Below, in pieces: positions 1 through 61,969 of a DNA stretch of 61,969 nt. Position 1 is the stretch's first letter. Every line of letters starts with the position of its first letter. Under the pieces are notes generated by a model. That model did not search any database. It was not told the origin of the DNA and worked only from the letters and a program-made list of their open reading frames with translations. The stretch comes from an uncultured Patescibacteria group bacterium (GTDB taxonomy: Bacteria > Patescibacteriota > JACMRA01), in the NCBI GenBank assembly GCA_938041505.1, contig CALITC010000013.1, positions 1-61,969 of the forward strand, read 5' to 3'. A program made the position numbers and the translations under genes.

Positions 1-3000
1 ACTTCTCCACCGCTTGTTAAATCAAGTGTTACATCCGCTGTTGGTTCTGCGTCAAGCTCAACAGTAAAGGTGGTACTACCCTCTTCATTCATCGTTATGT
101 TACTTACTGAAGTTGTGATGCCTGCCGTGTCGTTGTCGAGAATCCCTACGTTTATAGAATCAGCTGTAAAGCCGTCATAGTTGGTATCAGTGTTGCTTGT
201 TACAGTATGGGTAATTACTCTGCTTCTATCACCATTATCTACATCATCATCAACTGCGTTCACAGTAATAATTTGAGGTGAATTTGGGATACTTCCTGCC
301 GCAAATGATACAGAGTTTGCATTAGCTGTAAGCTCAGAATGTGGTGAGAGTGTAATAACTACTTCATCTTCAGGAGATGAACCAAGTTCAATCGAATATG
401 TGTCGCTGGCTCCAGCTTCTGCAACTTCAGTATTGCCACCACCAATATTGGCAATAATAACTTCAGCTGTATCGTTATCTGCAATCTGAATATAGGATAT
501 TTGGTTGCTTACACCGGCATATTCATTAACTACACCAGAATCAATACTTACAGTAATCTGAGCTGTTTGATTTTCAATGTCAAAATCATCCTCTGTATTT
601 GTCAAAGTTACCGGTTTTGGTGTATTCCAATCAAGAGCAGTGAAAGTGTATGAACTCGGACTAACTGAAGCTTCAGCATTACTGTTGGAGTTAAAGTTAA
701 CAATTACAAAAGATGTTGGTTCACTATTCAAGCTAATACCAAGAGTGTTGGTCCCCCCCTCGTTAATTACCAGCGGAGAGACAGAAGTAGTAACTGGGTC
801 AACAACAATAGCGGCCGTATCATTGTCAGTTATCGAAACTAATGTTTGAGCTGGAGTTACATTATCATAAACTGTATCGTCAGAATTTATAGTATAACTA
901 ACATTAGTACTATGAGCTCCCTCGGCAACAAAATCATTGTCAGCTTCTATCGAAATATTGCGAGGCGTATCCCAATTACCAGGCGTAAATATAATCTGAG
1001 CATCATTCCCTTCTCCTAGACTATTCAAATCAGCTTGAGGAGCAGACAGACTAACGGTCACGTTATTTAATGGCTCTGAATTAAGAACAACATCAAATGA
1101 TTCACTGGTTACCACACCTTCTTCTATTGTTAGAGAAGATATTGGAGTAGTTGTGTTTGGCTCAAAAATATTCACTAGGCTTGTGTCATCATCTGTAATC
1201 GACGTAGTGATTGTCTTATTTGGAATAGAATCAAACAGATCGTAACTAATTGCATCGACAATTGAATATCTCATATTGGCAGTCCAATCACGATCTACAT
1301 CATTATCTACCGCAGTGTATGTAATGGTTTGTGCCACATTCCAACCTGATGAATTATCAGAGCTATCAAAAGCCTGACTGTTGGTTGGTGTAAATTTGAA
1401 ATGATAATCATAATCAGTGCCGGCAACATTTACAGTCTTCGGATCTGGAGCAGTCATCCTCCCTGGATTAAGATTCTCAACAAAAATATACACATCGCTT
1501 ATTGGCTTCAGAGGAAGAGAAATGGTATAGTCAACAGTACCGCCGTCTTCATCTGGATCAGCAGTTGCTTGCAAAACATTAAAATCGGCTGTGTCATTTT
1601 CTATAATATTGACTGTTGCGCTTGAAATAGAAAGTGCGTTATAATCACCATCAATAGAAGACGAACTATGACTTATAAAACCTACATGAGGGCTATTTTC
1701 AACCACCAAATCATCATTCGCTCTTACAATAACAGTAACTTGATAACTATTAGCAGCTGTTAGATCTATATTTCCAGCATTGTTAGGACCTAGAAATCCT
1801 GCACCCAAGTCAATTTCTTGATTAAAATTCGGATCTACAGTAATCGTAACATCCGAAGTCGGCGTTGTAGTTGTACCAATTACATAAGTATCTGTAACTG
1901 ATAGATCATCTTCATCAACGTCAATAGTACCTCCAGTCTGAGGAGTAATTGTAATTCCTGGGGTATCATTATCAAAGACATTTACGTTTACCACTTCTGA
2001 TTGCGATAAGGCAACATATTCAGTTGCAATGCCAGCCTCATTAATTACCGTATGGGTGATAGTACCTGTTTCATTATCCCCGTCAGCATCATCTTGAGCT
2101 CTAACTATAACCTGCTTAGGCTGATCCCAATCACTATCATCAAAGACTAGCTCTGATGGGGTTAACTGATCTGTTTCATCGTTTAGCCAAAAATAATCGC
2201 TATCTGCAAGAGGATCGTTTGCCTGAAGGTTTAGTTTGATATCATTACCATTTGTTGGTTGAGAAGTTAAGTTTACAGTATAAGAATTAGTGCCTTCCTC
2301 CGTAACATCAATATCGTCTAGAGTATGGTCAAATCCGATTTCAAATCCTGCAAAATCATCATTTGAGTAGTCTATATTTATGGTCTGAGAAACTCCGTCA
2401 AAATTATCATCGCTATTTGCGTCAACAACACTTATTGTTAAAATACTAGTATCATCTCTGTCATAATCATCATCAACACTAGTCAAAAAAACATCCTGTC
2501 CTACAGACCAATTATTTTCATCAAATACAAGTGGTGATGGTGTCGTTGATACAGTGCCTTCATTTGCATCGCTGTTAGCAACAATAATTTCAACTTGCTC
2601 ACCCGAAGCTGGGCTAGAGGAAAGCTTAACTTTAAACGACTCTGTAACGTCATTTTCTGAAATAGTGATTTCATTATTTGTAATTCCTTCAAATAAAATA
2701 TCAGGGGAATCATTATCAGTGATGTTTGCCACTACGCTAAAATCAACAGTTATACCGTCAAAAAGAGGGTCTATTGAGCTCAAATTTGAATGTGTAAAAG
2801 TACCGCTATGTGGCGAAGTCTCAATATTTGAATCATCTTCAGCGATAGTGCTTGCAGAAAGTGGAGTTTGCCAGTTAGTATCAGTAAAAGTTTTCGTTAC
2901 ACTGTTTCCTGCCCCTACTCTAACCTGTGAGTCTGTATTGATTACAAATGAAACAGGCTGACCAACCTGAGGTTGCCGGTTGATCTTAAAGAAATAGTCA

Positions 3001-3614
3001 ACCACTGTTGTAGGCTCCTCCTCAAGGTTAATTTGTCCAGGATCGTTTGTAAAAGGAACTGTACCAGCTGAATCAGTATAAAAACTTATCGCTTCATTAA
3101 CTTCAATTTCGTAATTTGCGGCAGATACTTCGATATTGAAGGTAGATCCAGATCCTACCTGTCCGATTACAGGAATTGACCCAATTACAGTACCTGCATT
3201 AACATTATTACACGTAAAATCTTTGTTATTTGCATCAAAAGTACACGTTGCCATATTTGCCTGATCTACCCCAACAAGGAAAGGATCAGGCGAAGGATTG
3301 GTGTAGCCATCAGATAAAGTTCCGGTACATATTGCTGGTTTTTGAATTATTGCTACATCAGCTGCAGTATCGCCAGGGGTACATGAAAAGCTATCAAAAC
3401 TATTCGCAGTATCCGAGAGAGGTTCGTCACAGTCATTTCCATATCCCAAGCTATTCTCTCCATAACCATCACACCCATATTGAGCAAATATCGCAAAGTT
3501 TTGACTAACCACCAATGAAGTTAGTGCGAAAATAAACAGCACTACAACGTTCATAAATTTACTTATGAAATTAGCTGTAGCTTGTAGGGGTCCTAAAAAA
3601 TTTAGTGAAACCAT
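1..3614 (-). CDS. Giant secreted Calx-beta-type repeat protein (N-terminal ~1,204 residues; C-terminus beyond left edge)
   Basis: The frame is open from an ATG at 3614 to the window edge. Residues ~20-45 form a hydrophobic signal/anchor segment. A short Tyr/Gly- and Cys-rich stretch (YGCDGYG...LGYGNDC) follows, then a region with several cysteines. The rest is a chain of ~100-residue beta-sandwich repeats. Their junctions read as variants of I-x-DNDT (ITDNDS, VFDNDT, IIENDT, ITDDDT, ITDNDT, IADNDT, ILDNDT), and each repeat carries NW-x-x-P and DDD motifs, as in Calx-beta domains that bind calcium in adhesins. I count eight such junctions. It is probably exported and surface-exposed, acting in adhesion or host contact; that role is inferred. 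It lies 39 nt downstream of the 53-residue membrane protein gene and is likely co-transcribed with it. Confidence 0.85.
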   Translation of the reverse strand, partial: MVSLNFLGPLQATANFISKFMNVVVLFIFALTSLVVSQNFAIFAQYGCDGYGENSLGYGNDCDEPLSDTANSFDSFSCTPGDTAADVAIIQKPAICTGTLSDGYTNPSPDPFLVGVDQANMATCTFDANNKDFTCNNVNAGTVIGSIPVIGQVGSGSTFNIEVSAANYEIEVNEAISFYTDSAGTVPFTNDPGQINLEEEPTTVVDYFFKINRQPQVGQPVSFVINTDSQVRVGAGNSVTKTFTDTNWQTPLSASTIAEDDSNIETSPHSGTFTHSNLSSIDPLFDGITVDFSVVANITDNDSPDILFEGITNNEITISENDVTESFKVKLSSSPASGEQVEIIVANSDANEGTVSTTPSPLVFDENNWSVGQDVFLTSVDDDYDRDDTSILTISVVDANSDDNFDGVSQTINIDYSNDDFAGFEIGFDHTLDDIDVTEEGTNSYTVNLTSQPTNGNDIKLNLQANDPLADSDYFWLNDETDQLTPSELVFDDSDWDQPKQVIVRAQDDADGDNETGTITHTVINEAGIATEYVALSQSEVVNVNVFDNDTPGITITPQTGGTIDVDEDDLSVTDTYVIGTTTTPTSDVTITVDPNFNQEIDLGAGFLGPNNAGNIDLTAANSYQVTVIVRANDDLVVENSPHVGFISHSSSSIDGDYNALSISSATVNIIENDTADFNVLQATADPDEDGGTVDYTISLPLKPISDVYIFVENLNPGRMTAPDPKTVNVAGTDYDYHFKFTPTNSQAFDSSDNSSGWNVAQTITYTAVDNDVDRDWTANMRYSIVDAISYDLFDSIPNKTITTSITDDDTSLVNIFEPNTTTPISSLTIEEGVVTSESFDVVLNSEPLNNVTVSLSAPQADLNSLGEGNDAQIIFTPGNWDTPRNISIEADNDFVAEGAHSTNVSYTINSDDTVYDNVTPAQTLVSITDNDTAAIVVDPVTTSVSPLVINEGGTNTLGISLNSEPTSFVIVNFNSNSNAEASVSPSSYTFTALDWNTPKPVTLTNTEDDFDIENQTAQITVSIDSGVVNEYAGVSNQISYIQIADNDTAEVIIANIGGGNTEVAEAGASDTYSIELGSSPEDEVVITLSPHSELTANANSVSFAAGSIPNSPQIITVNAVDDDVDNGDRSRVITHTVTSNTDTNYDGFTADSINVGILDNDTAGITTSVSNITMNEEGSTTFTVELDAEPTADVTLDLTSGGE

Positions 3615-3653
3615 ATTGTGTTTTTGTTTTTTTGTAATTTTGACGGAAACAAA

Positions 3654-3815
3654 TTACATTCCATACCTGCTAGCACCATAACCTGTCGAAGCTGATGCCT
3701 TTTCTTTTCGAAAAAGATTAAGCATTCCACCCATTGAAAAAGCTGCCATTGCTGCGAGTATTACAACAAGAAACTGCTTTTTTGTGATCTTTTTTTCCGC
3801 GATTTTTTTTGTCAT
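3654..3815 (-). CDS. 53-residue membrane protein with Tyr-Gly-rich tail
   Basis: A short ORF of 53 codons starts at ATG 3815. It has a Lys-rich N-terminus (MTKKIAEKKITKK), one transmembrane helix at about residues 14-34, a basic patch (FRKEK) and a C-terminal tail GYGASRYGM. I do not recognise a family. The same Tyr-Gly flavour occurs at the mature N-terminus of the Calx-beta protein that starts 39 nt downstream, so the two probably form an operon and may act together at the cell surface. The leader is A-rich without a clear Shine-Dalgarno. Membrane topology and operon membership are inferred. Confidence 0.65.
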   Translation of the reverse strand: MTKKIAEKKITKKQFLVVILAAMAAFSMGGMLNLFRKEKASASTGYGASRYGM

Positions 3816-3846
3816 ACTTTTTGTTTTTTTTTTGTATTATACCTTA

Positions 3847-3876
3847 AGTATATATCACTTTTTACTTTTTGTACAA
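3847..3876 (-). promoter_or_regulatory. Candidate promoter for the 53-aa/Calx-beta operon
   Basis: On the minus strand TTGTAC and TATACT are 18 bp apart. A second TATAAT lies just downstream at 3836-3841. The -35 box abuts the T-run of the preceding terminator. Confidence 0.4.
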
Positions 3877-3898
3877 AAAAATACCGACATTATCGGTA
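3875..3898 (-). terminator. Rho-independent terminator of the S74 gene
   Basis: The minus strand reads TACCGA, a 5-nt loop, TCGGTA, then a run of seven T. It follows the stop at 3923 and separates the S74 transcript from the Calx-beta operon. Confidence 0.7.
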
Positions 3899-3922
3899 AC
3901 TTTCAAACTAATCTATTCAGAG

Positions 3923-4588
3923 TCAAGAATCAAGACGAGCTATAAATGAATTAATTTGTTTTTGTTGTTCCTTTATGGCCTCAACCAATACTGGAATAAC
4001 ACCGATATAATTAACCTTTTTTATACCATCTTGACCTTCACTCACCAACTCTGGAAGAATTTGTTCAATCTCTTGGGCTATGACGCCATACTGGGTGTTT
4101 CGATCTTCATCAGACTTTAAATTATAGGTCTTACCTTGTATATTCTGAATTTTTGCAAGTGAATCAGCGGAATCAAGAGGTTTAATATTGGTTTTAAGCC
4201 GCTCATCTGATGTCAGAACAGACCCACCTGCTGAAACTGTTCCTGTGACATCTACGTTACCATCTACCATTAACTTCTCAGTTATATCATTGTATCCAGA
4301 AGACCCACCAAATTTGGTATTTCCTGAAAAGTAGTTTTTCGATGACCTACCACTTGCACTACCTTTTTCCAGAACACCCCATACTTCATCTGGAGTAGTT
4401 CCGTCAGCAAAAACATTAACAAAATCCATGTATAGATGAAAAAACTCATTAATCTTACCGCTACGAACCTCCCCATCTGTGCGAATATTCATAAGTCTTG
4501 GGGTAATGGCTTCACCTGATACATCTTTCATATTTTGACCATGTCCTGATCGAACGTACAGGTTAGAAACATCAAACATCACCTGCAA
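3923..4588 (-). CDS. C-terminal part of tail-spike-like protein: peptidase S74 intramolecular chaperone
   Basis: The C-terminal ~100 residues match the endosialidase-type chaperone (peptidase_S74). SDERLKTNI carries the Ser/Lys pair of the self-cleaving site, followed by YGVIAQEIEQ-LPELV, a YIGVIPVLVEAIKEQ helix and a terminal coiled coil. In phage tail spikes this domain drives trimerisation and then cuts itself off. The frame overlaps the upstream 378-residue ORF in a different phase. Removing one copy of the 7-bp repeat at 4567-4580 would join both into one ~590-residue protein (...FAGDVSNLYVR...). The only start here is a TTG with no ribosome-binding site, so this half is probably not an independent gene. 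A terminator follows the stop. Confidence 0.8.
   Translation of the reverse strand: MQVMFDVSNLYVRSGHGQNMKDVSGEAITPRLMNIRTDGEVRSGKINEFFHLYMDFVNVFADGTTPDEVWGVLEKGSASGRSSKNYFSGNTKFGGSSGYNDITEKLMVDGNVDVTGTVSAGGSVLTSDERLKTNIKPLDSADSLAKIQNIQGKTYNLKSDEDRNTQYGVIAQEIEQILPELVSEGQDGIKKVNYIGVIPVLVEAIKEQQKQINSFIARLDS
4567..4580 (-). repeat. Perfect 7-bp tandem duplication (GATGTTT x2) that breaks the S74 gene
   Basis: The minus strand reads GATGTTTGATGTTT. With one copy the frame continues as GAT-GTT-TCT-AAC. With two copies it hits TGA at 4572-4574. Confidence 0.85.
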
Positions 4589-5708
4589 AAGAACCGTTCC
4601 AATTCGACATTGGTGCAGTTCCCGGTGGAAAAAATTCTTGTGCGTTACGGCGATAGAAGTCCAAACCAGTTCCAGCTAGGTGCTCGTACTTATCACTATC
4701 TACAGAAGTTCTGATAGCATAGTCTTTACGATCATAAGTCAAAAACTGACTAGCACTATTACCATCAAAAGTTTTATAGGACTGGCTAACAACAACGTCA
4801 TTAACAGAATCTGCGGCCGTCAAATCTTGCACTCTCCTTTCAATTTGACCCATTCTAGTGATCCCATATTGATCTGTCGAGAGTTGAACCCTGTTTTCAA
4901 TATCAATATACTTAATACTAGGTTTAAAAACCTTAAAACTATTTGAACCTGTAGGTGCCCTATAGACATCTAAAAGATCTAGTTCAGTATTAAAAGCGGT
5001 AAAAAACTGCATTCTATATTCAGTTACAGAAATTTGCTCTGTAATTAAACCGGATGAGTTTGGTACTCTAAACCTGTCTCCAATATTGAAAAAATTATCC
5101 GGCGCAGGGTCACCATTAGTATTACTAACCAGCACAATTTTATTTGCAATAGTGTTTCCGAATGTTTCTATACGAACATCTCCATCTGGATCGATATCAT
5201 CGTACACCTCTTCTGTTATCCTAACTCTAACTTTGTTTGGTCCTATAACCCTCTCAACAAAATAGTACTTAAACCCACCATTAAAACTTATCTCAATTAC
5301 ATCATGCTCTGCCACTTGATCTGCCAAATTCCCTCCTCCACTCAAAGAAAGATAAGTATATCTTTGAAGGTCGTTTGTATTGTCAGCCAAAAGCTCGACA
5401 TCACCTGTACCATCAACAATAAACGGGTTAAGGTTTGGATCCACTTCTTGTACAACCTCAATTTGCTGCATTACCACCCATTTTAACTCTGTTGAATACC
5501 ATCTTTCGAATAATCCTGTGGCTGTATTGAATCCTGTATAATTATCATCATTTCCGTGATCGAGGCTTCCATTTGCCCATGGGCGTTGATCTTCGCCAAA
5601 CCAAAGATTGAAACCACCTTTAACAGGGTCATTAAGTTGTGAAAGGTGCTGATTTAATGTGGTCCCCCAATCCACCGCTCCCAACCCTGGCACTGCTTTT
5701 CCTGGCAT
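4572..5708 (-). CDS. N-terminal part of tail-spike-like surface protein (378 residues before frameshift)
   Basis: It begins with PGLGAVDWGTTLNQHLSQLNDP, the kind of short N-terminal motif seen in phage-like tail or appendage proteins. It continues through beta-rich sequence (DGTGDVELLADN, YYFVERVIG, VRVRITEEV) and ends at GSFAGDV-stop. There is no signal peptide. Its natural continuation, ending in the S74 chaperone domain, lies in the next frame immediately downstream, so the pair is best read as one gene interrupted by a 7-bp duplication. Its own promoter lies upstream at 5742-5770. The function is probably a trimeric fibre or spike, which is inferred from the S74 domain rather than from this part. 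Confidence 0.75.
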   Translation of the reverse strand: MPGKAVPGLGAVDWGTTLNQHLSQLNDPVKGGFNLWFGEDQRPWANGSLDHGNDDNYTGFNTATGLFERWYSTELKWVVMQQIEVVQEVDPNLNPFIVDGTGDVELLADNTNDLQRYTYLSLSGGGNLADQVAEHDVIEISFNGGFKYYFVERVIGPNKVRVRITEEVYDDIDPDGDVRIETFGNTIANKIVLVSNTNGDPAPDNFFNIGDRFRVPNSSGLITEQISVTEYRMQFFTAFNTELDLLDVYRAPTGSNSFKVFKPSIKYIDIENRVQLSTDQYGITRMGQIERRVQDLTAADSVNDVVVSQSYKTFDGNSASQFLTYDRKDYAIRTSVDSDKYEHLAGTGLDFYRRNAQEFFPPGTAPMSNWNGSFAGDV

Positions 5709-5741
5709 AAATATAATAGTGATTTATTTTCTATAGTTAAA

Positions 5742-5770
5742 ATTCTATAGAACATAATATTATTTGTAAA
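5742..5770 (-). promoter_or_regulatory. Promoter of the S74 tail-spike gene
   Basis: TTTACA, 17-bp spacer, TAGAAT on the minus strand, with about a 30-nt leader before the ATG at 5708. Confidence 0.6.
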
Positions 5771-5773
5771 CCT

Positions 5774-6829
5774 CTAAAAAAGACCTTTTGCACTCTGATT
5801 AACCACACCTGGTTGATTTCTCAACTTAGCAATCAACGAACTAAAGTTAAAGCGCTCGAACACCTCCCTTCCATTTTCCAAATTCAACGAATCTTGTACA
5901 TAAATACGGGGAACCAACTTGAGCTGAGACAGCTTATAAGTCATAAGTAAGTTATCAAACCCATCTTTTATTCTAGGGCCGTATTTATCAAGTAATTGCT
6001 GCTCAACTAGGCCAGTTTCTTTTTGCGTAAATGTATAATAAAAAAATAATTCAGAATCCAATCCCAAACTTTTCAAGAACCCTTCTAAACCACCAAATAC
6101 ACTGATTATTCGATGAGCTGTTTTTGGCCCAAAACCTTTAATTCCTGGTAAATTATCTGAGCCATCACCAACCAAAGCCTTATAATCAAGCCATTGCTGC
6201 GGCTGCAAATCGTACTCTTGCTCAAACTCTGTTACTGAATACTTTTGATGCAGAGCCTGATTCTTAACAGTTTTCAAAAACGTAACATTTGGTATCATAA
6301 AAAGTTGATAAAGATCCTTGTCACTAGAATAGATATAAACTTCTTGATTAGAGTTTTTACCCTGCACAAGTACATCTTCAGTAAAAGGAAAAACAGGTGC
6401 AGCAAACTCACCTGTCATCGCGCTAATGACATCTTTAATCCCTTGCTCTTGGTATGATTGCTCTGCAAATGAATTGCAGCAAACACTGTATATAATATCA
6501 TCAGCTTCATACCCTTCAACGGCAAACACATTATTGGTAATTGATTCTATCCACTCGGTTATTAGCGGGATTTGGCTTATCATTTCAGGCTCTGGAGGCT
6601 TGCGCCCGGCTTTGTAACCCTTATATATCTTGTGTCTCCATGTAGGAGCCGGTAAATCTCTGGCAAAAACAATTCGAGATGGCAACACTTCATCTATCAA
6701 GCGCATTATCGTGGAAGCAAAACCATAAAGAGCACCGACTGGCTGACCTTTATGTCTAAGATTCTTATAAACAAAATAAGCCTTATAAGTAAGGTAAGAT
6801 GTATCTATAACCAGCGTTCTATTGTGCAT
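5774..6829 (-). CDS. Stand-alone 5'-3' exonuclease (PolI N-terminal/FEN type)
   Basis: The 351 residues match the 5' nuclease domain of DNA polymerase I without the polymerase. Metal-binding acidic motifs are visible as LVIDTSYL near the N-terminus, VEGYEADDI, SSDKDLYQL and the helix-3-turn signature VGDGSDNLPGIKGFGPKTA. It would remove RNA primers or flaps during replication and repair in the cytoplasm. It is the third gene of a manB-lepB-exonuclease run, starting 2 nt after lepB ends, so it is probably co-transcribed. A central segment (about residues 130-160) is longer than usual. Whether PolI exists elsewhere in the genome cannot be seen. Confidence 0.9.
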   Translation of the reverse strand: MHNRTLVIDTSYLTYKAYFVYKNLRHKGQPVGALYGFASTIMRLIDEVLPSRIVFARDLPAPTWRHKIYKGYKAGRKPPEPEMISQIPLITEWIESITNNVFAVEGYEADDIIYSVCCNSFAEQSYQEQGIKDVISAMTGEFAAPVFPFTEDVLVQGKNSNQEVYIYSSDKDLYQLFMIPNVTFLKTVKNQALHQKYSVTEFEQEYDLQPQQWLDYKALVGDGSDNLPGIKGFGPKTAHRIISVFGGLEGFLKSLGLDSELFFYYTFTQKETGLVEQQLLDKYGPRIKDGFDNLLMTYKLSQLKLVPRIYVQDSLNLENGREVFERFNFSSLIAKLRNQPGVVNQSAKGLF

Positions 6830-6831
6830 TC

Positions 6832-7494
6832 TTAGGTTATAGGTGTATACGTATATTCTGGCAAATCAAACCAATGGAAATCAGCAGCTGGCCAAAAACG
6901 CCATTTCTCTTGCCCCAAGATTGTAAACTCTGGGAAACTCCCCTTTCCAGGTGCTCTAGAATCAGTGCTATTGATACGATTGTCGCCCATCAAAAAATAC
7001 TCACCCTCTGGGACCTGATACCTTTCAAAAACATAATTAGTGCTATCCATGCGAGCTTTCACAGATTCAGCGATATAATCTTCGTTTAGGACAGCTCCGT
7101 TAGGAAAAGTATCATTGTATATAATAACACTCGAACCAATTATCTCTATCTCTTCACCTGGAAGTGCAATAATTCGCTTGAGTAAGAACCTAACCCCAGG
7201 CTGAAATCTCGTAAAGTAATTAGCCTCTTTAGCAATAAGCTGATCATCATAAGCTGCTACGACCTGCCCTCTATTAAAATTCTTATTAATTTGATCAACC
7301 AAAAGTAATTGATTGGTAAAATAATTAGGCTCCATACTAGCGCCAACCACACTCACCTGCTGCAGCCAAAAAACACGCGCAATGAATATAAAAATAAACA
7401 GCGCCCATAAAAGACCCCACACAATCGCCCATAAATTAACCTCTTTACGAACTTTCGTGGGACGCCTGGTATATACTAAATTGCTGGTACTCAT
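6832..7494 (-). CDS. lepB: Signal peptidase I
   Basis: A type I (S26) signal peptidase that cleaves signal peptides from exported proteins. A single N-terminal transmembrane helix spans residues ~22-45. The catalytic Ser53 sits in GASMEP, the general base Lys106 in LLKRIIALPGE, and the GDNR-x-NS-x-DSR box is intact. The frame extends to a TTG at 7530, but that TTG is part of a TTGACA box whose -10 ends 7 nt before the ATG at 7494, so I start here (220 residues). The abundant secreted giants in this window are its likely substrates. Confidence 0.93.
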   Translation of the reverse strand: MSTSNLVYTRRPTKVRKEVNLWAIVWGLLWALFIFIFIARVFWLQQVSVVGASMEPNYFTNQLLLVDQINKNFNRGQVVAAYDDQLIAKEANYFTRFQPGVRFLLKRIIALPGEEIEIIGSSVIIYNDTFPNGAVLNEDYIAESVKARMDSTNYVFERYQVPEGEYFLMGDNRINSTDSRAPGKGSFPEFTILGQEKWRFWPAADFHWFDLPEYTYTPIT

Positions 7495-7501
7495 GAAATT
7501 T

Positions 7502-7530
7502 AAAGTACTATTTGGTCCAATTAATGTCAA
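7502..7530 (-). promoter_or_regulatory. lepB promoter (leaderless)
   Basis: TTGACA, 17 bp, TACTTT, then 7 nt to the ATG at 7494. It lies between manB and lepB, so lepB-exonuclease can be transcribed independently of manB. Confidence 0.6.
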
Positions 7531-7552
7531 GCTATATATCCTATTACAGGAG

Positions 7553-8953
7553 TTAGCTAGATCGAATAATCTTCAGCAATTCTTCCATTTTCTGATCAAC
7601 AACATCCTTACCCATAGTTTCAATCCTGAGTCTCATTACTGGCTCTGTATTACTTTTTCGAAGACCAAATCTCCATGAGTCTAGCTGCATATGTAAACCA
7701 TCCTCTTCATTACTAACACCATCAGGATATGCCTTTTTAAGATTAGACAGTATGGTATCAAAATCAGACTCAATCTTCATGTTAGTTTCTTCACTATTAA
7801 AGTAGTGCCCCCTCCATTCAGATAGCAAACCACTGAGTGACATCTCTTCATTTTGCAATAATGATATCAAATATAACAAAACCAAAATACCACTATCCAT
7901 ATAACCAAACTCTTTGAAATAATAATGACCTGATATTTCACTACCTAACAAAGACTCACTTTCAAGCATGGCTTTCTTGATATATGTATGACCTTGCTTA
8001 GTATAGACTACATCACCCCCAAGAGACTTCATAACGTCTGCAACAAGTGATGAGGATGAGAATGCAGCTACGGTTTTTTTATTATCAACTTGCGGATAAA
8101 GTTTTTGAGCTAGTAAGCCAAAGATCATGTCAGGATTAACAAGCTCACCTTTCTCATCGACAATAAAAGCTCTGTCTCCATCCCCATCAAAAGCCATACC
8201 AAGGTCTGCACCTTCTTCGAGCACCTTTCGCTGGAGATCTACCATATTCTTTGCGTAGGCCGGATTCGCTGGATGATTAGGAAAATTACCATCTCTCTTC
8301 CAATAAAGGTCAACGAATTCAACAGATTCTATTCGATTCGCAATATGATGTTCCATAATATGACCACCCATTCCATTACCAGCGTCCACGACAATCTTCA
8401 TTTTTTTACCCTTTGTGAAATAACTACCTAACTTTTCGCTGTATGCAACTGCAAACTTTTCTGCCTCTTCAGCCTTGATACACTCATCTATAGAAACTTT
8501 CATGGAAGATTCTACAAACTCCATATTGTTCTCAAACAAATCCATAACTCCATCCCGAATTGCTGCAAGTCCTGTGTCTATACCAATCATCTGCGGAACT
8601 TTCTTGACAAGCTTAAGGCCATTATCACCTTTTGGATTATGACTAGCTGTGATCATGGCACCGCAAGTATTGTATAGCTGACTAGCAAAATACATCATAT
8701 CTGTAGATCCTTGGCCAAGAGCTTTGACAGTTCCTCCAGCTGCTATTACACCTTGGATAAATCCCTCATATAGCTCTGGACTACTCAACCTACAATCATG
8801 CAATACAACAACTTCTAACGGTAATCCGTCGACCTCTAAAACCTTCTTAATCAAATTGTAACCTACACCAAATGCCACCTTTCCATTAATAATCGGATAG
8901 GTTCCACGTACGTCGTAAGCTTTGAACAACTGTTGTATTTCTTGTATATTCAT
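7553..8953 (-). CDS. manB: Phosphomannomutase/phosphoglucomutase
   Basis: A member of the alpha-D-phosphohexomutase family, interconverting hexose 1- and 6-phosphates for sugar-nucleotide and envelope glycan synthesis. The phosphoserine loop is TASHNPKGDNGLK (Ser104), the metal loop is DGDGDR, the sugar-binding loop is SEISGHYYF, and the C-terminal phosphate-binding loop is RKSNTEPVMRLR. At 466 residues the length is normal. The longer ORF starts at a TTG 6 nt upstream, but the -10 box at 8962-8967 points to the ATG at 8953. Gene order manB-lepB-exonuclease suggests an envelope-related transcription unit. Substrate preference (mannose or glucose) cannot be told from sequence. Confidence 0.92.
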   Translation of the reverse strand: MNIQEIQQLFKAYDVRGTYPIINGKVAFGVGYNLIKKVLEVDGLPLEVVVLHDCRLSSPELYEGFIQGVIAAGGTVKALGQGSTDMMYFASQLYNTCGAMITASHNPKGDNGLKLVKKVPQMIGIDTGLAAIRDGVMDLFENNMEFVESSMKVSIDECIKAEEAEKFAVAYSEKLGSYFTKGKKMKIVVDAGNGMGGHIMEHHIANRIESVEFVDLYWKRDGNFPNHPANPAYAKNMVDLQRKVLEEGADLGMAFDGDGDRAFIVDEKGELVNPDMIFGLLAQKLYPQVDNKKTVAAFSSSSLVADVMKSLGGDVVYTKQGHTYIKKAMLESESLLGSEISGHYYFKEFGYMDSGILVLLYLISLLQNEEMSLSGLLSEWRGHYFNSEETNMKIESDFDTILSNLKKAYPDGVSNEEDGLHMQLDSWRFGLRKSNTEPVMRLRIETMGKDVVDQKMEELLKIIRSS

Positions 8954-8961
8954 ATACAAAA

Positions 8962-8990
8962 GTTATATATTCTAATCCAAAATTACGCAA
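8962..8990 (-). promoter_or_regulatory. manB promoter (leaderless)
   Basis: TTGCGT, 17 bp, TATAAC, then 8 nt to the ATG at 8953. Confidence 0.5.
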
Positions 8991-9151
8991 GTTGAAGTTC
9001 ACCTTAATTTTTTTATTAAAGATCTGATATATAACAGAATAAAACGACTAAACTACTTCGCATAAATCTTCAGGTTAATACCTTGACAGACTCCCTTCGA
9101 TTAAGTAAAGTTAAAACAACAAGAGCGGAAACAAGCGAATTCTAATAAACA

Positions 9152-9180
9152 TTGACAATAATTCGTTATTTGAGTTTTTA
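9152..9180 (+). promoter_or_regulatory. ftsZ promoter
   Basis: Consensus TTGACA at 9152-9157 is followed 17 bp later by TTTTTA. The predicted transcript starts about 30 nt before the first ATG of ftsZ. The 9002-9151 stretch between the two divergent promoters holds no other signal that I can see. Confidence 0.45.
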
Positions 9181-9217
9181 ATAACCAATCCACCCTTTGG
9201 AAACAACAAACCATCAT

Positions 9218-10657
9218 ATGATACCTAAAAGTATGAAGAACGACTATCCAGCTATTGGAGATTCTTACAACATGAATGTAATTAACTCCAATAAATTCTC
9301 CCCTGCTGCCAAAATTAAAGTAATTGGCGTCGGCGGAGGAGGCTGTAACGCAGTCCGACGCATGATCGAAACCGGTTTAGAAGGTATAGAATTCTGGGCC
9401 ATGAATACTGACTTGCAAGTTCTCAAGCAAATCCACGCGGATGGAATTATCCAGTTAGGAGCCAATATTACCAGAGGTCTTGGAGCAGGAATGAGCTCAG
9501 AAGTTGGACGCCAAGCCGCAGAAGAATCTCTGGCTGAGATTGAGGCTGCTTTAGCAGGAGCTGATATGGTATTTATAACCGCCGGGATGGGTGGTGGAAC
9601 TGGAACAGGAGCTGGACCTGTTGTTGCTGAAGTCGCCAAGAGAATGGGCATTCTTACAGTTGGAGTTGTTACCAAACCTTTTGAATTTGAAGGCCAAAAG
9701 CGTAAACAAATTGCTGACGAAGGAATTGAGAGAATCAAAAGCGATGCTGACGCAGTTATAATTGTACCAAACCAGAGATTACTTCAAATAATCGACAAGA
9801 GAACAAGTGTTTATGAAGCCTTCAAAATTTCAGACGATATTCTCCGTCAAGCAGTTCAAGGTATTTCCGATTTAATTAACTTCCCAGGCGAAATCAACGT
9901 TGACTTTGCCGATGTTCGAGCAATCATGAGCAACGCCGGTACAGCCCTTATGGGTATGGGGCGTGCAAGTGGAAGCAACGAAGATAGGGCCAAACAAGCA
10001 GCTTTAATGGCTATAGACTCTCCACTTCTAGAGCTGAGTATAGAAGGAGCCCACGGTGTTCTCTTCAATGTTCAAGGTGGCAAAAACCTGTCCATGTTTG
10101 AAATCGGAGAAGCAGCAGATGTTATTAATGCGCATGTGGACCCAGAAGCCAAAATAATTTTTGGTACATCGATAGATCCCAACCTACAAGATGAAATTAA
10201 AATTACTGTTGTGGCCACAGGATTCACCAAAGAAAAAGAGGATGGCACAACAGAAGAGTACGGTGGTATAAGCGAACCTTCAAGCAGACCTTCACAAAGC
10301 TATACATCCCCACAATATAGGAATGTAAACATGCCTTACACACCCCCTCGCTTCAAGCAGCATCAGGAAAGACCTACGGCTCAACAAGAAAACCCTACCC
10401 CGACACAACCTCAGCAGTACGAGCAACCTCGGCATCACGAACAACCTCAATATCCAAGACAGCAGCCTAGCCTACCAAGAGCGATGCCAGCACCGCAACA
10501 AGCACCCGCTCCACAACAACATACACCTTCTTATCAGGAAAGCATGCCTCAACGGCAACCAAAACAACCAAATCAATTCGAACAACAATCTCAACTCGAT
10601 GTTCCAGCTTTTATTAGAAAGAAGCTCAACCCAAGCGGAGAACCAAACAAAGATTAA
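9218..10657 (+). CDS. ftsZ: Cell division GTPase FtsZ
   Basis: A tubulin-like GTPase that polymerises into the division ring. The nucleotide-binding [13 protein letters not shown], the tubulin signature [10 protein letters not shown] and the T7 synergy loop NVDFADV are all intact. A roughly 130-residue Gln/Pro-rich linker follows, ending in [11 protein letters not shown], the conserved C-terminal tail that binds membrane tethers. The frame is open from a TTG at 9197. In-frame ATGs lie at 9218, 9233 and 9272; the last has GGAG 11 nt upstream and leads directly into the conserved core, so the true start is uncertain. FtsZ stands alone here, not in a mur/fts cluster, and is followed after 28 nt by an FKBP gene. 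Confidence 0.95.
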
Positions 10658-10685
10658 TTCTATAAGTAAATAAATTACAGGTAAT

Positions 10686-11171
10686 ATGAATACAGATCAA
10701 CAAGTAATTAAGGAAGGTTTCTTGTCTAAGACTCGAAACAAAATTATTCTAATTCTTATAGTAATACTAAGCATATTCGGCTTAATATACTATACAACAT
10801 CAACCAATAATCAAGATACTATGAACCCCTCAATCCAAACTTTAGACAACGGCCTAATTATCGAAGACATTCTCGTAGGCTCAGGTGACGAAATAAAATC
10901 AGGTGACAATATCGAAATGCACTATACAGGTACTTTCGAGAACGGTGAAGTTTTCGACTCCTCTGTGGAACGCAATCAACCCTTCCCGGTTACAATCGGT
11001 GTTGGCCAAGTAATTCCAGGTTGGGATCAAGGTGTGCCCGGAATGAAAGTAGGAGGCAAGCGAAAACTCACCATCCCACCTGCACTAGCTTATGGAGAAC
11101 AAGGAATCCCAGGAGCAATCCCAGGTAATTCAACTCTTATATTCGAAGTAGAAGCGTTAGAGAAAAAATAA
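10686..11171 (+). CDS. Membrane-anchored FKBP-type peptidyl-prolyl isomerase
   Basis: One N-terminal transmembrane helix (residues ~18-38) is followed by a single FKBP domain that catalyses proline isomerisation outside the membrane. Diagnostic stretches are MHYTGTFENGEVFDSS, VIPGWDQGVPGMKVGGKRKL and PPALAYGEQG. It probably assists folding of exported proteins. It follows ftsZ by 28 nt with no promoter between, and ends at a terminator, so ftsZ and this gene likely share a transcript. Confidence 0.9.
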   Translation: MNTDQQVIKEGFLSKTRNKIILILIVILSIFGLIYYTTSTNNQDTMNPSIQTLDNGLIIEDILVGSGDEIKSGDNIEMHYTGTFENGEVFDSSVERNQPFPVTIGVGQVIPGWDQGVPGMKVGGKRKLTIPPALAYGEQGIPGAIPGNSTLIFEVEALEKK

Positions 11172-11189
11172 AAATCTAAAAAGTAAATA

Positions 11190-11217
11190 AATCCCCATAT
11201 GGGGTTATTTTTTTATA
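11190..11217 (+). terminator. Terminator after the ftsZ-FKBP unit
   Basis: CCCC-ATAT-GGGG is extended by AAATAA/TTATTT with one bulge and followed by a T-run. It resembles the terminator at 26862-26892. Confidence 0.7.
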
Positions 11218-11227
11218 AAAATGCTAT

Positions 11228-12385
11228 TTATTTTACTGTTCTCAAAAATTCTAAACCTTCTGGATTTTGTGAAACATACTCCCTCAGTGGTTCAAACCAT
11301 TCAATCAAATTAGAGCTTAAACCATTTTTTAGATCTCCAGGATGCAAATCACCTGCCAAATAAGATCTTTCCAGGTCATCGTAGCTAGCATAACTAATAT
11401 TGCCTCCCCACTCTTCTTTGCGCTCTATCTTAATCACTCTTCCAGCCGGGAAAATCATTTTCCGCGCCCAATCAAGCATTGGATTAAGCTCACGAATCAT
11501 TTCCTCACTTACACCTTCCATCCCAGGTGCAGGACAATAAGCTTTGTTAATCTTTTTCTTAATATCTTCTGGTTGGTCATATACAAATACACAGGTATTT
11601 GGCTTGCTTTTACTCATCTTAGCAACAGCACCGTTTACAGGCTTACCAAGACCATGTAACAAATAGTAATGACTTGCAATTGGCTTAATCTCTTTCTCTC
11701 CGATAATTAATCTATATTTGCTTGGTACTGCGTACGCAACTTCTCGGGTAAGAACATGAGCTTTTCGTTGATCTATACCAGCGCACACAATATGTGTTTG
11801 TAAGAAAAACACATCAGCTGCCTGCATCGCAGGATAGCGCAACGTCCCAAAGCTTACACCCTCACCTTCTTTTTTACCAGTAATTGATACCGATTTCATA
11901 ACCCTGGAAAGGGTGAGTTGTTTGCTTACGTTCATGTCACAATCCCAAAAAAATACTCCATTTTTTAATTGCTTATACTCATTTTCAGCGTAAAGAACTT
12001 CAATCAAGTCCATATTACAACCGACAAGTTTACAGCATTGCATCATCACAGGACCAAAGTACTCTCGCGCAACTCTTCTAATCGATTCAATATCGCCATC
12101 AAGCTTATCGTTTAAGAAAGTATGATAATCTGCTAGCCATATCTTACAAGCAATTCCAGCATCAGTAAAACGCTTGAACTTCAACGCCGCCATGATTCCT
12201 GTACCCAGATGAATCTCTCCACTTATCTCAAAACCTATGTATTGATTGATTACTTGATTAGATTTATTCGCCGCTTCCACTAAGCGATCCACCTCCTTTT
12301 CAAGTGCTTCTCGCTCTCCTGGAATAACCTCCTGGGCATTGAACTCTAACGCTGCAATTATCTGCTCTCTAGAATACTTGATCAT
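11228..12385 (-). CDS. tyrS: Tyrosyl-tRNA synthetase, archaeal/eukaryotic type
   Basis: A class I synthetase that charges tRNA-Tyr. The HIGH-like motif is HLGTG (residues 59-63) within GFEISGEIHLG, and the signature loop is KMSKS (256-260). GIDQRKAH (203-210), KAYCPAPGMEG and LHPGDLKNGL match the archaeal enzyme (compare M. jannaschii GGMEQRKIH, KAYCPAGVVEG, LHPMDLKNAV), not the usual bacterial TyrRS with its S4 domain. At 385 residues it lacks any C-terminal S4-like domain. The ORF extends 18 nt further to a TTG, but the promoter places the start at ATG 12385. Confidence 0.9.
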   Translation of the reverse strand: MIKYSREQIIAALEFNAQEVIPGEREALEKEVDRLVEAANKSNQVINQYIGFEISGEIHLGTGIMAALKFKRFTDAGIACKIWLADYHTFLNDKLDGDIESIRRVAREYFGPVMMQCCKLVGCNMDLIEVLYAENEYKQLKNGVFFWDCDMNVSKQLTLSRVMKSVSITGKKEGEGVSFGTLRYPAMQAADVFFLQTHIVCAGIDQRKAHVLTREVAYAVPSKYRLIIGEKEIKPIASHYYLLHGLGKPVNGAVAKMSKSKPNTCVFVYDQPEDIKKKINKAYCPAPGMEGVSEEMIRELNPMLDWARKMIFPAGRVIKIERKEEWGGNISYASYDDLERSYLAGDLHPGDLKNGLSSNLIEWFEPLREYVSQNPEGLEFLRTVK

Positions 12386-12393
12386 ATCCCTAA

Positions 12394-12422
12394 AAATTAG
12401 CAAAAGATCATTTTTCTGTAAA
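12394..12422 (-). promoter_or_regulatory. tyrS promoter (leaderless)
   Basis: TTTACA, 17 bp, TAATTT, then 8 nt to the ATG at 12385. Confidence 0.55.
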
Positions 12423-12460
12423 GCATGAGAAAGTGAAAGAGGAATTTGTTGACAATAATA

Positions 12461-12490
12461 TTACAATAGACCAAACTTACATCATATATA
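12461..12490 (+). promoter_or_regulatory. Promoter of the 12500 membrane-protein gene
   Basis: TTACAA, 18 bp, TATATA, then 9 nt to the ATG at 12500. It is divergent from the tyrS promoter. Confidence 0.45.
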
Positions 12491-12499
12491 GGCATCTCT

Positions 12500-13228
12500 A
12501 TGGCTACAAATTTTGATTTCAACGAACCAATCACAAACGTGGATCAACCTTTTGAAGAGTTTGTAAAAGAAGCAGAAAAAGATCTCGAGAAATCGAAGAA
12601 AAAATCAAACTCAAAACCAGGTATCAAGAACATTCTTATGTTCATCTTGGCCCTTAATATCATTGGGTTAGGAGTTTTTGGCTTTCTATTGACCAATCGA
12701 GGAGAAAGCGGCCAACCAAATAGAAGTGTTGCAGGGGTTCAAACAACTACTAAGAATCCACAAGTTATCACTGGTAACAACTTTAGCATTGTGAGTAAAA
12801 TCGATGTCCCAAAAGGTTATGTTGTATCAACAGAATCACTTTCCCTTCCCTTTCTCGAAGATAAAGAAGGTGCTGTAAGTCGATATTTAATTGATGATCA
12901 AGTCAACGGTCAGCAGATAAAATCAGGGTTTGAAATGTTCAGTACCGAATACGATAACAAGCTAGACATCAACCAGTTTACAAATAAAGTAAAGAACTAT
13001 CTCGGAGAAGATTACACCCTTGATCCAAAGACTTTCACCTTCGCCAAAAACATACCTGTAAAAAAGATTGTTAGCACTCAAGGTCAAAACAATGTATTCT
13101 ACTATGCGACTGTCACTAGCGATAACTACTACCTAATTAAAGTATTCAATCAAACTTTAGATTTTGATAGCTTAAGTGAATACACAGACTTCATCAACAG
13201 TCTTGAGTCAACCTTGTACTTGAACTAG
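12500..13228 (+). CDS. Single-pass membrane protein of unknown function
   Basis: I do not recognise the family. An acidic then Lys-rich cytoplasmic N-terminus (about 42 residues) precedes one transmembrane helix at ~43-66. A ~175-residue outer domain follows, starting with a low-complexity linker (SVAGVQTTTKNP) and containing mixed alpha/beta sequence ending in YTDFINSLESTLYL. The topology suggests an anchored extracytoplasmic domain. It converges with the next gene, leaving 4 nt between the stops. Confidence 0.75.
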   Translation: MATNFDFNEPITNVDQPFEEFVKEAEKDLEKSKKKSNSKPGIKNILMFILALNIIGLGVFGFLLTNRGESGQPNRSVAGVQTTTKNPQVITGNNFSIVSKIDVPKGYVVSTESLSLPFLEDKEGAVSRYLIDDQVNGQQIKSGFEMFSTEYDNKLDINQFTNKVKNYLGEDYTLDPKTFTFAKNIPVKKIVSTQGQNNVFYYATVTSDNYYLIKVFNQTLDFDSLSEYTDFINSLESTLYLN

Positions 13229-13232
13229 AAAA

Positions 13233-14129
13233 TTATTGAGATAATTTGGTTAAAATATTTCGAATAGCCTTTATATCTTCTTCAACCTTCGCACTTGTGA
13301 GCTCTACTGATAAATCAGGTTCTCCAAGACCTGCATTGTTTTTGAATGTTGCAATAACTTTATCAGGATACCACTCTATTACCAAATCTTGATACATATC
13401 AAACAAACTCATAACGTTTTCCAAATCCGAAGCCTTATTGATACAAGAAATATCTTTATCATCACCAACTATTTGTACTTCTTTATCTCCTATTTTTCGA
13501 GAACTAACTTTCTTCCCTAATATTTGTTCCTGAAAATGAAGGTTCTTACTGATAAGAATAACAGGATTAATGATATTGTTCACTTTACGAATCTCAACTA
13601 TTCCTACACTTTTTAAATATTTTGGCTGGGGTTTAATCGCCGTTGCAACCATAACATCTAAGAAAAATGATCCAACTTTAAATAAATAATCAGAATTACT
13701 ACCCGAAAACAAAAAATTTAAGTCAATTTTAGAAAGCTTGTCTCTCCGAATATTATCTAGCACTAAGCTACTCGGGATTTTTTGGTTTGTTAGAAGTCGT
13801 TCGCCGGTTTCAAACTGGAATTGAAATTCAGTAAATAATACTGATTCGGAATATTGTTTAGCTAATGACCTTGCGTTAGAGTTTATAACAGTGTAACTAA
13901 GCGGATATTTTCTAGTTTCCGAATATACCAGAACAATGATTGCAACAACCGCAATACAAAGTATATTTATATTGCCGGTATTAAGAGATAGTTCACTGTT
14001 GTAAATAATTAGACCTCCTAAAATAATAAAGAAAATTAGAAACGATGGGTTCCAAAATTTTTTAGCTGGTGTTGAATACTTACGCTCTCTCTCGAACACT
14101 GATACAGCTTTATGAACACTTTTAGTCAT
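13233..14129 (-). CDS. Two-helix membrane protein of unknown function
   Basis: Two adjacent transmembrane helices at about residues 27-44 and 50-68 precede a ~230-residue soluble domain that faces the cytoplasm if the basic N-terminus is inside. No family is recognised. The domain contains VQIVGDDKDIS and VIEWYPDKVIATFKN. The ORF begins upstream at a TTG, but a TATACT box ending 6 nt before the ATG at 14129 indicates this start (298 residues). Confidence 0.7.
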   Translation of the reverse strand: MTKSVHKAVSVFERERKYSTPAKKFWNPSFLIFFIILGGLIIYNSELSLNTGNINILCIAVVAIIVLVYSETRKYPLSYTVINSNARSLAKQYSESVLFTEFQFQFETGERLLTNQKIPSSLVLDNIRRDKLSKIDLNFLFSGSNSDYLFKVGSFFLDVMVATAIKPQPKYLKSVGIVEIRKVNNIINPVILISKNLHFQEQILGKKVSSRKIGDKEVQIVGDDKDISCINKASDLENVMSLFDMYQDLVIEWYPDKVIATFKNNAGLGEPDLSVELTSAKVEEDIKAIRNILTKLSQ

Positions 14130-14135
14130 ATCTAA

Positions 14136-14164
14136 AGTATACTGTATTACCAAGACAAATACAA
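14136..14164 (-). promoter_or_regulatory. Promoter of the 14129 gene (leaderless)
   Basis: TTGTAT, 17 bp, TATACT, then 6 nt to the ATG. Confidence 0.5.
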
Positions 14165-14215
14165 ATAAAATATATAGAAATATTTAACAATTAAAGCCCA
14201 TAACCAACTCTTATT

Positions 14216-14905
14216 TTATAACAAATTAAGAACATCATCGAGTTGCTGAGCATTGTTAATCAAATTATCACCAATTCTTGTTCGCCTTAACTCGGTAATA
14301 TACCCCCCGACATTTAAGTCTTTTCCAAGATCATAGAAAAGTGATCTAATATAGGTGCCTTTAGAACAAACAACCTTAGCCTTGCCTCTGTAATGCTGGA
14401 AACCTTCGTATTCAAAAGTTTCTAGATCACTAATCTCGAATTTTTTGATCTCAACTTCACGAGACTTAAGCTTCACCTCTTTACCTTTGCGAGCCAAATC
14501 ATAAGCTCTTTTGCCTTTCACTTTAATTGCCGAATATATCGGAGGTATTTGCTCAATAAATCCTACCTGTTTATTACTTGCTCTAATAATTGAATCAGTT
14601 GTTAGCTGACTAGTATCCATATGATTTTCTGGTTCAAACTCCGCATCATATGTTTTTGTCGTAGCACCAAGAACAAACTCCACTTCATATTCTTTTTCTT
14701 GTGCTTGGTAGTCATTGATTGATTTGGTTTTTTTTCCGCTACATACAATAAGCAATCCTGTCGCCAAAGGATCAAGCGTACCCGCATGACCAAACTTCCG
14801 GTATTTTGATGCACCTTGCATTTTTCTAATGACATCGAATGACGTCCACTCTTTTGGCTTATCTACTAAGAATACTTTTCCATTTTGCAATTCTTCCAGA
14901 GTCAT
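14216..14905 (-). CDS. truB: tRNA pseudouridine-55 synthase TruB
   Basis: It isomerises U55 in the T-loop of tRNAs. The N-terminal VDKPKEWTSFDV and the catalytic motif GHAGTLDPLATGLL, which holds the nucleophilic Asp, are intact. YSAIKVKGKRAYDLARKG and SKGTYIRSLFYDLG follow as in the family. At 229 residues it is short and lacks a PUA domain. It overlaps the end of the DUF1653-like gene by 47 nt and is the last member of the rpsG-led run, so translation is probably coupled. Confidence 0.93.
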   Translation of the reverse strand: MTLEELQNGKVFLVDKPKEWTSFDVIRKMQGASKYRKFGHAGTLDPLATGLLIVCSGKKTKSINDYQAQEKEYEVEFVLGATTKTYDAEFEPENHMDTSQLTTDSIIRASNKQVGFIEQIPPIYSAIKVKGKRAYDLARKGKEVKLKSREVEIKKFEISDLETFEYEGFQHYRGKAKVVCSKGTYIRSLFYDLGKDLNVGGYITELRRTRIGDNLINNAQQLDDVLNLL

Positions 14906-15170
14906 AAATTTGTTCTAATTTTTTAGTATCAACAACTTGCGTAAACCGAGGAACCTCTTTTCCATCTATGGTCTTTGTGCCCATAAATATATTCAAATCT
15001 CGATTAAAAAGTTCGTAATCAGTATCGTACAAAGGGGCATAGATTACTTCCAAATTATCTTCTTCAGTATCAAGACTAAGCCCAATTATAATATAAAGAT
15101 AAGAAAAAAGATCACCCTCTTCATGTTTCATGTGCCAATAAAACTCCCCAACTTTTGGTATCTTAAGCAT
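14859..15170 (-). CDS. DUF1653-like small protein
   Basis: The 103 residues resemble DUF1653: an N-terminal GEFYWHMK, a central APLYDTDYELFNRDLNIFMG and the closing DGKEVPRFTQV, which is the family's most conserved stretch. The molecular role of the family is not established. It starts at ATG 15170, 3 nt after the preceding membrane-protein gene ends, and overlaps truB, within an apparent rpsG operon. Confidence 0.7.
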   Translation of the reverse strand: MLKIPKVGEFYWHMKHEEGDLFSYLYIIIGLSLDTEEDNLEVIYAPLYDTDYELFNRDLNIFMGTKTIDGKEVPRFTQVVDTKKLEQIYDSGRIAKWKSILSR

Positions 15171-15173
15171 ATA

Positions 15174-15707
15174 CTATAATTTTTGTATTTTTTTATAAAA
15201 TAAAATATCTTCAATAATTAAATGCAAGCACCCTATAACAATAGTAGCTATTAGAAAATTATTATAAAAACCAATGGATGAACCATCATTAAAATCCAAT
15301 AAGAGGAAAGCAGTGCCAACCCCTATATACAACAATGGAAGAAGAATCAAACGAATCCATCTTGATGCATACAGCTTAGTCTGCAAATTAACAATTGCAA
15401 AAAAAAGATAATATTTGATATCCGCTAAAAAAGTAATAAACCAAGCGAGATTAATAGTAATAGTATTGAGATTATAAATAAAACTAATACGTGAAGTAGA
15501 GGTGTTATCAATATAATTTAAAAGAATAGATATCAAAACGATAATTATCCACATATATGAAATATTATTTGTAATCACTCCAAGCTTTTTTATTAGATCC
15601 ATACTTTGTATAATAGTTAAAAAATAATTGCTTAATGGAATATTAGATCCAAGTAAGTTAGGTGCAGCAGACCTAAACAAACTCTTTACTAATGCTCCAT
15701 CAAGCAA
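15174..15707 (-). CDS. Multi-pass membrane protein of unknown function
   Basis: About four to five hydrophobic segments are visible (WIIIVLISILLNYI, INLAWFITFLADIKYYLF, LILLPLLYIGVGTAFLLL, NNFLIATIVIGCLHLIIEDI). No family is recognised. The frame opens at a TTG at 15707, right after an in-frame stop. The first ATG is at 15614, preceded by a TATTAT box 7 nt upstream, so the N-terminus is uncertain. It lies 12 nt downstream of rpsG and 3 nt upstream of the DUF1653-like gene. Confidence 0.6.
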   Translation of the reverse strand: MLDGALVKSLFRSAAPNLLGSNIPLSNYFLTIIQSMDLIKKLGVITNNISYMWIIIVLISILLNYIDNTSTSRISFIYNLNTITINLAWFITFLADIKYYLFFAIVNLQTKLYASRWIRLILLPLLYIGVGTAFLLLDFNDGSSIGFYNNFLIATIVIGCLHLIIEDILFYKKIQKL

Positions 15708-15719
15708 TCAAGGTGATTA

Positions 15720-16214
15720 CTATCGACGAACTCCACTTACTCGAGATGCCAAGTGAGCAAATGCCTTATTACCAGCAGCAGTCTGGTGAACAGATGTCCT
15801 CTTCGCAACTGCAGGCCCTTCATTGTTGTAAGATTCTACAAGTACTTGCTTAAGCTTTTGGCTCATGGACTTGCCTTTCATTCCACGTGCTGAATTAGTG
15901 ATCCAAGTCAAACCTAAACGAAGTGCACGAGCTGGGTAAGGCTGCATTGGAACCTGATAGTTAGCTCCACCTACACGAACAGACTTTACCTCAATTTGAG
16001 GAGTGACATTAGCTACGGCAGTATCTAGTAAGTCGAGAGGAGTAATTTCAAGTTGTTCAGAACCTTCTTTGAGAGCCTCTTCTACAATCTTTGTTGCTTT
16101 AGTCTTCTTACCATCCCACATAATGCGATTAACTAAACGCGTTACAAGTTCGCTATGGAAAGTCTTATCTGGCAAAATTGGGGGTCGTTTCAAAACTCTT
16201 TTTCGTCGTGACAT
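15720..16214 (-). CDS. rpsG: 30S ribosomal protein S7
   Basis: S7 nucleates assembly of the 16S rRNA 3' domain. The N-terminal MSRRKRVLKRP-x-LPD, LVTRLVNRIMWDGKK, TPQIEVKSVRVGGANYQVP and LRLGLTWI match the family, and 164 residues is close to the usual length. The usual neighbours rpsL and fusA are absent. Instead it heads an operon of two uncharacterised genes and truB. Its promoter leaves a leader of about 30 nt. Confidence 0.96.
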   Translation of the reverse strand: MSRRKRVLKRPPILPDKTFHSELVTRLVNRIMWDGKKTKATKIVEEALKEGSEQLEITPLDLLDTAVANVTPQIEVKSVRVGGANYQVPMQPYPARALRLGLTWITNSARGMKGKSMSQKLKQVLVESYNNEGPAVAKRTSVHQTAAGNKAFAHLASRVSGVRR

Positions 16215-16249
16215 ATATAATGAATAATTTATGGTCGTGTTTATAATTT

Positions 16250-16278
16250 AAAATGCACAATTTTCAGCATCTTGTCAA
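16250..16278 (-). promoter_or_regulatory. rpsG promoter
   Basis: Consensus TTGACA with CATTTT 17 bp downstream on the minus strand, about 35 nt before the rpsG start. Confidence 0.5.
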
Positions 16279-16433
16279 GAGCTTTGCAGTAATTACGCGA
16301 AAAGTTTCGATCAAATCATACAGGGTTTAGAATATCTAAAAAAATTCATTTTCATTTTGTTAAACTTATTGGCTATTTCTAATTCAAACACCTTACTTAC
16401 CTCCGTAAATTAGAAACATCTACAGCTTAATAT

Positions 16434-16459
16434 AAAAAAACCCCGAGATAATCCCAGGG
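16434..16459 (-). terminator. Terminator of the 1,401-residue RCC1 gene
   Basis: The minus strand reads CCCTGGGA, a 3-nt loop, TCTCGGGG, then seven T. The 8-bp stem includes G-T pairs. Confidence 0.8.
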
Positions 16460-16483
16460 AAGTTTTTAATTAAGCCTAGAGGC

Positions 16484-19400
16484 CTATTCGTCTTTATTCA
16501 CAATTTTTGGAGTAACACTCTTTCTTCTTAAACTAACTGTGTATATGGTGAATAGAGCTCCAATTCCGAGTAATAAGCCAGTCATGACCATACCTCCAGT
16601 TCTAGGTAAAGTAACACCTCCAATAGAGTTATTGCTACTATCACTATTATTATCACTATTGTTATTAGAAGCATTTGCTCTAGAAGTAGCGTTGTCAGAA
16701 GGATCTAATGGATCAGTACCATCTGCAATTTCTGTAGCATTATCGAAGCCATCTGCATCAAAATCTTCCAGATTATCATTTGTATCATTACCAGCATCGT
16801 TAGCTACAGTACCAGCACTATCTGAGTCTGCAATATTTGGATCTGTTCGAGTCTCAAATATTTCATCTGCATCGTTCAAGCCATCGCTATCTGAGTCAGC
16901 AGAGTTTGGATCAGTACCGTAGAGAAGTTCTTCAGCATTAGACAAACCATCATCGTCAGGATCGCCGTCGGCACCATTATCGTTAGTCGAATCATCTACA
17001 TCAAATCCGTGTTCGTTTTCCCAACTATCTGGCAAACCATCTCCGTCAGTATCAGTTGTATCATCTATCAAGAATGAGGTTTCACCTGTATCAATAAAGT
17101 TCCCTGATAGCGTCTGTACTGCTATATCTGAAGTATTGAGATTATTATCCGCATCGTAAGCTATTCTAATTGGGTATTCACCAGCTGCAGTATCTACAGT
17201 CGCAACATTTGTACAAGTAACTAAATCTCCAGTACCCTCAACACACGCTGTAGGAGAAGCATTAGCCATATCAATATTACCAACAGTCACAATAAATCTT
17301 GCATCAGTGGAATCTGGCAATATTATAGAAGCCGGTAAGACAAACTGACACGTAGTATCAACACCAACAAACACTGTTTGACAACTTACTAACAAATTTG
17401 GGATATCTTCGTCTTGCAAAACGGTGAATGGAATAGAGTTGATGTCGTGTGGGTCGCTTCCAGCATTGATTTCGTCAATTGTGATGTATCCATCACCATC
17501 AAAATCTTCTTCTCCATCATTTGTTCCGTTATTAGCTTCATCTGCAGTTGTGAAAGTTGAGTTAGAATCGCTTTCGTCAGGATCGGTTAGCACAATGTTC
17601 ACCTCGTCAGCATCACTTAACCCATCTCCATCAGAGTCAACACTATATGGATTAGATCCAGCAGCTTCTTCTTGGCTATTATTCAAGCCATCTCCATCAG
17701 AATCTTCGTCCCCATCTAACGTACCATCACTATTACTATCATCTTGAAACGGATTAGTGAAGGAAACATACAACTCAAAAAAGTTACTTAAGCCATCACT
17801 ATCATAATCTTCCATTCCATCATCAGTTCCATCACCTGCCTCATCAGCAGTTGTAATTACAGAATCAGAATCTGCAATATTTGGATTAGTTTGCAAAATC
17901 CTAATTTCATCTTGAGTCCTTATTGCGTCATCATCATAGTCTTCATCTCCATCGTTTTGAGTGTTTAGAGATTCATCAATCGGTGTATTTGGATTATCTG
18001 AGTTTGCATCAAATGGATCTGTACCTGTAATAGTTAATTCTTCAAAGTTTGTAAGGCCGTCATTATCAGTATCATTATTGATATCAAAGACAGTTGCATC
18101 TTCGCCAGTATCAATCTTATTTCCACCAGAAATTTGGGCGAATACATCCTGAGAACCATCTTCTGGAGTAACTGGTATACCTGTACAAGTTGCTAAGCCA
18201 GCTGTGTCAACCACACATGATCCACCAGGTGTAGCATTACCAATAGCCATCAAGAAATTAGAAGGTAAAACCTTATTGGCTGGCACATTAAATGTACAAC
18301 TAGCCGTTTGATTCGAAATTGAATCTTCACAAACCACATTCAAACCTGGGATATCTGACTCAAGAACAACCTCTGCAATATCACCTTTGATATATCTTGG
18401 TGTGACATCAGTAACATTCGAAACATTATCAAATTCATAATAATCAGCAGACGCTCCTGTAACACCGAATAAGCTATCGTTCAAAAATAGCAATCTATAC
18501 AAATCTCCATTAGTATCTATCGCGCTCTTTTCAGTAATTTTTGTAATATCACTAAGACCGTTTATCACTTCAGGAGTACAGATAGGATTTGTAGTATGAT
18601 TTGTTCCCCATCTTACAACAGTATTATCGGTTTTCAATGCGTAAGCATCACCCCCAACATTCAAAGCCTGGATACCTGTTGCTCCCGCAGTAAAAATTGG
18701 CTCACTTGCTGTGTCAACCCCTATTCCCAAGGAACAATTAGAGTTTGCACCTGCACTATAAATTGTACGGTTACCTCCATCATCTCGTAGAATGTGAGTC
18801 ATTCTGTCGTTTCTAACACTGATATCTAAAACATCAGTATACGGTAATTCAATTGGAGTCTCTACCGCACTGTCACTTGCATTAAAATTAGCGCTAAAAG
18901 CAGGATCATTTGGATCTACACCAGATGAACCAAATGCATTCCAACCCCAATAATATGCTTTTCCAGTATCAGTATCTAATGCCATATGAGAGATTTCATG
19001 ATTAGAAATTTTATCAATGGCAATACTATTTGAACTGAAATAGGTTACTTCACAAAAATGCTCACAATCCGCGACACCTCCAGGACCATTACCTAATGCT
19101 CCTTGATTATCAATTCCTGCAACCCAGACAGAACCATCATTTTTAAGGATTGAGGTTGTTCTTCCACTAGAAGACACTTGTTTTACATCACCAACCCTAG
19201 TTGTGTTACTTGCATCAGTGTATACTGGTCTTGGTGTAAAGTTAGCCTCTCTATCTCCTTGACCAAGTCCGCCCCATACATTTTCACCCCAAGATAACAG
19301 CTCATCATTTTGAGTAATACAGAAGTTGTTTACTCCACCATGCAAGAATTTACAATCGCTAAGAGCTGCTCCAACCTCTTCGTAATTGATAAGTCCAGTG

Positions 19401-20689
19401 CTTGTATTTTGAGTAAAGCCAAGTTTATAAAAATCATTTTTACCAAAAGACCATACGTTACCATTATTAGTAACTGCAAATCCGGCTGTACCTGAGTGTT
19501 CTACCTCTACTACATTTGAGAGCGAAGGGATTTGAGTATAACTTTCAGCGTTTGTTATTGTACCAAGCCCTGCATCACCAACATTATTTGTTCCAGATGT
19601 ATACACATTACCATCTTTAATTGTTAATATATTTGCAGCCTGACCACCAATCTTGGAAATTCCTGTTGCAAGCGGTCCTCTACAAGGGTATGTTAGAGAT
19701 GACCCAATTGTGTTACCTCCGTTGTGTGTCTGACAATCTGTAAGAGGATTAGATGAATCTGTTCCTGCGGCCGCACCATTTATAGTACCCCAAACCCACA
19801 TATTACCATCTTTAATAACACGTGGTCCAAATCTGTTCTGATTAGCCATCGACTCGAATCCGGTCATATCTGATCCACCAGTATTTTTTAGCGTTGCTGG
19901 TGTACTCACAAATGGATCAGTAATGTCTTGACCTAATTGACCATTGAGGTTACCACCCCAGGTATACAATTTGGAATCTCCAGTACGAGCTAAAGCACCT
20001 CCATCCATACCTGAAATCTCCACCGCGTTATTAATTCCTGATACTAATACAGGAGTAATAGAATCATTAGTAGAGCCGTTACCCAACTTACCCTCAGATC
20101 CACTTCCCCATGCGTAAACCTCTCCAGCTTTGAGAGCATACATTCCAGATCCGGCACTTGAAATAGCGATATCTGAAATACCACTCAGCGCTTGAATTCT
20201 AACAGGGGTTTGATAGATACTCGTATCAGGGGTAATACCTAGTTGACCAAAGTCATTTCTTCCCCAAGCCCATACTGTTCCATCATTTTTCAGAGCAATC
20301 GCTGAGTTACCATTTTGAGCGGATAATGCCTTTGTAACACCTGTAATGCCATTCACCTGAACTGGAGATGAAAAACCTTCCAAGCTTACAGCAGTTCCCA
20401 TAATTCCGTTTGAGTTAGACCCACTCGCCCATAGCGTGCCATCACTTTTTGTAAATAAAGTATTATGCCTTCCTGCCGAGACAGAGCTAACACCTCCACC
20501 AGTGATATTAGCTAATGTCGGTGAAGGAATAATATCTGTAGTCCCCAGACCCTGATATACAGGATTTATCCTTGTCGCCCAGACATCAGTTGCAGAATTC
20601 ACTGTCAACGATCCTAAAGACGAAGAAATTAAAAATAAAAAAACACTAAAAATCGTCCACACCTTCTTACCTAAAACAAAAGTAGTCAT
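16484..20689 (-). CDS. Giant secreted RCC1-propeller / thrombospondin-type-3 protein with LPRTG anchor (1,401 residues)
   Basis: The N-terminal signal peptide is hydrophobic at residues ~10-30. Residues ~50-760 carry RCC1-type repeats (SAGRHNTLFTKSDG, LKNDGTVWAWGRNDFGQLG, WGSGSEGKLGNG), which form a beta-propeller. Two Cys-containing Ig-like modules (around VVCEDSISNQTASCTF and VSCQTVFVGVDTTCQF) alternate with thrombospondin type 3 calcium repeats (DSDGDGLSDADE, DTDGDGLPDSWE). The C-terminus has LPRTG (1361-1365), a transmembrane helix and RRK, a sortase sorting signal. The protein is likely displayed on the surface. It is a paralogue of the 1,680-residue protein beyond the tRNA genes. Confidence 0.9.
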   Translation of the reverse strand: MTTFVLGKKVWTIFSVFLFLISSSLGSLTVNSATDVWATRINPVYQGLGTTDIIPSPTLANITGGGVSSVSAGRHNTLFTKSDGTLWASGSNSNGIMGTAVSLEGFSSPVQVNGITGVTKALSAQNGNSAIALKNDGTVWAWGRNDFGQLGITPDTSIYQTPVRIQALSGISDIAISSAGSGMYALKAGEVYAWGSGSEGKLGNGSTNDSITPVLVSGINNAVEISGMDGGALARTGDSKLYTWGGNLNGQLGQDITDPFVSTPATLKNTGGSDMTGFESMANQNRFGPRVIKDGNMWVWGTINGAAAGTDSSNPLTDCQTHNGGNTIGSSLTYPCRGPLATGISKIGGQAANILTIKDGNVYTSGTNNVGDAGLGTITNAESYTQIPSLSNVVEVEHSGTAGFAVTNNGNVWSFGKNDFYKLGFTQNTSTGLINYEEVGAALSDCKFLHGGVNNFCITQNDELLSWGENVWGGLGQGDREANFTPRPVYTDASNTTRVGDVKQVSSSGRTTSILKNDGSVWVAGIDNQGALGNGPGGVADCEHFCEVTYFSSNSIAIDKISNHEISHMALDTDTGKAYYWGWNAFGSSGVDPNDPAFSANFNASDSAVETPIELPYTDVLDISVRNDRMTHILRDDGGNRTIYSAGANSNCSLGIGVDTASEPIFTAGATGIQALNVGGDAYALKTDNTVVRWGTNHTTNPICTPEVINGLSDITKITEKSAIDTNGDLYRLLFLNDSLFGVTGASADYYEFDNVSNVTDVTPRYIKGDIAEVVLESDIPGLNVVCEDSISNQTASCTFNVPANKVLPSNFLMAIGNATPGGSCVVDTAGLATCTGIPVTPEDGSQDVFAQISGGNKIDTGEDATVFDINNDTDNDGLTNFEELTITGTDPFDANSDNPNTPIDESLNTQNDGDEDYDDDAIRTQDEIRILQTNPNIADSDSVITTADEAGDGTDDGMEDYDSDGLSNFFELYVSFTNPFQDDSNSDGTLDGDEDSDGDGLNNSQEEAAGSNPYSVDSDGDGLSDADEVNIVLTDPDESDSNSTFTTADEANNGTNDGEEDFDGDGYITIDEINAGSDPHDINSIPFTVLQDEDIPNLLVSCQTVFVGVDTTCQFVLPASIILPDSTDARFIVTVGNIDMANASPTACVEGTGDLVTCTNVATVDTAAGEYPIRIAYDADNNLNTSDIAVQTLSGNFIDTGETSFLIDDTTDTDGDGLPDSWENEHGFDVDDSTNDNGADGDPDDDGLSNAEELLYGTDPNSADSDSDGLNDADEIFETRTDPNIADSDSAGTVANDAGNDTNDNLEDFDADGFDNATEIADGTDPLDPSDNATSRANASNNNSDNNSDSSNNSIGGVTLPRTGGMVMTGLLLGIGALFTIYTVSLRRKSVTPKIVNKDE

Positions 20690-20697
20690 AAACCTGT

Positions 20698-20725
20698 ATT
20701 ATATACCAAAAATAGAATAATTAAA
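20698..20725 (-). promoter_or_regulatory. Candidate promoter of the 1,401-residue gene (leaderless)
   Basis: TTTAAT, 16 bp, TATAAT, then 8 nt to the ATG at 20689. Another TATAAT lies about 35 bp upstream. Confidence 0.45.
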
Positions 20726-20769
20726 TTATTATACTCTAATAATAAGGTACTAATACAAACTTGGCAAGC

Positions 20770-20809
20770 AAAAAATACTCATAAAATATATTCTTATTTT
20801 ATGAGTATT
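20770..20809 (-). terminator. tRNA-Asp terminator
   Basis: A perfect 15-bp inverted repeat (AATACTCATAAAATA and its complement) with a 6-nt loop is followed by T residues on the minus strand, 3 nt past the CCA end. Confidence 0.85.
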
Positions 20810-20812
20810 CAA

Positions 20813-20890
20813 TGGCGCGACTGACGGGATTCGAACCCGCGACCTCCGCCGTGACAGGGCGGCGCTCTAAACCAGCTGAGCTACAATCGC
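20813..20890 (-). tRNA. tRNA-Asp (GTC)
   Basis: The minus strand folds into a complete cloverleaf: acceptor GCGATTG paired with CAGTCGC, anticodon stem CCGCC/GGCGG around loop CTGTCAC (anticodon GTC), and T-arm GCGGG-TTCGAAT-CCCGT. The discriminator is G73 and the CCA end is encoded. Confidence 0.95.
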
Positions 20891-20901
20891 TTATAAAAAG
20901 T

Positions 20902-20930
20902 AACATAATAAGAGTGGAAGTTCTTGTCAA
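20902..20930 (-). promoter_or_regulatory. tRNA-Asp promoter
   Basis: TTGACA, 17 bp, TATGTT, ending 11 bp before the tRNA 5' end. Confidence 0.75.
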
Positions 20931-20989
20931 GTTAATACGCAAAATCGAATAAGAGATAAATCAAAGATCTACTCTTCGTATAAAAGTAC

Positions 20990-21018
20990 TTGACAACATC
21001 TTTTAAAAAATATATAAT
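20990..21018 (+). promoter_or_regulatory. Initiator tRNA promoter (perfect consensus)
   Basis: TTGACA, exactly 17 bp, TATAAT, 15 bp before the tRNA. Confidence 0.85.
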
Positions 21019-21033
21019 TTAGAGGTTCTATAT

Positions 21034-21107
21034 CGCGGGATTGAGTAATGGCAGCTCATCTGGCTCATAACCAGATAGTCCAGGTTCGAATCCTGGTCCC
21101 GCCACCA
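21034..21107 (+). tRNA. tRNA-Met (CAT), probably initiator
   Basis: A cloverleaf with anticodon loop CTCATAA, T-arm CCAGG-TTCGAAT-CCTGG and encoded CCA. The first acceptor position is C and faces C72, so the 1-72 pair is unpaired as in bacterial initiators (usually C1-A72). The D-stem has A11-U24, the purine-11:pyrimidine-24 orientation typical of initiators. The anticodon stem keeps only two of the three G-C pairs of the classical initiator (29-41 is T-A). Confidence 0.85.
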
Positions 21108-21154
21108 AAAAAATCACATAAGTATTCTAAAAAGAATTTTTATGTGATTTTTTG
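21108..21154. terminator. Bidirectional terminator after the initiator tRNA
   Basis: AAAAATCACATAA ... TTATGTGATTTTT forms a long stem with A- and T-runs on both sides. It also overlaps the 3' end of the 51-residue minus-strand ORF. Confidence 0.8.
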
Positions 21155-21282
21155 ATGTCTTGTTTTTTCATAAATAACTTCTTACTAAAGATAAAGTATA
21201 GATTTAGCAAGATACCCAAGCAGGCCAATATCACAATTAATCTCATGTAATTATTCTGGTAGAATTCAGATAAAATACTCAT
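21127..21282 (-). CDS. 51-residue single-pass membrane protein
   Basis: An ORF of 51 codons begins 3 nt after the stop of the 1,680-residue giant. It has one clear transmembrane helix (RLIVILACLGILLNLYFIF, about residues 13-31) and a Lys-rich cytoplasmic tail. The tight spacing implies translational coupling with the giant exoprotein. No family is recognised. Its last codons lie inside the shared terminator hairpin. It may be an accessory for export or anchoring of its partner, which is conjecture. Confidence 0.5.
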   Translation of the reverse strand: MSILSEFYQNNYMRLIVILACLGILLNLYFIFSKKLFMKKQDIKKSHKNSF

Positions 21283-21285
21283 AAG

Positions 21286-24200
21286 CTACTTATTATCCTT
21301 AAAAACAATCATTTTTCTTCTAGAACTCACTAACAAACCAATTACTCCAACAGCCACAAAACTAGAACCAAGTAGCGATAAAATCTGCAAACCACCTGTC
21401 CGATTAGTATTATTCAAATTTGGTACCACATCTTCAACACCCCCCACACTCTCGTCATCTACGTTATCTGGATTTTGAGCAACAGGATCACCAGTAGGAC
21501 CTGTAAGCGGATTTTCAGAGGCGTTGAACGAACTCGTTTCAGAGAAAATTTCCTGTCTGTTAGTATAACCATCTCCATCAAAATCCTCATCTCCGTCATT
21601 AATTCCATTATCTCTCTCATCCACATTTTCTGTCCTTGAACTGTCTGAGTCGCCATTTGTAGGGTCAGTTAGCAATATCTCCGATTCATCTTTATCATTT
21701 ACCCCATCTCCGTCAGTATCAGCTCGTAAAGGATTAGTTCCAAAGTTAAATTCTTGAATGTTTGTAAAACCGTCGTCATCTGGATCGCCTTCACTCCCGT
21801 CGAATCCTTCTGCGTTACGCTCATCCAAATCAAAGCTAATCTCCCATGAGTCAGGTAAACCATCTCCATCTGAATCTGTAGCAAGAATCGCCGATATCCT
21901 AACACGCTCACCGGTATTTACACTTTGTTGTGAATTAATCTGACCATAAACAAACTGGAGCCCTTCAAAACTACCAGTTGGCACATTTGTACAATTGACA
22001 GTAACTCCTGAAGTCACACAAGTACCTCCTGGGATTGCGTTAGAAACCCCTAATTTAAACCCAGATGGCAAAAACTTATTCTGAGGCAAAGTAAAAGTAC
22101 AATCTGTACTTGAATTAATCAATCCTTCCTGGCAATACACTGTTAGTTCCTGAATATCCAATGAATCAAAAGTACTTCCAGGTGTTGCATTTACATTAAA
22201 AGGGTCAGTACCGGCAGCTATTTCGTCTCGATTATTAAAACCGTCTCCATCGAAGTCTTCCGCACCATCATTTACTCCATTCCCAGCATTATTTTCTGTC
22301 GTCCTAAGAGAGTTACTATCTCCGTTAGAGGGATCTGTGCTTAAGATAAGTATTTCGTCTCCATCACTTACCCCATCGCCATCAGTATCTGCAAGCCCAG
22401 GATTTGTGCCATTATTATATTCTTGTATGTTAGTTAAGCCGTCACCATCTGCATCACCACCAGCACCATCATTACCCACACCGCTATTAGGATTAAGTCC
22501 GAATTGAGATTCCCACGAATCAGGTAATCCATCATTATCTCCATCAGATTGCACAGACCCATTGATACGAACTCTTTCACCAGTATTAATTTTGGGATTA
22601 CTTCCTATTTGTACAAAGATAGTCTGTAAACTGCTTACATTTCCTGAAGGAACGGCATTACATTCAATAGAGCTGCCATTAATTGCACACACTGGAGAAT
22701 TCGAAGCAGAGCCTATCGTGACAGACAAAGTGCTGGTAACCTTTTTCCCTGCTGGTATGGTTGATCTACACGTTATTTGAGAATTAACCAAACCCTCACC
22801 ACAAAACCACACCATCTGTGGAATATCTATTGAACTGATCTCAGTCGATGGAGTACTAACCTGATCAAAAGGATTGGAGTTTCCTTGTATTTCTTCACCA
22901 TTATTAAAACCGTCTCCATCAAAATCTTCATTGTTGTCGCTAACGGAGTTGTTAGCCTCATTGGCTATAGTTCTTGCAGAATCTGAGTCAGCGTTGAGTG
23001 GGTCAGTTTTAAAATCACCAACCTCTAAGCCATCTCCTAAACCATCTCCGTCACTATCTAAGGTATTTGGATTTGTGCCATAAAAATATTCCTCTAGATG
23101 TGTTAAGTTATCCCCATCAGGATCCCCAAGCGGGCCGCTATTTCCTATAGCGGAATTTGGATTAAGCCCATATTGTATCTCCCACACATCTGGCAATCCA
23201 TCACCATCACTATCTTGCAAACCAACATCCAAGTCTTCCCCAGTGTCAATAGCACCTCCTACATTAATTTGAGCCAGAATATCTTGGGAGCCAACTAACG
23301 AGCCAACAGAAACATTGAGACAAGTTACAACTCTTGTTGTATTATTTAGCGCACAAGAACCGCCAAAAGCAGAATCACCCCCTGTTTTAAGCAAAAAATT
23401 TGCAGGTAATAGCTTATCGACAGGCAGATTAAAAACACAACTTGTTGAAGAATTACTTGAAGCTGAGCTACAATTAAATACCAGCTCAGGAATATCTGTA
23501 GCAGAGAGCACAGTTGCGGGTCTAGAATTAGAGTCAAATGGGTTACTACCATTATTAATTTCGTCAGAATTCGTAAAACCGTCTCCATCGAAATCTTCTG
23601 CACCATCGCTAATATTATTACCCGCTTCATTGATTACAGTCAGTCCAGAATCAGAGTCAGTTACAAGGGGATCGGTTAATAAGATATTGACTTCCACACC
23701 ATCTGATACAAAATCAAAGTCTGTATCTCCCTGCTGAGGATCAGTAAGATTGATGTACTCATTAATATTATTAAGTAAATCACCATCTGGATCTCCAGAT
23801 ACGTCAGATGGATCATTGGGGTCTAAGGAATATGTATTCTCCCAAGAGTCAGGCATACCATCTCCATCACTATCAAGTGCGTCAATCTGAACATCCTCAC
23901 CAGAATCCACAGCTGCAGAACCATCGATAACAACAAAGATGTCCTGAATTCCTGGAACAGAGCCAGTTGACACATTCTCGCAAAAGGCAATATTTCCAGC
24001 CTCAACACAACCACTGTTTACTACACCATTACCAATTTGCAATGCAAAACTCTCAGGAAGCCTTTCCCCTGGTGGAATATCAAACCTACACGTTGTAGAA
24101 GAATCTGTGACAGAAGTCTGACAAAAGACATTCAAACCAAATATATTAGTAATTGGTTCTAATAGATCACCTTTGACATAAGCAGTTGTGCCTCCAAGAG

Positions 24201-26328
24201 CCAAAGGAAGCTCAGAAACTTTTTCAATATAATAATACTGCGACGGGTTACTTCTATTCCAGCTCCACAACGAGCCATCAGTCTTTAGCGCAAACGCCCT
24301 ATCGAACATGAAACCAATTGATTCAACATCTTCTATTGCCAGCAATGCTGGTGTGGGCATAGGATTTAGCTGAGAAGAACCCAAAGCCTCCTCAGAACCC
24401 CAAACATACACTTCATCAGCTGAGGTAATAACACTGTATCCTTCAAAGTTGTGGTGAGAAAAAATATTCTCAGCCCCTACTATCCCAGTAACTTGAACAA
24501 AGGTGTTTTGCAGAGTATTACCTGTAGTGCCTCCTCCAAGCTGACCAGAATAGTTATTTCCTGTAGAATAGACACTACCTAAATCATCGACATAAGCACA
24601 AGAATACTCTGCACAAGCTACTGAACGAACTCCATTTGCTGTAACTTGAGGAATTATCGGGACCCCACCATTAAGGCCAGCCGTATGGGGATTATTCCCA
24701 TACACATACAGATCTCCAACCGCATCGATAGCATAGAGATTTTGTTGCCCTGCAACAATAGAAACAATATTATTAAGGCCCGATATCAGAACAGGCGAGT
24801 TACTGCCAGCTGGAGTATCCCCCCACTCATATACGGTACCTCCACTACTCAACGCAAAGGAACCGTAGTTGCTTCCAACAGCTTGAGTTATATTAGCCAA
24901 ACCGGGCACAGCAGTTGGATTAAGAGAATTGGCATTAGTTCCCAAGCCAAGCTGACCAGCAAAACCTAGACCACAACTAAGTAGCGACCCATCATTTTTT
25001 ACAATCAAGGTGTGAGTTTTACCACCACCCACACTAGTGTAATTCTGAGAATTTGCCGCTAAGAAATCACTTGAACCTGTAGCGGTGTTGGCGTATCCAA
25101 TATTATGAAAATGGTTGAATCCCCAACCAGAAAGCGTGCCATCTGATCTAGATACTTGAACAAAATCTCCTTTTACCGCAGCTAATTCGATAATGCCTGG
25201 GGTAAAAGTAATGACTGTTGGAGCAATTGACTCGCTCCAAGAGCTGTTTCCTGACTGTCCATGCAAATTACTTCCCCAAATCACAACATCACCTGCGTCA
25301 TCTACAACCAGACCGTTTGCACGACCAACCCCCAAACGCTCACGAGTGATTCCAGTATAAGTCGACCCTCCTGGCAAACCAACGACCTGCGCTGGATTCT
25401 CTGGATTAGAATTCCTAGATAAACCTTCTACTCTTCCCCATTCCCAAAGCGTGTCATCTGTTCTACTAACCAAGACATGCTCTCTTCCTGCGCGAATATG
25501 CTCAACATTCGTCAATGAAGCAATCAGAATAGGACTATTTGTGTCAGTGAAATTCCCTTGCCCTAATTGACCAAGACCACCAAAGCCCCACGAAAAAACA
25601 CCTCCACTGGCATCAAGAGCAACTGAGAAACCATCCCCTCCAGACACTTCAACAATGTTTGATAACCCTGTAGAAACCGGGAAATTCTTAGCAGTGTTGG
25701 TGCTATCACCAAGTTGGCCATAAAAGTTATTACCTGCAGCCAAGACAGTATTGTCGGACCTTAAAAAAAGCGTATGGTCTTCCCCAGGAGCGATATCGAT
25801 AACGTTAGATGCAAATACCTGCACCGGTGTTGCTTGATCAAGATTATTGTTTATCCCCAGTTGTCCATGTGTATTTTCACCCCAACCCCAAACGCTTCCA
25901 TTTGCAGTATCCAGAGCAAAAGCAAAATTATTCCCAGCATACACCTTATCAATACCCGACAGCGAAGGAATAAGTGTAGAGTCTTCTTGAGCGGTAAACG
26001 TACCAATTCCAAGCTGGCCATGATCATTCTGACCTGCCGCAAGTACAGTTCCATCAGCCCGAGCGACAAGAGAAAATCCTTCACCTCCCGCCACATTAGC
26101 TGTCGTACTCAACGACGGATACGGTCTTGGAGTAGTCTCTACAGAGATTAAATTATTACACATCGTCCCATAGTCATTATATCCGTATTGCATCCACAAA
26201 TTCTGCGCCGCAGAAGCATCTTCGTTATCAACCCTTCCTACTCCAACAAAAAATACAACACCCACCACTACAGTGATAAGTGAAACGAGCCCTAAGAAAA
26301 ATGCTCTTTTTTGTGCGTTGAGTATCAT
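21286..26328 (-). CDS. Giant secreted RCC1-propeller / thrombospondin-type-3 protein (1,680 residues)
   Basis: The signal peptide is hydrophobic at about residues 10-30. A YGYNDYGTMC stretch and a long series of RCC1 repeats follow to ~residue 720 (ARADGTVLAAGQNDHGQLG, WGWGENTHGQLG, SWGFGGLGQLG). After that come five cycles of an Ig-like Cys module (FCQTSVTDSSTTCRFDIP and relatives), each followed by TSP3 calcium repeats (DSDGDGMPDSWE, DTDGDGVSDGDE). The C-terminus shows NRTGG (1642-1646), a helix and RRK, a degenerate form of the LPRTG anchor of its paralogue. It is probably exposed at the cell surface. Confidence 0.9.
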   Translation of the reverse strand: MILNAQKRAFFLGLVSLITVVVGVVFFVGVGRVDNEDASAAQNLWMQYGYNDYGTMCNNLISVETTPRPYPSLSTTANVAGGEGFSLVARADGTVLAAGQNDHGQLGIGTFTAQEDSTLIPSLSGIDKVYAGNNFAFALDTANGSVWGWGENTHGQLGINNNLDQATPVQVFASNVIDIAPGEDHTLFLRSDNTVLAAGNNFYGQLGDSTNTAKNFPVSTGLSNIVEVSGGDGFSVALDASGGVFSWGFGGLGQLGQGNFTDTNSPILIASLTNVEHIRAGREHVLVSRTDDTLWEWGRVEGLSRNSNPENPAQVVGLPGGSTYTGITRERLGVGRANGLVVDDAGDVVIWGSNLHGQSGNSSWSESIAPTVITFTPGIIELAAVKGDFVQVSRSDGTLSGWGFNHFHNIGYANTATGSSDFLAANSQNYTSVGGGKTHTLIVKNDGSLLSCGLGFAGQLGLGTNANSLNPTAVPGLANITQAVGSNYGSFALSSGGTVYEWGDTPAGSNSPVLISGLNNIVSIVAGQQNLYAIDAVGDLYVYGNNPHTAGLNGGVPIIPQVTANGVRSVACAEYSCAYVDDLGSVYSTGNNYSGQLGGGTTGNTLQNTFVQVTGIVGAENIFSHHNFEGYSVITSADEVYVWGSEEALGSSQLNPMPTPALLAIEDVESIGFMFDRAFALKTDGSLWSWNRSNPSQYYYIEKVSELPLALGGTTAYVKGDLLEPITNIFGLNVFCQTSVTDSSTTCRFDIPPGERLPESFALQIGNGVVNSGCVEAGNIAFCENVSTGSVPGIQDIFVVIDGSAAVDSGEDVQIDALDSDGDGMPDSWENTYSLDPNDPSDVSGDPDGDLLNNINEYINLTDPQQGDTDFDFVSDGVEVNILLTDPLVTDSDSGLTVINEAGNNISDGAEDFDGDGFTNSDEINNGSNPFDSNSRPATVLSATDIPELVFNCSSASSNSSTSCVFNLPVDKLLPANFLLKTGGDSAFGGSCALNNTTRVVTCLNVSVGSLVGSQDILAQINVGGAIDTGEDLDVGLQDSDGDGLPDVWEIQYGLNPNSAIGNSGPLGDPDGDNLTHLEEYFYGTNPNTLDSDGDGLGDGLEVGDFKTDPLNADSDSARTIANEANNSVSDNNEDFDGDGFNNGEEIQGNSNPFDQVSTPSTEISSIDIPQMVWFCGEGLVNSQITCRSTIPAGKKVTSTLSVTIGSASNSPVCAINGSSIECNAVPSGNVSSLQTIFVQIGSNPKINTGERVRINGSVQSDGDNDGLPDSWESQFGLNPNSGVGNDGAGGDADGDGLTNIQEYNNGTNPGLADTDGDGVSDGDEILILSTDPSNGDSNSLRTTENNAGNGVNDGAEDFDGDGFNNRDEIAAGTDPFNVNATPGSTFDSLDIQELTVYCQEGLINSSTDCTFTLPQNKFLPSGFKLGVSNAIPGGTCVTSGVTVNCTNVPTGSFEGLQFVYGQINSQQSVNTGERVRISAILATDSDGDGLPDSWEISFDLDERNAEGFDGSEGDPDDDGFTNIQEFNFGTNPLRADTDGDGVNDKDESEILLTDPTNGDSDSSRTENVDERDNGINDGDEDFDGDGYTNRQEIFSETSSFNASENPLTGPTGDPVAQNPDNVDDESVGGVEDVVPNLNNTNRTGGLQILSLLGSSFVAVGVIGLLVSSRRKMIVFKDNK

Positions 26329-26347
26329 GTTTGTTTTTGTATTTTTT

Positions 26348-26383
26348 CCGCTGTTTTTAAGCGGTTATATACTATATAGTATA
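26348..26383 (-). repeat. Paired palindromes upstream of the 1,680-residue gene
   Basis: A hairpin CCGCT/AGCGG (26348-26364) lies in the leader. Next to it is a perfect 16-bp palindrome TATACTATATAGTATA (26368-26383) in the expected -10 zone. It could be an operator or simply a symmetric -10 region. Confidence 0.45.
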
Positions 26384-26399
26384 CCTCACCAAAAGAGTG

Positions 26400-26428
26400 T
26401 TGTCAAAGATTTAAAATCTCGGTATAAA
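26400..26428 (+). promoter_or_regulatory. Promoter of the DUF1761 gene (leaderless)
   Basis: TTGTCA, 17 bp, TATAAA, then 9 nt to the ATG at 26438. Confidence 0.65.
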
Positions 26429-26437
26429 ATCATTACT

Positions 26438-26848
26438 ATGTTCTCTCTTACAGATATTAATTTGTTACAAGTTTTGGGCGCTGGTGTTGTCTACATGATA
26501 ATTGGAATGTTATGGTATGGTCCCTTTTTTGGTAAAGCCTGGACTAAACTCAAAGGACTCAAAGACGAAGACCTTAGTGAAGCAGGGCCATCTTTTGCCT
26601 ACACATTCGTAGCCTCCTTAATCGGTTTACTCTTGCTTGCAATTCTACACAAAGCACTGGGGATTACCGAGGCTGGTGATGGTATTAGCTTAGGTATTAT
26701 TGCTGGATCTATATTTGCAGCCTACAAGTTCAATGATGTAGTATACGACAAACCAAGAAGAGACGGAATGCGCATGAAACTTTGGTTTCTTAATATCGGA
26801 TACATCATTATATCTTTAGCAATAGCTGGCTACATATTCACTTTGTAG
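26438..26848 (+). CDS. DUF1761 family membrane protein
   Basis: Four hydrophobic segments and the motif MIIGMLWYGPFFGKAWTKL near the N-terminus match DUF1761, whose function is unknown. It is 136 residues long. The frame extends further upstream across the divergent giant gene, but the promoter at 26400-26428 places the start at ATG 26438. It is convergent with rpiB, with a shared terminator between them. Confidence 0.85.
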   Translation: MFSLTDINLLQVLGAGVVYMIIGMLWYGPFFGKAWTKLKGLKDEDLSEAGPSFAYTFVASLIGLLLLAILHKALGITEAGDGISLGIIAGSIFAAYKFNDVVYDKPRRDGMRMKLWFLNIGYIIISLAIAGYIFTL

Positions 26849-26861
26849 AAATACTAAATTA

Positions 26862-26892
26862 AAAAAAATACTCCATATAGGGGTTATTTTTT
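26862..26892. terminator. Bidirectional terminator between DUF1761 and rpiB
   Basis: CTCC-ATATA-GGGG hairpin with a T-run on each strand. It shares the GGGGTTATTTTTT arm with the terminator at 11190-11217. The right side overlaps the rpiB stop region. Confidence 0.55.
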
Positions 26893-27324
26893 ATAGTCAG
26901 GTGAAATTTTTTCTATCCTCCTTTCATGCCTCCGAACCTTTGAGAAAGGAGTATTAACAAATAATTTTGTAAGCTTATATGCCTTTGTCAGATTCATAAA
27001 CCTCCCCGGCAAACACAATACATTAGCATCGTTATGCAGCCTAGAGAGACGAACTATTTCTCTCTTCATCGCCGTTGCAGCTCGTATATGCTCATATCTA
27101 TTAAGAGACATGCAAATCCCCTGCCCGCTCCCACAAATAGAAATTACTCTTGCTTTAGGGTCTTCTAACAATTTTTCAGCTATGGCTTTGGCAACATCCG
27201 GATAGTCATCTCCATCCACAAAGTCAGGTGTTAGATCAATAGCATCAATTGGAGAATCCTTAAGCTTATCGATTAGTTTTTGTTTAATTTCAAACCCTGC
27301 ATGGTCACTCGCGATATATATCAT
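26884..27324 (-). CDS. rpiB: Ribose-5-phosphate isomerase B
   Basis: It interconverts ribose 5-phosphate and ribulose 5-phosphate in the pentose phosphate pathway. ASDHAGFEIKQKL at the N-terminus, the CGSGQGICMSLNR phosphate loop with its catalytic Cys, and SRLHNDANVLCLPGR are intact. At 146 residues the length is normal. It starts 10 nt after a polytopic membrane-protein gene and is probably co-transcribed with it. Confidence 0.93.
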   Translation of the reverse strand: MIYIASDHAGFEIKQKLIDKLKDSPIDAIDLTPDFVDGDDYPDVAKAIAEKLLEDPKARVISICGSGQGICMSLNRYEHIRAATAMKREIVRLSRLHNDANVLCLPGRFMNLTKAYKLTKLFVNTPFSKVRRHERRIEKISPDYKK

Positions 27325-27334
27325 AGCTAAAATC

Positions 27335-28072
27335 TTATCGAATTACCGCTTTTTGTAAAGTCGGGCTTGATGGTTTTTTCTCTGGAGATTTGTAGGTATC
27401 AATTGCATAGAAGTACAGCAAAGCCTGAGCCACAGTAAACGGAATAAGTAATATCTCCAAAAATACATTTACGGCGACAACTCCAATGAGAGAATCTGTT
27501 GGTACAAAGAAAGTAAGAGAATTGTACGGGATAAGAATTAACCATCTAGCCACGAATAGAATCACTACGAACGAAAAGAAGTGAAACCACCTATGATTAA
27601 TCAAGTTGAAACTTCTACGAAGTGCTGACCATCCAAATTTATGTTCAAAAATCGTAACCTGCACCGCAAACATCCAATACACACCGAATACCATTCCAGG
27701 GACTATCAAGAAAAGATAAAGAGGTAGACTAAGAGCGAGCAGCATAAGCTGGGTTACAAACAATGTTGGCCACGATAGAGCCACCATCTTTGCAATCTTA
27801 CCAAAGGAAATTGATTTTTTGAGAACCGAATATTGCACCCCGCTGTACATGGCAGCCGTACTTACAACTCCGATCAAAGAATCCAAAGCTATACTGACTG
27901 AATTAGATGCAATAAAGTTATCTATATTAAAAAACGAAACAATAAAGAAATACATCACATATACTGGAACATACACTAAACCAATGATACCCACAAATAA
28001 TAAAGTATTTTGATTAGATAACGTCAACGATTTTTTTACTAAATCACTAACTCTAAACGGTTGATTTGACAT
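27335..28072 (-). CDS. Polytopic membrane protein, YciC/DUF975-like
   Basis: About five to six transmembrane segments, with the order FRVSDLVKKSLTLSNQN, a glycine-rich helix, LFLIVPGMVFGVYWMFAVQVTIFEHKFGWSALRRSFNL and a closing hydrophobic pair. The VPG-x-x-x-G-x-x-W motif and the amphipathic ALRRS helix are typical of membrane proteins grouped with YciC/DUF975, whose role is unknown. An ATG at 28087 lies inside the promoter spacer, so the start is 28072 (245 residues). Confidence 0.75.
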   Translation of the reverse strand: MSNQPFRVSDLVKKSLTLSNQNTLLFVGIIGLVYVPVYVMYFFIVSFFNIDNFIASNSVSIALDSLIGVVSTAAMYSGVQYSVLKKSISFGKIAKMVALSWPTLFVTQLMLLALSLPLYLFLIVPGMVFGVYWMFAVQVTIFEHKFGWSALRRSFNLINHRWFHFFSFVVILFVARWLILIPYNSLTFFVPTDSLIGVVAVNVFLEILLIPFTVAQALLYFYAIDTYKSPEKKPSSPTLQKAVIR

Positions 28073-28077
28073 ACTCA

Positions 28078-28106
28078 ATTTTACCATTTAATTAGTATTT
28101 TGTCAA
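28078..28106 (-). promoter_or_regulatory. Promoter of the 28072 membrane-protein gene (leaderless)
   Basis: TTGACA, 17 bp, TAAAAT, then only 5 nt to the ATG at 28072. Confidence 0.7.
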
Positions 28107-28191
28107 GTAAATTCATAACTTATATTTGTATATTTAAACAAAAAAAATTGCCAATATTATAATAAATATCAGCAATATACAATCCAAGACT

Positions 28192-29307
28192 TCAATCATA
28201 AGCAAAAAGACCCTCTTTTTCGATTAAAGTCATATTAGAGATGTCTATTAATTTGTAGATTTTCTCACCTTTATTAAAGAATGAAGCAGAAGGAGTTTTT
28301 CCACTCGTTACAAATGTTAAAGCTGTCTGAACACAACCCTTTATTTGAGTTTCTTGAGTATTTTCGAGCTCCCTTTGCATAAAGGACTTAGGGCTTCCAG
28401 CACAAGCGAGGACATCTCCTGTAGCTAAATCAATAGCTACTAAAGAATATCCATACCAACTTTTAGGATTCCATGGAGCAATTATCTCCAAAGAATCTCC
28501 AGTATAGTCACTAGGAAATTTACTATACATGAGGTCATTGGTCTGAACTTCAACTGTTTGAGTACCCCCATCATCATACTCAACCACAACAGCCATCGAA
28601 AGATAGCTATAATGATTAAATTTATTCTCAGGAATATCAACATAATTGATTTTGTTAGGATCAATGGAGTATATCTCATGCGTGCCAGTAGTACGCTCTT
28701 TGACGATAAAGAATGCTTTTTCAATCTTTTGCTTGCCCTGCTCGACATCAAGATGAACTCTTAATCGAGTATCAGAATATACAGTTTTATCAGTGATATT
28801 ACCAATCTCTAAAGTAATGTTAGTGTCAGGAAGTGGTTTTTGCTCAGCAGGTTCAGGCTTTGGAACAAGCCCTAAGATCTGAGATATCGTAGCCTCCTTA
28901 ACTACTTGGCAATTTGATGTACCAAATGGCAAAGGTTGCCAAGCACTAAAGGCAAGGCACTGACTACGATCGTAGGTACTAGGATAGATTATCCCAGCAA
29001 CTAATTTTCCATTCACTTTTTCAGAAAATGGCAAAACCTCGAATCTATTAATATTACTAGATCCACATGTTTGCGCTCCAGGTTTTGACTCTAAATCATA
29101 AAACTGAAACTCTTCAGAAAAAGAACCATTCATAGTGTCTAAGTTAAGACCCATAGCTCTGCCTTCATCATCATACAAGCACGCCACACCATCTGTAATT
29201 TTCATGTCAGAAGGTCGCGGAGTATTCGAAGCCAGAGCATCACCTCCTTTTAGAAAAGAGAGGGTGGCAAAACCAAACCCTAGCAATCCTTTTTTCAAAT
29301 TTTTCAT
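28192..29307 (-). CDS. Secreted protein of unknown function
   Basis: The 371 residues have an N-terminal signal segment (KKGLLGFGFATLSFLKGGDALA). Two apparent domains flank a Pro/Glu linker (PKPEPAEQKPLP): a Cys-containing first half and a beta-rich second half with VVVEYDDGGTQTVEV. No family is recognised. The reading frame begins at a TTG 15 nt upstream, but GGAG lies 9 nt before the ATG at 29307, a clear Shine-Dalgarno, which fixes the start. It is downstream of pnp across a terminator-like hairpin. Confidence 0.8.
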   Translation of the reverse strand: MKNLKKGLLGFGFATLSFLKGGDALASNTPRPSDMKITDGVACLYDDEGRAMGLNLDTMNGSFSEEFQFYDLESKPGAQTCGSSNINRFEVLPFSEKVNGKLVAGIIYPSTYDRSQCLAFSAWQPLPFGTSNCQVVKEATISQILGLVPKPEPAEQKPLPDTNITLEIGNITDKTVYSDTRLRVHLDVEQGKQKIEKAFFIVKERTTGTHEIYSIDPNKINYVDIPENKFNHYSYLSMAVVVEYDDGGTQTVEVQTNDLMYSKFPSDYTGDSLEIIAPWNPKSWYGYSLVAIDLATGDVLACAGSPKSFMQRELENTQETQIKGCVQTALTFVTSGKTPSASFFNKGEKIYKLIDISNMTLIEKEGLFAYD

Positions 29308-29327
29308 TTTTTTACTCTCCAAATATT

Positions 29328-29357
29328 AAATAAAAATAAATCCTCGTTAGTGAGGAT
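29328..29357 (-). terminator. Terminator after pnp
   Basis: The minus strand reads ATCCTC, a 6-nt loop, GAGGAT, then a T-rich tract. Confidence 0.6.
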
Positions 29358-29391
29358 ATTATAGCATATTTATAAATTTAAGTCAAGTGTA

Positions 29392-32001
29392 TTATTTCGA
29401 CAGATCCGGCTTATCTTTGTTCTTTTTTGATACCTTTTTAGGGCTTTTCTTCTGTGAATCTGGCAACAAGGCTTTGATCGACAAAGCAATTTGACCGTTA
29501 CTTTTGACCTCTACTACTTTCGCTTTAACAACATCTTCCAAGTTTACAACATCTTCTACTTTCTCAGTTCTTCCAGCTTCCAATTCTGAAACATGTATCA
29601 TACCTTCTTTTTCGGTATCTTGAATCTTTACAAACGCCCCAAAGCCTTCAATACGGAATACTTTTCCTTCAACAACATCCCCTACTTCAAAAGTCTTTAT
29701 CAGGCCTTCAATAATCTCTTCTGCTTTTTGTACCATACTAGCATCTCGACCATAGATATAAGTAGCTCCCGTAATATCATCGATATCGATCTCCGTCTTC
29801 GTTTTAGCGATAATACTCTTAATGGTTTTACCTGAAGGACCAATAACATCTCCAATTTTATCTGGAGCAACCTGAATCATAGACACCCTTGGTGCATATG
29901 GAGACATCTCTTCTTTTGGAGTGCTAATCGTCTGTTTCATAATATCAAGAATATGCATCCTTGCTTTGTACGCTGCACTAAGTGCAAGCTTAAGAATCTC
30001 AGGGGTAAGTCCAGCCACTTTATTATCCAGCTGCATCGCTGTAATTCCCGATGGCGTACCTGTAACTTTAAAATCCATATCTCCGTAGTGATCTTCAAGC
30101 CCTTGAATATCTGTTAAAACTTTGAATTTACCCGTTGCAGTATCCAACATCAAACCCATAGCAACACCAGCCACCATCTCTTTGATTGGCACGCCACCAC
30201 TCATGAGACTTAAGCATGATCCACAAGTAGAAGCCATTGATGTCGACCCGTTAGATCCCAAACATTCACTCACCAATCGCATAGTATACGGGAAATCTTC
30301 TTCATCAGGCAGGACTGGTATCAAGGCTTTTTCTGCTAGCGCCCCATGCCCAATTTCTCGTCGACCTGGTCCTGTATAGCGCCCAGTTTCACCTACTGAG
30401 TACGAAGGAAAATTATAGTGATGTATATAACGCTTTTCACCCTCTTCAAAGTCTTCCATATTATCTAAAATCTGTGCATCTCGTTTTGTACCAACGGTGA
30501 GAACATTCAGCACCTGCGTTTCACCTCTTTGGAACAATCCAGAGCCGTGCGTGCGCGGTAAAACATCAACCAGAGATAGTATTTTACGGGTTTCATCAAG
30601 TCGGCGCCCATCAACTCGGCGTTCATTATTAAGAATTTCTTGTTTAACAATTTTCTTCATTGCCAGGGTCAATCCAGCTCTCAACGTTTTCTTCAGGCTC
30701 TTAACCTCGCTCAAATCATTAAGTAAATTCACCTGGTGTTGTATAATTGTAGCATCAAAATACAAATCCCCACTATCTATCTTCACCAACACGCTGTGAG
30801 AGGTAAATTTTGCAACCAATGATTTCAACTGACTCAAGCTAACAATTTTGCCAGAACCAATCAAGTCCTCCAATGATTGTAAATTTGACCAATGAGTGGA
30901 GGTATATTCATTAAGCAAATCATCTTTATACTGCTTGCCTCCAGCTGCATACATAGTTTGGACCAAGTCAGAAGTAAACTCTAGCCAATAATTTTGATAT
31001 TTTTCTTCTGGCGTAACAGACACAAACTCATGTTTAAAGCCGCCATGATTAGCCATCGCTTCGCTTATAAAGCTGTTTTGAAAATCTGTAAGCTCTTTCA
31101 ATTCTCGTGCAGCTTTATCAATACACTTACCCATAACTTCTTCACTGATAATATTCGCCCCAGCTTCTACCATAACAATATTTTTACCATCCCCACTTAA
31201 GACTAGATCTAGATCAGCTTCTTTTTGATCTTCATAACTAGGATTTATAAGGGTGTCAGCCATTATTCCAGTCTTTGCTTTAATTTGGGCAGGACTCAGA
31301 CGCGTACTTTCTCGATAGGTTTTTTTGAGCTCATCCACCCATGACACATCCTTTTCTCTCATAAGATCGTACGCTTTCCTAAACAAAGCCTTGTCCGATT
31401 CGTTTTTCAAATCCAAAACCTGACATATGGTTTCAACTTTATCCCAAAAATCAGTGTAATGCTCAGCTTTTTTGATATCAAGAATCAAATTATTAATAAG
31501 CCTTTCCTTGAGATTCATTTTTTGAGTTGCCACTCTAACAGCGCTAACTGGACCTTTGAACTCTTTACCAAAGCCAGCCATACAACATGCGCTAGAAGCG
31601 GCCAAGACAGCCAAGACATCTGGTGGATTCACCTCATCCACACTAAGAACAGTAATGATCACTTGCACTTCATTCCGCAAATCATTATTGAATAAGCTAC
31701 GAAGTGACCTATCTACCATTCTTCCTGTTAGTACTGCATCGTCTGAAGGACGCCCTTCCCGCTTCATAAAACGCGATCCCTTGATCTTACCACTAGCGTA
31801 CAAACGTTCTTCGTAAATCACCTGTAATGGGAAATAGTCCCTATCTGATGGCTTCCCGACAACAACAGTTGCCAGCACAGAAGTTTCGCCAATAGTTGCC
31901 AGCACAGAAGCAGTAGCCTGCCTTGCTAGTAATCCAGTTTGTAACGTGAGGAGTGATCCATGAAAATCTATTGACTTTGTGTAAGGCGTCTGCGGAAACA
32001 T
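29392..32001 (-). CDS. pnp: Polyribonucleotide nucleotidyltransferase with enlarged first core domain
   Basis: A 3'-5' phosphorolytic exoribonuclease. The two RNase PH cores are clear: REGRPSDDAVLTGRMVDRSLR in the first, and HHYNFPSYSVGETGRYTGPGRREIGHG plus DIQGLEDHYGDMDFKV in the second. A KH domain (GPSGKTIK at 721-728) and an S1 domain (~772-845) with a Lys-rich tail follow. At 869 residues it exceeds the usual ~700. An extra ~85-residue, mostly helical and charged segment lies at ~158-243 in the first core, before INPSYEDQKEADLDLVLSG. The catalytic second core looks normal. Confidence 0.95.
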   Translation of the reverse strand: MFPQTPYTKSIDFHGSLLTLQTGLLARQATASVLATIGETSVLATVVVGKPSDRDYFPLQVIYEERLYASGKIKGSRFMKREGRPSDDAVLTGRMVDRSLRSLFNNDLRNEVQVIITVLSVDEVNPPDVLAVLAASSACCMAGFGKEFKGPVSAVRVATQKMNLKERLINNLILDIKKAEHYTDFWDKVETICQVLDLKNESDKALFRKAYDLMREKDVSWVDELKKTYRESTRLSPAQIKAKTGIMADTLINPSYEDQKEADLDLVLSGDGKNIVMVEAGANIISEEVMGKCIDKAARELKELTDFQNSFISEAMANHGGFKHEFVSVTPEEKYQNYWLEFTSDLVQTMYAAGGKQYKDDLLNEYTSTHWSNLQSLEDLIGSGKIVSLSQLKSLVAKFTSHSVLVKIDSGDLYFDATIIQHQVNLLNDLSEVKSLKKTLRAGLTLAMKKIVKQEILNNERRVDGRRLDETRKILSLVDVLPRTHGSGLFQRGETQVLNVLTVGTKRDAQILDNMEDFEEGEKRYIHHYNFPSYSVGETGRYTGPGRREIGHGALAEKALIPVLPDEEDFPYTMRLVSECLGSNGSTSMASTCGSCLSLMSGGVPIKEMVAGVAMGLMLDTATGKFKVLTDIQGLEDHYGDMDFKVTGTPSGITAMQLDNKVAGLTPEILKLALSAAYKARMHILDIMKQTISTPKEEMSPYAPRVSMIQVAPDKIGDVIGPSGKTIKSIIAKTKTEIDIDDITGATYIYGRDASMVQKAEEIIEGLIKTFEVGDVVEGKVFRIEGFGAFVKIQDTEKEGMIHVSELEAGRTEKVEDVVNLEDVVKAKVVEVKSNGQIALSIKALLPDSQKKSPKKVSKKNKDKPDLSK

Positions 32002-32009
32002 ATACTATA

Positions 32010-32038
32010 GAATTAAAGCCAAAATTAGTTTTTGACAA
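32010..32038 (-). promoter_or_regulatory. pnp promoter (leaderless)
   Basis: TTGTCA, 17 bp, TAATTC, then 8 nt to the ATG at 32001. Confidence 0.5.
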
Positions 32039-32104
32039 GTAATTCATTAAGAAAATAAAAAAGGTGATCTATATAACATTCAGAGAGAAAATTATTCTCA
32101 GACA

Positions 32105-32133
32105 TTGACTATCAATGCAAGTTTTAGTATTTT
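32105..32133 (+). promoter_or_regulatory. Candidate promoter of the 32179 gene
   Basis: TTGACT, 17 bp, TATTTT, leaving about a 38-nt leader. Confidence 0.4.
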
Positions 32134-32178
32134 TTATGACAACCACCATAAGCCAACTTCATTAACAGCAACTCTCTA

Positions 32179-33084
32179 ATGTCGGAAACCAAGAAGTACT
32201 TGAAGGACAAAAAAAAGCGCACCCGTAAACTCTCAGATTTTTTATGGCTATTCGCAGCACTACTCTGTATTTGCTCTGTAATATTTGTATACTTCCAGAT
32301 AGTTCAACCCAATATATTAACAGCTTACGCTGATATTGCCAAAACTAATGCAGTGGATATGCAGCTCGATATAGAAAAAAAATACAATCAATATATTACA
32401 GAAACTAGCAATTCTATTCCTGAAGAAATTTTGAGTGCATCTTCTGATATTTGTAGCACATACCAATATTACGAAGGCTTTGGAGAAACCAAAGTAAACC
32501 TTGCTCAATTAGAGAATAAGCTTCAACCCAGCCCAGAATTCGACACCCTACCAAACGTATACATATTCTCAGACGAAGCCATAAATATACAGAACAGGAC
32601 AAACTACACTGAATATATAGAAGCCATACAATTCTTAGAAACCCAAAAATCTGATCTTATAGAAGCCTTATCATTCTTAGATTTTAGAAACGAGTGGATT
32701 GATGCTTGCGAAGAAATCCAAGATCGCACTTTTGTCTCTATCAACAACAGCTGTGCCAAAATTGTTCGTAACTCAAAAAATTACTTAGAAGGTGGTAATC
32801 CAACAGGAAGAATGGAAATTGGAGATTTAGTTGATCGCTGCGACGAAGCACTGGAAGACAACTTCATTTTTACCAATCAATGGATGTTTGATTTTCTAAA
32901 AGATTTTGACAGTCTTATGTCGGTAGATATTTCCACCATCAGCATCGATCAAAAAGAGTCTATCTTGCAAAATTACAATCAAATCCAAGACAGTTTCCAA
33001 AACCGAAGTTCTGAGATTAATCTTGCAGTCTCTGACAAAAAGAAATTCCAAAATATCTGGTATCTTCTCGAGACCAATTTTTAA
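32179..33084 (+). CDS. Membrane-anchored helical protein of unknown function
   Basis: A basic N-terminus (KKYLKDKKKRTRK) and one transmembrane helix at residues ~20-42 precede a ~260-residue, mostly helical outer domain with a few cysteines (SASDICSTYQYYE, NEWIDACEEIQDRT, INNSCAKIV). No family is recognised. It converges with the split HExxH gene, and the two 3' ends overlap by 4 nt. Confidence 0.75.
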   Translation: MSETKKYLKDKKKRTRKLSDFLWLFAALLCICSVIFVYFQIVQPNILTAYADIAKTNAVDMQLDIEKKYNQYITETSNSIPEEILSASSDICSTYQYYEGFGETKVNLAQLENKLQPSPEFDTLPNVYIFSDEAINIQNRTNYTEYIEAIQFLETQKSDLIEALSFLDFRNEWIDACEEIQDRTFVSINNSCAKIVRNSKNYLEGGNPTGRMEIGDLVDRCDEALEDNFIFTNQWMFDFLKDFDSLMSVDISTISIDQKESILQNYNQIQDSFQNRSSEINLAVSDKKKFQNIWYLLETNF

Positions 33085-34085
33085 AAAAGCGTATATAGAT
33101 CAACATACTCATTAATTTTTTTGTATACATACTCTAGATAATCATCACTCTCCAACATATCTTTGGTATACTGCGAGACCTTCCCAGCATCAAACATAAT
33201 TTCCATCGGTTCTCCTTTAAAAAAGTCATCCATATCGATCAAAAATCTAAACTCTATTTTTTCTTTGATTTTCCCCAAAAGCCTAGGCTTAAGAGCGTCT
33301 CGTAGCCTGCATGCCCTAACTCTATTTTCAACCGAAAGATCAATCAATGCCTGTTCTACTTTTGTACCAACTTTATTATGTTTAAAGACTTCTTTATAAT
33401 CCCTATACCCGCCCAATTGCAAATTATAATTAATCTCAGCCTCACGAATTTTATGCAGGAATATTTTTTTATTATCATCATTAAGAGTATTACCCCAATC
33501 AATAGCTGGATTTGATAATAATTGTTCATCTTCTGGCATAGTTAGTTGTGAAAGAGTGTTGTGAAATGTCACTTCTTCAAACTCAAAAGACCCCACCCTT
33601 TCCTCAATAAATTCTTCAACATCCAGCGGCATTTCGAAATTCTGGTATTCTCGTTCGAATCTTTGCGAGCCGACTTCTAGTTGACTTTTGAGTCTATACT
33701 CACCGAACAAATCATACTGCGGCAAAGCCTTGGCTAGTGGTAACCAGCGCTTCATCGATAGCGAATGCTTGTTACCAAGAGCTGTTGATATCCAGTCGCC
33801 CGAGTATCCCTTTGCCTTCATCAAATCTACAGCTCGCTGCCCTTCCAAAGCCCTCTGCTTTAGCTCATCATACATCTCAAATATTTTGTACTTATCTTCG
33901 TCATTATAAGGAAGGTCTACAACCACAGAAAATAATTCACGAGCATGGGAGTAACGATTGATATAATAATCAAAATTCCGTTCAGTAAACTTATTATCTA
34001 ACTCGCTAGCAAAAGCCAATAACTCGTTGATTATTTTATCTTCCATAGCATCTCTCATCTTTGATAGCTTATTTTGAGTAAGCAC
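33081..34085 (-). CDS. C-terminal part of amber-interrupted protein (contains HExxH just upstream)
   Basis: This frame is in phase with the upstream ORF 34260-34988. The codons between TAG 34260-34262 and the first usable start (GTG 34085) are open and read TIKANGSTGFSKPGVYDVTV, then FVHEQYHQVND, an HExxH zinc-peptidase-like motif encoded at 34149-34163. The remaining ~330 residues are helical and charged, with no recognised family. Without readthrough the HExxH segment would be lost, so this is either a decaying gene or one needing amber suppression. The complete frame spans 636 codons. Confidence 0.6.
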   Translation of the reverse strand: MLTQNKLSKMRDAMEDKIINELLAFASELDNKFTERNFDYYINRYSHARELFSVVVDLPYNDEDKYKIFEMYDELKQRALEGQRAVDLMKAKGYSGDWISTALGNKHSLSMKRWLPLAKALPQYDLFGEYRLKSQLEVGSQRFEREYQNFEMPLDVEEFIEERVGSFEFEEVTFHNTLSQLTMPEDEQLLSNPAIDWGNTLNDDNKKIFLHKIREAEINYNLQLGGYRDYKEVFKHNKVGTKVEQALIDLSVENRVRACRLRDALKPRLLGKIKEKIEFRFLIDMDDFFKGEPMEIMFDAGKVSQYTKDMLESDDYLEYVYKKINEYVDLYTLF

Positions 34086-34259
34086 ATCTTCAGAAACGCC
34101 ATATTCTTGATAATCTCTCTTCTTACTTGGTTTAAGATCATTAACTTGATGATATTGCTCGTGTACAAAAGTTTCTGAATCGGTAACCTTCCCTAGAGTA
34201 ACGGTAACATCATAAACACCTGGCTTGGAGAAACCAGTAGAACCATTTGCCTTAATAGT

Positions 34260-34988
34260 CTACTCTGGATCTGAACTATTGGCATATACCCGATTATACA
34301 ACTCTTGATTATCAACTACAAAATGCACACTCAGTGGAGTAATTCTAAACTCAACAGATAGCGTTTCTTCCTCGGTTATATCTCCAATATTTGGAAATAC
34401 TTTATGTAGAACCTCTTTAACACTCAACCCTTCAAGCTCTTTATTCTTCCCAGCTTTCTTAATCAATTTCATTACCGTATCATAAATATACCCATCGTAA
34501 TTATGCTGATCATTGTGAATAATGTGACGATATTTTTCAGTTAGGTTCGCAATATCTTCATAACGTAGCTCATTCTTCAATTCTGATTCAAAAATTTTTG
34601 TAAGCTCTTGTCGCAACAAATAGCAACCGTTGGCATAATCAACAAACTTATCTATCATCCCAGTTTCTCGATACTTCTGCGCAAGCCGGTCAGTATACTC
34701 ATCCCTCTCCGATCCTGAGCTATAATCGGGCCACTGCCTACCTAAATCCCTCTCAAGCGAATATTGTTCATAAGAAATCCGGCGCAATTTTTTCTGATGA
34801 GCCTCAGCGTTAGTCTTAACTCTTTTAACAAGAGGCAGGTTCTCAAAATCCAAAGCTACAACAAACTGTTCTTTAGCATTATCTAAATTATTCTGGAGAT
34901 CAAAACTTTGTCGCAACAACCACTGCCCAATTTTACCCCTCAAGCTTTCATTGCCATTCTCGGGGACATCATTTTTAAAGAGTTTCAT
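34260..34988 (-). CDS. N-terminal part of amber-interrupted protein (242 residues)
   Basis: The ATG at 34988 is preceded by a good promoter. The product is helical and charged, then turns into beta sequence (VEFRITPLSVHFVVDN) and stops at TAG in the middle of what looks like one beta-sandwich domain, since the codons after the TAG continue the pattern in the same frame. I do not recognise the N-terminal family. The ORF is complete from its start, so a truncated protein could be made, but it would lack the downstream HExxH motif. Confidence 0.6.
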   Translation of the reverse strand: MKLFKNDVPENGNESLRGKIGQWLLRQSFDLQNNLDNAKEQFVVALDFENLPLVKRVKTNAEAHQKKLRRISYEQYSLERDLGRQWPDYSSGSERDEYTDRLAQKYRETGMIDKFVDYANGCYLLRQELTKIFESELKNELRYEDIANLTEKYRHIIHNDQHNYDGYIYDTVMKLIKKAGKNKELEGLSVKEVLHKVFPNIGDITEEETLSVEFRITPLSVHFVVDNQELYNRVYANSSDPE

Positions 34989-35002
34989 AATTTTTATACT
35001 AA

Positions 35003-35031
35003 ATTATACCCGATTACCGAAGCATTGTAAA
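35003..35031 (-). promoter_or_regulatory. Promoter of the amber-split gene
   Basis: TTTACA, 17 bp, TATAAT, 14 nt before the ATG at 34988. Confidence 0.7.
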
Positions 35032-35160
35032 TCAGCGACAATGCCTACTAATTAATGCCCAGGCCAGTGCTTCTTATATACATGTAAGTAGTGCTAAAAA
35101 AATCTCCTAGTTTTGTACACCAGAAGATTGCAATATTCTTTTTATTATAGTCCCAGAATG

Positions 35161-35376
35161 CTATTCAACACCAAGACCTAGATATATGAAGCTAAAACAA
35201 TTATACATAACCCCTTTTACCATTTGGTCTAGAAGTTCATTGTAATTTAATATCCCATAATCGTTATCTCGCCCATCAACTACATAAAACTTAGCATCCG
35301 AACTGGCTTCAAGTGGTTTAATCTGAACATATAGACCCTCAGGTTTGCGTACCGCATACCCGACCCATTTGTTCAA
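35161..35376 (-). CDS. Small soluble protein of unknown function (71 residues)
   Basis: It starts at TTG 35376 with a Shine-Dalgarno-like AGGAAAGG 7 nt upstream, and a promoter lies at 35414-35442. The sequence (YAVRKPEGLYVQIKPLEASS, VVDGRDNDYGILNY) suggests a small beta-rich fold. No family is recognised. The promoter, ribosome-binding site and protein-like composition support it being real. Confidence 0.5.
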   Translation of the reverse strand: MNKWVGYAVRKPEGLYVQIKPLEASSDAKFYVVDGRDNDYGILNYNELLDQMVKGVMYNCFSFIYLGLGVE

Positions 35377-35413
35377 TAGATAACCTTTCCTGATAGTCCC
35401 AGTGGGCAGTTAT

Positions 35414-35442
35414 ATATTAGCATATATGTAACATTAAGTCAA
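35414..35442 (-). promoter_or_regulatory. Promoter of the 71-residue gene
   Basis: TTGACT, 17 bp, TAATAT, overlapping the end of the cysteine desulfurase gene. Confidence 0.55.
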
Positions 35443-36570
35443 ATTATTCATTACCTCTTGTAAAGTAGAGAGTAACAGTTTGATCTCTTTTTTAGTTGTA
35501 AATCTCCCAAAAGTTATTCTTAAGTGTGTAGTATATTCAAGTGGTAATTTCAGACACTGTACCGCTAGCGATTCTTTATTAGAACCACTTGCGCAACTAC
35601 TACCGCTACTGACTGCAATTCCCTGCAAATCCATAAAAGTCAGTAACTCATCCTGGTCAATATTTTTGAAACTCAAGTGGATATTACCGGGCACCCTACT
35701 CTCCATACTTCCGTTAACTCCAATACCGTTACTCTGCGCAAAATCAATTATTTGTTGCTGCATGGCTTCTATCGATTCATAATCAGACAATCGCTGAGAT
35801 TTCACCAAAGCTTTTGCAAAAGCACTTATAGATAGTACATTCTGCGTACCAGGCCACAATCCAGATTCCTGCCCTCCCCCATAAATTAGAGGTTCCAAAG
35901 TTAACCCATCTCGTACATAGAGCAGCGCCGCCCCTCGTGGAGCATAGACTTTTTGGGAGCTCAGTGTCAGCATATCCACACCCAACTCCTGCAAATTTAT
36001 TTTGATATAATTAGGGGCTTGCACAGCATCAGTATGGAACAAAACTCTTGGCAAACCATTTTCAAGTCGTTCCAAATTAATCTCTTTGAGCTTATGCGAT
36101 ATTCCCTGAATATCTTGAATTGTCCCCAGCTCATTATTCACCCACATGACACTGATCAACCGAGTCTTATCATTAATGCGAGCTATCACACTCTGTACAT
36201 CCACCAGACCTTGAGTATCAGGCTCTACCACCTCCCAAGAATCTGTATGAATATTAGCCACCGAATCATGCTCAAAACTAGATGTAATTACCCGCCCTAT
36301 CTTCGCAAAATTAATCAAAGCCAAGTTGTTAGCCTCTGTAGCAGAATTCGTAAAATATATCTCAGATGACTTGCAATTAAGTGTGGTTGCAGTACTTTGA
36401 CGTGCATTCTCTAGTAATGAGCGAGATTTTTGACCAAAACTGTGAGTGGAGCTGGGGTTAGCCCAAGACTGCTCCATAAGTGACACAAAATAATCCCGAA
36501 TCTCAGGATCAACAGGCGTTGCCGCCGCATAATCAAAATAAGCTTTGGTTTTGGTCATCTTGGTTATCAT
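35434..36570 (-). CDS. Cysteine desulfurase (NifS/IscS family)
   Basis: A PLP enzyme that takes sulfur from cysteine for Fe-S clusters or tRNA thiolation. FDYAAATPVD, TNSATEANNLAL, FEHDSV and TDAVQA are conserved. The PLP lysine is K207 in SSQKVYAPRG, where most relatives have SxHK, so the His next to the lysine is Gln. The sulfur-accepting Cys326 lies in SSGSSCASGS. The length (378) is normal. It starts at ATG 36570, or 12 nt later at MTKTK, inside the end of the alkyltransferase-like gene, so the two are co-transcribed. No scaffold gene is adjacent. Confidence 0.92.
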   Translation of the reverse strand: MITKMTKTKAYFDYAAATPVDPEIRDYFVSLMEQSWANPSSTHSFGQKSRSLLENARQSTATTLNCKSSEIYFTNSATEANNLALINFAKIGRVITSSFEHDSVANIHTDSWEVVEPDTQGLVDVQSVIARINDKTRLISVMWVNNELGTIQDIQGISHKLKEINLERLENGLPRVLFHTDAVQAPNYIKINLQELGVDMLTLSSQKVYAPRGAALLYVRDGLTLEPLIYGGGQESGLWPGTQNVLSISAFAKALVKSQRLSDYESIEAMQQQIIDFAQSNGIGVNGSMESRVPGNIHLSFKNIDQDELLTFMDLQGIAVSSGSSCASGSNKESLAVQCLKLPLEYTTHLRITFGRFTTKKEIKLLLSTLQEVMNNLT

Positions 36571-36871
36571 TAGACCACAAAAATTGCTTTATGTCTACCC
36601 TATCCTCCACAATCTCAAACCCTTCTTCTAGAAGAAGTATTTTTTGCAGCTGCCCTTTTTCTCCAAGCTTAAGTGCCGAAATATACCCATCTTTAGCCAC
36701 CACTCGATGCCAGGGCACACCTTCACACTCTTCAGCACTCAAACCAGACAAAACCCAACCTACTGACTGAGCTGTACCACCTACAACATCCGAAATCGCC
36801 ACAAAATTAATAAGCTTTCCTTCTGGGATTAATTTTACATACTCGAGTACATCGCGCTTAAAATCGGTCAT
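36533..36871 (-). CDS. Alkyltransferase-like protein (ATL)
   Basis: It resembles the C-terminal domain of O6-alkylguanine-DNA alkyltransferase: VLEYVKLIPEGKLINFVAISDVVG, QSVGWVLSG, then PWHRVVAKDG. The alkyl-accepting Cys of PCHRV is Trp54 here, the hallmark of ATL proteins. These bind alkylated guanine without removing it and hand it to nucleotide excision repair. At 112 residues it is a typical ATL. It overlaps the cysteine desulfurase gene by 38 nt. uvrB lies elsewhere in this window. Confidence 0.9.
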   Translation of the reverse strand: MTDFKRDVLEYVKLIPEGKLINFVAISDVVGGTAQSVGWVLSGLSAEECEGVPWHRVVAKDGYISALKLGEKGQLQKILLLEEGFEIVEDRVDIKQFLWSNDNQDDQNQSLF

Positions 36872-36879
36872 TACCTTCT

Positions 36880-36908
36880 ACCTAATCAAACTCAAGAACT
36901 CTTGTAAA
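36880..36908 (-). promoter_or_regulatory. Promoter of the ATL-desulfurase unit (leaderless)
   Basis: TTTACA, 17 bp, TTAGGT (weak), then 8 nt to the ATG at 36871. Confidence 0.4.
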
Positions 36909-36911
36909 GAA

Positions 36912-37370
36912 TTAGAGCTTAGAATTCAATCTACCAATAAATTCAGAATAATTCATTGCAGCAAGCTCGCTTCTCAATACCTTAACCAATTGCTGTAGAT
37001 GCATTTGCAATACTCTAAACCCTTTGACCTGATCTTCAACATCACTTATTATGTAGAGATCTACAAAAGATTCGATACTTTTATCAAATGCTTCCTCATA
37101 GACAAAGTCTTGCATGTATCCAATACGCTCCACAATAGTTTCTAATTGACCATCTTCGACTTCATCCAAATCAAGCTCAACGATATGTTCAATGTCCTGC
37201 ATTAGAACTTGTAACTTCTTTTCAAAAATCCTAACTGTAGATCCTTTCAATTTCTCATTTAGTTGAGCAAATTCAGTATCATTTAGTACATCAAAAAGCT
37301 GCTGCGAGTACCCTCTGAAAACAGAAAAGTCGAAGTTTAGTTTTGTAGTATTTTTTGTTTGTGTTTGCAT
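36912..37370 (-). CDS. Helical protein of unknown function (152 residues)
   Basis: After a Thr/Gln-rich N-terminus, the protein is almost wholly helical with heptad-like segments (EKKLQVLMQDIEHIVELDLDEV, LQMHLQQLVKVLRSELAAM). No family is recognised and no membrane segment is present. The ORF extends to 37409, but a TATACT box at 37381-37386 lies inside that extension, so I start at ATG 37370. Confidence 0.7.
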   Translation of the reverse strand: MQTQTKNTTKLNFDFSVFRGYSQQLFDVLNDTEFAQLNEKLKGSTVRIFEKKLQVLMQDIEHIVELDLDEVEDGQLETIVERIGYMQDFVYEEAFDKSIESFVDLYIISDVEDQVKGFRVLQMHLQQLVKVLRSELAAMNYSEFIGRLNSKL

Positions 37371-37380
37371 GTTATAAAAT

Positions 37381-37409
37381 AGTATACACACTTTTTTATT
37401 TTTGTTCAA
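37381..37409 (-). promoter_or_regulatory. Promoter of the 37370 gene (near-leaderless)
   Basis: TTGAAC, 17 bp, TATACT, then 10 nt to the ATG. Confidence 0.6.
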
Positions 37410-37416
37410 ACCATAC

Positions 37417-37445
37417 TTGACATAAGTTTATTTACAAGCTAAGAA
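37417..37445 (+). promoter_or_regulatory. Promoter of the 81-residue gene
   Basis: TTGACA, 17 bp, TAAGAA. It leaves a leader of about 55 nt. It is divergent from the 37370 promoter. Confidence 0.5.
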
Positions 37446-37507
37446 TGAATGTGAAAAATACAGATGACAAAAAAATGCTACCAAGACTATAAAGAAGAAC
37501 AGAAAAT

Positions 37508-37753
37508 ATGAGAAGGCAAAAAAAGCACAATTTTAGATTTGCGCTCTTTCTTGCGATCACGGGTTTCGTAATAATTGCAGCAGTCTTATTTGGTTTTCAT
37601 AAGCTGGTTATTGAATGGAGTGAAATTCAAGATACAGTAGCCAGGGTTTATTTAGCGATCTGTTTTGGCGTAAGTTTGTTGGTCGCCATAATGAATATCA
37701 AATTCAGCATATGGTATATTCGAAAGTATCTAAGCTATCTACCAAAAAAGTAA
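37508..37753 (+). CDS. Two-helix small membrane protein (81 residues)
   Basis: A basic N-terminus (MRRQKKHNFR) is followed by hydrophobic segments at about residues 12-33 and 46-65 and a short basic tail ending YLPKK. No family is recognised. It has its own promoter and a strong terminator, so it forms a monocistronic unit. Confidence 0.65.
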   Translation: MRRQKKHNFRFALFLAITGFVIIAAVLFGFHKLVIEWSEIQDTVARVYLAICFGVSLLVAIMNIKFSIWYIRKYLSYLPKK

Positions 37754-37772
37754 AGCTTCTATTAATCAAAAG

Positions 37773-37800
37773 CAGGTTATATCAAACCTGTTTATTTTTT
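37773..37800 (+). terminator. Terminator of the 81-residue gene
   Basis: CAGGTT, a 6-nt loop, AACCTG, then a T-rich tract. Confidence 0.8.
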
Positions 37801-37815
37801 AAAAAAAATTTTCAT

Positions 37816-39108
37816 TTAGTTATTCGCGATAAAATACTCGAACTCGTTCACAACTTGATTAATACGCTCACAATAATCACCATTAGGGTTGTATATTCGC
37901 CACTTTCTGCAGTCATCTACACCAGCATCATCAAACCTTCTATACCACTTACCAAGAGCCTCCAGGCTCCCCTCCCAGCTACCGAAGCTCATATTGTTAC
38001 CAGAATCGTCCAAACCCATAGCCACGATATTCTCATACTGACCAGGTCGCGTCAAAAAACCTTCATTGCTATACCTATCTGTACCAAATCTACTTTCTCT
38101 TTGTGCAATCGCCATTACATACTTAAGGGGCATGTCATACTGCTCAGACACTTGCAGATATACAGCACCCGAGACTGGAATATCGTAATTACGATCGTAC
38201 GGCTCAAGAGATCTGTTCTGCTGCATGTAAGCATCAATCTGCTCGATAGTTACAAGATATTCTTTTTTTTGCTGAGTTCGCTTCTCCTCCTCTTCTAAAC
38301 TTACTTCACTTGCCTTGACACCATTAAGCTCTTCGAGTGTTTCAACTTCAAAAGCATCTTTGACTGTATCAAGTTGAGCCTCCTCTATTTGCTCATCTTC
38401 CTGAGTCAGCGATTCATAAAAATTATTCTTAACAGCTTCAATATTAACCACTTGCGAAAATTCTTTCACTTCAGCTTCATCTTCCATATCTACTGGTTGA
38501 CACGTACCTGGGTGAATAAATTCAAGCACAAGATCGACATCAGTTTTCTGAGGATTACATGAATACTTGGAGTTTGGATTAGAATCCAGTAAAAATTCTT
38601 CATAATTAGTCAAACCATCACCGTCAGAATCCTCATTCCGGACAGTTACAAAACCTATTTTTTCTAAAGTCCATTTATCAAAATCACTTTGTTCAACAAT
38701 TGTAGATGAGTTTACTCCTGCAACCTGTTTTACTGGATTCTGACCCGCTGAATATCTTTGCACGCCAACGACTCCAACACCTAATAAAAACACAAAAACA
38801 CCGGTAATCATCAAGGCGCTACTGAATAACCTAAAGACTTTAGAAAATATTTGATTACCTTGGTATGATTTCGAAGCTTTCTTTCTCTTTTTTTTAGTAA
38901 CTGTTTCATTCTTCAATATAGCCTGAAGCGATCCAGCCATATTTACAAAACTCTTCTTAAGCCTACTTGGTATAAGAAAGACATTATACTTCCACTTTTT
39001 TTGATACAAGGAGATCTGGTTCTTCTTTCGAGAACGCTTCTTCAGCAGCCCTAAGGAATACTTAGAGATTGAAGATTTGTTTTTACTTTGCTTCTTTTTT
39101 CCTCCCAT
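37816..39108 (-). CDS. Membrane-anchored cell-wall hydrolase (glucosaminidase-like) with TSP3 calcium motif
   Basis: A very basic ~90-residue cytoplasmic N-terminus is followed by a transmembrane helix (~92-117). A single thrombospondin type 3/EF-like motif DSDGDGLTNYEE lies at 160-171, like the repeats of the giant surface proteins. A Cys-containing and acidic linker follows. The C-terminal ~145 residues match N-acetylglucosaminidase/lysozyme-like domains (YVMAIAQRESRFGTDRY with the likely catalytic Glu, then FGSWEGSLEALGKWYRRF). It would cut peptidoglycan outside the membrane. It precedes no partner gene. Confidence 0.8.
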   Translation of the reverse strand: MGGKKKQSKNKSSISKYSLGLLKKRSRKKNQISLYQKKWKYNVFLIPSRLKKSFVNMAGSLQAILKNETVTKKKRKKASKSYQGNQIFSKVFRLFSSALMITGVFVFLLGVGVVGVQRYSAGQNPVKQVAGVNSSTIVEQSDFDKWTLEKIGFVTVRNEDSDGDGLTNYEEFLLDSNPNSKYSCNPQKTDVDLVLEFIHPGTCQPVDMEDEAEVKEFSQVVNIEAVKNNFYESLTQEDEQIEEAQLDTVKDAFEVETLEELNGVKASEVSLEEEEKRTQQKKEYLVTIEQIDAYMQQNRSLEPYDRNYDIPVSGAVYLQVSEQYDMPLKYVMAIAQRESRFGTDRYSNEGFLTRPGQYENIVAMGLDDSGNNMSFGSWEGSLEALGKWYRRFDDAGVDDCRKWRIYNPNGDYCERINQVVNEFEYFIANN

Positions 39109-39117
39109 ATATAATGT

Positions 39118-39146
39118 GTACTACTTATATTTCTATGTACGGGCAA
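39118..39146 (-). promoter_or_regulatory. Promoter of the wall-hydrolase gene (leaderless)
   Basis: TTGCCC, 17 bp, TAGTAC, then 9 nt to the ATG at 39108. Confidence 0.4.
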
Positions 39147-39175
39147 TCCTACCCTACCTATGATTGCTATTAATT

Positions 39176-40918
39176 CTACCGAGTGAATCGATCGTAGTCA
39201 ATAGCAGTAGCCTGCGCTTCGATCTGCTTCAACGTCTCGATTGTCACTGACACCAAGATAAGAAGAGTAGTACCTCCTACTATACCGTTAAGAGTACCAT
39301 CTCCACCAAAGTTCAAGTTGTGACTGAAAACTATAGGCATTAGAGCAATCAAAGCCAAGAAAATTGATCCTGCAACGTTCAACCGATTCGACAAATAGCT
39401 CAAATATTCTTCAGTCTCTTTACCAGGTCTATATCCAGGGATATACGCACCATCTTTTTGCATTCGTTCAGATATTTCATCAGTCTTGAAAGCAATGGTG
39501 TTGGTGTAGAAATACGTAAAGAAGACAACTAGCAAGAAGTAGAAGAAGTTATAGGCCAAGAAGCCGTCAAAATACAAGCTAAACTCTGGTAAAAATTCTA
39601 ATTTCTCACTATCAAATGTAGTCCATCTCTCCAAAAAAGTTCCGGTGAAAAATTTATTCTCAACTCCCTCTTGCGAAGACAGTGTATAACCAAGAATCTC
39701 TTGACCTTCGGTAACATCAAAGCTCTGTGCAGCCGCAAGTTCTTGCGTGTCTTTAGTGAAATATGTACCACCAAAACTATTTGGGAGATTGGCTGGTCTA
39801 AACGCATTTTCATTAGGATTGGTACTCAAGTATGTTTCTACCGATGTCGCAGTATTTTTGACCGCATCAAAACTAGAAGTTTGGAAGAAACGAGAAATAA
39901 TACTTGGGAATAAGATGAAGGAGATTGCAAAAATAATTGGAATTACACCTGCAATATTAACCTTCACAGGTAAATCGGCTTTGATATTTCCAAGAGTCCT
40001 AGAGTTACCTTCCACATGCCCGCGCCGGCTATAGATAATAATTAATTTACGTACAGCATCGTTCACGAACACAACAAGGAGTAGCGTAATAGCAAAGACC
40101 GCAACGAACAAGAAAGCACTTCGAGTTGGAGCCCATTGAGGATTTTGCCATAAGAAAGCCTTCCATACATCAAGGTCGAATAACTTACCCCACTCTAATT
40201 GGAAAAACTTACTCCATGCAAATTCATCCCCTGGCGAAGCTTGATCAAACAATCTCTGAACATTAGTCCAAACACCTTGCGAGAACTGGAATAATTGTGA
40301 TGGAATACGTACAACAATACCAGTAAGAATCAATAACGAAACACCGTTACCCATTTTGTATTCTGTAATAAGCTCACCAAGCCACATAATAATTATAGAA
40401 CCTGCCGCCATAGAAGCAATTACTGCGAACCAGTAACCAAAAGACTCAAGACTAACCCCAGTCTGGGTAAGCTGATCTGGCAAAGAGATAGAGTTACCTC
40501 CAGTCAACCCATCATTAGCTAAGAACTGCAAAATTCCCCAAGCGTTAAGCATCGCAAGTGGTACGGTAAGAATGCGAGTCCATCTATTTATCTTCTGTTG
40601 ACCGATCTGCCCTTCTTCTTTTTGGATCTCGTTGATACGTGGAACAATTACTCCAAGTAGCTGCATCACAATCGAAGCAGTAATGTAAGGCCCAACTCCA
40701 AGCATAACAAAACTAAGCCGGCCATAGGCTCCACCAGAAATCGTGTTTAAAAGTCCAAAAACTGCGTCATTCTCAATCAAAGGTGTGATGTCTTTGGTTC
40801 CAAGGACTGGAAGTGGAATGTGCGCAAGCAAACGAGCTGCAATCAGCAAACCCAAGATTTTAAAAATTTTACTCCTTATTTCCGGGTCAGTAAACACCAA
40901 CAACATTCTTCTAAACAT
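39176..40918 (-). CDS. secY: Protein translocase subunit SecY with enlarged external loops
   Basis: The channel subunit of the Sec translocon. The plug/TM2 region (YGRLSFVMLGVGPYITASIVMQLL), TM5 and the following cytoplasmic loop, and the conserved late loop (GAYIPGYRPGKETEEYLSYLSNRL) are all recognisable. At 580 residues it is ~140 longer than usual. The excess lies in two extracytoplasmic loops, ~215-265 (between TM5 and TM6) and ~346-452 (between TM7 and TM8). It is not in a ribosomal-protein operon, and adk/infA do not follow. A TTGACA box lies at 40997-41002. Confidence 0.93.
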   Translation of the reverse strand: MFRRMLLVFTDPEIRSKIFKILGLLIAARLLAHIPLPVLGTKDITPLIENDAVFGLLNTISGGAYGRLSFVMLGVGPYITASIVMQLLGVIVPRINEIQKEEGQIGQQKINRWTRILTVPLAMLNAWGILQFLANDGLTGGNSISLPDQLTQTGVSLESFGYWFAVIASMAAGSIIIMWLGELITEYKMGNGVSLLILTGIVVRIPSQLFQFSQGVWTNVQRLFDQASPGDEFAWSKFFQLEWGKLFDLDVWKAFLWQNPQWAPTRSAFLFVAVFAITLLLVVFVNDAVRKLIIIYSRRGHVEGNSRTLGNIKADLPVKVNIAGVIPIIFAISFILFPSIISRFFQTSSFDAVKNTATSVETYLSTNPNENAFRPANLPNSFGGTYFTKDTQELAAAQSFDVTEGQEILGYTLSSQEGVENKFFTGTFLERWTTFDSEKLEFLPEFSLYFDGFLAYNFFYFLLVVFFTYFYTNTIAFKTDEISERMQKDGAYIPGYRPGKETEEYLSYLSNRLNVAGSIFLALIALMPIVFSHNLNFGGDGTLNGIVGGTTLLILVSVTIETLKQIEAQATAIDYDRFTR

Positions 40919-40973
40919 ATAGATTTAATAAAAATAATTACTTACGTATTCCAAATGATAATACTATTAATAC

Positions 40974-41002
40974 AGTAAGAGACCAAAACCAAATAATGTC
41001 AA
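40974..41002 (-). promoter_or_regulatory. Candidate secY promoter
   Basis: TTGACA, 17 bp, CTTACT (weak). It would give a leader of about 50 nt. Confidence 0.4.
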
Positions 41003-41109
41003 CTATTATAGTATTCAAGGCACTTAACTACTAATCTCAAATAATAGTACCCGCCGAAAAATACAATCCAGCGAGTTATAATATTGATCACACCACAAAA
41101 ATACAGTTG

Positions 41110-41205
41110 TTACCACTTGAACGTTTTGAACATCCACGGGATACCATAAAACACAAAGCCAAGCATGATGATAATTACTACACCTGTAACCGCACAGTCA
41201 TCCAT
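41110..41205 (-). CDS. 31-residue membrane protein between secY and cysS
   Basis: A 31-codon ORF starting at ATG 41205. GAGGAG lies 9 nt upstream, the strongest Shine-Dalgarno seen in this window, and a good promoter is present at 41243-41271. The product is one transmembrane helix (VTGVVIIIMLGFVFYGIPW) with short ends MDDCA and MFKTFKW. Expression signals this complete argue that it is a real microprotein. Proximity to secY hints at a translocon- or membrane-associated role, which is only a guess. Confidence 0.7.
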   Translation of the reverse strand: MDDCAVTGVVIIIMLGFVFYGIPWMFKTFKW

Positions 41206-41242
41206 GCTATTAATCTCCTCAAGTTAATGTGATACTAATCAA

Positions 41243-41271
41243 ATCATAAAAAAAATTTAGAATGTTGTCCA
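41243..41271 (-). promoter_or_regulatory. Promoter of the 31-residue gene
   Basis: TGGACA, 17 bp, TATGAT; each box differs from consensus at one position. The leader is about 30 nt and contains the Shine-Dalgarno. Confidence 0.65.
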
Positions 41272-41277
41272 TATCTT

Positions 41278-41306
41278 TTGACATAACACTCCATATAAGG
41301 AAAAGT
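41278..41306 (+). promoter_or_regulatory. cysS promoter (leaderless)
   Basis: TTGACA, 17 bp, AAAAGT (poor -10), then 8 nt to the ATG at 41315. The spacing matches the other leaderless genes here. Confidence 0.4.
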
Positions 41307-41314
41307 AACCCCAT

Positions 41315-42841
41315 ATGACCAGTCCGTTAGAATTTAGCTTATACGATACATATTCCAAATCACTCACCACATTCAACCCTGCCGCAACCGTAGAGCCTGG
41401 TGTCTTAAGATTTTATTCATGTGGACCGACAGTCTATGGTTATCAGCATATCGGCAATCTTCGCGCAACCTGGTTTGGAGACACCATCAACAACATGGCC
41501 AAGCTCGCTGGCTGGCAAACTCATTGGGTCAATAACATCACCGATGTCGGGCATCTAGTTGGTGATGGCGATAGCGGCGAAGACAAGCTAGAAAAATCAG
41601 CCAAATCAGAGAACAAGCAGGTAGAAGACATCGTCAAGCACTACACCGGCGACTACCACAAGCAGGCTGAGAGTATCAATATAGAGTTACCTATTGGCAA
41701 AAACCTCCCCAAAGCCACTCTCTATATAGAAGAGCAAATGATCTTGGCCTTACAACTATTAACTACCGGCAAAGCCTACCTACTCGTAGATGGCATCTAT
41801 TATGATTCGAGTGACGATAACTTAAAATTAGAAGGAGATAACACCTACACCGGCCGAGAAATTAAGAATACAACCAAAAACCCTGGTGACTTTGCTCTCT
41901 GGAAATTTGTCGATGAAGCTGCTCTCCAGAAGTGGAAGTTCAATCAATTCGACAGCACTGCAGAATACATGCTCAAGCTTTTACAGTCTGATTCCAACGA
42001 AACTATGATCGCCCTACCCAACCACTGGGGCACTCCAGGCTGGCACTCTGAATGTGTAGCCATGATCTGCAAATTATTCAGTGGATCCTTCCCTCCTGTT
42101 ACTCTTGGCAAACCAATTATCGATCTCCATCTTGGTGGCGAAGACCACATCGACATCCACCACAAGAACGAAATCCTGCAATCCAAAGCCAGCGGGTTCG
42201 AGCTCTCCAAGCACTGGGTCCACAACAAATTCGTCCTCACTGACGGCGGTAAAATGAGTAAATCCAAAGGCAACGTCTACAGAATTATTGGAGAAAAAGC
42301 AGATTCCATAAGCGGCCACGGATTCGATCCTCTAGCCTACCGGCTCATGCTGATGGAGCATCACTACACTGAGCAACTCAACTTCACTTGGGATAAGCTC
42401 ACTCAATCTCAAAACCGTCTCTATGGATTCCGCAAAGACTTCGCCCAAATCCTCTCCTTCGCCAAGTTCCATAAGGTAGAAGTAGTTGAACCCCACCCAA
42501 AACAAATCGAAATCCTAATAAAACCACTCCTCAACAATCTCAACACTCCCCTCTTCTTAGAAAAATTCCAAGATTTCACCGACGATATTCTTGGTAAAAT
42601 CCTCCAAGATAAAATCCTAAACGAAAAAAACCTAGCCACCCTACTCCACCTAGAAAAAGAATTCCTGAAACTCAACCTTAACCCAATAATTCCAGAAGAA
42701 ATCATAAGACTTGCTAATCAAAGAACCGAAGCTAAACAAAAAAAAGACTATCAAACAGCTGACAGTCTTAGAGATAAAATCGAAGCTCAAAAATTCCAAA
42801 TTGAAGATTACCCTTGGGGATACGGCGTTTGGAAAAATTGA
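41315..42841 (+). CDS. cysS: Cysteinyl-tRNA synthetase
   Basis: A class I synthetase that charges tRNA-Cys. The N-terminal zinc/HIGH region is SCGPTVYGYQHIGNLR, followed by GWHSECVAM, HLGGEDHIDIHHKNE (relatives usually have GGxDLxFPHHENE) and KMSKSKGN. A C-terminal DALR-like helical part ends with RTEAKQKKDYQTADSLRDKI. At 508 residues it is near normal length. Codon choice in the middle of the gene is more GC-rich than in its neighbours. Its promoter is divergent from that of the 31-residue membrane protein. Confidence 0.95.
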   Translation: MTSPLEFSLYDTYSKSLTTFNPAATVEPGVLRFYSCGPTVYGYQHIGNLRATWFGDTINNMAKLAGWQTHWVNNITDVGHLVGDGDSGEDKLEKSAKSENKQVEDIVKHYTGDYHKQAESINIELPIGKNLPKATLYIEEQMILALQLLTTGKAYLLVDGIYYDSSDDNLKLEGDNTYTGREIKNTTKNPGDFALWKFVDEAALQKWKFNQFDSTAEYMLKLLQSDSNETMIALPNHWGTPGWHSECVAMICKLFSGSFPPVTLGKPIIDLHLGGEDHIDIHHKNEILQSKASGFELSKHWVHNKFVLTDGGKMSKSKGNVYRIIGEKADSISGHGFDPLAYRLMLMEHHYTEQLNFTWDKLTQSQNRLYGFRKDFAQILSFAKFHKVEVVEPHPKQIEILIKPLLNNLNTPLFLEKFQDFTDDILGKILQDKILNEKNLATLLHLEKEFLKLNLNPIIPEEIIRLANQRTEAKQKKDYQTADSLRDKIEAQKFQIEDYPWGYGVWKN

Positions 42842-42864
42842 AGTAAACTTTCATTGTTTCAATT

Positions 42865-43275
42865 TTAGCATTCTACCGCAAAGAAATAGATGCTTGATTC
42901 TGATCTCGCATCTCCAACGCAAGTTTGGTTTTTTATAACCTTATACCTAAGCCCTTCGTGATAGAAGGCTTCTCCTTCTTTAAGATACGATCTTAAGATA
43001 TTCTGATTACTAATGCGTTGTGGTAGGTGGAAATTAGCATACCCTTCTTGTCCTCGGGAAGCGAGATTCCCAAGATACATATTTGGGCCCTCGTTACGAT
43101 TTACAATATGCCCGAAAAGACATATGTCAATCACTTTTACACCAAACTCATCGATTATCGCTTGTTCAACGTTGGACTTGTCTTGATACCTACCTTCCTT
43201 GTGAAGGCTGGCATTTAATTGACAAATGGTAGCATAAAAGTTTTTGATTTCATCAAATGTACTAGGCTTTACCAT
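42865..43275 (-). CDS. Small protein of unknown function (136 residues)
   Basis: No family is recognised. The protein is soluble, with a helical N-terminus (FDEIKNFYATICQLNASLHKEG) and a beta-rich C-terminal half (GEAFYHEGLRYKVIKNQTC, SSIYFFAVEC). The ORF track to 43341 begins in the -35 box of its own promoter. GGAG lies about 6 nt before ATG 43275, so this is the likely start. An ATG at 43287 is the alternative. Confidence 0.7.
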   Translation of the reverse strand: MVKPSTFDEIKNFYATICQLNASLHKEGRYQDKSNVEQAIIDEFGVKVIDICLFGHIVNRNEGPNMYLGNLASRGQEGYANFHLPQRISNQNILRSYLKEGEAFYHEGLRYKVIKNQTCVGDARSESSIYFFAVEC

Positions 43276-43312
43276 TTTTTTCTCCATTAAATCTATATTG
43301 ATTGACTCCAAT

Positions 43313-43341
43313 ATTATACCATAAATAATAACTATTGTCAA
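43313..43341 (-). promoter_or_regulatory. Promoter of the 136-residue gene (perfect consensus)
   Basis: TTGACA, exactly 17 bp, TATAAT, with about a 30-nt leader carrying GGAG. Confidence 0.85.
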
Positions 43342-43437
43342 GTATATTTACTCAAAAAACCTATCTTTTTCTTGACGGGAATCATAAAAGTTTTGTAGTT
43401 TAGCTAGTATATAAGGAAAATTAAGAATATTTATTTT

Positions 43438-44385
43438 ATGAAAGGATATATTACTACAGGATTACTAGGAGTGGCTTTACTCTCCGCACAAGGACTACCC
43501 GGAATTGCCAGCGACATATATAACAATCAGACTCGCTTTTTACGGTGGCGAGTTGATAACGAATATGTACTCAGCGTACAGAACTCGGACCCCTTCTACG
43601 GAGCCAAAGTCCAGCTTGAGGAAAAAGACGATACCAAACGCCTCGCTCAGCGCTGGGAATACAACGACCTTACTGGTCAAATTCTTGGGATGAACAACTA
43701 TTGCCTAGGAGTTGGCGGCCAGTACGAAATAATGCTCAAGGATTGTGCCGAAACCGAAACCCACACCATGTGGAACTTCGACGAATACGGACGCTTAGTA
43801 GGCTCAGTGAACGTTACAGGAACACGCGAAGCGCACTGTCTCGAAGGAGAAGCAATAGAAGACCGAGTCGAGATGAAATATGTTGCTTGCAACGACAACC
43901 CAACCCAAAAATTCGAAATTGAGAGCACCAATACGACAGCAACCTATAATGACATTCTTCTCTACAATGACGGGCAGCAGCAAGATTCTCTCTTCAACGT
44001 AATCACCACCGATCAAGACCTAGAAACCCTCCGCGATGCTATCCAAACCTTGGGTGCCGAGCAAAATCTCCGCAACGAATCGCTTACTGTATTCGCCTCA
44101 ACCGATGAAGCCTTCGCCAAATTAGACCCAGAATTAGTGACCAACCTTCTTGCAGAAGAGAACAGAAACACCCTTAACGAAATCGTAGCCAATCATATAA
44201 CTCCTATAATTAGCGCTGAGGAGTTAGTGGATCAAGCTGGTATAGTCAATATTGCCGGTAATCACCTGCAGCTTATTGATGGCAAAATCAACGGCACAGC
44301 CAACCTTGTCGAGACAGATATCACAGCTCGCAACGGAATTATCCACAAAATCGACGAAGTTCTAATTCCCACAAACCTTCAATAG
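43438..44385 (+). CDS. Secreted beta-trefoil lectin-like plus fasciclin (FAS1) protein
   Basis: The signal peptide is KGYITTGLLGVALLSAQGLPGIAS. Residues ~30-165 show three ricin-B-type sub-repeats (AQRWEYNDLTGQILGMNNYCLGVGG, DCAETETHTMWNFDEYGRLVG, HCLEGEAIEDRVEMKYVAC-x(7)-QKFEI). The remainder is one FAS1 domain (SLFNVITTDQDLETLRDAI, LTVFASTDEAFAKL, VANHITPI, NGIIHKIDEVLIP). Both domains mediate extracellular adhesion. The gene is more GC-rich than its surroundings. A weak terminator overlaps its stop codon. Confidence 0.85.
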   Translation: MKGYITTGLLGVALLSAQGLPGIASDIYNNQTRFLRWRVDNEYVLSVQNSDPFYGAKVQLEEKDDTKRLAQRWEYNDLTGQILGMNNYCLGVGGQYEIMLKDCAETETHTMWNFDEYGRLVGSVNVTGTREAHCLEGEAIEDRVEMKYVACNDNPTQKFEIESTNTTATYNDILLYNDGQQQDSLFNVITTDQDLETLRDAIQTLGAEQNLRNESLTVFASTDEAFAKLDPELVTNLLAEENRNTLNEIVANHITPIISAEELVDQAGIVNIAGNHLQLIDGKINGTANLVETDITARNGIIHKIDEVLIPTNLQ

Positions 44386-44402
44386 CGGAGGGAGTTTTTT
44401 TG
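44380..44402 (+). terminator. Weak terminator after the FAS1 gene
   Basis: CCTTC paired with GGAGG across a short loop that includes the TAG stop, followed by a T-run. Confidence 0.4.
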
Positions 44403-44427
44403 ACGAGATCGAATTTTGTAATAACAA
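44400..44427 (+). promoter_or_regulatory. Promoter of the exchanger gene (leaderless)
   Basis: TTGACG, 16 bp, TAACAA, then 9 nt to the ATG at 44437. Confidence 0.45.
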
Positions 44428-44436
44428 TCTTTCTCA

Positions 44437-45444
44437 ATGATCTTTTTAGAATTTGGACTCCTCATTTTAGGCTTAGTTATACTTGTCAAAGGAGCAGACT
44501 GGCTTGTAGATGGAGCCTCGAGTATCGCCAAAATATTCAAAGTCCCTAGTATTTTAATTGGGCTTACCATCGTCTCTTTTGGAACTTCTGCCCCAGAATT
44601 ACTCACATCTATCACCGCAGTGATTCAAGGTTCATCCGACATTGCTCTCGGGAACATAATTGGGTCCAACATTACTAATATCCTACTAATCCTTGGAGTT
44701 GCTGCCATCATCAACCCTCTCAACCTCAAAGACAATACTGTCTGGAAAGAGATTCCTCTTGCAGTACTGGCTGCAGTGCTCTTATTTTTATTCAGTGTTC
44801 GAGATTATTTAATAGGCTCGTTGGCCGAGATAAAAGACTTATTCCAAAGCACAAATCCTGAGACCCAGGTCGGCTTATTAGATAGAGCAGATGGGATTAC
44901 CTTGCTACTGTTCTTCGCTATATTTATGTACTACGCATTCTCCTTAGCCAAAAAAGGAACCGAGGGAAAAGTTGCAGAAGACGACATCGCATCCCTACCC
45001 ATGTGGAAAGCCGGCTTTTTAGTTATTGCAGGAGCTGTAGGTTTAGGCCTAGGTAGTAATCTACTTATTGATAATGCTATTAAGATTGCCCAATTCTTCG
45101 AAATCAGCGAATCGTTAATCGGTCTCACGATAATTGCTTTTGGTACTTCAGTCCCAGAGCTAGCAGCAACAATCGCCGCAGCAACAAAAAAAGAAGCAGA
45201 CCTAGCAGTCGGAAATATAATTGGCTCTAATATATTCAATATTTTCTTCGTACTTGGTTCAACCTTGCTTGTAGGGAACATCCCAGTCACTTTTGATAGT
45301 ATCGGTGACATGCTAGTTCTACTCTTGGTCACTCTTATGTTATTCGTTGCAGCATTTATTTTTTCTTACAAAAAAATCTCCAGAACAGAGGGTTATGCCA
45401 TGCTTACTGGATATATGTTCTACTTCTTGTATTTACTTCTCTAG
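44437..45444 (+). CDS. Calcium/sodium antiporter (CaCA family, YrbG-like)
   Basis: A polytopic exchanger of about ten helices with the two inverted alpha repeats. The first reads GLTIVSFGTSAPELLTS and GNIIGSNITNILLILG; the second reads GLTIIAFGTSVPELAAT and GNIIGSNIFNIFFVLG. These form the cation-binding site for Ca2+/Na+ exchange across the cytoplasmic membrane. At 335 residues the length is normal. It may set the calcium level relevant to the many calcium-binding TSP3 and Calx-beta exoproteins, which is an inference from context. Confidence 0.93.
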   Translation: MIFLEFGLLILGLVILVKGADWLVDGASSIAKIFKVPSILIGLTIVSFGTSAPELLTSITAVIQGSSDIALGNIIGSNITNILLILGVAAIINPLNLKDNTVWKEIPLAVLAAVLLFLFSVRDYLIGSLAEIKDLFQSTNPETQVGLLDRADGITLLLFFAIFMYYAFSLAKKGTEGKVAEDDIASLPMWKAGFLVIAGAVGLGLGSNLLIDNAIKIAQFFEISESLIGLTIIAFGTSVPELAATIAAATKKEADLAVGNIIGSNIFNIFFVLGSTLLVGNIPVTFDSIGDMLVLLLVTLMLFVAAFIFSYKKISRTEGYAMLTGYMFYFLYLLL

Positions 45445-45765
45445 AACTTTAAAATCTAGGCCTTTTCCTTGGTTGTAGAAAGATATTTTGTGCTCTAGTA
45501 TTTCAAACATTTTGTTAGCAACAGATTCATACACCCACCCTACTTCTGTCATAATAACTCTACTGTCCATAACTAGATCATAATAATCGCAAGTACCTCG
45601 CTTAATCGGACAAGTATAATTTTGACCAGCGCCGTGAATCTGCAAAAATTCAAAGTTTACAACCTCTTTTTCAAAGTAATAATTACCCTCAACAAAAACC
45701 ACACTTTTACCAAGCACCCCTGAAGCAAGTACCTCATCACCATAGCTAACAATAATTTTCTGCAT
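45433..45765 (-). CDS. DUF427-like protein
   Basis: The 110 residues resemble DUF427: ASGVLGKSVVFVEGNYYF near the start, then AGQNYTCPIKRGTCDYYDLV, equivalent to the family's tCPyKG-x-x-Y-y core, and a C-terminal helix. The biochemical role of the family is not established. It converges with the exchanger gene, overlapping it by 12 nt, and is divergent from the CsoR-like regulator, with which it shares a promoter region. Confidence 0.7.
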   Translation of the reverse strand: MQKIIVSYGDEVLASGVLGKSVVFVEGNYYFEKEVVNFEFLQIHGAGQNYTCPIKRGTCDYYDLVMDSRVIMTEVGWVYESVANKMFEILEHKISFYNQGKGLDFKVLEK

Positions 45766-45774
45766 ATACTGATA

Positions 45775-45803
45775 AACTAATTCTAAAGTTTTATTTTTGA
45801 CAA
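45775..45803 (-). promoter_or_regulatory. Promoter of the DUF427-like gene (leaderless)
   Basis: TTGTCA, 17 bp, TTAGTT, then 9 nt to the ATG. Its -35 overlaps the -35 of the divergent regulator promoter. Confidence 0.45.
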
Positions 45804-45825
45804 TACGTAAAAAATTTGCATAAAT
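45797..45825 (+). promoter_or_regulatory. Promoter of the CsoR-like gene (leaderless)
   Basis: TTGACA, 16-17 bp, CATAAA/ATAAAT, then 7-8 nt to the ATG at 45833. Confidence 0.55.
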
Positions 45826-45832
45826 ACACTAT

Positions 45833-46096
45833 ATGCAAAACCTAGAGCTGCAAAACGAAGACCGCAAAAAAATCGTCCAGAACATAAACAAAGTAATTGG
45901 TCAACTGGAGTCCGCAAAAAAAGATATACTCGAAGATCACGCTTGTGAAGAAACCCTATACTTGTTGATGGCCGCAAGAGGGGCTACAAATCGAGTCGCC
46001 AAAGACCTTATTCAAAACGGAATCCTTAAGTGTATCTCTAATTATTCACCTGAGGAACTAGAAAGTGCAATTAAGATATTGTTCAAGCTAGATTGA
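45833..46096 (+). CDS. CsoR/CstR-family transcriptional repressor
   Basis: An 87-residue all-helical DUF156 protein: KVIGQLESAKKDI, then DHACEETLYLLMAARGATNRV and LIQNGILKCI. The two family cysteines are Cys38 and Cys67, 29 apart as in CsoR and CstR. The Cu(I)-binding His of CsoR, four residues before the second Cys, is Gly63 here. Two Cys without that His is the pattern of CstR, a persulfide sensor. The target is unknown. Candidates are the flanking DUF427 gene and the bactofilin-like gene, whose -35 overlaps this gene's stop codon. Confidence 0.85.
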   Translation: MQNLELQNEDRKKIVQNINKVIGQLESAKKDILEDHACEETLYLLMAARGATNRVAKDLIQNGILKCISNYSPEELESAIKILFKLD

Positions 46097-46121
46097 CATA
46101 CCAGCAGCTTAAATCTATAGT
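46093..46121 (+). promoter_or_regulatory. Promoter of the bactofilin-like gene
   Basis: TTGACA, 17 bp, TATAGT. The -35 overlaps the stop codon of the CsoR-like gene. Confidence 0.65.
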
Positions 46122-46128
46122 TATAGCT

Positions 46129-46144
46129 AAGAGATAAATCTCTT
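46129..46144 (+). repeat. Palindrome in the bactofilin leader
   Basis: AAGAGATAAATCTCTT lies between the -10 box and the ATG at 46153. It could be a hairpin in the mRNA leader or an operator for the adjacent repressor. Confidence 0.45.
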
Positions 46145-46152
46145 ATTTTAAT

Positions 46153-47205
46153 ATGACTACAAAAATTTTTAAAGCAGTGGGAGTGTTTGGCATTCTTTTC
46201 TTAAGTTTGCTTTCTATACCTACTTTAGCATTTGAAACAGAAACCGGAGACGCTGTAACAATCTCTGAACCCAGGACAAACTTACATGTCTCTGCTGGCG
46301 AAGTAACTGTAAACTCAGACATCACCAAAGACCTAGTTGTGGCAGGTGGTCAGGTAACAATTAATTCTAGTGTTAATCGCAATCTACTTGCGGCTGGAGG
46401 ACAGGTAGAGATAAATGGGCAAGTAGGCGGAGCTTCGCGCATAGCCGGAGGTGAAGTAACTTTGGAAGGAGAATTCAATGATGACGTGATAATTGGCGCT
46501 GGCACAGTAACAATTTCCAACGCCACCATCCAAGGAGATCTGGTAGTAGGTGCAGGGTCTCTTAGCCTAGAAAACTCTAATGTCACAGGCGACATATACG
46601 CCGGTTATGACGAGTATACAGGATCAGACTTAGAGTCTCAAGTAGCCGGTGAAATTAAAGAGGCAATGATCGACAAACCATCCGAAGAAGAGCAAAAGGA
46701 GAATAGATTAGCTGGTAAAATCATGTCAGTATTCTTCCGAGAACTAAGCGCAATTGTAGCATTAATTGTACTAATTGTGTTCTTAAGTAGAAGGAAAAGA
46801 CTCCATATTCCTTCGCTTAATTTTAATGGAAGATTTGCCATTGATGTATTGGTTGGAGTTGCCACAGTAGTAATTCTACCAATAATTCTAATTATAGCAA
46901 GTGCACTATTCTTCCCTATTACGATCCCAGTGATTGCTATTCTGATAGCTATGGCATTTTTGTCTACACTGTTCTTACCAGTATACATTGGAAACCTTCT
47001 TAAGAACTCAGTCTTCAAAAATAGCTCCATTCGAAATGTAGTAATTGCGACCTATGTTGGACTTGTACTATTCCACATTCTCAAAGTAGCGTTCCCACCA
47101 TTCCAGATACTTAATATCGCTCTATTGATATTTATTGCTGGTAATTTTGGATTCCTTCTCCGCAAAAAATACAACGCAATCAATACCTATCTAACCAAAC
47201 GATAA
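46153..47205 (+). CDS. Bactofilin-like polymer-forming membrane protein
   Basis: A signal-like N-terminus is followed by a right-handed beta-helix region (~30-150) with regular repeats (DLVVAGGQVTINS, NLLAAGGQVEING, GASRIAGGEVTLEG, DVIIGAGTVTIS, DLVVGAGSLSLEN), as in polymer-forming cytoskeletal/bactofilin proteins. A charged linker and four to five transmembrane helices in the C-terminal half follow. The beta-helix appears to be extracytoplasmic. Its role is probably structural in the envelope. The RecG-like gene starts 2 nt after its stop. Confidence 0.8.
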   Translation: MTTKIFKAVGVFGILFLSLLSIPTLAFETETGDAVTISEPRTNLHVSAGEVTVNSDITKDLVVAGGQVTINSSVNRNLLAAGGQVEINGQVGGASRIAGGEVTLEGEFNDDVIIGAGTVTISNATIQGDLVVGAGSLSLENSNVTGDIYAGYDEYTGSDLESQVAGEIKEAMIDKPSEEEQKENRLAGKIMSVFFRELSAIVALIVLIVFLSRRKRLHIPSLNFNGRFAIDVLVGVATVVILPIILIIASALFFPITIPVIAILIAMAFLSTLFLPVYIGNLLKNSVFKNSSIRNVVIATYVGLVLFHILKVAFPPFQILNIALLIFIAGNFGFLLRKKYNAINTYLTKR

Positions 47206-47207
47206 GT

Positions 47208-48461
47208 ATGAACAATCACAAACCAACCATTAACCGAATAGTAATCGGTGACGTAGGAAGCGGCAAAACCATAGTCGCTTTCTTGGTTGGCGTTGTCTTT
47301 CAAAAAAATTTGCAAAATTGTGAAATAGCACTCCTTGCACCTACCGAAGTCTTAGCCTATCAACATTACGAAAATTTTTTATCTTTCAAACAATCACTAC
47401 CTCAATCCGCTCAAAAACACTTTCCAGTTGCACTCTATCAAGCTGCCAACAAATATTTTATCAACGGAGAAAAATACACTAAAAAAAAGTTTGAACTGAC
47501 CTGCAACACACTTAAAGAAAACAAATTCTGGATCGGAACTCACGCCCTACTCCATAACGATCTAATACAACCTAATTTAATTTTTATAGACGAACAGCAT
47601 CGCTTTGGCGTCAAGCAGCGCAATAAATTAATTGCCACCAACCCCAAAAACCCTCACCTAATATCTTTATCAGCAACGCCAATTCCCAGAACTCTAGCCC
47701 TCACCTTATATGAGTCTCTGCATCCTCATTTTTTGGAAACTCTTGCATCAAGAAACCCGGTCAGAACCACTCAAGAAACCTTCGAAAACTTCGAACTGGG
47801 GGTAATCCCAAAAATCAAAAAACATCTCAACAACAATCGAAAGGTGTTCGTCATTTGTCCAAGTATAGAAGAAAATGAAGATGATGACTTATGGTCTACC
47901 ACTAAGACCTCTAGGCGACTCAAGAAAATATTTGGGGATACAATCCTCACTGTCCATGGTAAAAATAAAGAAAAAAAAGGTATTCTTAAAAAATTCAAAG
48001 AAAGTACTGACAAAAATATTTTAGTAGCGACAACGGTGGTAGAGGTAGGTGTTGACGTTCCAGAAGCCAGCCTCATGATAATTCTTAACAGTGAACGCTT
48101 CGGACTCTCCGCCCTACACCAGATGCGCGGCCGTGTTGGGAGGAATAATTACGAAGACAATGACTGTGTTCTGGTAACGTATGAAAAGTTCAAGTATATC
48201 AAGCGCCTCCAATACCTCAAGCAAATAAATTCAGGGTTCGAACTCGCTGAAAAAGATTTGGAATTACGTGGGGGTGGAGATATGCTCGGCAGAATACAAA
48301 GTGGATTCGACACTGATATAGAACAAATCCTAACCCTTGGAGAAGAAGCCTACAGCAAAATAAAAAAGGTCCTAGACCAAGTAGACCTTCATAACCTGGA
48401 TAAATTACCAAGGCTCAAAAAGTACTTAGACAAAGAATCCAAATCCATTCACCACGAATAG
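47208..48461 (+). CDS. RecG-like DNA helicase lacking the wedge domain
   Basis: A superfamily 2 helicase. Motif I is GDVGSGKTIVA, motif II DEQHRFG, motif III SLSATPIPRTLALT, followed by VVEVGVDVPEASLM, LHQMRGRVGRN and the RecG-type FELAEKDLELRGGGDMLG. These place it with RecG. It begins only ~11 residues before Walker A, so the N-terminal OB wedge domain that binds the branched fork, and the region preceding motif I, are absent (417 residues against ~680-800). No remnant is visible upstream, where the bactofilin-like gene ends 2 nt before. Confidence 0.88.
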   Translation: MNNHKPTINRIVIGDVGSGKTIVAFLVGVVFQKNLQNCEIALLAPTEVLAYQHYENFLSFKQSLPQSAQKHFPVALYQAANKYFINGEKYTKKKFELTCNTLKENKFWIGTHALLHNDLIQPNLIFIDEQHRFGVKQRNKLIATNPKNPHLISLSATPIPRTLALTLYESLHPHFLETLASRNPVRTTQETFENFELGVIPKIKKHLNNNRKVFVICPSIEENEDDDLWSTTKTSRRLKKIFGDTILTVHGKNKEKKGILKKFKESTDKNILVATTVVEVGVDVPEASLMIILNSERFGLSALHQMRGRVGRNNYEDNDCVLVTYEKFKYIKRLQYLKQINSGFELAEKDLELRGGGDMLGRIQSGFDTDIEQILTLGEEAYSKIKKVLDQVDLHNLDKLPRLKKYLDKESKSIHHE

Positions 48462-48475
48462 CTAAAAGATGTGAA

Positions 48476-48504
48476 TTGACTTATTAGTAGTTTTTTGCTA
48501 GCAT
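48476..48504 (+). promoter_or_regulatory. uvrB promoter (leaderless)
   Basis: TTGACT, 17 bp, TAGCAT, then 7 nt to the ATG at 48512. Confidence 0.6.
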
Positions 48505-48511
48505 CTAAGAC

Positions 48512-50650
48512 ATGAAATCCTCGTCTCAAACCTCCCTTCCATTTGAGCTGCATTCAAAATACAAACCAACAGGCGATCAAGGCAAAGTCATTGATTCAAT
48601 CACTGGCTCCATAAAAAAGGGTAACCGAGACCAAACTATTCTGGGTGTAACCGGATCTGGAAAAACCTTCATGATGGCAAATATTGTTAATCAGCTACAA
48701 AAACCTACACTTGTAATTGCCCACAACAAAACTCTGGCGGCTCAATTAGCCGAAGAATTCAAAAGATTTTTTCCGAACAATGCAGTGCATTACTTCGTGA
48801 GTTATTACGATTATTATCAGCCAGAATCATACGTTCCCCGTTCCGACACCTATATAGAAAAACAGACTCAAATTAATGACGAGATTGACCTACTACGTAA
48901 TGCTTCTACCCAAGCTTTATTGACCCGCAAAGACGTGCTTATTGTCGCTTCTGTATCTTGTATCTACGGATTGGGTAATCCCGAAGACTTCAAAGCCTTA
49001 CAAATCGATCTCGAAGTAGGCCAGATTTACAAGCTTGATAAGCTTATTCGCCGACTTATTGACATGCAATTCACGCGAACAAATCTCGATCTAAAACGTG
49101 GTGTATTCAGAATTCGAGGTGACATCTTAGAACTAGTTCCTGCAAGTGAAGAGCAAGGTTATCGGTTCTACTTTTTTGGTGACGAATTGGAACAGATCGA
49201 ATCGTTTGATACGGTTACACAACACACCCTAGATACTATAACAAAATACACCGTATTCCCTGCCAGGCAATATGTAACAACACAAGAAAAGATTCAAAAC
49301 GCGATTAGCACTATTGAGTCAGACCTAGCGAATCAACTGACAAAATTCCAAAAAGAAAACAAGTTATTGTACGCAGAAAGACTAAAAGAGCGGACCGAAA
49401 ACGACATCGAAATGCTCAAAAATCTTGGATTTACTTCTGGAATAGAAAATTACTCAATATATTTTGATGGCCGGCAAAATGGAGAACCGCCAACTACCCT
49501 ACTCGACTATTTCCCGGATGATGCACTTACCTTTATTGACGAAAGTCACATCACACTCCCCCAAATTGGCGCAATGTACAAAGGTGACCGCAGCCGCAAA
49601 ACAACCCTAGTTGACTATGGTTTTAGACTTCCATCAGCCCTCAACAACCGACCTCTCCAAAAAGAAGAGTTCTACGAAAAAATCAACCAAGTTACATACG
49701 TATCAGCAACCCCCGCCCCGTTTGAGTTGGAAAGATCCAAAGTTGTTGCTGAAGCCATTATAAGACCTACTGGCTTGCTTGATCCAGTTATTCAAATCAA
49801 ACCCGTTAATAACCAGGTAGATGATGTCTTAGAACAGGTTCGTACACGCGTGGAAAAAGGTCAGCGAGTGCTAATCACAACGTTAACCAAGAAATTCTCC
49901 GAAGAATTAGATATGTACTTTAAGCAGCTCAATATTAAATCTGCATATATTCACAGCGATATAGAAACCTTGGATAGATTAGATATTCTAAGCGATCTTC
50001 GTCGCGGAAAATACGACGTACTTATCGGAATCAATCTGCTCAGAGAAGGGCTCGATTTACCGGAAGTCTCCATGGTAGCGATATTCGACGCTGACAAAGA
50101 AGGCTTCTTACGCTCCAAGACCTCACTCGTGCAAATTGTAGGTAGAGCTGCTAGACATGAAGAAGGTACGGTCATTATGTACGCTGACAAAGTAACCGAC
50201 TCGATGAAATATGCAATCGAAGAGACAGAAAGGCGCCGTGAAACCCAAATTGAATACAATCAAAAACACAATATTACTCCAAAATCTACGGAACGCGAAC
50301 TTAAGTCAATCGCCGATGACGTACGCCAAGAGGTGGAAGAAGATGCTAATTACGGCAAGGCTGGAGCTCGATTAACCCCAGGAGGCTTCGTTGAAGAAGA
50401 GTTAGAAATCGAAAGCAGATTCAAACGCCAAGGAAAATCAGGTAAATCTATCCACAATTCCAAAAAACAAACCCAGTTTACGAAAAAGAAACAGGTTTAC
50501 GACACGTTTGACGAACAGAAAGAAAAGTATATTGAGGAGCTACAAGCAATGAATCTGTCGGAAGCGAAACTCAGAAACAAACTCCAATTAGCCGTAGACG
50601 CAATGGACTTCGAACTAGCAGCCGCCGTGAGAGACCTACTTCAAAAGTAA
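48512..50650 (+). CDS. uvrB: Excinuclease ABC subunit B
   Basis: The damage-verification helicase of nucleotide excision repair. Walker A is GVTGSGKTF. The beta-hairpin region is YYDYYQPESYVPRSDTYIEK, and DEIDLLRNASTQAL, DESHITLPQ, GINLLREGLDLPEVSMV and QIVGRAARHEEG are intact. The C-terminal UVR domain (KYIEELQAMNLSEAKLRNKLQLAVDAMDFELAAAVRD) binds UvrC. At 712 residues it is full length. The alkyltransferase-like gene at 36533-36871 could feed lesions to this pathway. Confidence 0.97.
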   Translation: MKSSSQTSLPFELHSKYKPTGDQGKVIDSITGSIKKGNRDQTILGVTGSGKTFMMANIVNQLQKPTLVIAHNKTLAAQLAEEFKRFFPNNAVHYFVSYYDYYQPESYVPRSDTYIEKQTQINDEIDLLRNASTQALLTRKDVLIVASVSCIYGLGNPEDFKALQIDLEVGQIYKLDKLIRRLIDMQFTRTNLDLKRGVFRIRGDILELVPASEEQGYRFYFFGDELEQIESFDTVTQHTLDTITKYTVFPARQYVTTQEKIQNAISTIESDLANQLTKFQKENKLLYAERLKERTENDIEMLKNLGFTSGIENYSIYFDGRQNGEPPTTLLDYFPDDALTFIDESHITLPQIGAMYKGDRSRKTTLVDYGFRLPSALNNRPLQKEEFYEKINQVTYVSATPAPFELERSKVVAEAIIRPTGLLDPVIQIKPVNNQVDDVLEQVRTRVEKGQRVLITTLTKKFSEELDMYFKQLNIKSAYIHSDIETLDRLDILSDLRRGKYDVLIGINLLREGLDLPEVSMVAIFDADKEGFLRSKTSLVQIVGRAARHEEGTVIMYADKVTDSMKYAIEETERRRETQIEYNQKHNITPKSTERELKSIADDVRQEVEEDANYGKAGARLTPGGFVEEELEIESRFKRQGKSGKSIHNSKKQTQFTKKKQVYDTFDEQKEKYIEELQAMNLSEAKLRNKLQLAVDAMDFELAAAVRDLLQK

Positions 50651-50665
50651 AAAGATACTGACTAC

Positions 50666-50694
50666 TTTACAATTGATTATTTATCTATTCTAAT
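50666..50694 (+). promoter_or_regulatory. Promoter of the 50715 gene
   Basis: TTTACA, 17 bp, TCTAAT, 20 nt before the ATG. Confidence 0.5.
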
Positions 50695-50714
50695 AAAAGC
50701 ATTATCGATGTATT

Positions 50715-51014
50715 ATGCCCAAAAATAATTCTCTTTCTACGACAGTTCGTTCTAAGTTTCACTATGTAATTTGGTTGGTTATCTTATTCTTTATTGCCGT
50801 AATTATGATTAACGTACTATTGGTAACCTATTTATTCAACTTTAATAATAACCAAGCCGACAACCAAGAATCAGAAACAAACCAAACAGAAATAGTTGAG
50901 ATGGTGGAACCAAAAACAAACACTACAGAAGCATCCGAAGAGGTAACTATTGACCAACCTCTACCACCAAATCAGGAGATTCCTACAGTCGCCGATGACG
51001 CAGGAATTAGATAG
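50715..51014 (+). CDS. Small single-pass membrane protein with acidic tail (99 residues)
   Basis: A short basic N-terminus and one transmembrane helix (VIWLVILFFIAVIMINVLLVTYLF, ~17-42) precede a Glu/Thr/Asn-rich low-complexity outer tail of about 55 residues. No family is recognised. It has its own promoter and converges with the propeller lipoprotein gene. Confidence 0.65.
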   Translation: MPKNNSLSTTVRSKFHYVIWLVILFFIAVIMINVLLVTYLFNFNNNQADNQESETNQTEIVEMVEPKTNTTEASEEVTIDQPLPPNQEIPTVADDAGIR

Positions 51015-51029
51015 TTTTTTACAATCGTC

Positions 51030-52283
51030 TTAATTTGTAAGTCCAAGATAGAGCACATTCGTGTTCGAGTCTTCAATTACAATATCGCTAATATTGCCAA
51101 TTTCTGAGCTAATTCCAATAGCGTTATTCGTAGTCCAGCTTTGACCTCGATTGTTAGTCTCAAATAAATTATCATCGATACTTACAAGAACTCGATCTAT
51201 TCCTCTCTCTGGATCCACCGCAACAGAGGCGACTTTATACTTTTCATCTGTAAGAGGTAATACAAGCTTAATGAATGGCTTGTTAAGGTCATCAGAATAC
51301 CAAATCTGCCGGTCAGCGAGTAAAATCCAGCTATTCTTTTTATTTGTTACAGGAATTAGTGATTCAAAGACTCCAAAACCATCCTCATCAAAAATACTAC
51401 TCCGCACGCTAAAATCATCGGTTTGCCGCTCGCCAATTTCACTATCTTCGTGCGTTAATTCAATTTGGTTCCAAGAATCTCCATTGTTCAACGAAAACCA
51501 ATATCCCTGTTTCTTAAGCAAAACAAACAACGAGTTATTAAACTCAGGCACCACATCCAACTGAACAGCATCTGTGTTAAACTCTCGAATCTTACGCCAA
51601 GTAGCTCCGGTATCATCACTTCTCAACACCACCCCACCTTCAAGAAGTGCATAGACTATATTTCCATTGCGACCATCTACCGCAACACTCACTACGCTAT
51701 TACCCTTATCTATCTCAGAGTATACCTCTTTAAAAGTCTTGCCGTTATCTTCAGAACGCCAAATTTTACCTATGTCATCGATCGTACCTGACACAAACAA
51801 CAGATTCGGATTTGCTGGGCTAATCTCCAAGTCAACCCCAACAACGCTATTATTACGCGCAAGTTGACCATTGATTTCTTCGTTTCTTTCTTCAGAATCA
51901 CCGTTATTCGATCCCACAGCGAAAATATACCTCCTTGACCAATACTGGCCACCGTTATCTGTCTTGAACAAACCACTATCTTCAGTCAAAGCAAACAAGT
52001 TGTCATTGCTTTCTCGGGCAATCTCCACCACATTAGAATTAAGCAAACCGCTAGAATCTTTGTCTCCGCTTAAGGTTTCTACCGTATTAATTCTTCCAAA
52101 GCTATCTCGAATACTAGGATCTTTCTTGAGAAGACCAAGGGTAACATCATTACTGTTGTTGAGACCTGGAATCAGACTACAAGACGCAGCCGAAAGTAAA
52201 ATGGCCAAAGAGCTAATAAACAAAACGAATATTCTCTGGCTTAAAGTGCTGGAAATACTACTGGTAAAAGTTTGTACAGACAT
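51030..52283 (-). CDS. Asp-box beta-propeller protein, possible lipoprotein
   Basis: After a hydrophobic signal, LLSAASC looks like a lipobox with Cys as the lipid anchor, although the -3 residue is Ala rather than Leu. The body carries at least six Asp-box repeats (KTDNGGQYWS, RSEDNGKTF, RSDDTGATW, SLNNGDSW, NNRGQSW), giving a sialidase/BNR or Ycf48-like propeller of about 350 residues. The Asp-box is structural and does not imply an enzymatic activity. It may bind surface partners or aid membrane-protein assembly, as Ycf48 does in cyanobacteria. Its -10 is probably the TATAAT about 10 nt upstream. Confidence 0.8.
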   Translation of the reverse strand: MSVQTFTSSISSTLSQRIFVLFISSLAILLSAASCSLIPGLNNSNDVTLGLLKKDPSIRDSFGRINTVETLSGDKDSSGLLNSNVVEIARESNDNLFALTEDSGLFKTDNGGQYWSRRYIFAVGSNNGDSEERNEEINGQLARNNSVVGVDLEISPANPNLLFVSGTIDDIGKIWRSEDNGKTFKEVYSEIDKGNSVVSVAVDGRNGNIVYALLEGGVVLRSDDTGATWRKIREFNTDAVQLDVVPEFNNSLFVLLKKQGYWFSLNNGDSWNQIELTHEDSEIGERQTDDFSVRSSIFDEDGFGVFESLIPVTNKKNSWILLADRQIWYSDDLNKPFIKLVLPLTDEKYKVASVAVDPERGIDRVLVSIDDNLFETNNRGQSWTTNNAIGISSEIGNISDIVIEDSNTNVLYLGLTN

Positions 52284-52307
52284 GAGTTTAATAATTATAT
52301 TTTGTCT

Positions 52308-53225
52308 TTAATTTAACTTATTGTCAATTTTTTGACTCATAATCGAATCTTGCAAACGAATACGTATTTTGCCAAGTGCCGGCAATACAATAGCAACTAC
52401 CAATACGATCCCACCTACCACATCTCGCACCCCAAAACTCTCACCCCCGATTGTCCACGCCATCAATACCCCGAAAACCGTTGTAAGTGTCATCAGGACT
52501 GAGACTAAAAAAGCTGACAAATACTCTTGAACCCAGTTAATAATCCCAAAAGAAATAAGTGAAGGAAAAATTACTAAATATAGTATTTTGTATAAGCTAG
52601 CTGTTGACCCGAAGCCAAACTCTGTAGTTGTGAAAGCCACCCAAGCAATACTCAGCAACCCAACTGTCAAAAACTGCTGCATAGTCAAAACCAAAACATC
52701 AAAATCATCTTTACGAATATATTTATCACCAATCACAATAAAAAATGCATACACAACCCCAGCGATCAAAGATAACAAGTCACCATAACCAAAGCCAACT
52801 ACACCACTACTAACTAACCACAAGCCAAAACCACTCATAAGAGCTACCGCTATATGAAATATTTTCAACCGCTCACCTTCGATAAAAATAGCCATAAAAG
52901 GAACAAAAACTACAAACAAACCAGTCAAAAAACTGGACTGTGAGGCAGAAGTGGTCTCTAATCCAATATTTTGTAACAAAAAAAACAAACTCAAAAAAAT
53001 TCCAAGCACAAAGCCTTTTAATAAATGCTTTAAAACTTTCCTTTTATATACCAGACATAGAGCGAGTAAAATAAGGCCAGAACCCAAGAATCTATATGCA
53101 GTAATCATCACAGGGTCAACCTCAACAAGTAATTCTTTAATTAAAAAAAAGGTACTCCCAGCAAAGATGGATCCCACAACCATTAACAAGATAGCGAGTT
53201 TATTTCTATTTTTATTTTGTTTCAC
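52308..53225 (-). CDS. EamA-family (drug/metabolite) transporter
   Basis: Ten predicted helices arranged as two EamA repeats. The first starts SIFAGSTFFLIKELL-x-x-VDPVMITAYRFL and the second runs through the segment ending in PALGKIRIRL. The family exports metabolites or amino acids, but the substrate is not predictable. It starts 3 nt after the GGDEF-EAL gene ends, and AGAGGTG 8 nt upstream of its ATG is a clear Shine-Dalgarno, so it is translated from a shared mRNA. Confidence 0.88.
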   Translation of the reverse strand: MKQNKNRNKLAILLMVVGSIFAGSTFFLIKELLVEVDPVMITAYRFLGSGLILLALCLVYKRKVLKHLLKGFVLGIFLSLFFLLQNIGLETTSASQSSFLTGLFVVFVPFMAIFIEGERLKIFHIAVALMSGFGLWLVSSGVVGFGYGDLLSLIAGVVYAFFIVIGDKYIRKDDFDVLVLTMQQFLTVGLLSIAWVAFTTTEFGFGSTASLYKILYLVIFPSLISFGIINWVQEYLSAFLVSVLMTLTTVFGVLMAWTIGGESFGVRDVVGGIVLVVAIVLPALGKIRIRLQDSIMSQKIDNKLN

Positions 53226-53228
53226 CTC

Positions 53229-56141
53229 TTAAGTATACTTAAAATTTCGATAGTAGTCCACCATAGTATCACCAGGAATAGGCCTCGAGTACAAATAACC
53301 CTGCATAACAACAATATTAAGATTCTCTAAGAATTTTTGTTGCTCAACAGTTTCAACCCCCTCGGCAATCAAATTGATAGAAAGTTCCTTTGCAAGTGAG
53401 GCAATAGCTCTAACCACAGCCCTATTGGCATCATCAGCATCCCCCATGAAAGACTGATCAATCTTGAGTGTATCTATGGGTAGTTTTTTCAAATAGCTCA
53501 TATTCGAAAACCCTGTACCGAAATCATCCAAATATAAAGAGAAATTGTTCCAAGTCAATTCGTTCATAATACCCCTCACCTCTTCACTATCTTCAAGCAA
53601 AATACTCTCCGTTATTTCAAGCCTCAAATTGGTTGGAGAAACGTTATATTTATCGCATAATGCTTTGAGCTTTTTAATAAAATTAGCCCTAATAAATTGA
53701 TTTGATGAAATATTTACTGACACATACACCTGAGGCAACCCTTCTTGTTTGAACATGTTAAGCTGCTTGCAGGCTTTTTCCATAACTACCCATCCAAGGG
53801 CTTCAATTTGACCACTTTCTTCAGCAATCGAAATATAATGCCTCGGCAGAACATATTTACCCCCTTGTTTAATTCGAAGCAATTGTTCAAAACCAACCAC
53901 GGTTTTTTGTTTATAATCAATAATCGGCTGATAAAATGGATCAAAGTCTCCTGTTCTAAGACGGTTCCTGATATCTTCTTCAATACTTAGATGTTCTTCG
54001 TATATTTTATCTATTTCTTCATTATATTCAACACACTTTTCTAATTCGTTAGTTTTTGCATACCGCAGGGCAAAGTCTACATTTTTCAAGATGGTGTTAA
54101 TGCTAATGTCTTGACCTCTATAGTGGAAAATTCCTAGACTAACACCGACATCAATCTTCTTGTTACGGTATGAAATTGACTTACGAAAACTATTTACAAG
54201 CTTTTGCGACTTTTGCATAACAGTTCTACGTGAAAGACCTCGTACTATGATCATAAACTCATCACCTCCGTATCGAGAAATTTTCGCATTAGATCCAAAT
54301 ATATCAATAATTTCCTTACAGATCAACTTAAGCAATGCATCTCCTGTAGAATGACCATGAAGGTCATTAATTTGTTTGAACTTATCAATGTCAACAAAGA
54401 CAATATCAAAATTAACACCACTTTGGATATTGTGAATTATTTTTTTAATAATAAAGTCTCTACTATATGCAGCAGTTAAAGAATCATGAGTACTCGTATA
54501 AATTAAGTCTTTTTCAATGGATTTTCTTTTTTTAATATCTTTTATCAAGTTCTTATTAGATAACTCCAAACTATCTTTAACACGTTCATAATTTTCTATT
54601 TTTGGTATTGTAAGAAAAGCAATTATAATAATCGCGATGTAATATATAAGAAGAATCACTGTGAGCGACAAGTCCCAAAAAATAGGTTGCAGATCTTGTT
54701 GAAAACCGCGTGGGAAAATCCAAGAACCCAAAGCAATTATAAATATAATGAAAAACACTACAATAGTTTGTGTTGTTACCAGTTGGGAAAGAGTTACATC
54801 CTTGTTATAACGTATTTGCTCAGATGTCTTATTGTAATTTTGGGCAAGAGCATCCCAAAAACGTTTTGAGTTCTTCAGCAAAAAACCAGAATATCGCGAC
54901 ACATAATACAAAGATAACATAATTGGCAAAATCCAAAAATGCCTCCCCCATGAAATCACCATTATTAGTAATAGGTGCATTAAAAACAAAACACTATACC
55001 AGATCCTTAAAAGCAATTCTTGACGACGAAAAAGCATATATAGGAAAAAAACTGCATATGTTGTTATTACGGAGGAGGCTCCTATTATTACTAATATATT
55101 AAATGGTACAAATATGTACACAAGTGTCATGATGAACACCAGTATTTTGGAATAGTTATTTGGAATAGAAACCCCCTTATGAAAAAACTTTTCACACAAG
55201 TTTTCATTTGATCTATTCACAAGGTATTGAGGCAGGGTCAAATATACAGAAGCCATGATAATCAACAAGCTCATAAACAAGAATGAGAAGCCAATCTGAC
55301 CATTTTCTGCTGACCAACCAATAATCTCAAAACCGTTAACTTCTTCGAACGCGATACGATTAGTCGACCCTCCACTAATCCATGTGTATGAGTATAAAAA
55401 CGCAATCAAAGCCAAAACACAAAGAGCCGCCCTACTCACTGAATGGGCAAGTGTAAATTTTGACGTATTATTTTTTAATATTTTCTCACTTCTATCGAAC
55501 ACCATTACGGTATTCATGGAGTTGATAAAAAAGTAAGCAAATACAAACCATTTCCAAAAAGACAAATTCATTATATCAACCGCATACGTTTCTACTGGAA
55601 GGACTTGAAAATTTGATAATATAGAGCCCACCAGGACAAACACAATAAGAATTGCGCTATACAATACAATTGGTAAAGAAATAATTTTAGTGACTATGTT
55701 TAGCACTTTGTAGGAAATAAAACTTAGCAAAAAAACCAAAGTCATCAAAAACACTTGTGCTGCTTTTTCGTGTAAAGATATTTCTGCAGAATAAAGTATA
55801 TCACTAAGTGCAGACACGACAATATGACTAGCAATGGCAGGTAACGTAGCAATTCCAAACAAATATGATTTAGCAGCCACCCTTCTAATATTATACTGGA
55901 AGGGATTACGCAACCAATGTTCTTTTGTAAATTCTGGTTGAGACTTCTCAAAATCGAGACCTTTTATATATTCTTTATGCCCGATAATTTGCAAAATAAC
56001 CGCTAGTAGTATAATATAGAAAGCTTGAAAATCAACCACAAATACAATGTATGGCACAAACAAAACCCACGCTATAAGGCTAGTGTTAGCATAGAAAATA
56101 TATTCCACGAAGTTAAGCTTATTGAAAGAGTTGATATTCAT
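53229..56141 (-). CDS. Polytopic membrane GGDEF-EAL c-di-GMP protein (970 residues)
   Basis: Residues 1-~510 contain about 12-14 transmembrane helices, reminiscent of a transporter fold used as a sensor. A short coiled coil leads to a GGDEF diguanylate cyclase domain (~545-705) with an intact YGGDEF at 624-629 and no RxxD inhibitory site before it. The EAL phosphodiesterase domain (~725-965) has EQL at 752-754 in place of EAL, but keeps the metal Glu, ITES (843-846), DDFGTG (872-877), LKID and EGVET (927-931). Both activities look possible. It probably couples an external or transported signal to c-di-GMP. The EamA transporter gene is co-transcribed. Confidence 0.92.
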   Translation of the reverse strand: MNINSFNKLNFVEYIFYANTSLIAWVLFVPYIVFVVDFQAFYIILLAVILQIIGHKEYIKGLDFEKSQPEFTKEHWLRNPFQYNIRRVAAKSYLFGIATLPAIASHIVVSALSDILYSAEISLHEKAAQVFLMTLVFLLSFISYKVLNIVTKIISLPIVLYSAILIVFVLVGSILSNFQVLPVETYAVDIMNLSFWKWFVFAYFFINSMNTVMVFDRSEKILKNNTSKFTLAHSVSRAALCVLALIAFLYSYTWISGGSTNRIAFEEVNGFEIIGWSAENGQIGFSFLFMSLLIIMASVYLTLPQYLVNRSNENLCEKFFHKGVSIPNNYSKILVFIMTLVYIFVPFNILVIIGASSVITTYAVFFLYMLFRRQELLLRIWYSVLFLMHLLLIMVISWGRHFWILPIMLSLYYVSRYSGFLLKNSKRFWDALAQNYNKTSEQIRYNKDVTLSQLVTTQTIVVFFIIFIIALGSWIFPRGFQQDLQPIFWDLSLTVILLIYYIAIIIIAFLTIPKIENYERVKDSLELSNKNLIKDIKKRKSIEKDLIYTSTHDSLTAAYSRDFIIKKIIHNIQSGVNFDIVFVDIDKFKQINDLHGHSTGDALLKLICKEIIDIFGSNAKISRYGGDEFMIIVRGLSRRTVMQKSQKLVNSFRKSISYRNKKIDVGVSLGIFHYRGQDISINTILKNVDFALRYAKTNELEKCVEYNEEIDKIYEEHLSIEEDIRNRLRTGDFDPFYQPIIDYKQKTVVGFEQLLRIKQGGKYVLPRHYISIAEESGQIEALGWVVMEKACKQLNMFKQEGLPQVYVSVNISSNQFIRANFIKKLKALCDKYNVSPTNLRLEITESILLEDSEEVRGIMNELTWNNFSLYLDDFGTGFSNMSYLKKLPIDTLKIDQSFMGDADDANRAVVRAIASLAKELSINLIAEGVETVEQQKFLENLNIVVMQGYLYSRPIPGDTMVDYYRNFKYT

Positions 56142-56283
56142 GTCAAAGGTATTCGAAAACAGTATTTGTAGTTATAGTATAGCAGAAAAAAATAATACTT
56201 ACTAGAAATCTTCTAATATAGTCAAGTATAGATACTAATAAATACTACATTGGTTATATATTAACTTGCTTTTTCGATTGAGG

Positions 56284-56312
56284 TTGACAAAAAGTGTTTT
56301 TAGGGGAATATT
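56284..56312 (+). promoter_or_regulatory. Promoter of the lamin-tail gene (leaderless)
   Basis: TTGACA, 17 bp, AATATT, then 9 nt to the ATG at 56322. Confidence 0.55.
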
Positions 56313-56321
56313 CGAAACAAA

Positions 56322-57521
56322 ATGATCCAGTTTTTTACCATACTCATTGCAATTACAGGTATTTTCTCTGGGTTACCTATCTCAACATACGCTCAAGAAC
56401 CAGAGATTTATATCTCAGAATTATACTTTCAAAAGTCTCACTTATCTAGTAGAGACAAATGGATCGAGCTCTACAATCCATCAAGCTCAACAGTCCCTCT
56501 AGAAAAATACAGTCTTTCCATAGGTAAATCAGAATATATTTTCCCACTCACCAAAAATAACAATAAAGCATCAATTCCACCATTTTCCTATTATATAATC
56601 CAAGACAGCTGGGGAAGCGAGAAACACCTCTTAGACATTAACAACATAAAAGCCGATGACTATTCAGGTAGAGCTCACTGGATAAGCAATGTTAGCGACA
56701 ATCCGCACATTACTGTCAAACTTCTCCATGAACAAAAAGTTACACAATCTATATCTTACACCTCTAATCAGACTCTCAACTTTCTTAGCAATCCAAAAAC
56801 AAGCTTGGAGTGCAACCCAAACAACTGCAGTCTCTCTAATAACCAATTCAGAAGCTATAATATATCCCCTAGAGGAATCTCAATTCCCTTATCCCCTCAA
56901 CAGCCCAAAGCCAAGCCAGAACCTATCGCAGTGATTCCAAAACCAACCTCTACCCCTACTCAGCCATCGCCAGAAATTCAAAACTCAGAACCAGTTGAAC
57001 AGCCAATAGCAGAACCTATTAAATCTCCAGTCCTTGCAACTACAGATGAAAAAATTGCCATTACGGAAACATTAGAACCATTTAAAAATCAAGCCCCTGC
57101 CATCATCACAGAAACAACTAGCAGTCCAATACTGACAGTTTCAAGAGAATTGCAAACGCAGAATGAAACCGTTACTGTTCCAGTCTCCAACCCTAGTCGG
57201 CAACCTGTGGGGGCAACTCAACCAACAACTCCTGCAACAACTATCAATAAAATACCAGTGAAAATCTCACCCTTGGCTACTGACCTTAACAAAACTGTTA
57301 TTACCCCTATTGAAGAAATAAGTATTGCTACACACTTATCTCTAGACAAAGAAAAACTGGTAGAAACCCAGCCAACCACACCAACTCTTGAGTTTCATCA
57401 TCAATTTGTATTGCTTCTCTCGATCGTACAAATTCTGTATTTATTTACTAATCACAAGAGCCAGCCAAATTACTTGACAAAACCAAGGTCAGTACTTAAC
57501 CTCAAATTTAATTATGTTTAA
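56322..57521 (+). CDS. Secreted lamin-tail-domain protein with Pro/Thr-rich stalk
   Basis: A signal peptide (FFTILIAITGIFSGLPISTYA) is followed by a lamin-tail-type Ig domain (~27-165: YISELYFQKS, DKWIELYNPSSSTVPLEKYSL, IPPFSYYIIQD). A long Pro/Thr/Glu-rich stalk and a C-terminal hydrophobic helix (FVLLLSIVQILYLF) with a short basic end come next. It is likely anchored outside the cell by the C-terminal helix. The ybaB gene overlaps its last codons by 8 nt, so the two are co-transcribed. Confidence 0.8.
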   Translation: MIQFFTILIAITGIFSGLPISTYAQEPEIYISELYFQKSHLSSRDKWIELYNPSSSTVPLEKYSLSIGKSEYIFPLTKNNNKASIPPFSYYIIQDSWGSEKHLLDINNIKADDYSGRAHWISNVSDNPHITVKLLHEQKVTQSISYTSNQTLNFLSNPKTSLECNPNNCSLSNNQFRSYNISPRGISIPLSPQQPKAKPEPIAVIPKPTSTPTQPSPEIQNSEPVEQPIAEPIKSPVLATTDEKIAITETLEPFKNQAPAIITETTSSPILTVSRELQTQNETVTVPVSNPSRQPVGATQPTTPATTINKIPVKISPLATDLNKTVITPIEEISIATHLSLDKEKLVETQPTTPTLEFHHQFVLLLSIVQILYLFTNHKSQPNYLTKPRSVLNLKFNYV

Positions 57522-57885
57522 TGGTATCAAAAACGCTGCTAACACTATTTCTAATGTGAACAAGGTTAGACAGCAACAGGCAAAGTTACAAAAGCTACTT
57601 TCTGAAATCAGTGTTTCAGGGGTTAGTAAGAATGGTAAGGTCACGGCAATCATCACCGGTGAGCAAAAAATTAAAGAAATCAAGATCGAGCCAGAATTAA
57701 TCACTTTCGTTCAAGAAAACTTTGTAGCTCAAGATAAAGAAGACACACTTCTTGCCAAGTCAATTATTGAAGCTGTGGAAGACGCAATCAGCAAAGTACA
57801 AGGTGAAGTTGTAAAGAAAATGCAAGAAACTGACTCACTAGGAGACTTGATGGGCATGCTTCAAGCAGCATCTGGAGGACAATAA
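57514..57885 (+). CDS. ybaB: YbaB/EbfC-family nucleoid-associated protein
   Basis: The 123 residues match the family: an N-terminal helix with KVRQQQAKLQKLL, a central sheet (ISVSGVSKNGKVTAIITGEQKIKEIKIEPEL) and a C-terminal helical part rich in Gln/Met. Members bind DNA as dimers and organise the nucleoid. The usual dnaX and recR neighbours are absent. It overlaps the lamin-tail gene by 8 nt. Confidence 0.92.
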   Translation: MFNGIKNAANTISNVNKVRQQQAKLQKLLSEISVSGVSKNGKVTAIITGEQKIKEIKIEPELITFVQENFVAQDKEDTLLAKSIIEAVEDAISKVQGEVVKKMQETDSLGDLMGMLQAASGGQ

Positions 57886-57933
57886 TACTATACAGGGTTA
57901 TTAATTTTAATCTTCTAGAGACTAATAAAGAGC

Positions 57934-58329
57934 TTAAGTGGATGCGGTAAAAATAGTTTCATCATCAACTTGAGTTTCAGTATAGTATCTATCTATAAAA
58001 GAGAGATCTTTCTTAAAGCCGTCACCAACAAGATGGGTGCTTATAATTGCTTTGGCGAGTATTTTTTTACCTTCTTTATTTTCAGGAAGTTGCTCTTCAA
58101 TATTTTGAAGCAATCTCAAAGAGTTTGCTTCAAAATCATTGGTAGATTTTAACCCTTCAAGAGCGTCCATTACATTTTTAAAATTTAGACCAGCATTAGA
58201 CTCTTCTAGAATTGCTATTGTTTTGCTCAAACTATTTAAGTTGATGATGTATTTCTCCCTACCTGAATCAAGATTCTGTGTATTGCTTTCAGTATGATTA
58301 AATATACTTTTTTCAAAACTATTTTTCAT
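57934..58329 (-). CDS. Helical soluble protein of unknown function (131 residues)
   Basis: The sequence is mostly helical and charged, without membrane segments or recognised motifs (for example SLSKTIAILEESNAGLNFKNVMDALEGL). A good promoter with TATAAT 9 nt before the ATG supports expression. It converges with ybaB. Confidence 0.65.
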   Translation of the reverse strand: MKNSFEKSIFNHTESNTQNLDSGREKYIINLNSLSKTIAILEESNAGLNFKNVMDALEGLKSTNDFEANSLRLLQNIEEQLPENKEGKKILAKAIISTHLVGDGFKKDLSFIDRYYTETQVDDETIFTAST

Positions 58330-58338
58330 ATCATTTCA

Positions 58339-58367
58339 ATTATATCATAAAATATTCTTATATACAA
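58339..58367 (-). promoter_or_regulatory. Promoter of the 131-residue gene (leaderless)
   Basis: TTGTAT, 17 bp, TATAAT, then 9 nt to the ATG at 58329. Confidence 0.65.
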
Positions 58368-58716
58368 ATATAATTTATATTATGCCCTCTATTATTATAA
58401 GTGTATTTTGTTATATTTAAAGAAAACTATGAATTTAGAGCCTTTTTCAACTCATAAAATCTATAAAATTGTTATGTCATCAAATATTGAATCAAGAACA
58501 ATAAGCAATACATGTGTTTTTTCTAGAAAATAAATCAAATAAACATAAGATTTCCTTGGCTCCAGAGTAAGGTATTAATATTTTCTCTTTCTTAGACTTT
58601 TGCGTTAGTACTAAAGTTGAAATTATTATCGAGCAGTGTCTCAATCCAGTTTACTACAAACCAAACCTTTTTTAAGCAAACCGAATAATTTATTGCTCAC
58701 CAAAAAAACCTGATAA
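58368..58716. other. AT-rich intergenic stretch without a supported gene
   Basis: The only ORF of note is a 34-codon one at 58429-58533, with no ribosome-binding site or recognisable product. I see no tRNA fold or strong terminator. Confidence 0.5.
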
Positions 58717-58745
58717 TTGACACCTACCTCTTTGTACAGTATATG
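58717..58745 (+). promoter_or_regulatory. Promoter of the EVE-domain gene (leaderless)
   Basis: TTGACA, 17 bp, TATATG, then 7 nt to the ATG at 58753. Confidence 0.75.
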
Positions 58746-58752
58746 TTTATGC

Positions 58753-59163
58753 ATGAAATATTTTTTAGCCAAAGCCGAACCAGATCATAATTTTTCTATC
58801 GACGATCTTGAAAAAGCCGGTACTATGAAATGGAAACAAGTGCACAATTACGCAGCTATAAGCTATATTAAAACCATGACCAAAGGTGACAAAGCATTTT
58901 TCTACCACACAGGTAAAGAGCGATCAATTGCTGGCCTCATGGAAGTATCCAATACACCAAAACCAGACTCAGAAGATCCTCGTGGAATTAGTTGGACATT
59001 CGATGTAAAATTTATAGAAAAATATCCTCCGGAAAAGAGAATAAGCCTTCAGGAAATCAAAGCCTCAGGTGGATTCCAGGACTTTGCCTTAGTAAAACAA
59101 GGTAGATTATCAGTAATGGAATGCCCTCAAAAATTTGTTGACTGGGTCTTTGAAAAGATGTAA
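58753..59163 (+). CDS. EVE-domain protein
   Basis: The 136 residues match the EVE (PUA-like) fold: KYFLAKAEPDHNFSIDDL, the WKQVHNYAAISYIKTM-x-KGDKAFFYHTG core and AGLMEVSNTPKPDSEDP. EVE domains bind modified bases in DNA or RNA. An ORF extends 36 nt upstream, but its start codon lies at the -35 box, so ATG 58753 is the start. No restriction enzyme gene is adjacent. Confidence 0.9.
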   Translation: MKYFLAKAEPDHNFSIDDLEKAGTMKWKQVHNYAAISYIKTMTKGDKAFFYHTGKERSIAGLMEVSNTPKPDSEDPRGISWTFDVKFIEKYPPEKRISLQEIKASGGFQDFALVKQGRLSVMECPQKFVDWVFEKM

Positions 59164-59166
59164 AAT
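59138..59166 (+). promoter_or_regulatory. Promoter of the 59189 gene
   Basis: TTGACT, 17 bp, TAAAAT, inside the 3' end of the EVE gene, 22 nt before the ATG. Confidence 0.55.
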
Positions 59167-59188
59167 AATTATAATTAAAATATTTAAT

Positions 59189-60013
59189 ATGGCATACAAA
59201 TCGAAATTGCCGATAGGGATAATTAGCATTATTCTCTTTGTAATTGGAGCAACCCTAATAGCATTTTTTTCTTTAGTTATAAAACCATACATAATTGGAA
59301 ATTCTAGTGTGGAAACTTATTTATGCGAGTCTGGAGATAAATTCACAACTGACATAACTACGTATAAAACTATACCTCTTTCGGTAAATAAAACTCATTC
59401 AGAAAAAGAAATGAGCTTTAATGCAAACAAATATCTCAAGACCACAACCAAAGAATCACCACTGTTTGCTAATGCAGTTATATACGATCATAGGTATGCA
59501 GGCAATAGCATTGAATTAGAAAATATCGGGCAATCCTTGCCAAAAACACTAAATTTATATATTTCAGATTCCGCCTTCTCAAAAGAAGAGGCAGCAAAAG
59601 TTGCAAAGTGTGTGGAAGACGGCAACGAAAGTTTTCTAGAATTCATATTTCAGGGAGAAACCACATCATACACAGATGCAGGGAAAAACATTACCCCTAT
59701 TCGATACATTGTATATGGCCAGACAGCGGATATTCGAGACGTATCTTTTGATTGCGCTGAAAACGCAACACTATTCTTAGATAATATTAAAGGTACATAT
59801 TCCTATAAAAATAAGAATTTTGATATAAAGGGAAGTCTAATTAAACCGAATCAAATATTAAATAGCAACCGATGGGAATTTACTATTAACGAAAATATCA
59901 ACGGAATAACCAGACCATCAGAAACAAATATTCACCAAAGTGAGCTAGAAAGCTGCACAAACGCAGGTAAAAAATTCACCTCATATTATAGCTTCACCAA
60001 TAATAGAGATTAA
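59189..60013 (+). CDS. Membrane-anchored extracytoplasmic protein of unknown function
   Basis: One N-terminal transmembrane helix (PIGIISIILFVIGATLIAFFSLVI, ~8-32) is followed by ~240 residues of mixed sequence with a few cysteines (TYLCESGDKF, AKCVEDGNESFLEFIF, VSFDCAENATLF, ELESCTNAGKKF) that could pair as disulfides. No family is recognised. The ORF is open further upstream, but the promoter supports ATG 59189. Its stop overlaps the end of the convergent HAD gene. Confidence 0.7.
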   Translation: MAYKSKLPIGIISIILFVIGATLIAFFSLVIKPYIIGNSSVETYLCESGDKFTTDITTYKTIPLSVNKTHSEKEMSFNANKYLKTTTKESPLFANAVIYDHRYAGNSIELENIGQSLPKTLNLYISDSAFSKEEAAKVAKCVEDGNESFLEFIFQGETTSYTDAGKNITPIRYIVYGQTADIRDVSFDCAENATLFLDNIKGTYSYKNKNFDIKGSLIKPNQILNSNRWEFTINENINGITRPSETNIHQSELESCTNAGKKFTSYYSFTNNRD

Positions 60014-60599
60014 AAAATATTTTCCAGATAACCTTTTAAGTGTCGAGCAGTAGTATATTTGCATCCTAAGATACCGACTCTTTTAGCAGAAGCCAATTTT
60101 GAATCTGAATCATCAATATACAATACCTCGCTTGGACTAACAGATAATTCGTTCAAGACATTTTCAAAGAACTTTGGATCTTTCTTATGATAGCCAACAT
60201 CACAGGAGAAAAACTACCATCCAAAAAATCTCTCAATCCCTTCTCGTTCCATATATATTCTGCTCGATACTTTTCTTGATCACTTACCAAATATATTTTT
60301 TTTGAATTTTTGCGAAGTGCCTTACAAATACTTACAATTTCAGGATCGATATACGAATCGGCTGCAAACCAGTACTCTAACAACTCTTCAACACTACCCT
60401 TCCATTCCCAATCATCTATAACCTTCTCCAACTCAATTTTCAGGTCATACTCACCTAAATTAATATCATCTTTAGTATTCTCAAAAAAGGGTAAGAGTTT
60501 CTTAATATCGACCCCCTGCTCTCTCGAATATATTTCGCTAAAATACTCTCCAGGACTGATAACCCCGTCAAAATCTATAAGTATAATTTGTTGATTCAT
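60010..60599 (-). pseudogene. HAD-family hydrolase broken by a 1-nt frameshift
   Basis: The first frame (60599-60153) has motif I LIDFDGV, a cap region and motif II YLVSDQE. Near 60209-60213 it leaves the family pattern. The next frame resumes exactly: FFSCDVGYHKKDPKFFENVL with the motif III Lys, then LYIDDSDSKLASAKRVGI with motif IV, ending at TAA 60010-60012. Adding one T to the T5 run (minus strand) restores GSFFSCDVGY. It is either a recent pseudogene or a sequencing indel. I start at ATG 60599 because a TTGACA/TACTTT promoter ends 6 nt before it. The ATG at 60620 lies inside the spacer. Confidence 0.85.
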
Positions 60600-60605
60600 A
60601 AGAGC

Positions 60606-60634
60606 AAAGTAAGTTGCCATGTGAAGAATGTCAA
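60606..60634 (-). promoter_or_regulatory. Promoter of the HAD gene (leaderless)
   Basis: TTGACA, 17 bp, TACTTT, then 6 nt to the ATG at 60599. Confidence 0.6.
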
Positions 60635-60649
60635 AGCGCTATATCCATA

Positions 60650-60678
60650 TTGACCCAAAGCAAAATATAGGTTATGTT
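60650..60678 (+). promoter_or_regulatory. Promoter of the ABC exporter gene (leaderless)
   Basis: TTGACC, 17 bp, TATGTT, then 7 nt to the ATG at 60686. The upstream ATG at 60674 lies inside the -10 box. Confidence 0.6.
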
Positions 60679-60685
60679 ACGGGAC

Positions 60686-61837
60686 ATGAAACCCGGCAAA
60701 AACTACTATCTTGTAACTTTCCAAGATGTTTTCAAATACATTACTCAATTCAAAACCTTCTGGCCACTTTTTATTCTCAGATCTGGATATGTTATAGCTA
60801 ATATATTCCCGACAATTTTGATCGGTGAAGTTGTAAATACTCTAGAGAAAGATATCAATAACACTCAGAGACTGATCATGTTAGTGGGGATTTATATGGC
60901 CATCATAGTTTGCGGGCCAATGATAGAGGTGTGGACAGCCTATTGGAATTGGTACACCGGATCCAAAGTAATGCGTCAGATCTCCAACGCAACCACTACT
61001 AAGCTCAAACACGCCGGAGTTAGCTTCTGGCAAAAACACTCCAAAGGGCAAACCCATCAGATAATGGAAAGTTACGGAGAGTCGGTAGGAACACTTGTCG
61101 CTAGAATCCCCCACACCTATCTTCGGCACGTCGGCGCAATACTTGGTATCATCTTGGCCAGCAGCTTCATCTCCCCTTTAATTCTTGTGGTGTATACAGT
61201 TAATATTGCCATCTACATTTGGAACCTTGTTTACCAAACCAAAAAAGAAAAAGTCTTTGGATTAGAAGAGCAAAAAGAATATGAGAATCTAAGCAAAGTA
61301 AAATTCCAATATCTCAATAATTACAACACAATCTTCTATCTCAATCTATTTAGCAGAGAAGAACAAATAATTGCAGAAGGAAACCAAAGAGCCTTTGATG
61401 CAAATACCAAAAGCCTAAGGGTAACAATGTGGAAATGGTTTATTAATAATTTCTTACACAATATAACCACCTTTAGTATTTTTGCATATTGCATCTGGCT
61501 AGTAAGAGAAGGAGGTATCAATACAGGTACGATGCTCACGGCAGTATTATTTAGCACACAAGCAAGTTCTATCTTGGGTACCCTTGTTCAAGAAGCAAGT
61601 AACTTGACTGCACATGTAACCAAAATACAAAGATACCACGAAACATTTGATAACATAGAAAAAACAACTTCCAAAAAAGAGCTCATTACAACGTTTGATA
61701 ACATAAGCATAAATAATGTTGATATAACGAGTAAACTTCCCCAAGCTTACGCTCGGGGCATTAGCCTTTTTCAAACAGTTCCACTGTTTGGGCTGAATCT
61801 TCTTCCCCTTACTTTTGTATATATCTTTCTTCGATAG
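60686..61837 (+). CDS. ABC exporter transmembrane half with disrupted ATPase half
   Basis: The first ~330 residues form a six-helix type I exporter domain (FWPLFILRSGYVIANIFPTILIGEVV, SNATTTKLKHAGVSFWQKHSKGQ, then the coupling helices and QEASNLTAHVTKIQRYHE). The start of the nucleotide-binding domain is seen as TTFDNISINNVDI. From about 61735 the sequence no longer resembles an ABC ATPase: no Walker A follows, and the frame ends after a hydrophobic tail of ~35 residues encoded over a 20-nt hairpin. It is either truncated by an insertion or joined to foreign sequence at the window edge. The start at 60686 follows the promoter spacing. Confidence 0.8.
   Translation: MKPGKNYYLVTFQDVFKYITQFKTFWPLFILRSGYVIANIFPTILIGEVVNTLEKDINNTQRLIMLVGIYMAIIVCGPMIEVWTAYWNWYTGSKVMRQISNATTTKLKHAGVSFWQKHSKGQTHQIMESYGESVGTLVARIPHTYLRHVGAILGIILASSFISPLILVVYTVNIAIYIWNLVYQTKKEKVFGLEEQKEYENLSKVKFQYLNNYNTIFYLNLFSREEQIIAEGNQRAFDANTKSLRVTMWKWFINNFLHNITTFSIFAYCIWLVREGGINTGTMLTAVLFSTQASSILGTLVQEASNLTAHVTKIQRYHETFDNIEKTTSKKELITTFDNISINNVDITSKLPQAYARGISLFQTVPLFGLNLLPLTFVYIFLR
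61739..61758 (+). repeat. GC-rich hairpin, copy 1
   Basis: CCCCAAGC, loop TTAC, GCTCGGGG: an 8-bp stem with one mismatch, at the point where the ABC reading frame loses similarity to its family. Confidence 0.7.
61772..61790 (+). repeat. Second hairpin next to copy 1
   Basis: CAAACAG, a 5-nt loop, CTGTTTG: a perfect 7-bp stem 13 nt after the GC-rich hairpin. Confidence 0.6.
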
Positions 61838-61838
61838 T

Positions 61839-61969
61839 GTGAAGACAAAACTATATGGTAATCACAATGATATACACAGTGGCTTAATCGATAGTACTGA
61901 TGTTGCGGCATATCAAAGATATACCACAACAGGAAGATTCAACCAACACTACATCCCCGAGCTTACGCT
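61839..61969 (+). CDS. Partial ORF of unknown function at the right edge
   Basis: This frame is open from 61797 to the window end, with a possible GTG start at 61839. It encodes GNHNDIHSGLIDSTDVAAYQ, RYTTTGRF and NQHYIPELT. The composition looks like protein-coding sequence, but no family is recognised, and the second hairpin copy falls in its last codons. It may belong to the element that interrupts the ABC gene. Confidence 0.25.
   Translation, partial: MKTKLYGNHNDIHSGLIDSTDVAAYQRYTTTGRFNQHYIPELT
61955..61969 (+). repeat. GC-rich hairpin, copy 2 (cut by the window edge)
   Basis: CCCCGAGC-TTAC-GCT repeats copy 1 in the same orientation 216 bp later, with the mismatch corrected. The 3' arm lies outside the window. 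Confidence 0.6.

Follow-up and report, generated by a model that had tools for sequence, protein, structure and literature searches.

Tail spikes and fibres of the K1F endosialidase type (PF13884) end in an S74 domain that carries a Ser-X4-Lys pair and follows a fibrous stalk, and in known cases the S74 chaperone is needed for trimerisation or folding. The Ser-Lys pair performs self-cleavage both in endosialidases and in the eukaryotic protein MYRF (PMC3742443). A second kind of described system is the SSR contingency locus, of which the H. influenzae tracts are an example, with an out-of-frame repeat unit inside a surface-type coding sequence. For such repeats, a pentamer in two copies is classed as 'mutable' (1e-7 to 1e-5 per division) and one in three or more copies as hypermutable (1e-5 to 1e-2; PMC4235727, Table 1), and a survey of H. 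influenzae set its threshold for heptamers at three units (PMC2651432). The locus described here invites comparison with both. We conclude that it is probably a single tail-fibre-like gene inactivated by a chance 7-bp tandem duplication that is recent or still segregating, an instance of ordinary turnover in a redundant family.

The window (the whole stretch of DNA analysed, 61,969 nucleotides) is contig C13 of a 1.12-Mb draft assembly (26 contigs, 68.8% complete), labelled G000, which is the only genome of its genus in a bacterial family of six (G000-G005). The neighbours of the locus, named from their sequences, are an exonuclease-domain gene, a signal peptidase, a gene of the phosphomannomutase type, and ftsZ; none of them is a phage structural gene, and in this respect the locus differs from a prophage tail gene. 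Elsewhere in the window, two adjacent genes on the minus strand (16484-20689 and 21286-26328) encode giant proteins of 1401 and 1680 aa. In both, RCC1-like repeats precede calcium-binding-type DxDxDG repeats, and an LPRTGG-type anchor signal closes the first. A RecG-like helicase (47208-48461) starts at its first motor motif, GDVGSGKT, with the N-terminal wedge domain seemingly missing and an unrelated gene upstream. Within 61738-61969, the end of an ABC transporter gene is interrupted by the short inverted repeat CCCCAAGCTTACGCTCGGGG, and the contig ends with a second copy of the inverted-repeat half, CCCCGAGCTTACGCT, possibly the end of a mobile element.

The locus consists of two overlapping open reading frames on the minus strand. 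ORF1 (4572-5708, 378 aa), the 5' part, comprises a middle region and, in its first approximately 80 residues (5460-5708), an N-terminal segment that aligns with the N-termini of other proteins from the same family and is matched in profile searches; we call this segment the WG module. ORF1 has no Pfam match, no relatives of it were found in GTDB contigs, IMG/VR, or phage records, and its structure model has a mean pLDDT of 42.6. ORF2 (3923-4588, 221 aa), the 3' part, combines a tail-fibre stalk with a C-terminal Peptidase_S74 (ICA) domain at residues 127-182 (4043-4210; E=6.1e-19, 68.5 bits against a curated Pfam cut-off of 22). Its S-X4-K pair, Ser127 and Lys132 in the motif SDERLK, is conserved in alignment A4. 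Searched against PHROG, ORF2 matches 50 families at E values up to 1, with tail fibres predominating among the best 25, and the matches reach into the interior of tail-fibre-type profiles (phrog_30158, for example, from residue 16). The best match in a PDB fold search with the S74 model is the MyRF ICA structure 7dc3, while residues 1-135 fall below pLDDT 50 in the monomer model. An intrinsic-terminator-like hairpin, TACCGATAATGTCGGTA (3882-3898, minus strand), follows just behind ORF2 and is itself followed by TTTTTTT. These results bear out a preliminary description of the locus as a tail-spike-type gene whose S74 domain, SDERLK included, is intact.

The two frames meet at a perfect tandem pair of the heptamer GATGTTT at 4567-4580 (a 15-bp repeat run, 4567-4581), which reads GATGTTTGATGTTT on the minus strand (wider context, GCAGGTGATGTTTGATGTTTCTAACC) and lies at the edge of the stretch open for both ORFs. 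The site occurs once in the 1.12-Mb assembly, and its flank pattern was not found in IMG/VR contigs. ORF1 extends past the first copy to a TGA stop (4572-4574), its translation ending in FAGDV; ORF2, in the +1 frame relative to ORF1, reads LQVMFDVSNLYVR... and has no stop up to 4675. Both frames are open together nowhere but in 4572-4675, which confines the frame break to these positions. Independently, a codon-usage model, for which 165 long ORFs of the G000 genome served as training data, has its likeliest switch point at 4575, within the duplication. Breakpoints upstream of about 4612 score more than 5 log units lower, and those beyond the stop more than 20 lower, although positions between about 4572 and 4608 are not strongly separable. 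From the start of ORF1 to the stop of ORF2 is 1786 bp, which agrees arithmetically with one gene of approximately 590 codons, as the preliminary description had proposed together with the exact heptamer pair at the junction and the +1 shift, both of which we also find.

Tandem heptamers as such are at chance level: the window contains 5 pairs, against 4.8 +/- 2.1 expected from third-order Markov sequence, and it is the position of this one on a frame break that stands out. (Tandem hexamer pairs across the window number 44 against 17.6 expected, as codon-level repeats would give, with no such excess for 5-, 7-, or 8-mers.) We counted pairs located at a handover from one long frame to another in 448 kb of the G000 genome (20 stretches). 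Only one of the 32 heptamer pairs, that at 4567-4580, meets this description, against about 0.05 expected from random positions; the coincidence exceeds chance and is mildly significant, but the test was prompted by this locus, which is among those counted, and so carries modest weight. Other short duplications show no excess on frame breaks in the same 448 kb, with 3 pairs of 4 bases (two at one junction; 3.8 expected) and none of 5 bases (0.55 expected). Together, the coincidence and the codon model make it likely that the 7-bp duplication caused the frame break.

An error of assembly or sequencing, or a minor allele captured in the consensus of a living population that mostly carries one copy, would give the same picture. 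The assembly is a draft in 26 contigs, and a second frame break lies in the same window, in a HAD-type hydrolase gene (60153-60620, minus strand) that is broken at about 60200, where, by a run of T, the reading of its C-terminal part (CDVGYHKKDPKFFENVLNEL...VLYIDDSD) passes into another frame. However, assembly words and reads are usually longer than a 15-bp repeat, and base-calling errors do not typically take the form of a 7-bp duplication, so we regard an artefact as improbable. A quite different way of keeping the two-copy allele functional would be programmed +1 frameshifting at GTT-TGA, as in RF2 (prfB), yielding a full-length protein with a repeated Asp-Val. The +1 frame of ORF2, the TGA stop after an NNT codon, and an AGGT shortly upstream all have the right form, but re-pairing from GTT to TTT involves a first-position mismatch, unlike the CTT to TTT re-pairing in prfB, and no relative has the same feature. 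The AGGT would predate the duplication and so is not a selected feature. We give this possibility very little credence.

Relatives support the reading of ORF1 and ORF2 as parts of one gene. The genome G001 has a single intact ORF of 599 aa (L083:306-2105), close to the combined length of ORF1 and ORF2, that runs from a WG module through to S74 and whose residues 254-597, from stalk to S74, show a continuous match to a tail-fibre profile. G003 encodes four other long WG proteins in single ORFs, G002 encodes one, which has a tail collar domain, G005 encodes many, and G000 itself encodes one on contig C6 (479 aa). Most viral S74 relatives likewise have hundreds of codons upstream of the equivalent of the ORF2 start (median 582). 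The S74 domain and the fibre share one frame in G001 and stand in two frames at our locus, which is thus a broken, non-working member of the S74 fibres. In the comparison with related genomes that the preliminary description had suggested, G001 shows the same arrangement as one ORF, but the collections searched contain no second genome of the G000 genus, so that an unbroken form of the locus itself was not observed. Alternatively, the two frames could be translated into two proteins, ORF1 alone and a free S74 protein made by termination-reinitiation at the ATG inside ATGTTTGA. Possible ORF2 starts (TTG, GTG, and ATG at 4588, 4582, and 4579) overlap the ORF1 stop, and free S74 proteins of about 230 aa occur in three viral contigs (L028 and L030 among them), so that such a protein is possible in general. 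Against this, no well-spaced ribosome-binding site precedes any of these starts, ORF2 begins inside the stalk, in the part of low predicted confidence, and the intact G001 relative is one ORF; separate translation is accordingly very unlikely. The simplest reading of the sequences is that ORF1 and ORF2 are one gene, broken.

Taken as one gene, the locus would originally have encoded a chromosomal protein of WG module, middle region, stalk, and a predicted self-cleaving C-terminal chaperone, matured by S74. The 7-bp tandem duplication would have arisen most simply by replication slippage, and translation would now end at the TGA to give a product without the S74 chaperone; because in known cases trimerisation or folding depends on such a chaperone, the gene is expected to be off. 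The duplication is probably either recent or still segregating in the population. The two halves and the Ser-Lys pair of S74 have stayed intact, which makes a recent break probable, as had been argued from the intact domain. Over roughly 600 codons there is no additional nonsense mutation or frameshift, which would be consistent too with a switch that is maintained or with translation of the parts. Loss of one heptamer copy by slippage could restore the frame, presumably at a low rate and without selection. The earlier suggestion of reversibility thus holds for a rare undoing of the change, but probably not for frequent gain and loss, as two copies are below the hypermutable range.

A stronger form of this suggestion is that gain and loss of heptamer copies flips a surface appendage on and off often enough to act as a phase-variable switch, as at contingency loci. 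A 7-bp unit is not divisible by 3, the gene concerned is of the receptor-binding type, the remainder of the gene is intact, and a paralogue in the family member G005 is itself frameshifted at L013 9538-9543 (G005:C96, within 7083-9794), where TCCATCCA could be a 4-bp duplication or a 1-bp insertion. Two copies, however, are under the hypermutable number, heptamer pairs are at their chance frequency, and short duplications have no excess on frame breaks over the 448 kb. In addition, two sister WG copies of G005 are broken by nonsense mutations, one, adjacent to the frameshifted paralogue, by an in-frame TAG (L013, from 7083, near 7100) and the other by a TAA (G005:C119), which speaks against switching because slippage cannot switch nonsense mutations. 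An evolved or frequent on/off switch, the proposal of the preliminary description, is therefore unlikely. Inactivation by a chance duplication, seen as ordinary turnover of a redundant, modular multigene family, probably accounts for the locus, and decay of this kind also accounts for the breaks in sister genes and for that in the HAD-type gene.

The family itself is defined by the WG module. In alignment A1 the invariant positions include P7, W14, G15, and L18; the alignment is too variable for contig scans. At E<=1e-4, among 380 genomes of the phylum (6 from the family and 374 others), the WG profile matches 5 of the 6 family genomes and none of the 374 others, with 13 matches in G005 alone. 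The WG loci of G000-G005 are L010, L011, L012, L014, L083, and L106-L116, and their genes stand singly or in small groups amid housekeeping genes. The C-termini of the proteins vary, including S74, tail collar, a weak pectate-lyase-like match, and repeats of the form YFGGG...IDGI.FS.ET. No Baseplate_J gene was found in the six family genomes, and none of 16 WG proteins checked, ORF1 included, has a hydrophobic N-terminal segment, while the segment of a control protein was recovered. Among viral sequences, a WG match in L151 proved to be a short terminal motif in an unrelated protein and was rejected, and contigs L152-L158 match a G005 protein only at residues 62-125, most of which lie behind the module. 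A search of the literature library for tail-fibre-like proteins of Patescibacteria returned no relevant paper, although this does not establish that the proteins are new.

Those Patescibacteria that have been cultivated live as obligate episymbionts, and little is known of how their hosts are recognised and bound (PMC12206443). We suggest, tentatively, that a single Patescibacteria family may possess an expanding tail-fibre-like repertoire of its own, in which an apparently family-restricted N-terminal module is joined to exchangeable C-termini (S74, tail collar, pectate-lyase-like, and repeat-containing), baseplate genes and signal peptides are absent, and members, perhaps serving in attachment to host cells, are turned over or switched by frame breaks. 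If this is true, host binding would have a concrete candidate in a lineage-specific modular tail-fibre-like set, and the breaking and restoring of copies could bear on which hosts are bound. The break described here is in itself ordinary, a frame-breaking short duplication in a redundant family, and the gene family matters more.

Set against known systems, the locus has in common with SSR contingency loci a repeat unit that is out of frame within a surface-type coding sequence, and differs from them in having only two copies, below the hypermutable number, at a chance frequency of such pairs. With MYRF (PDB 7dc3), ORF2 shares the S74 fold and a sequence match, whereas the N-terminal part and function are unrelated. 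The G001 protein (L083:306-2105) resembles the locus in its WG module, long middle, and S74, and differs in being one ORF, with a middle region that is not confidently alignable. The likeness to K1F-type S74 tail spikes and fibres lies in the C-terminal S74 domain, its Ser-X4-Lys pair, and the fibrous stalk that precedes it; in contrast to those fibres, the locus is chromosomal and lies among housekeeping genes, carries at its N-terminus a module that matches nothing in Pfam or PHROG, and has been split by a duplication.
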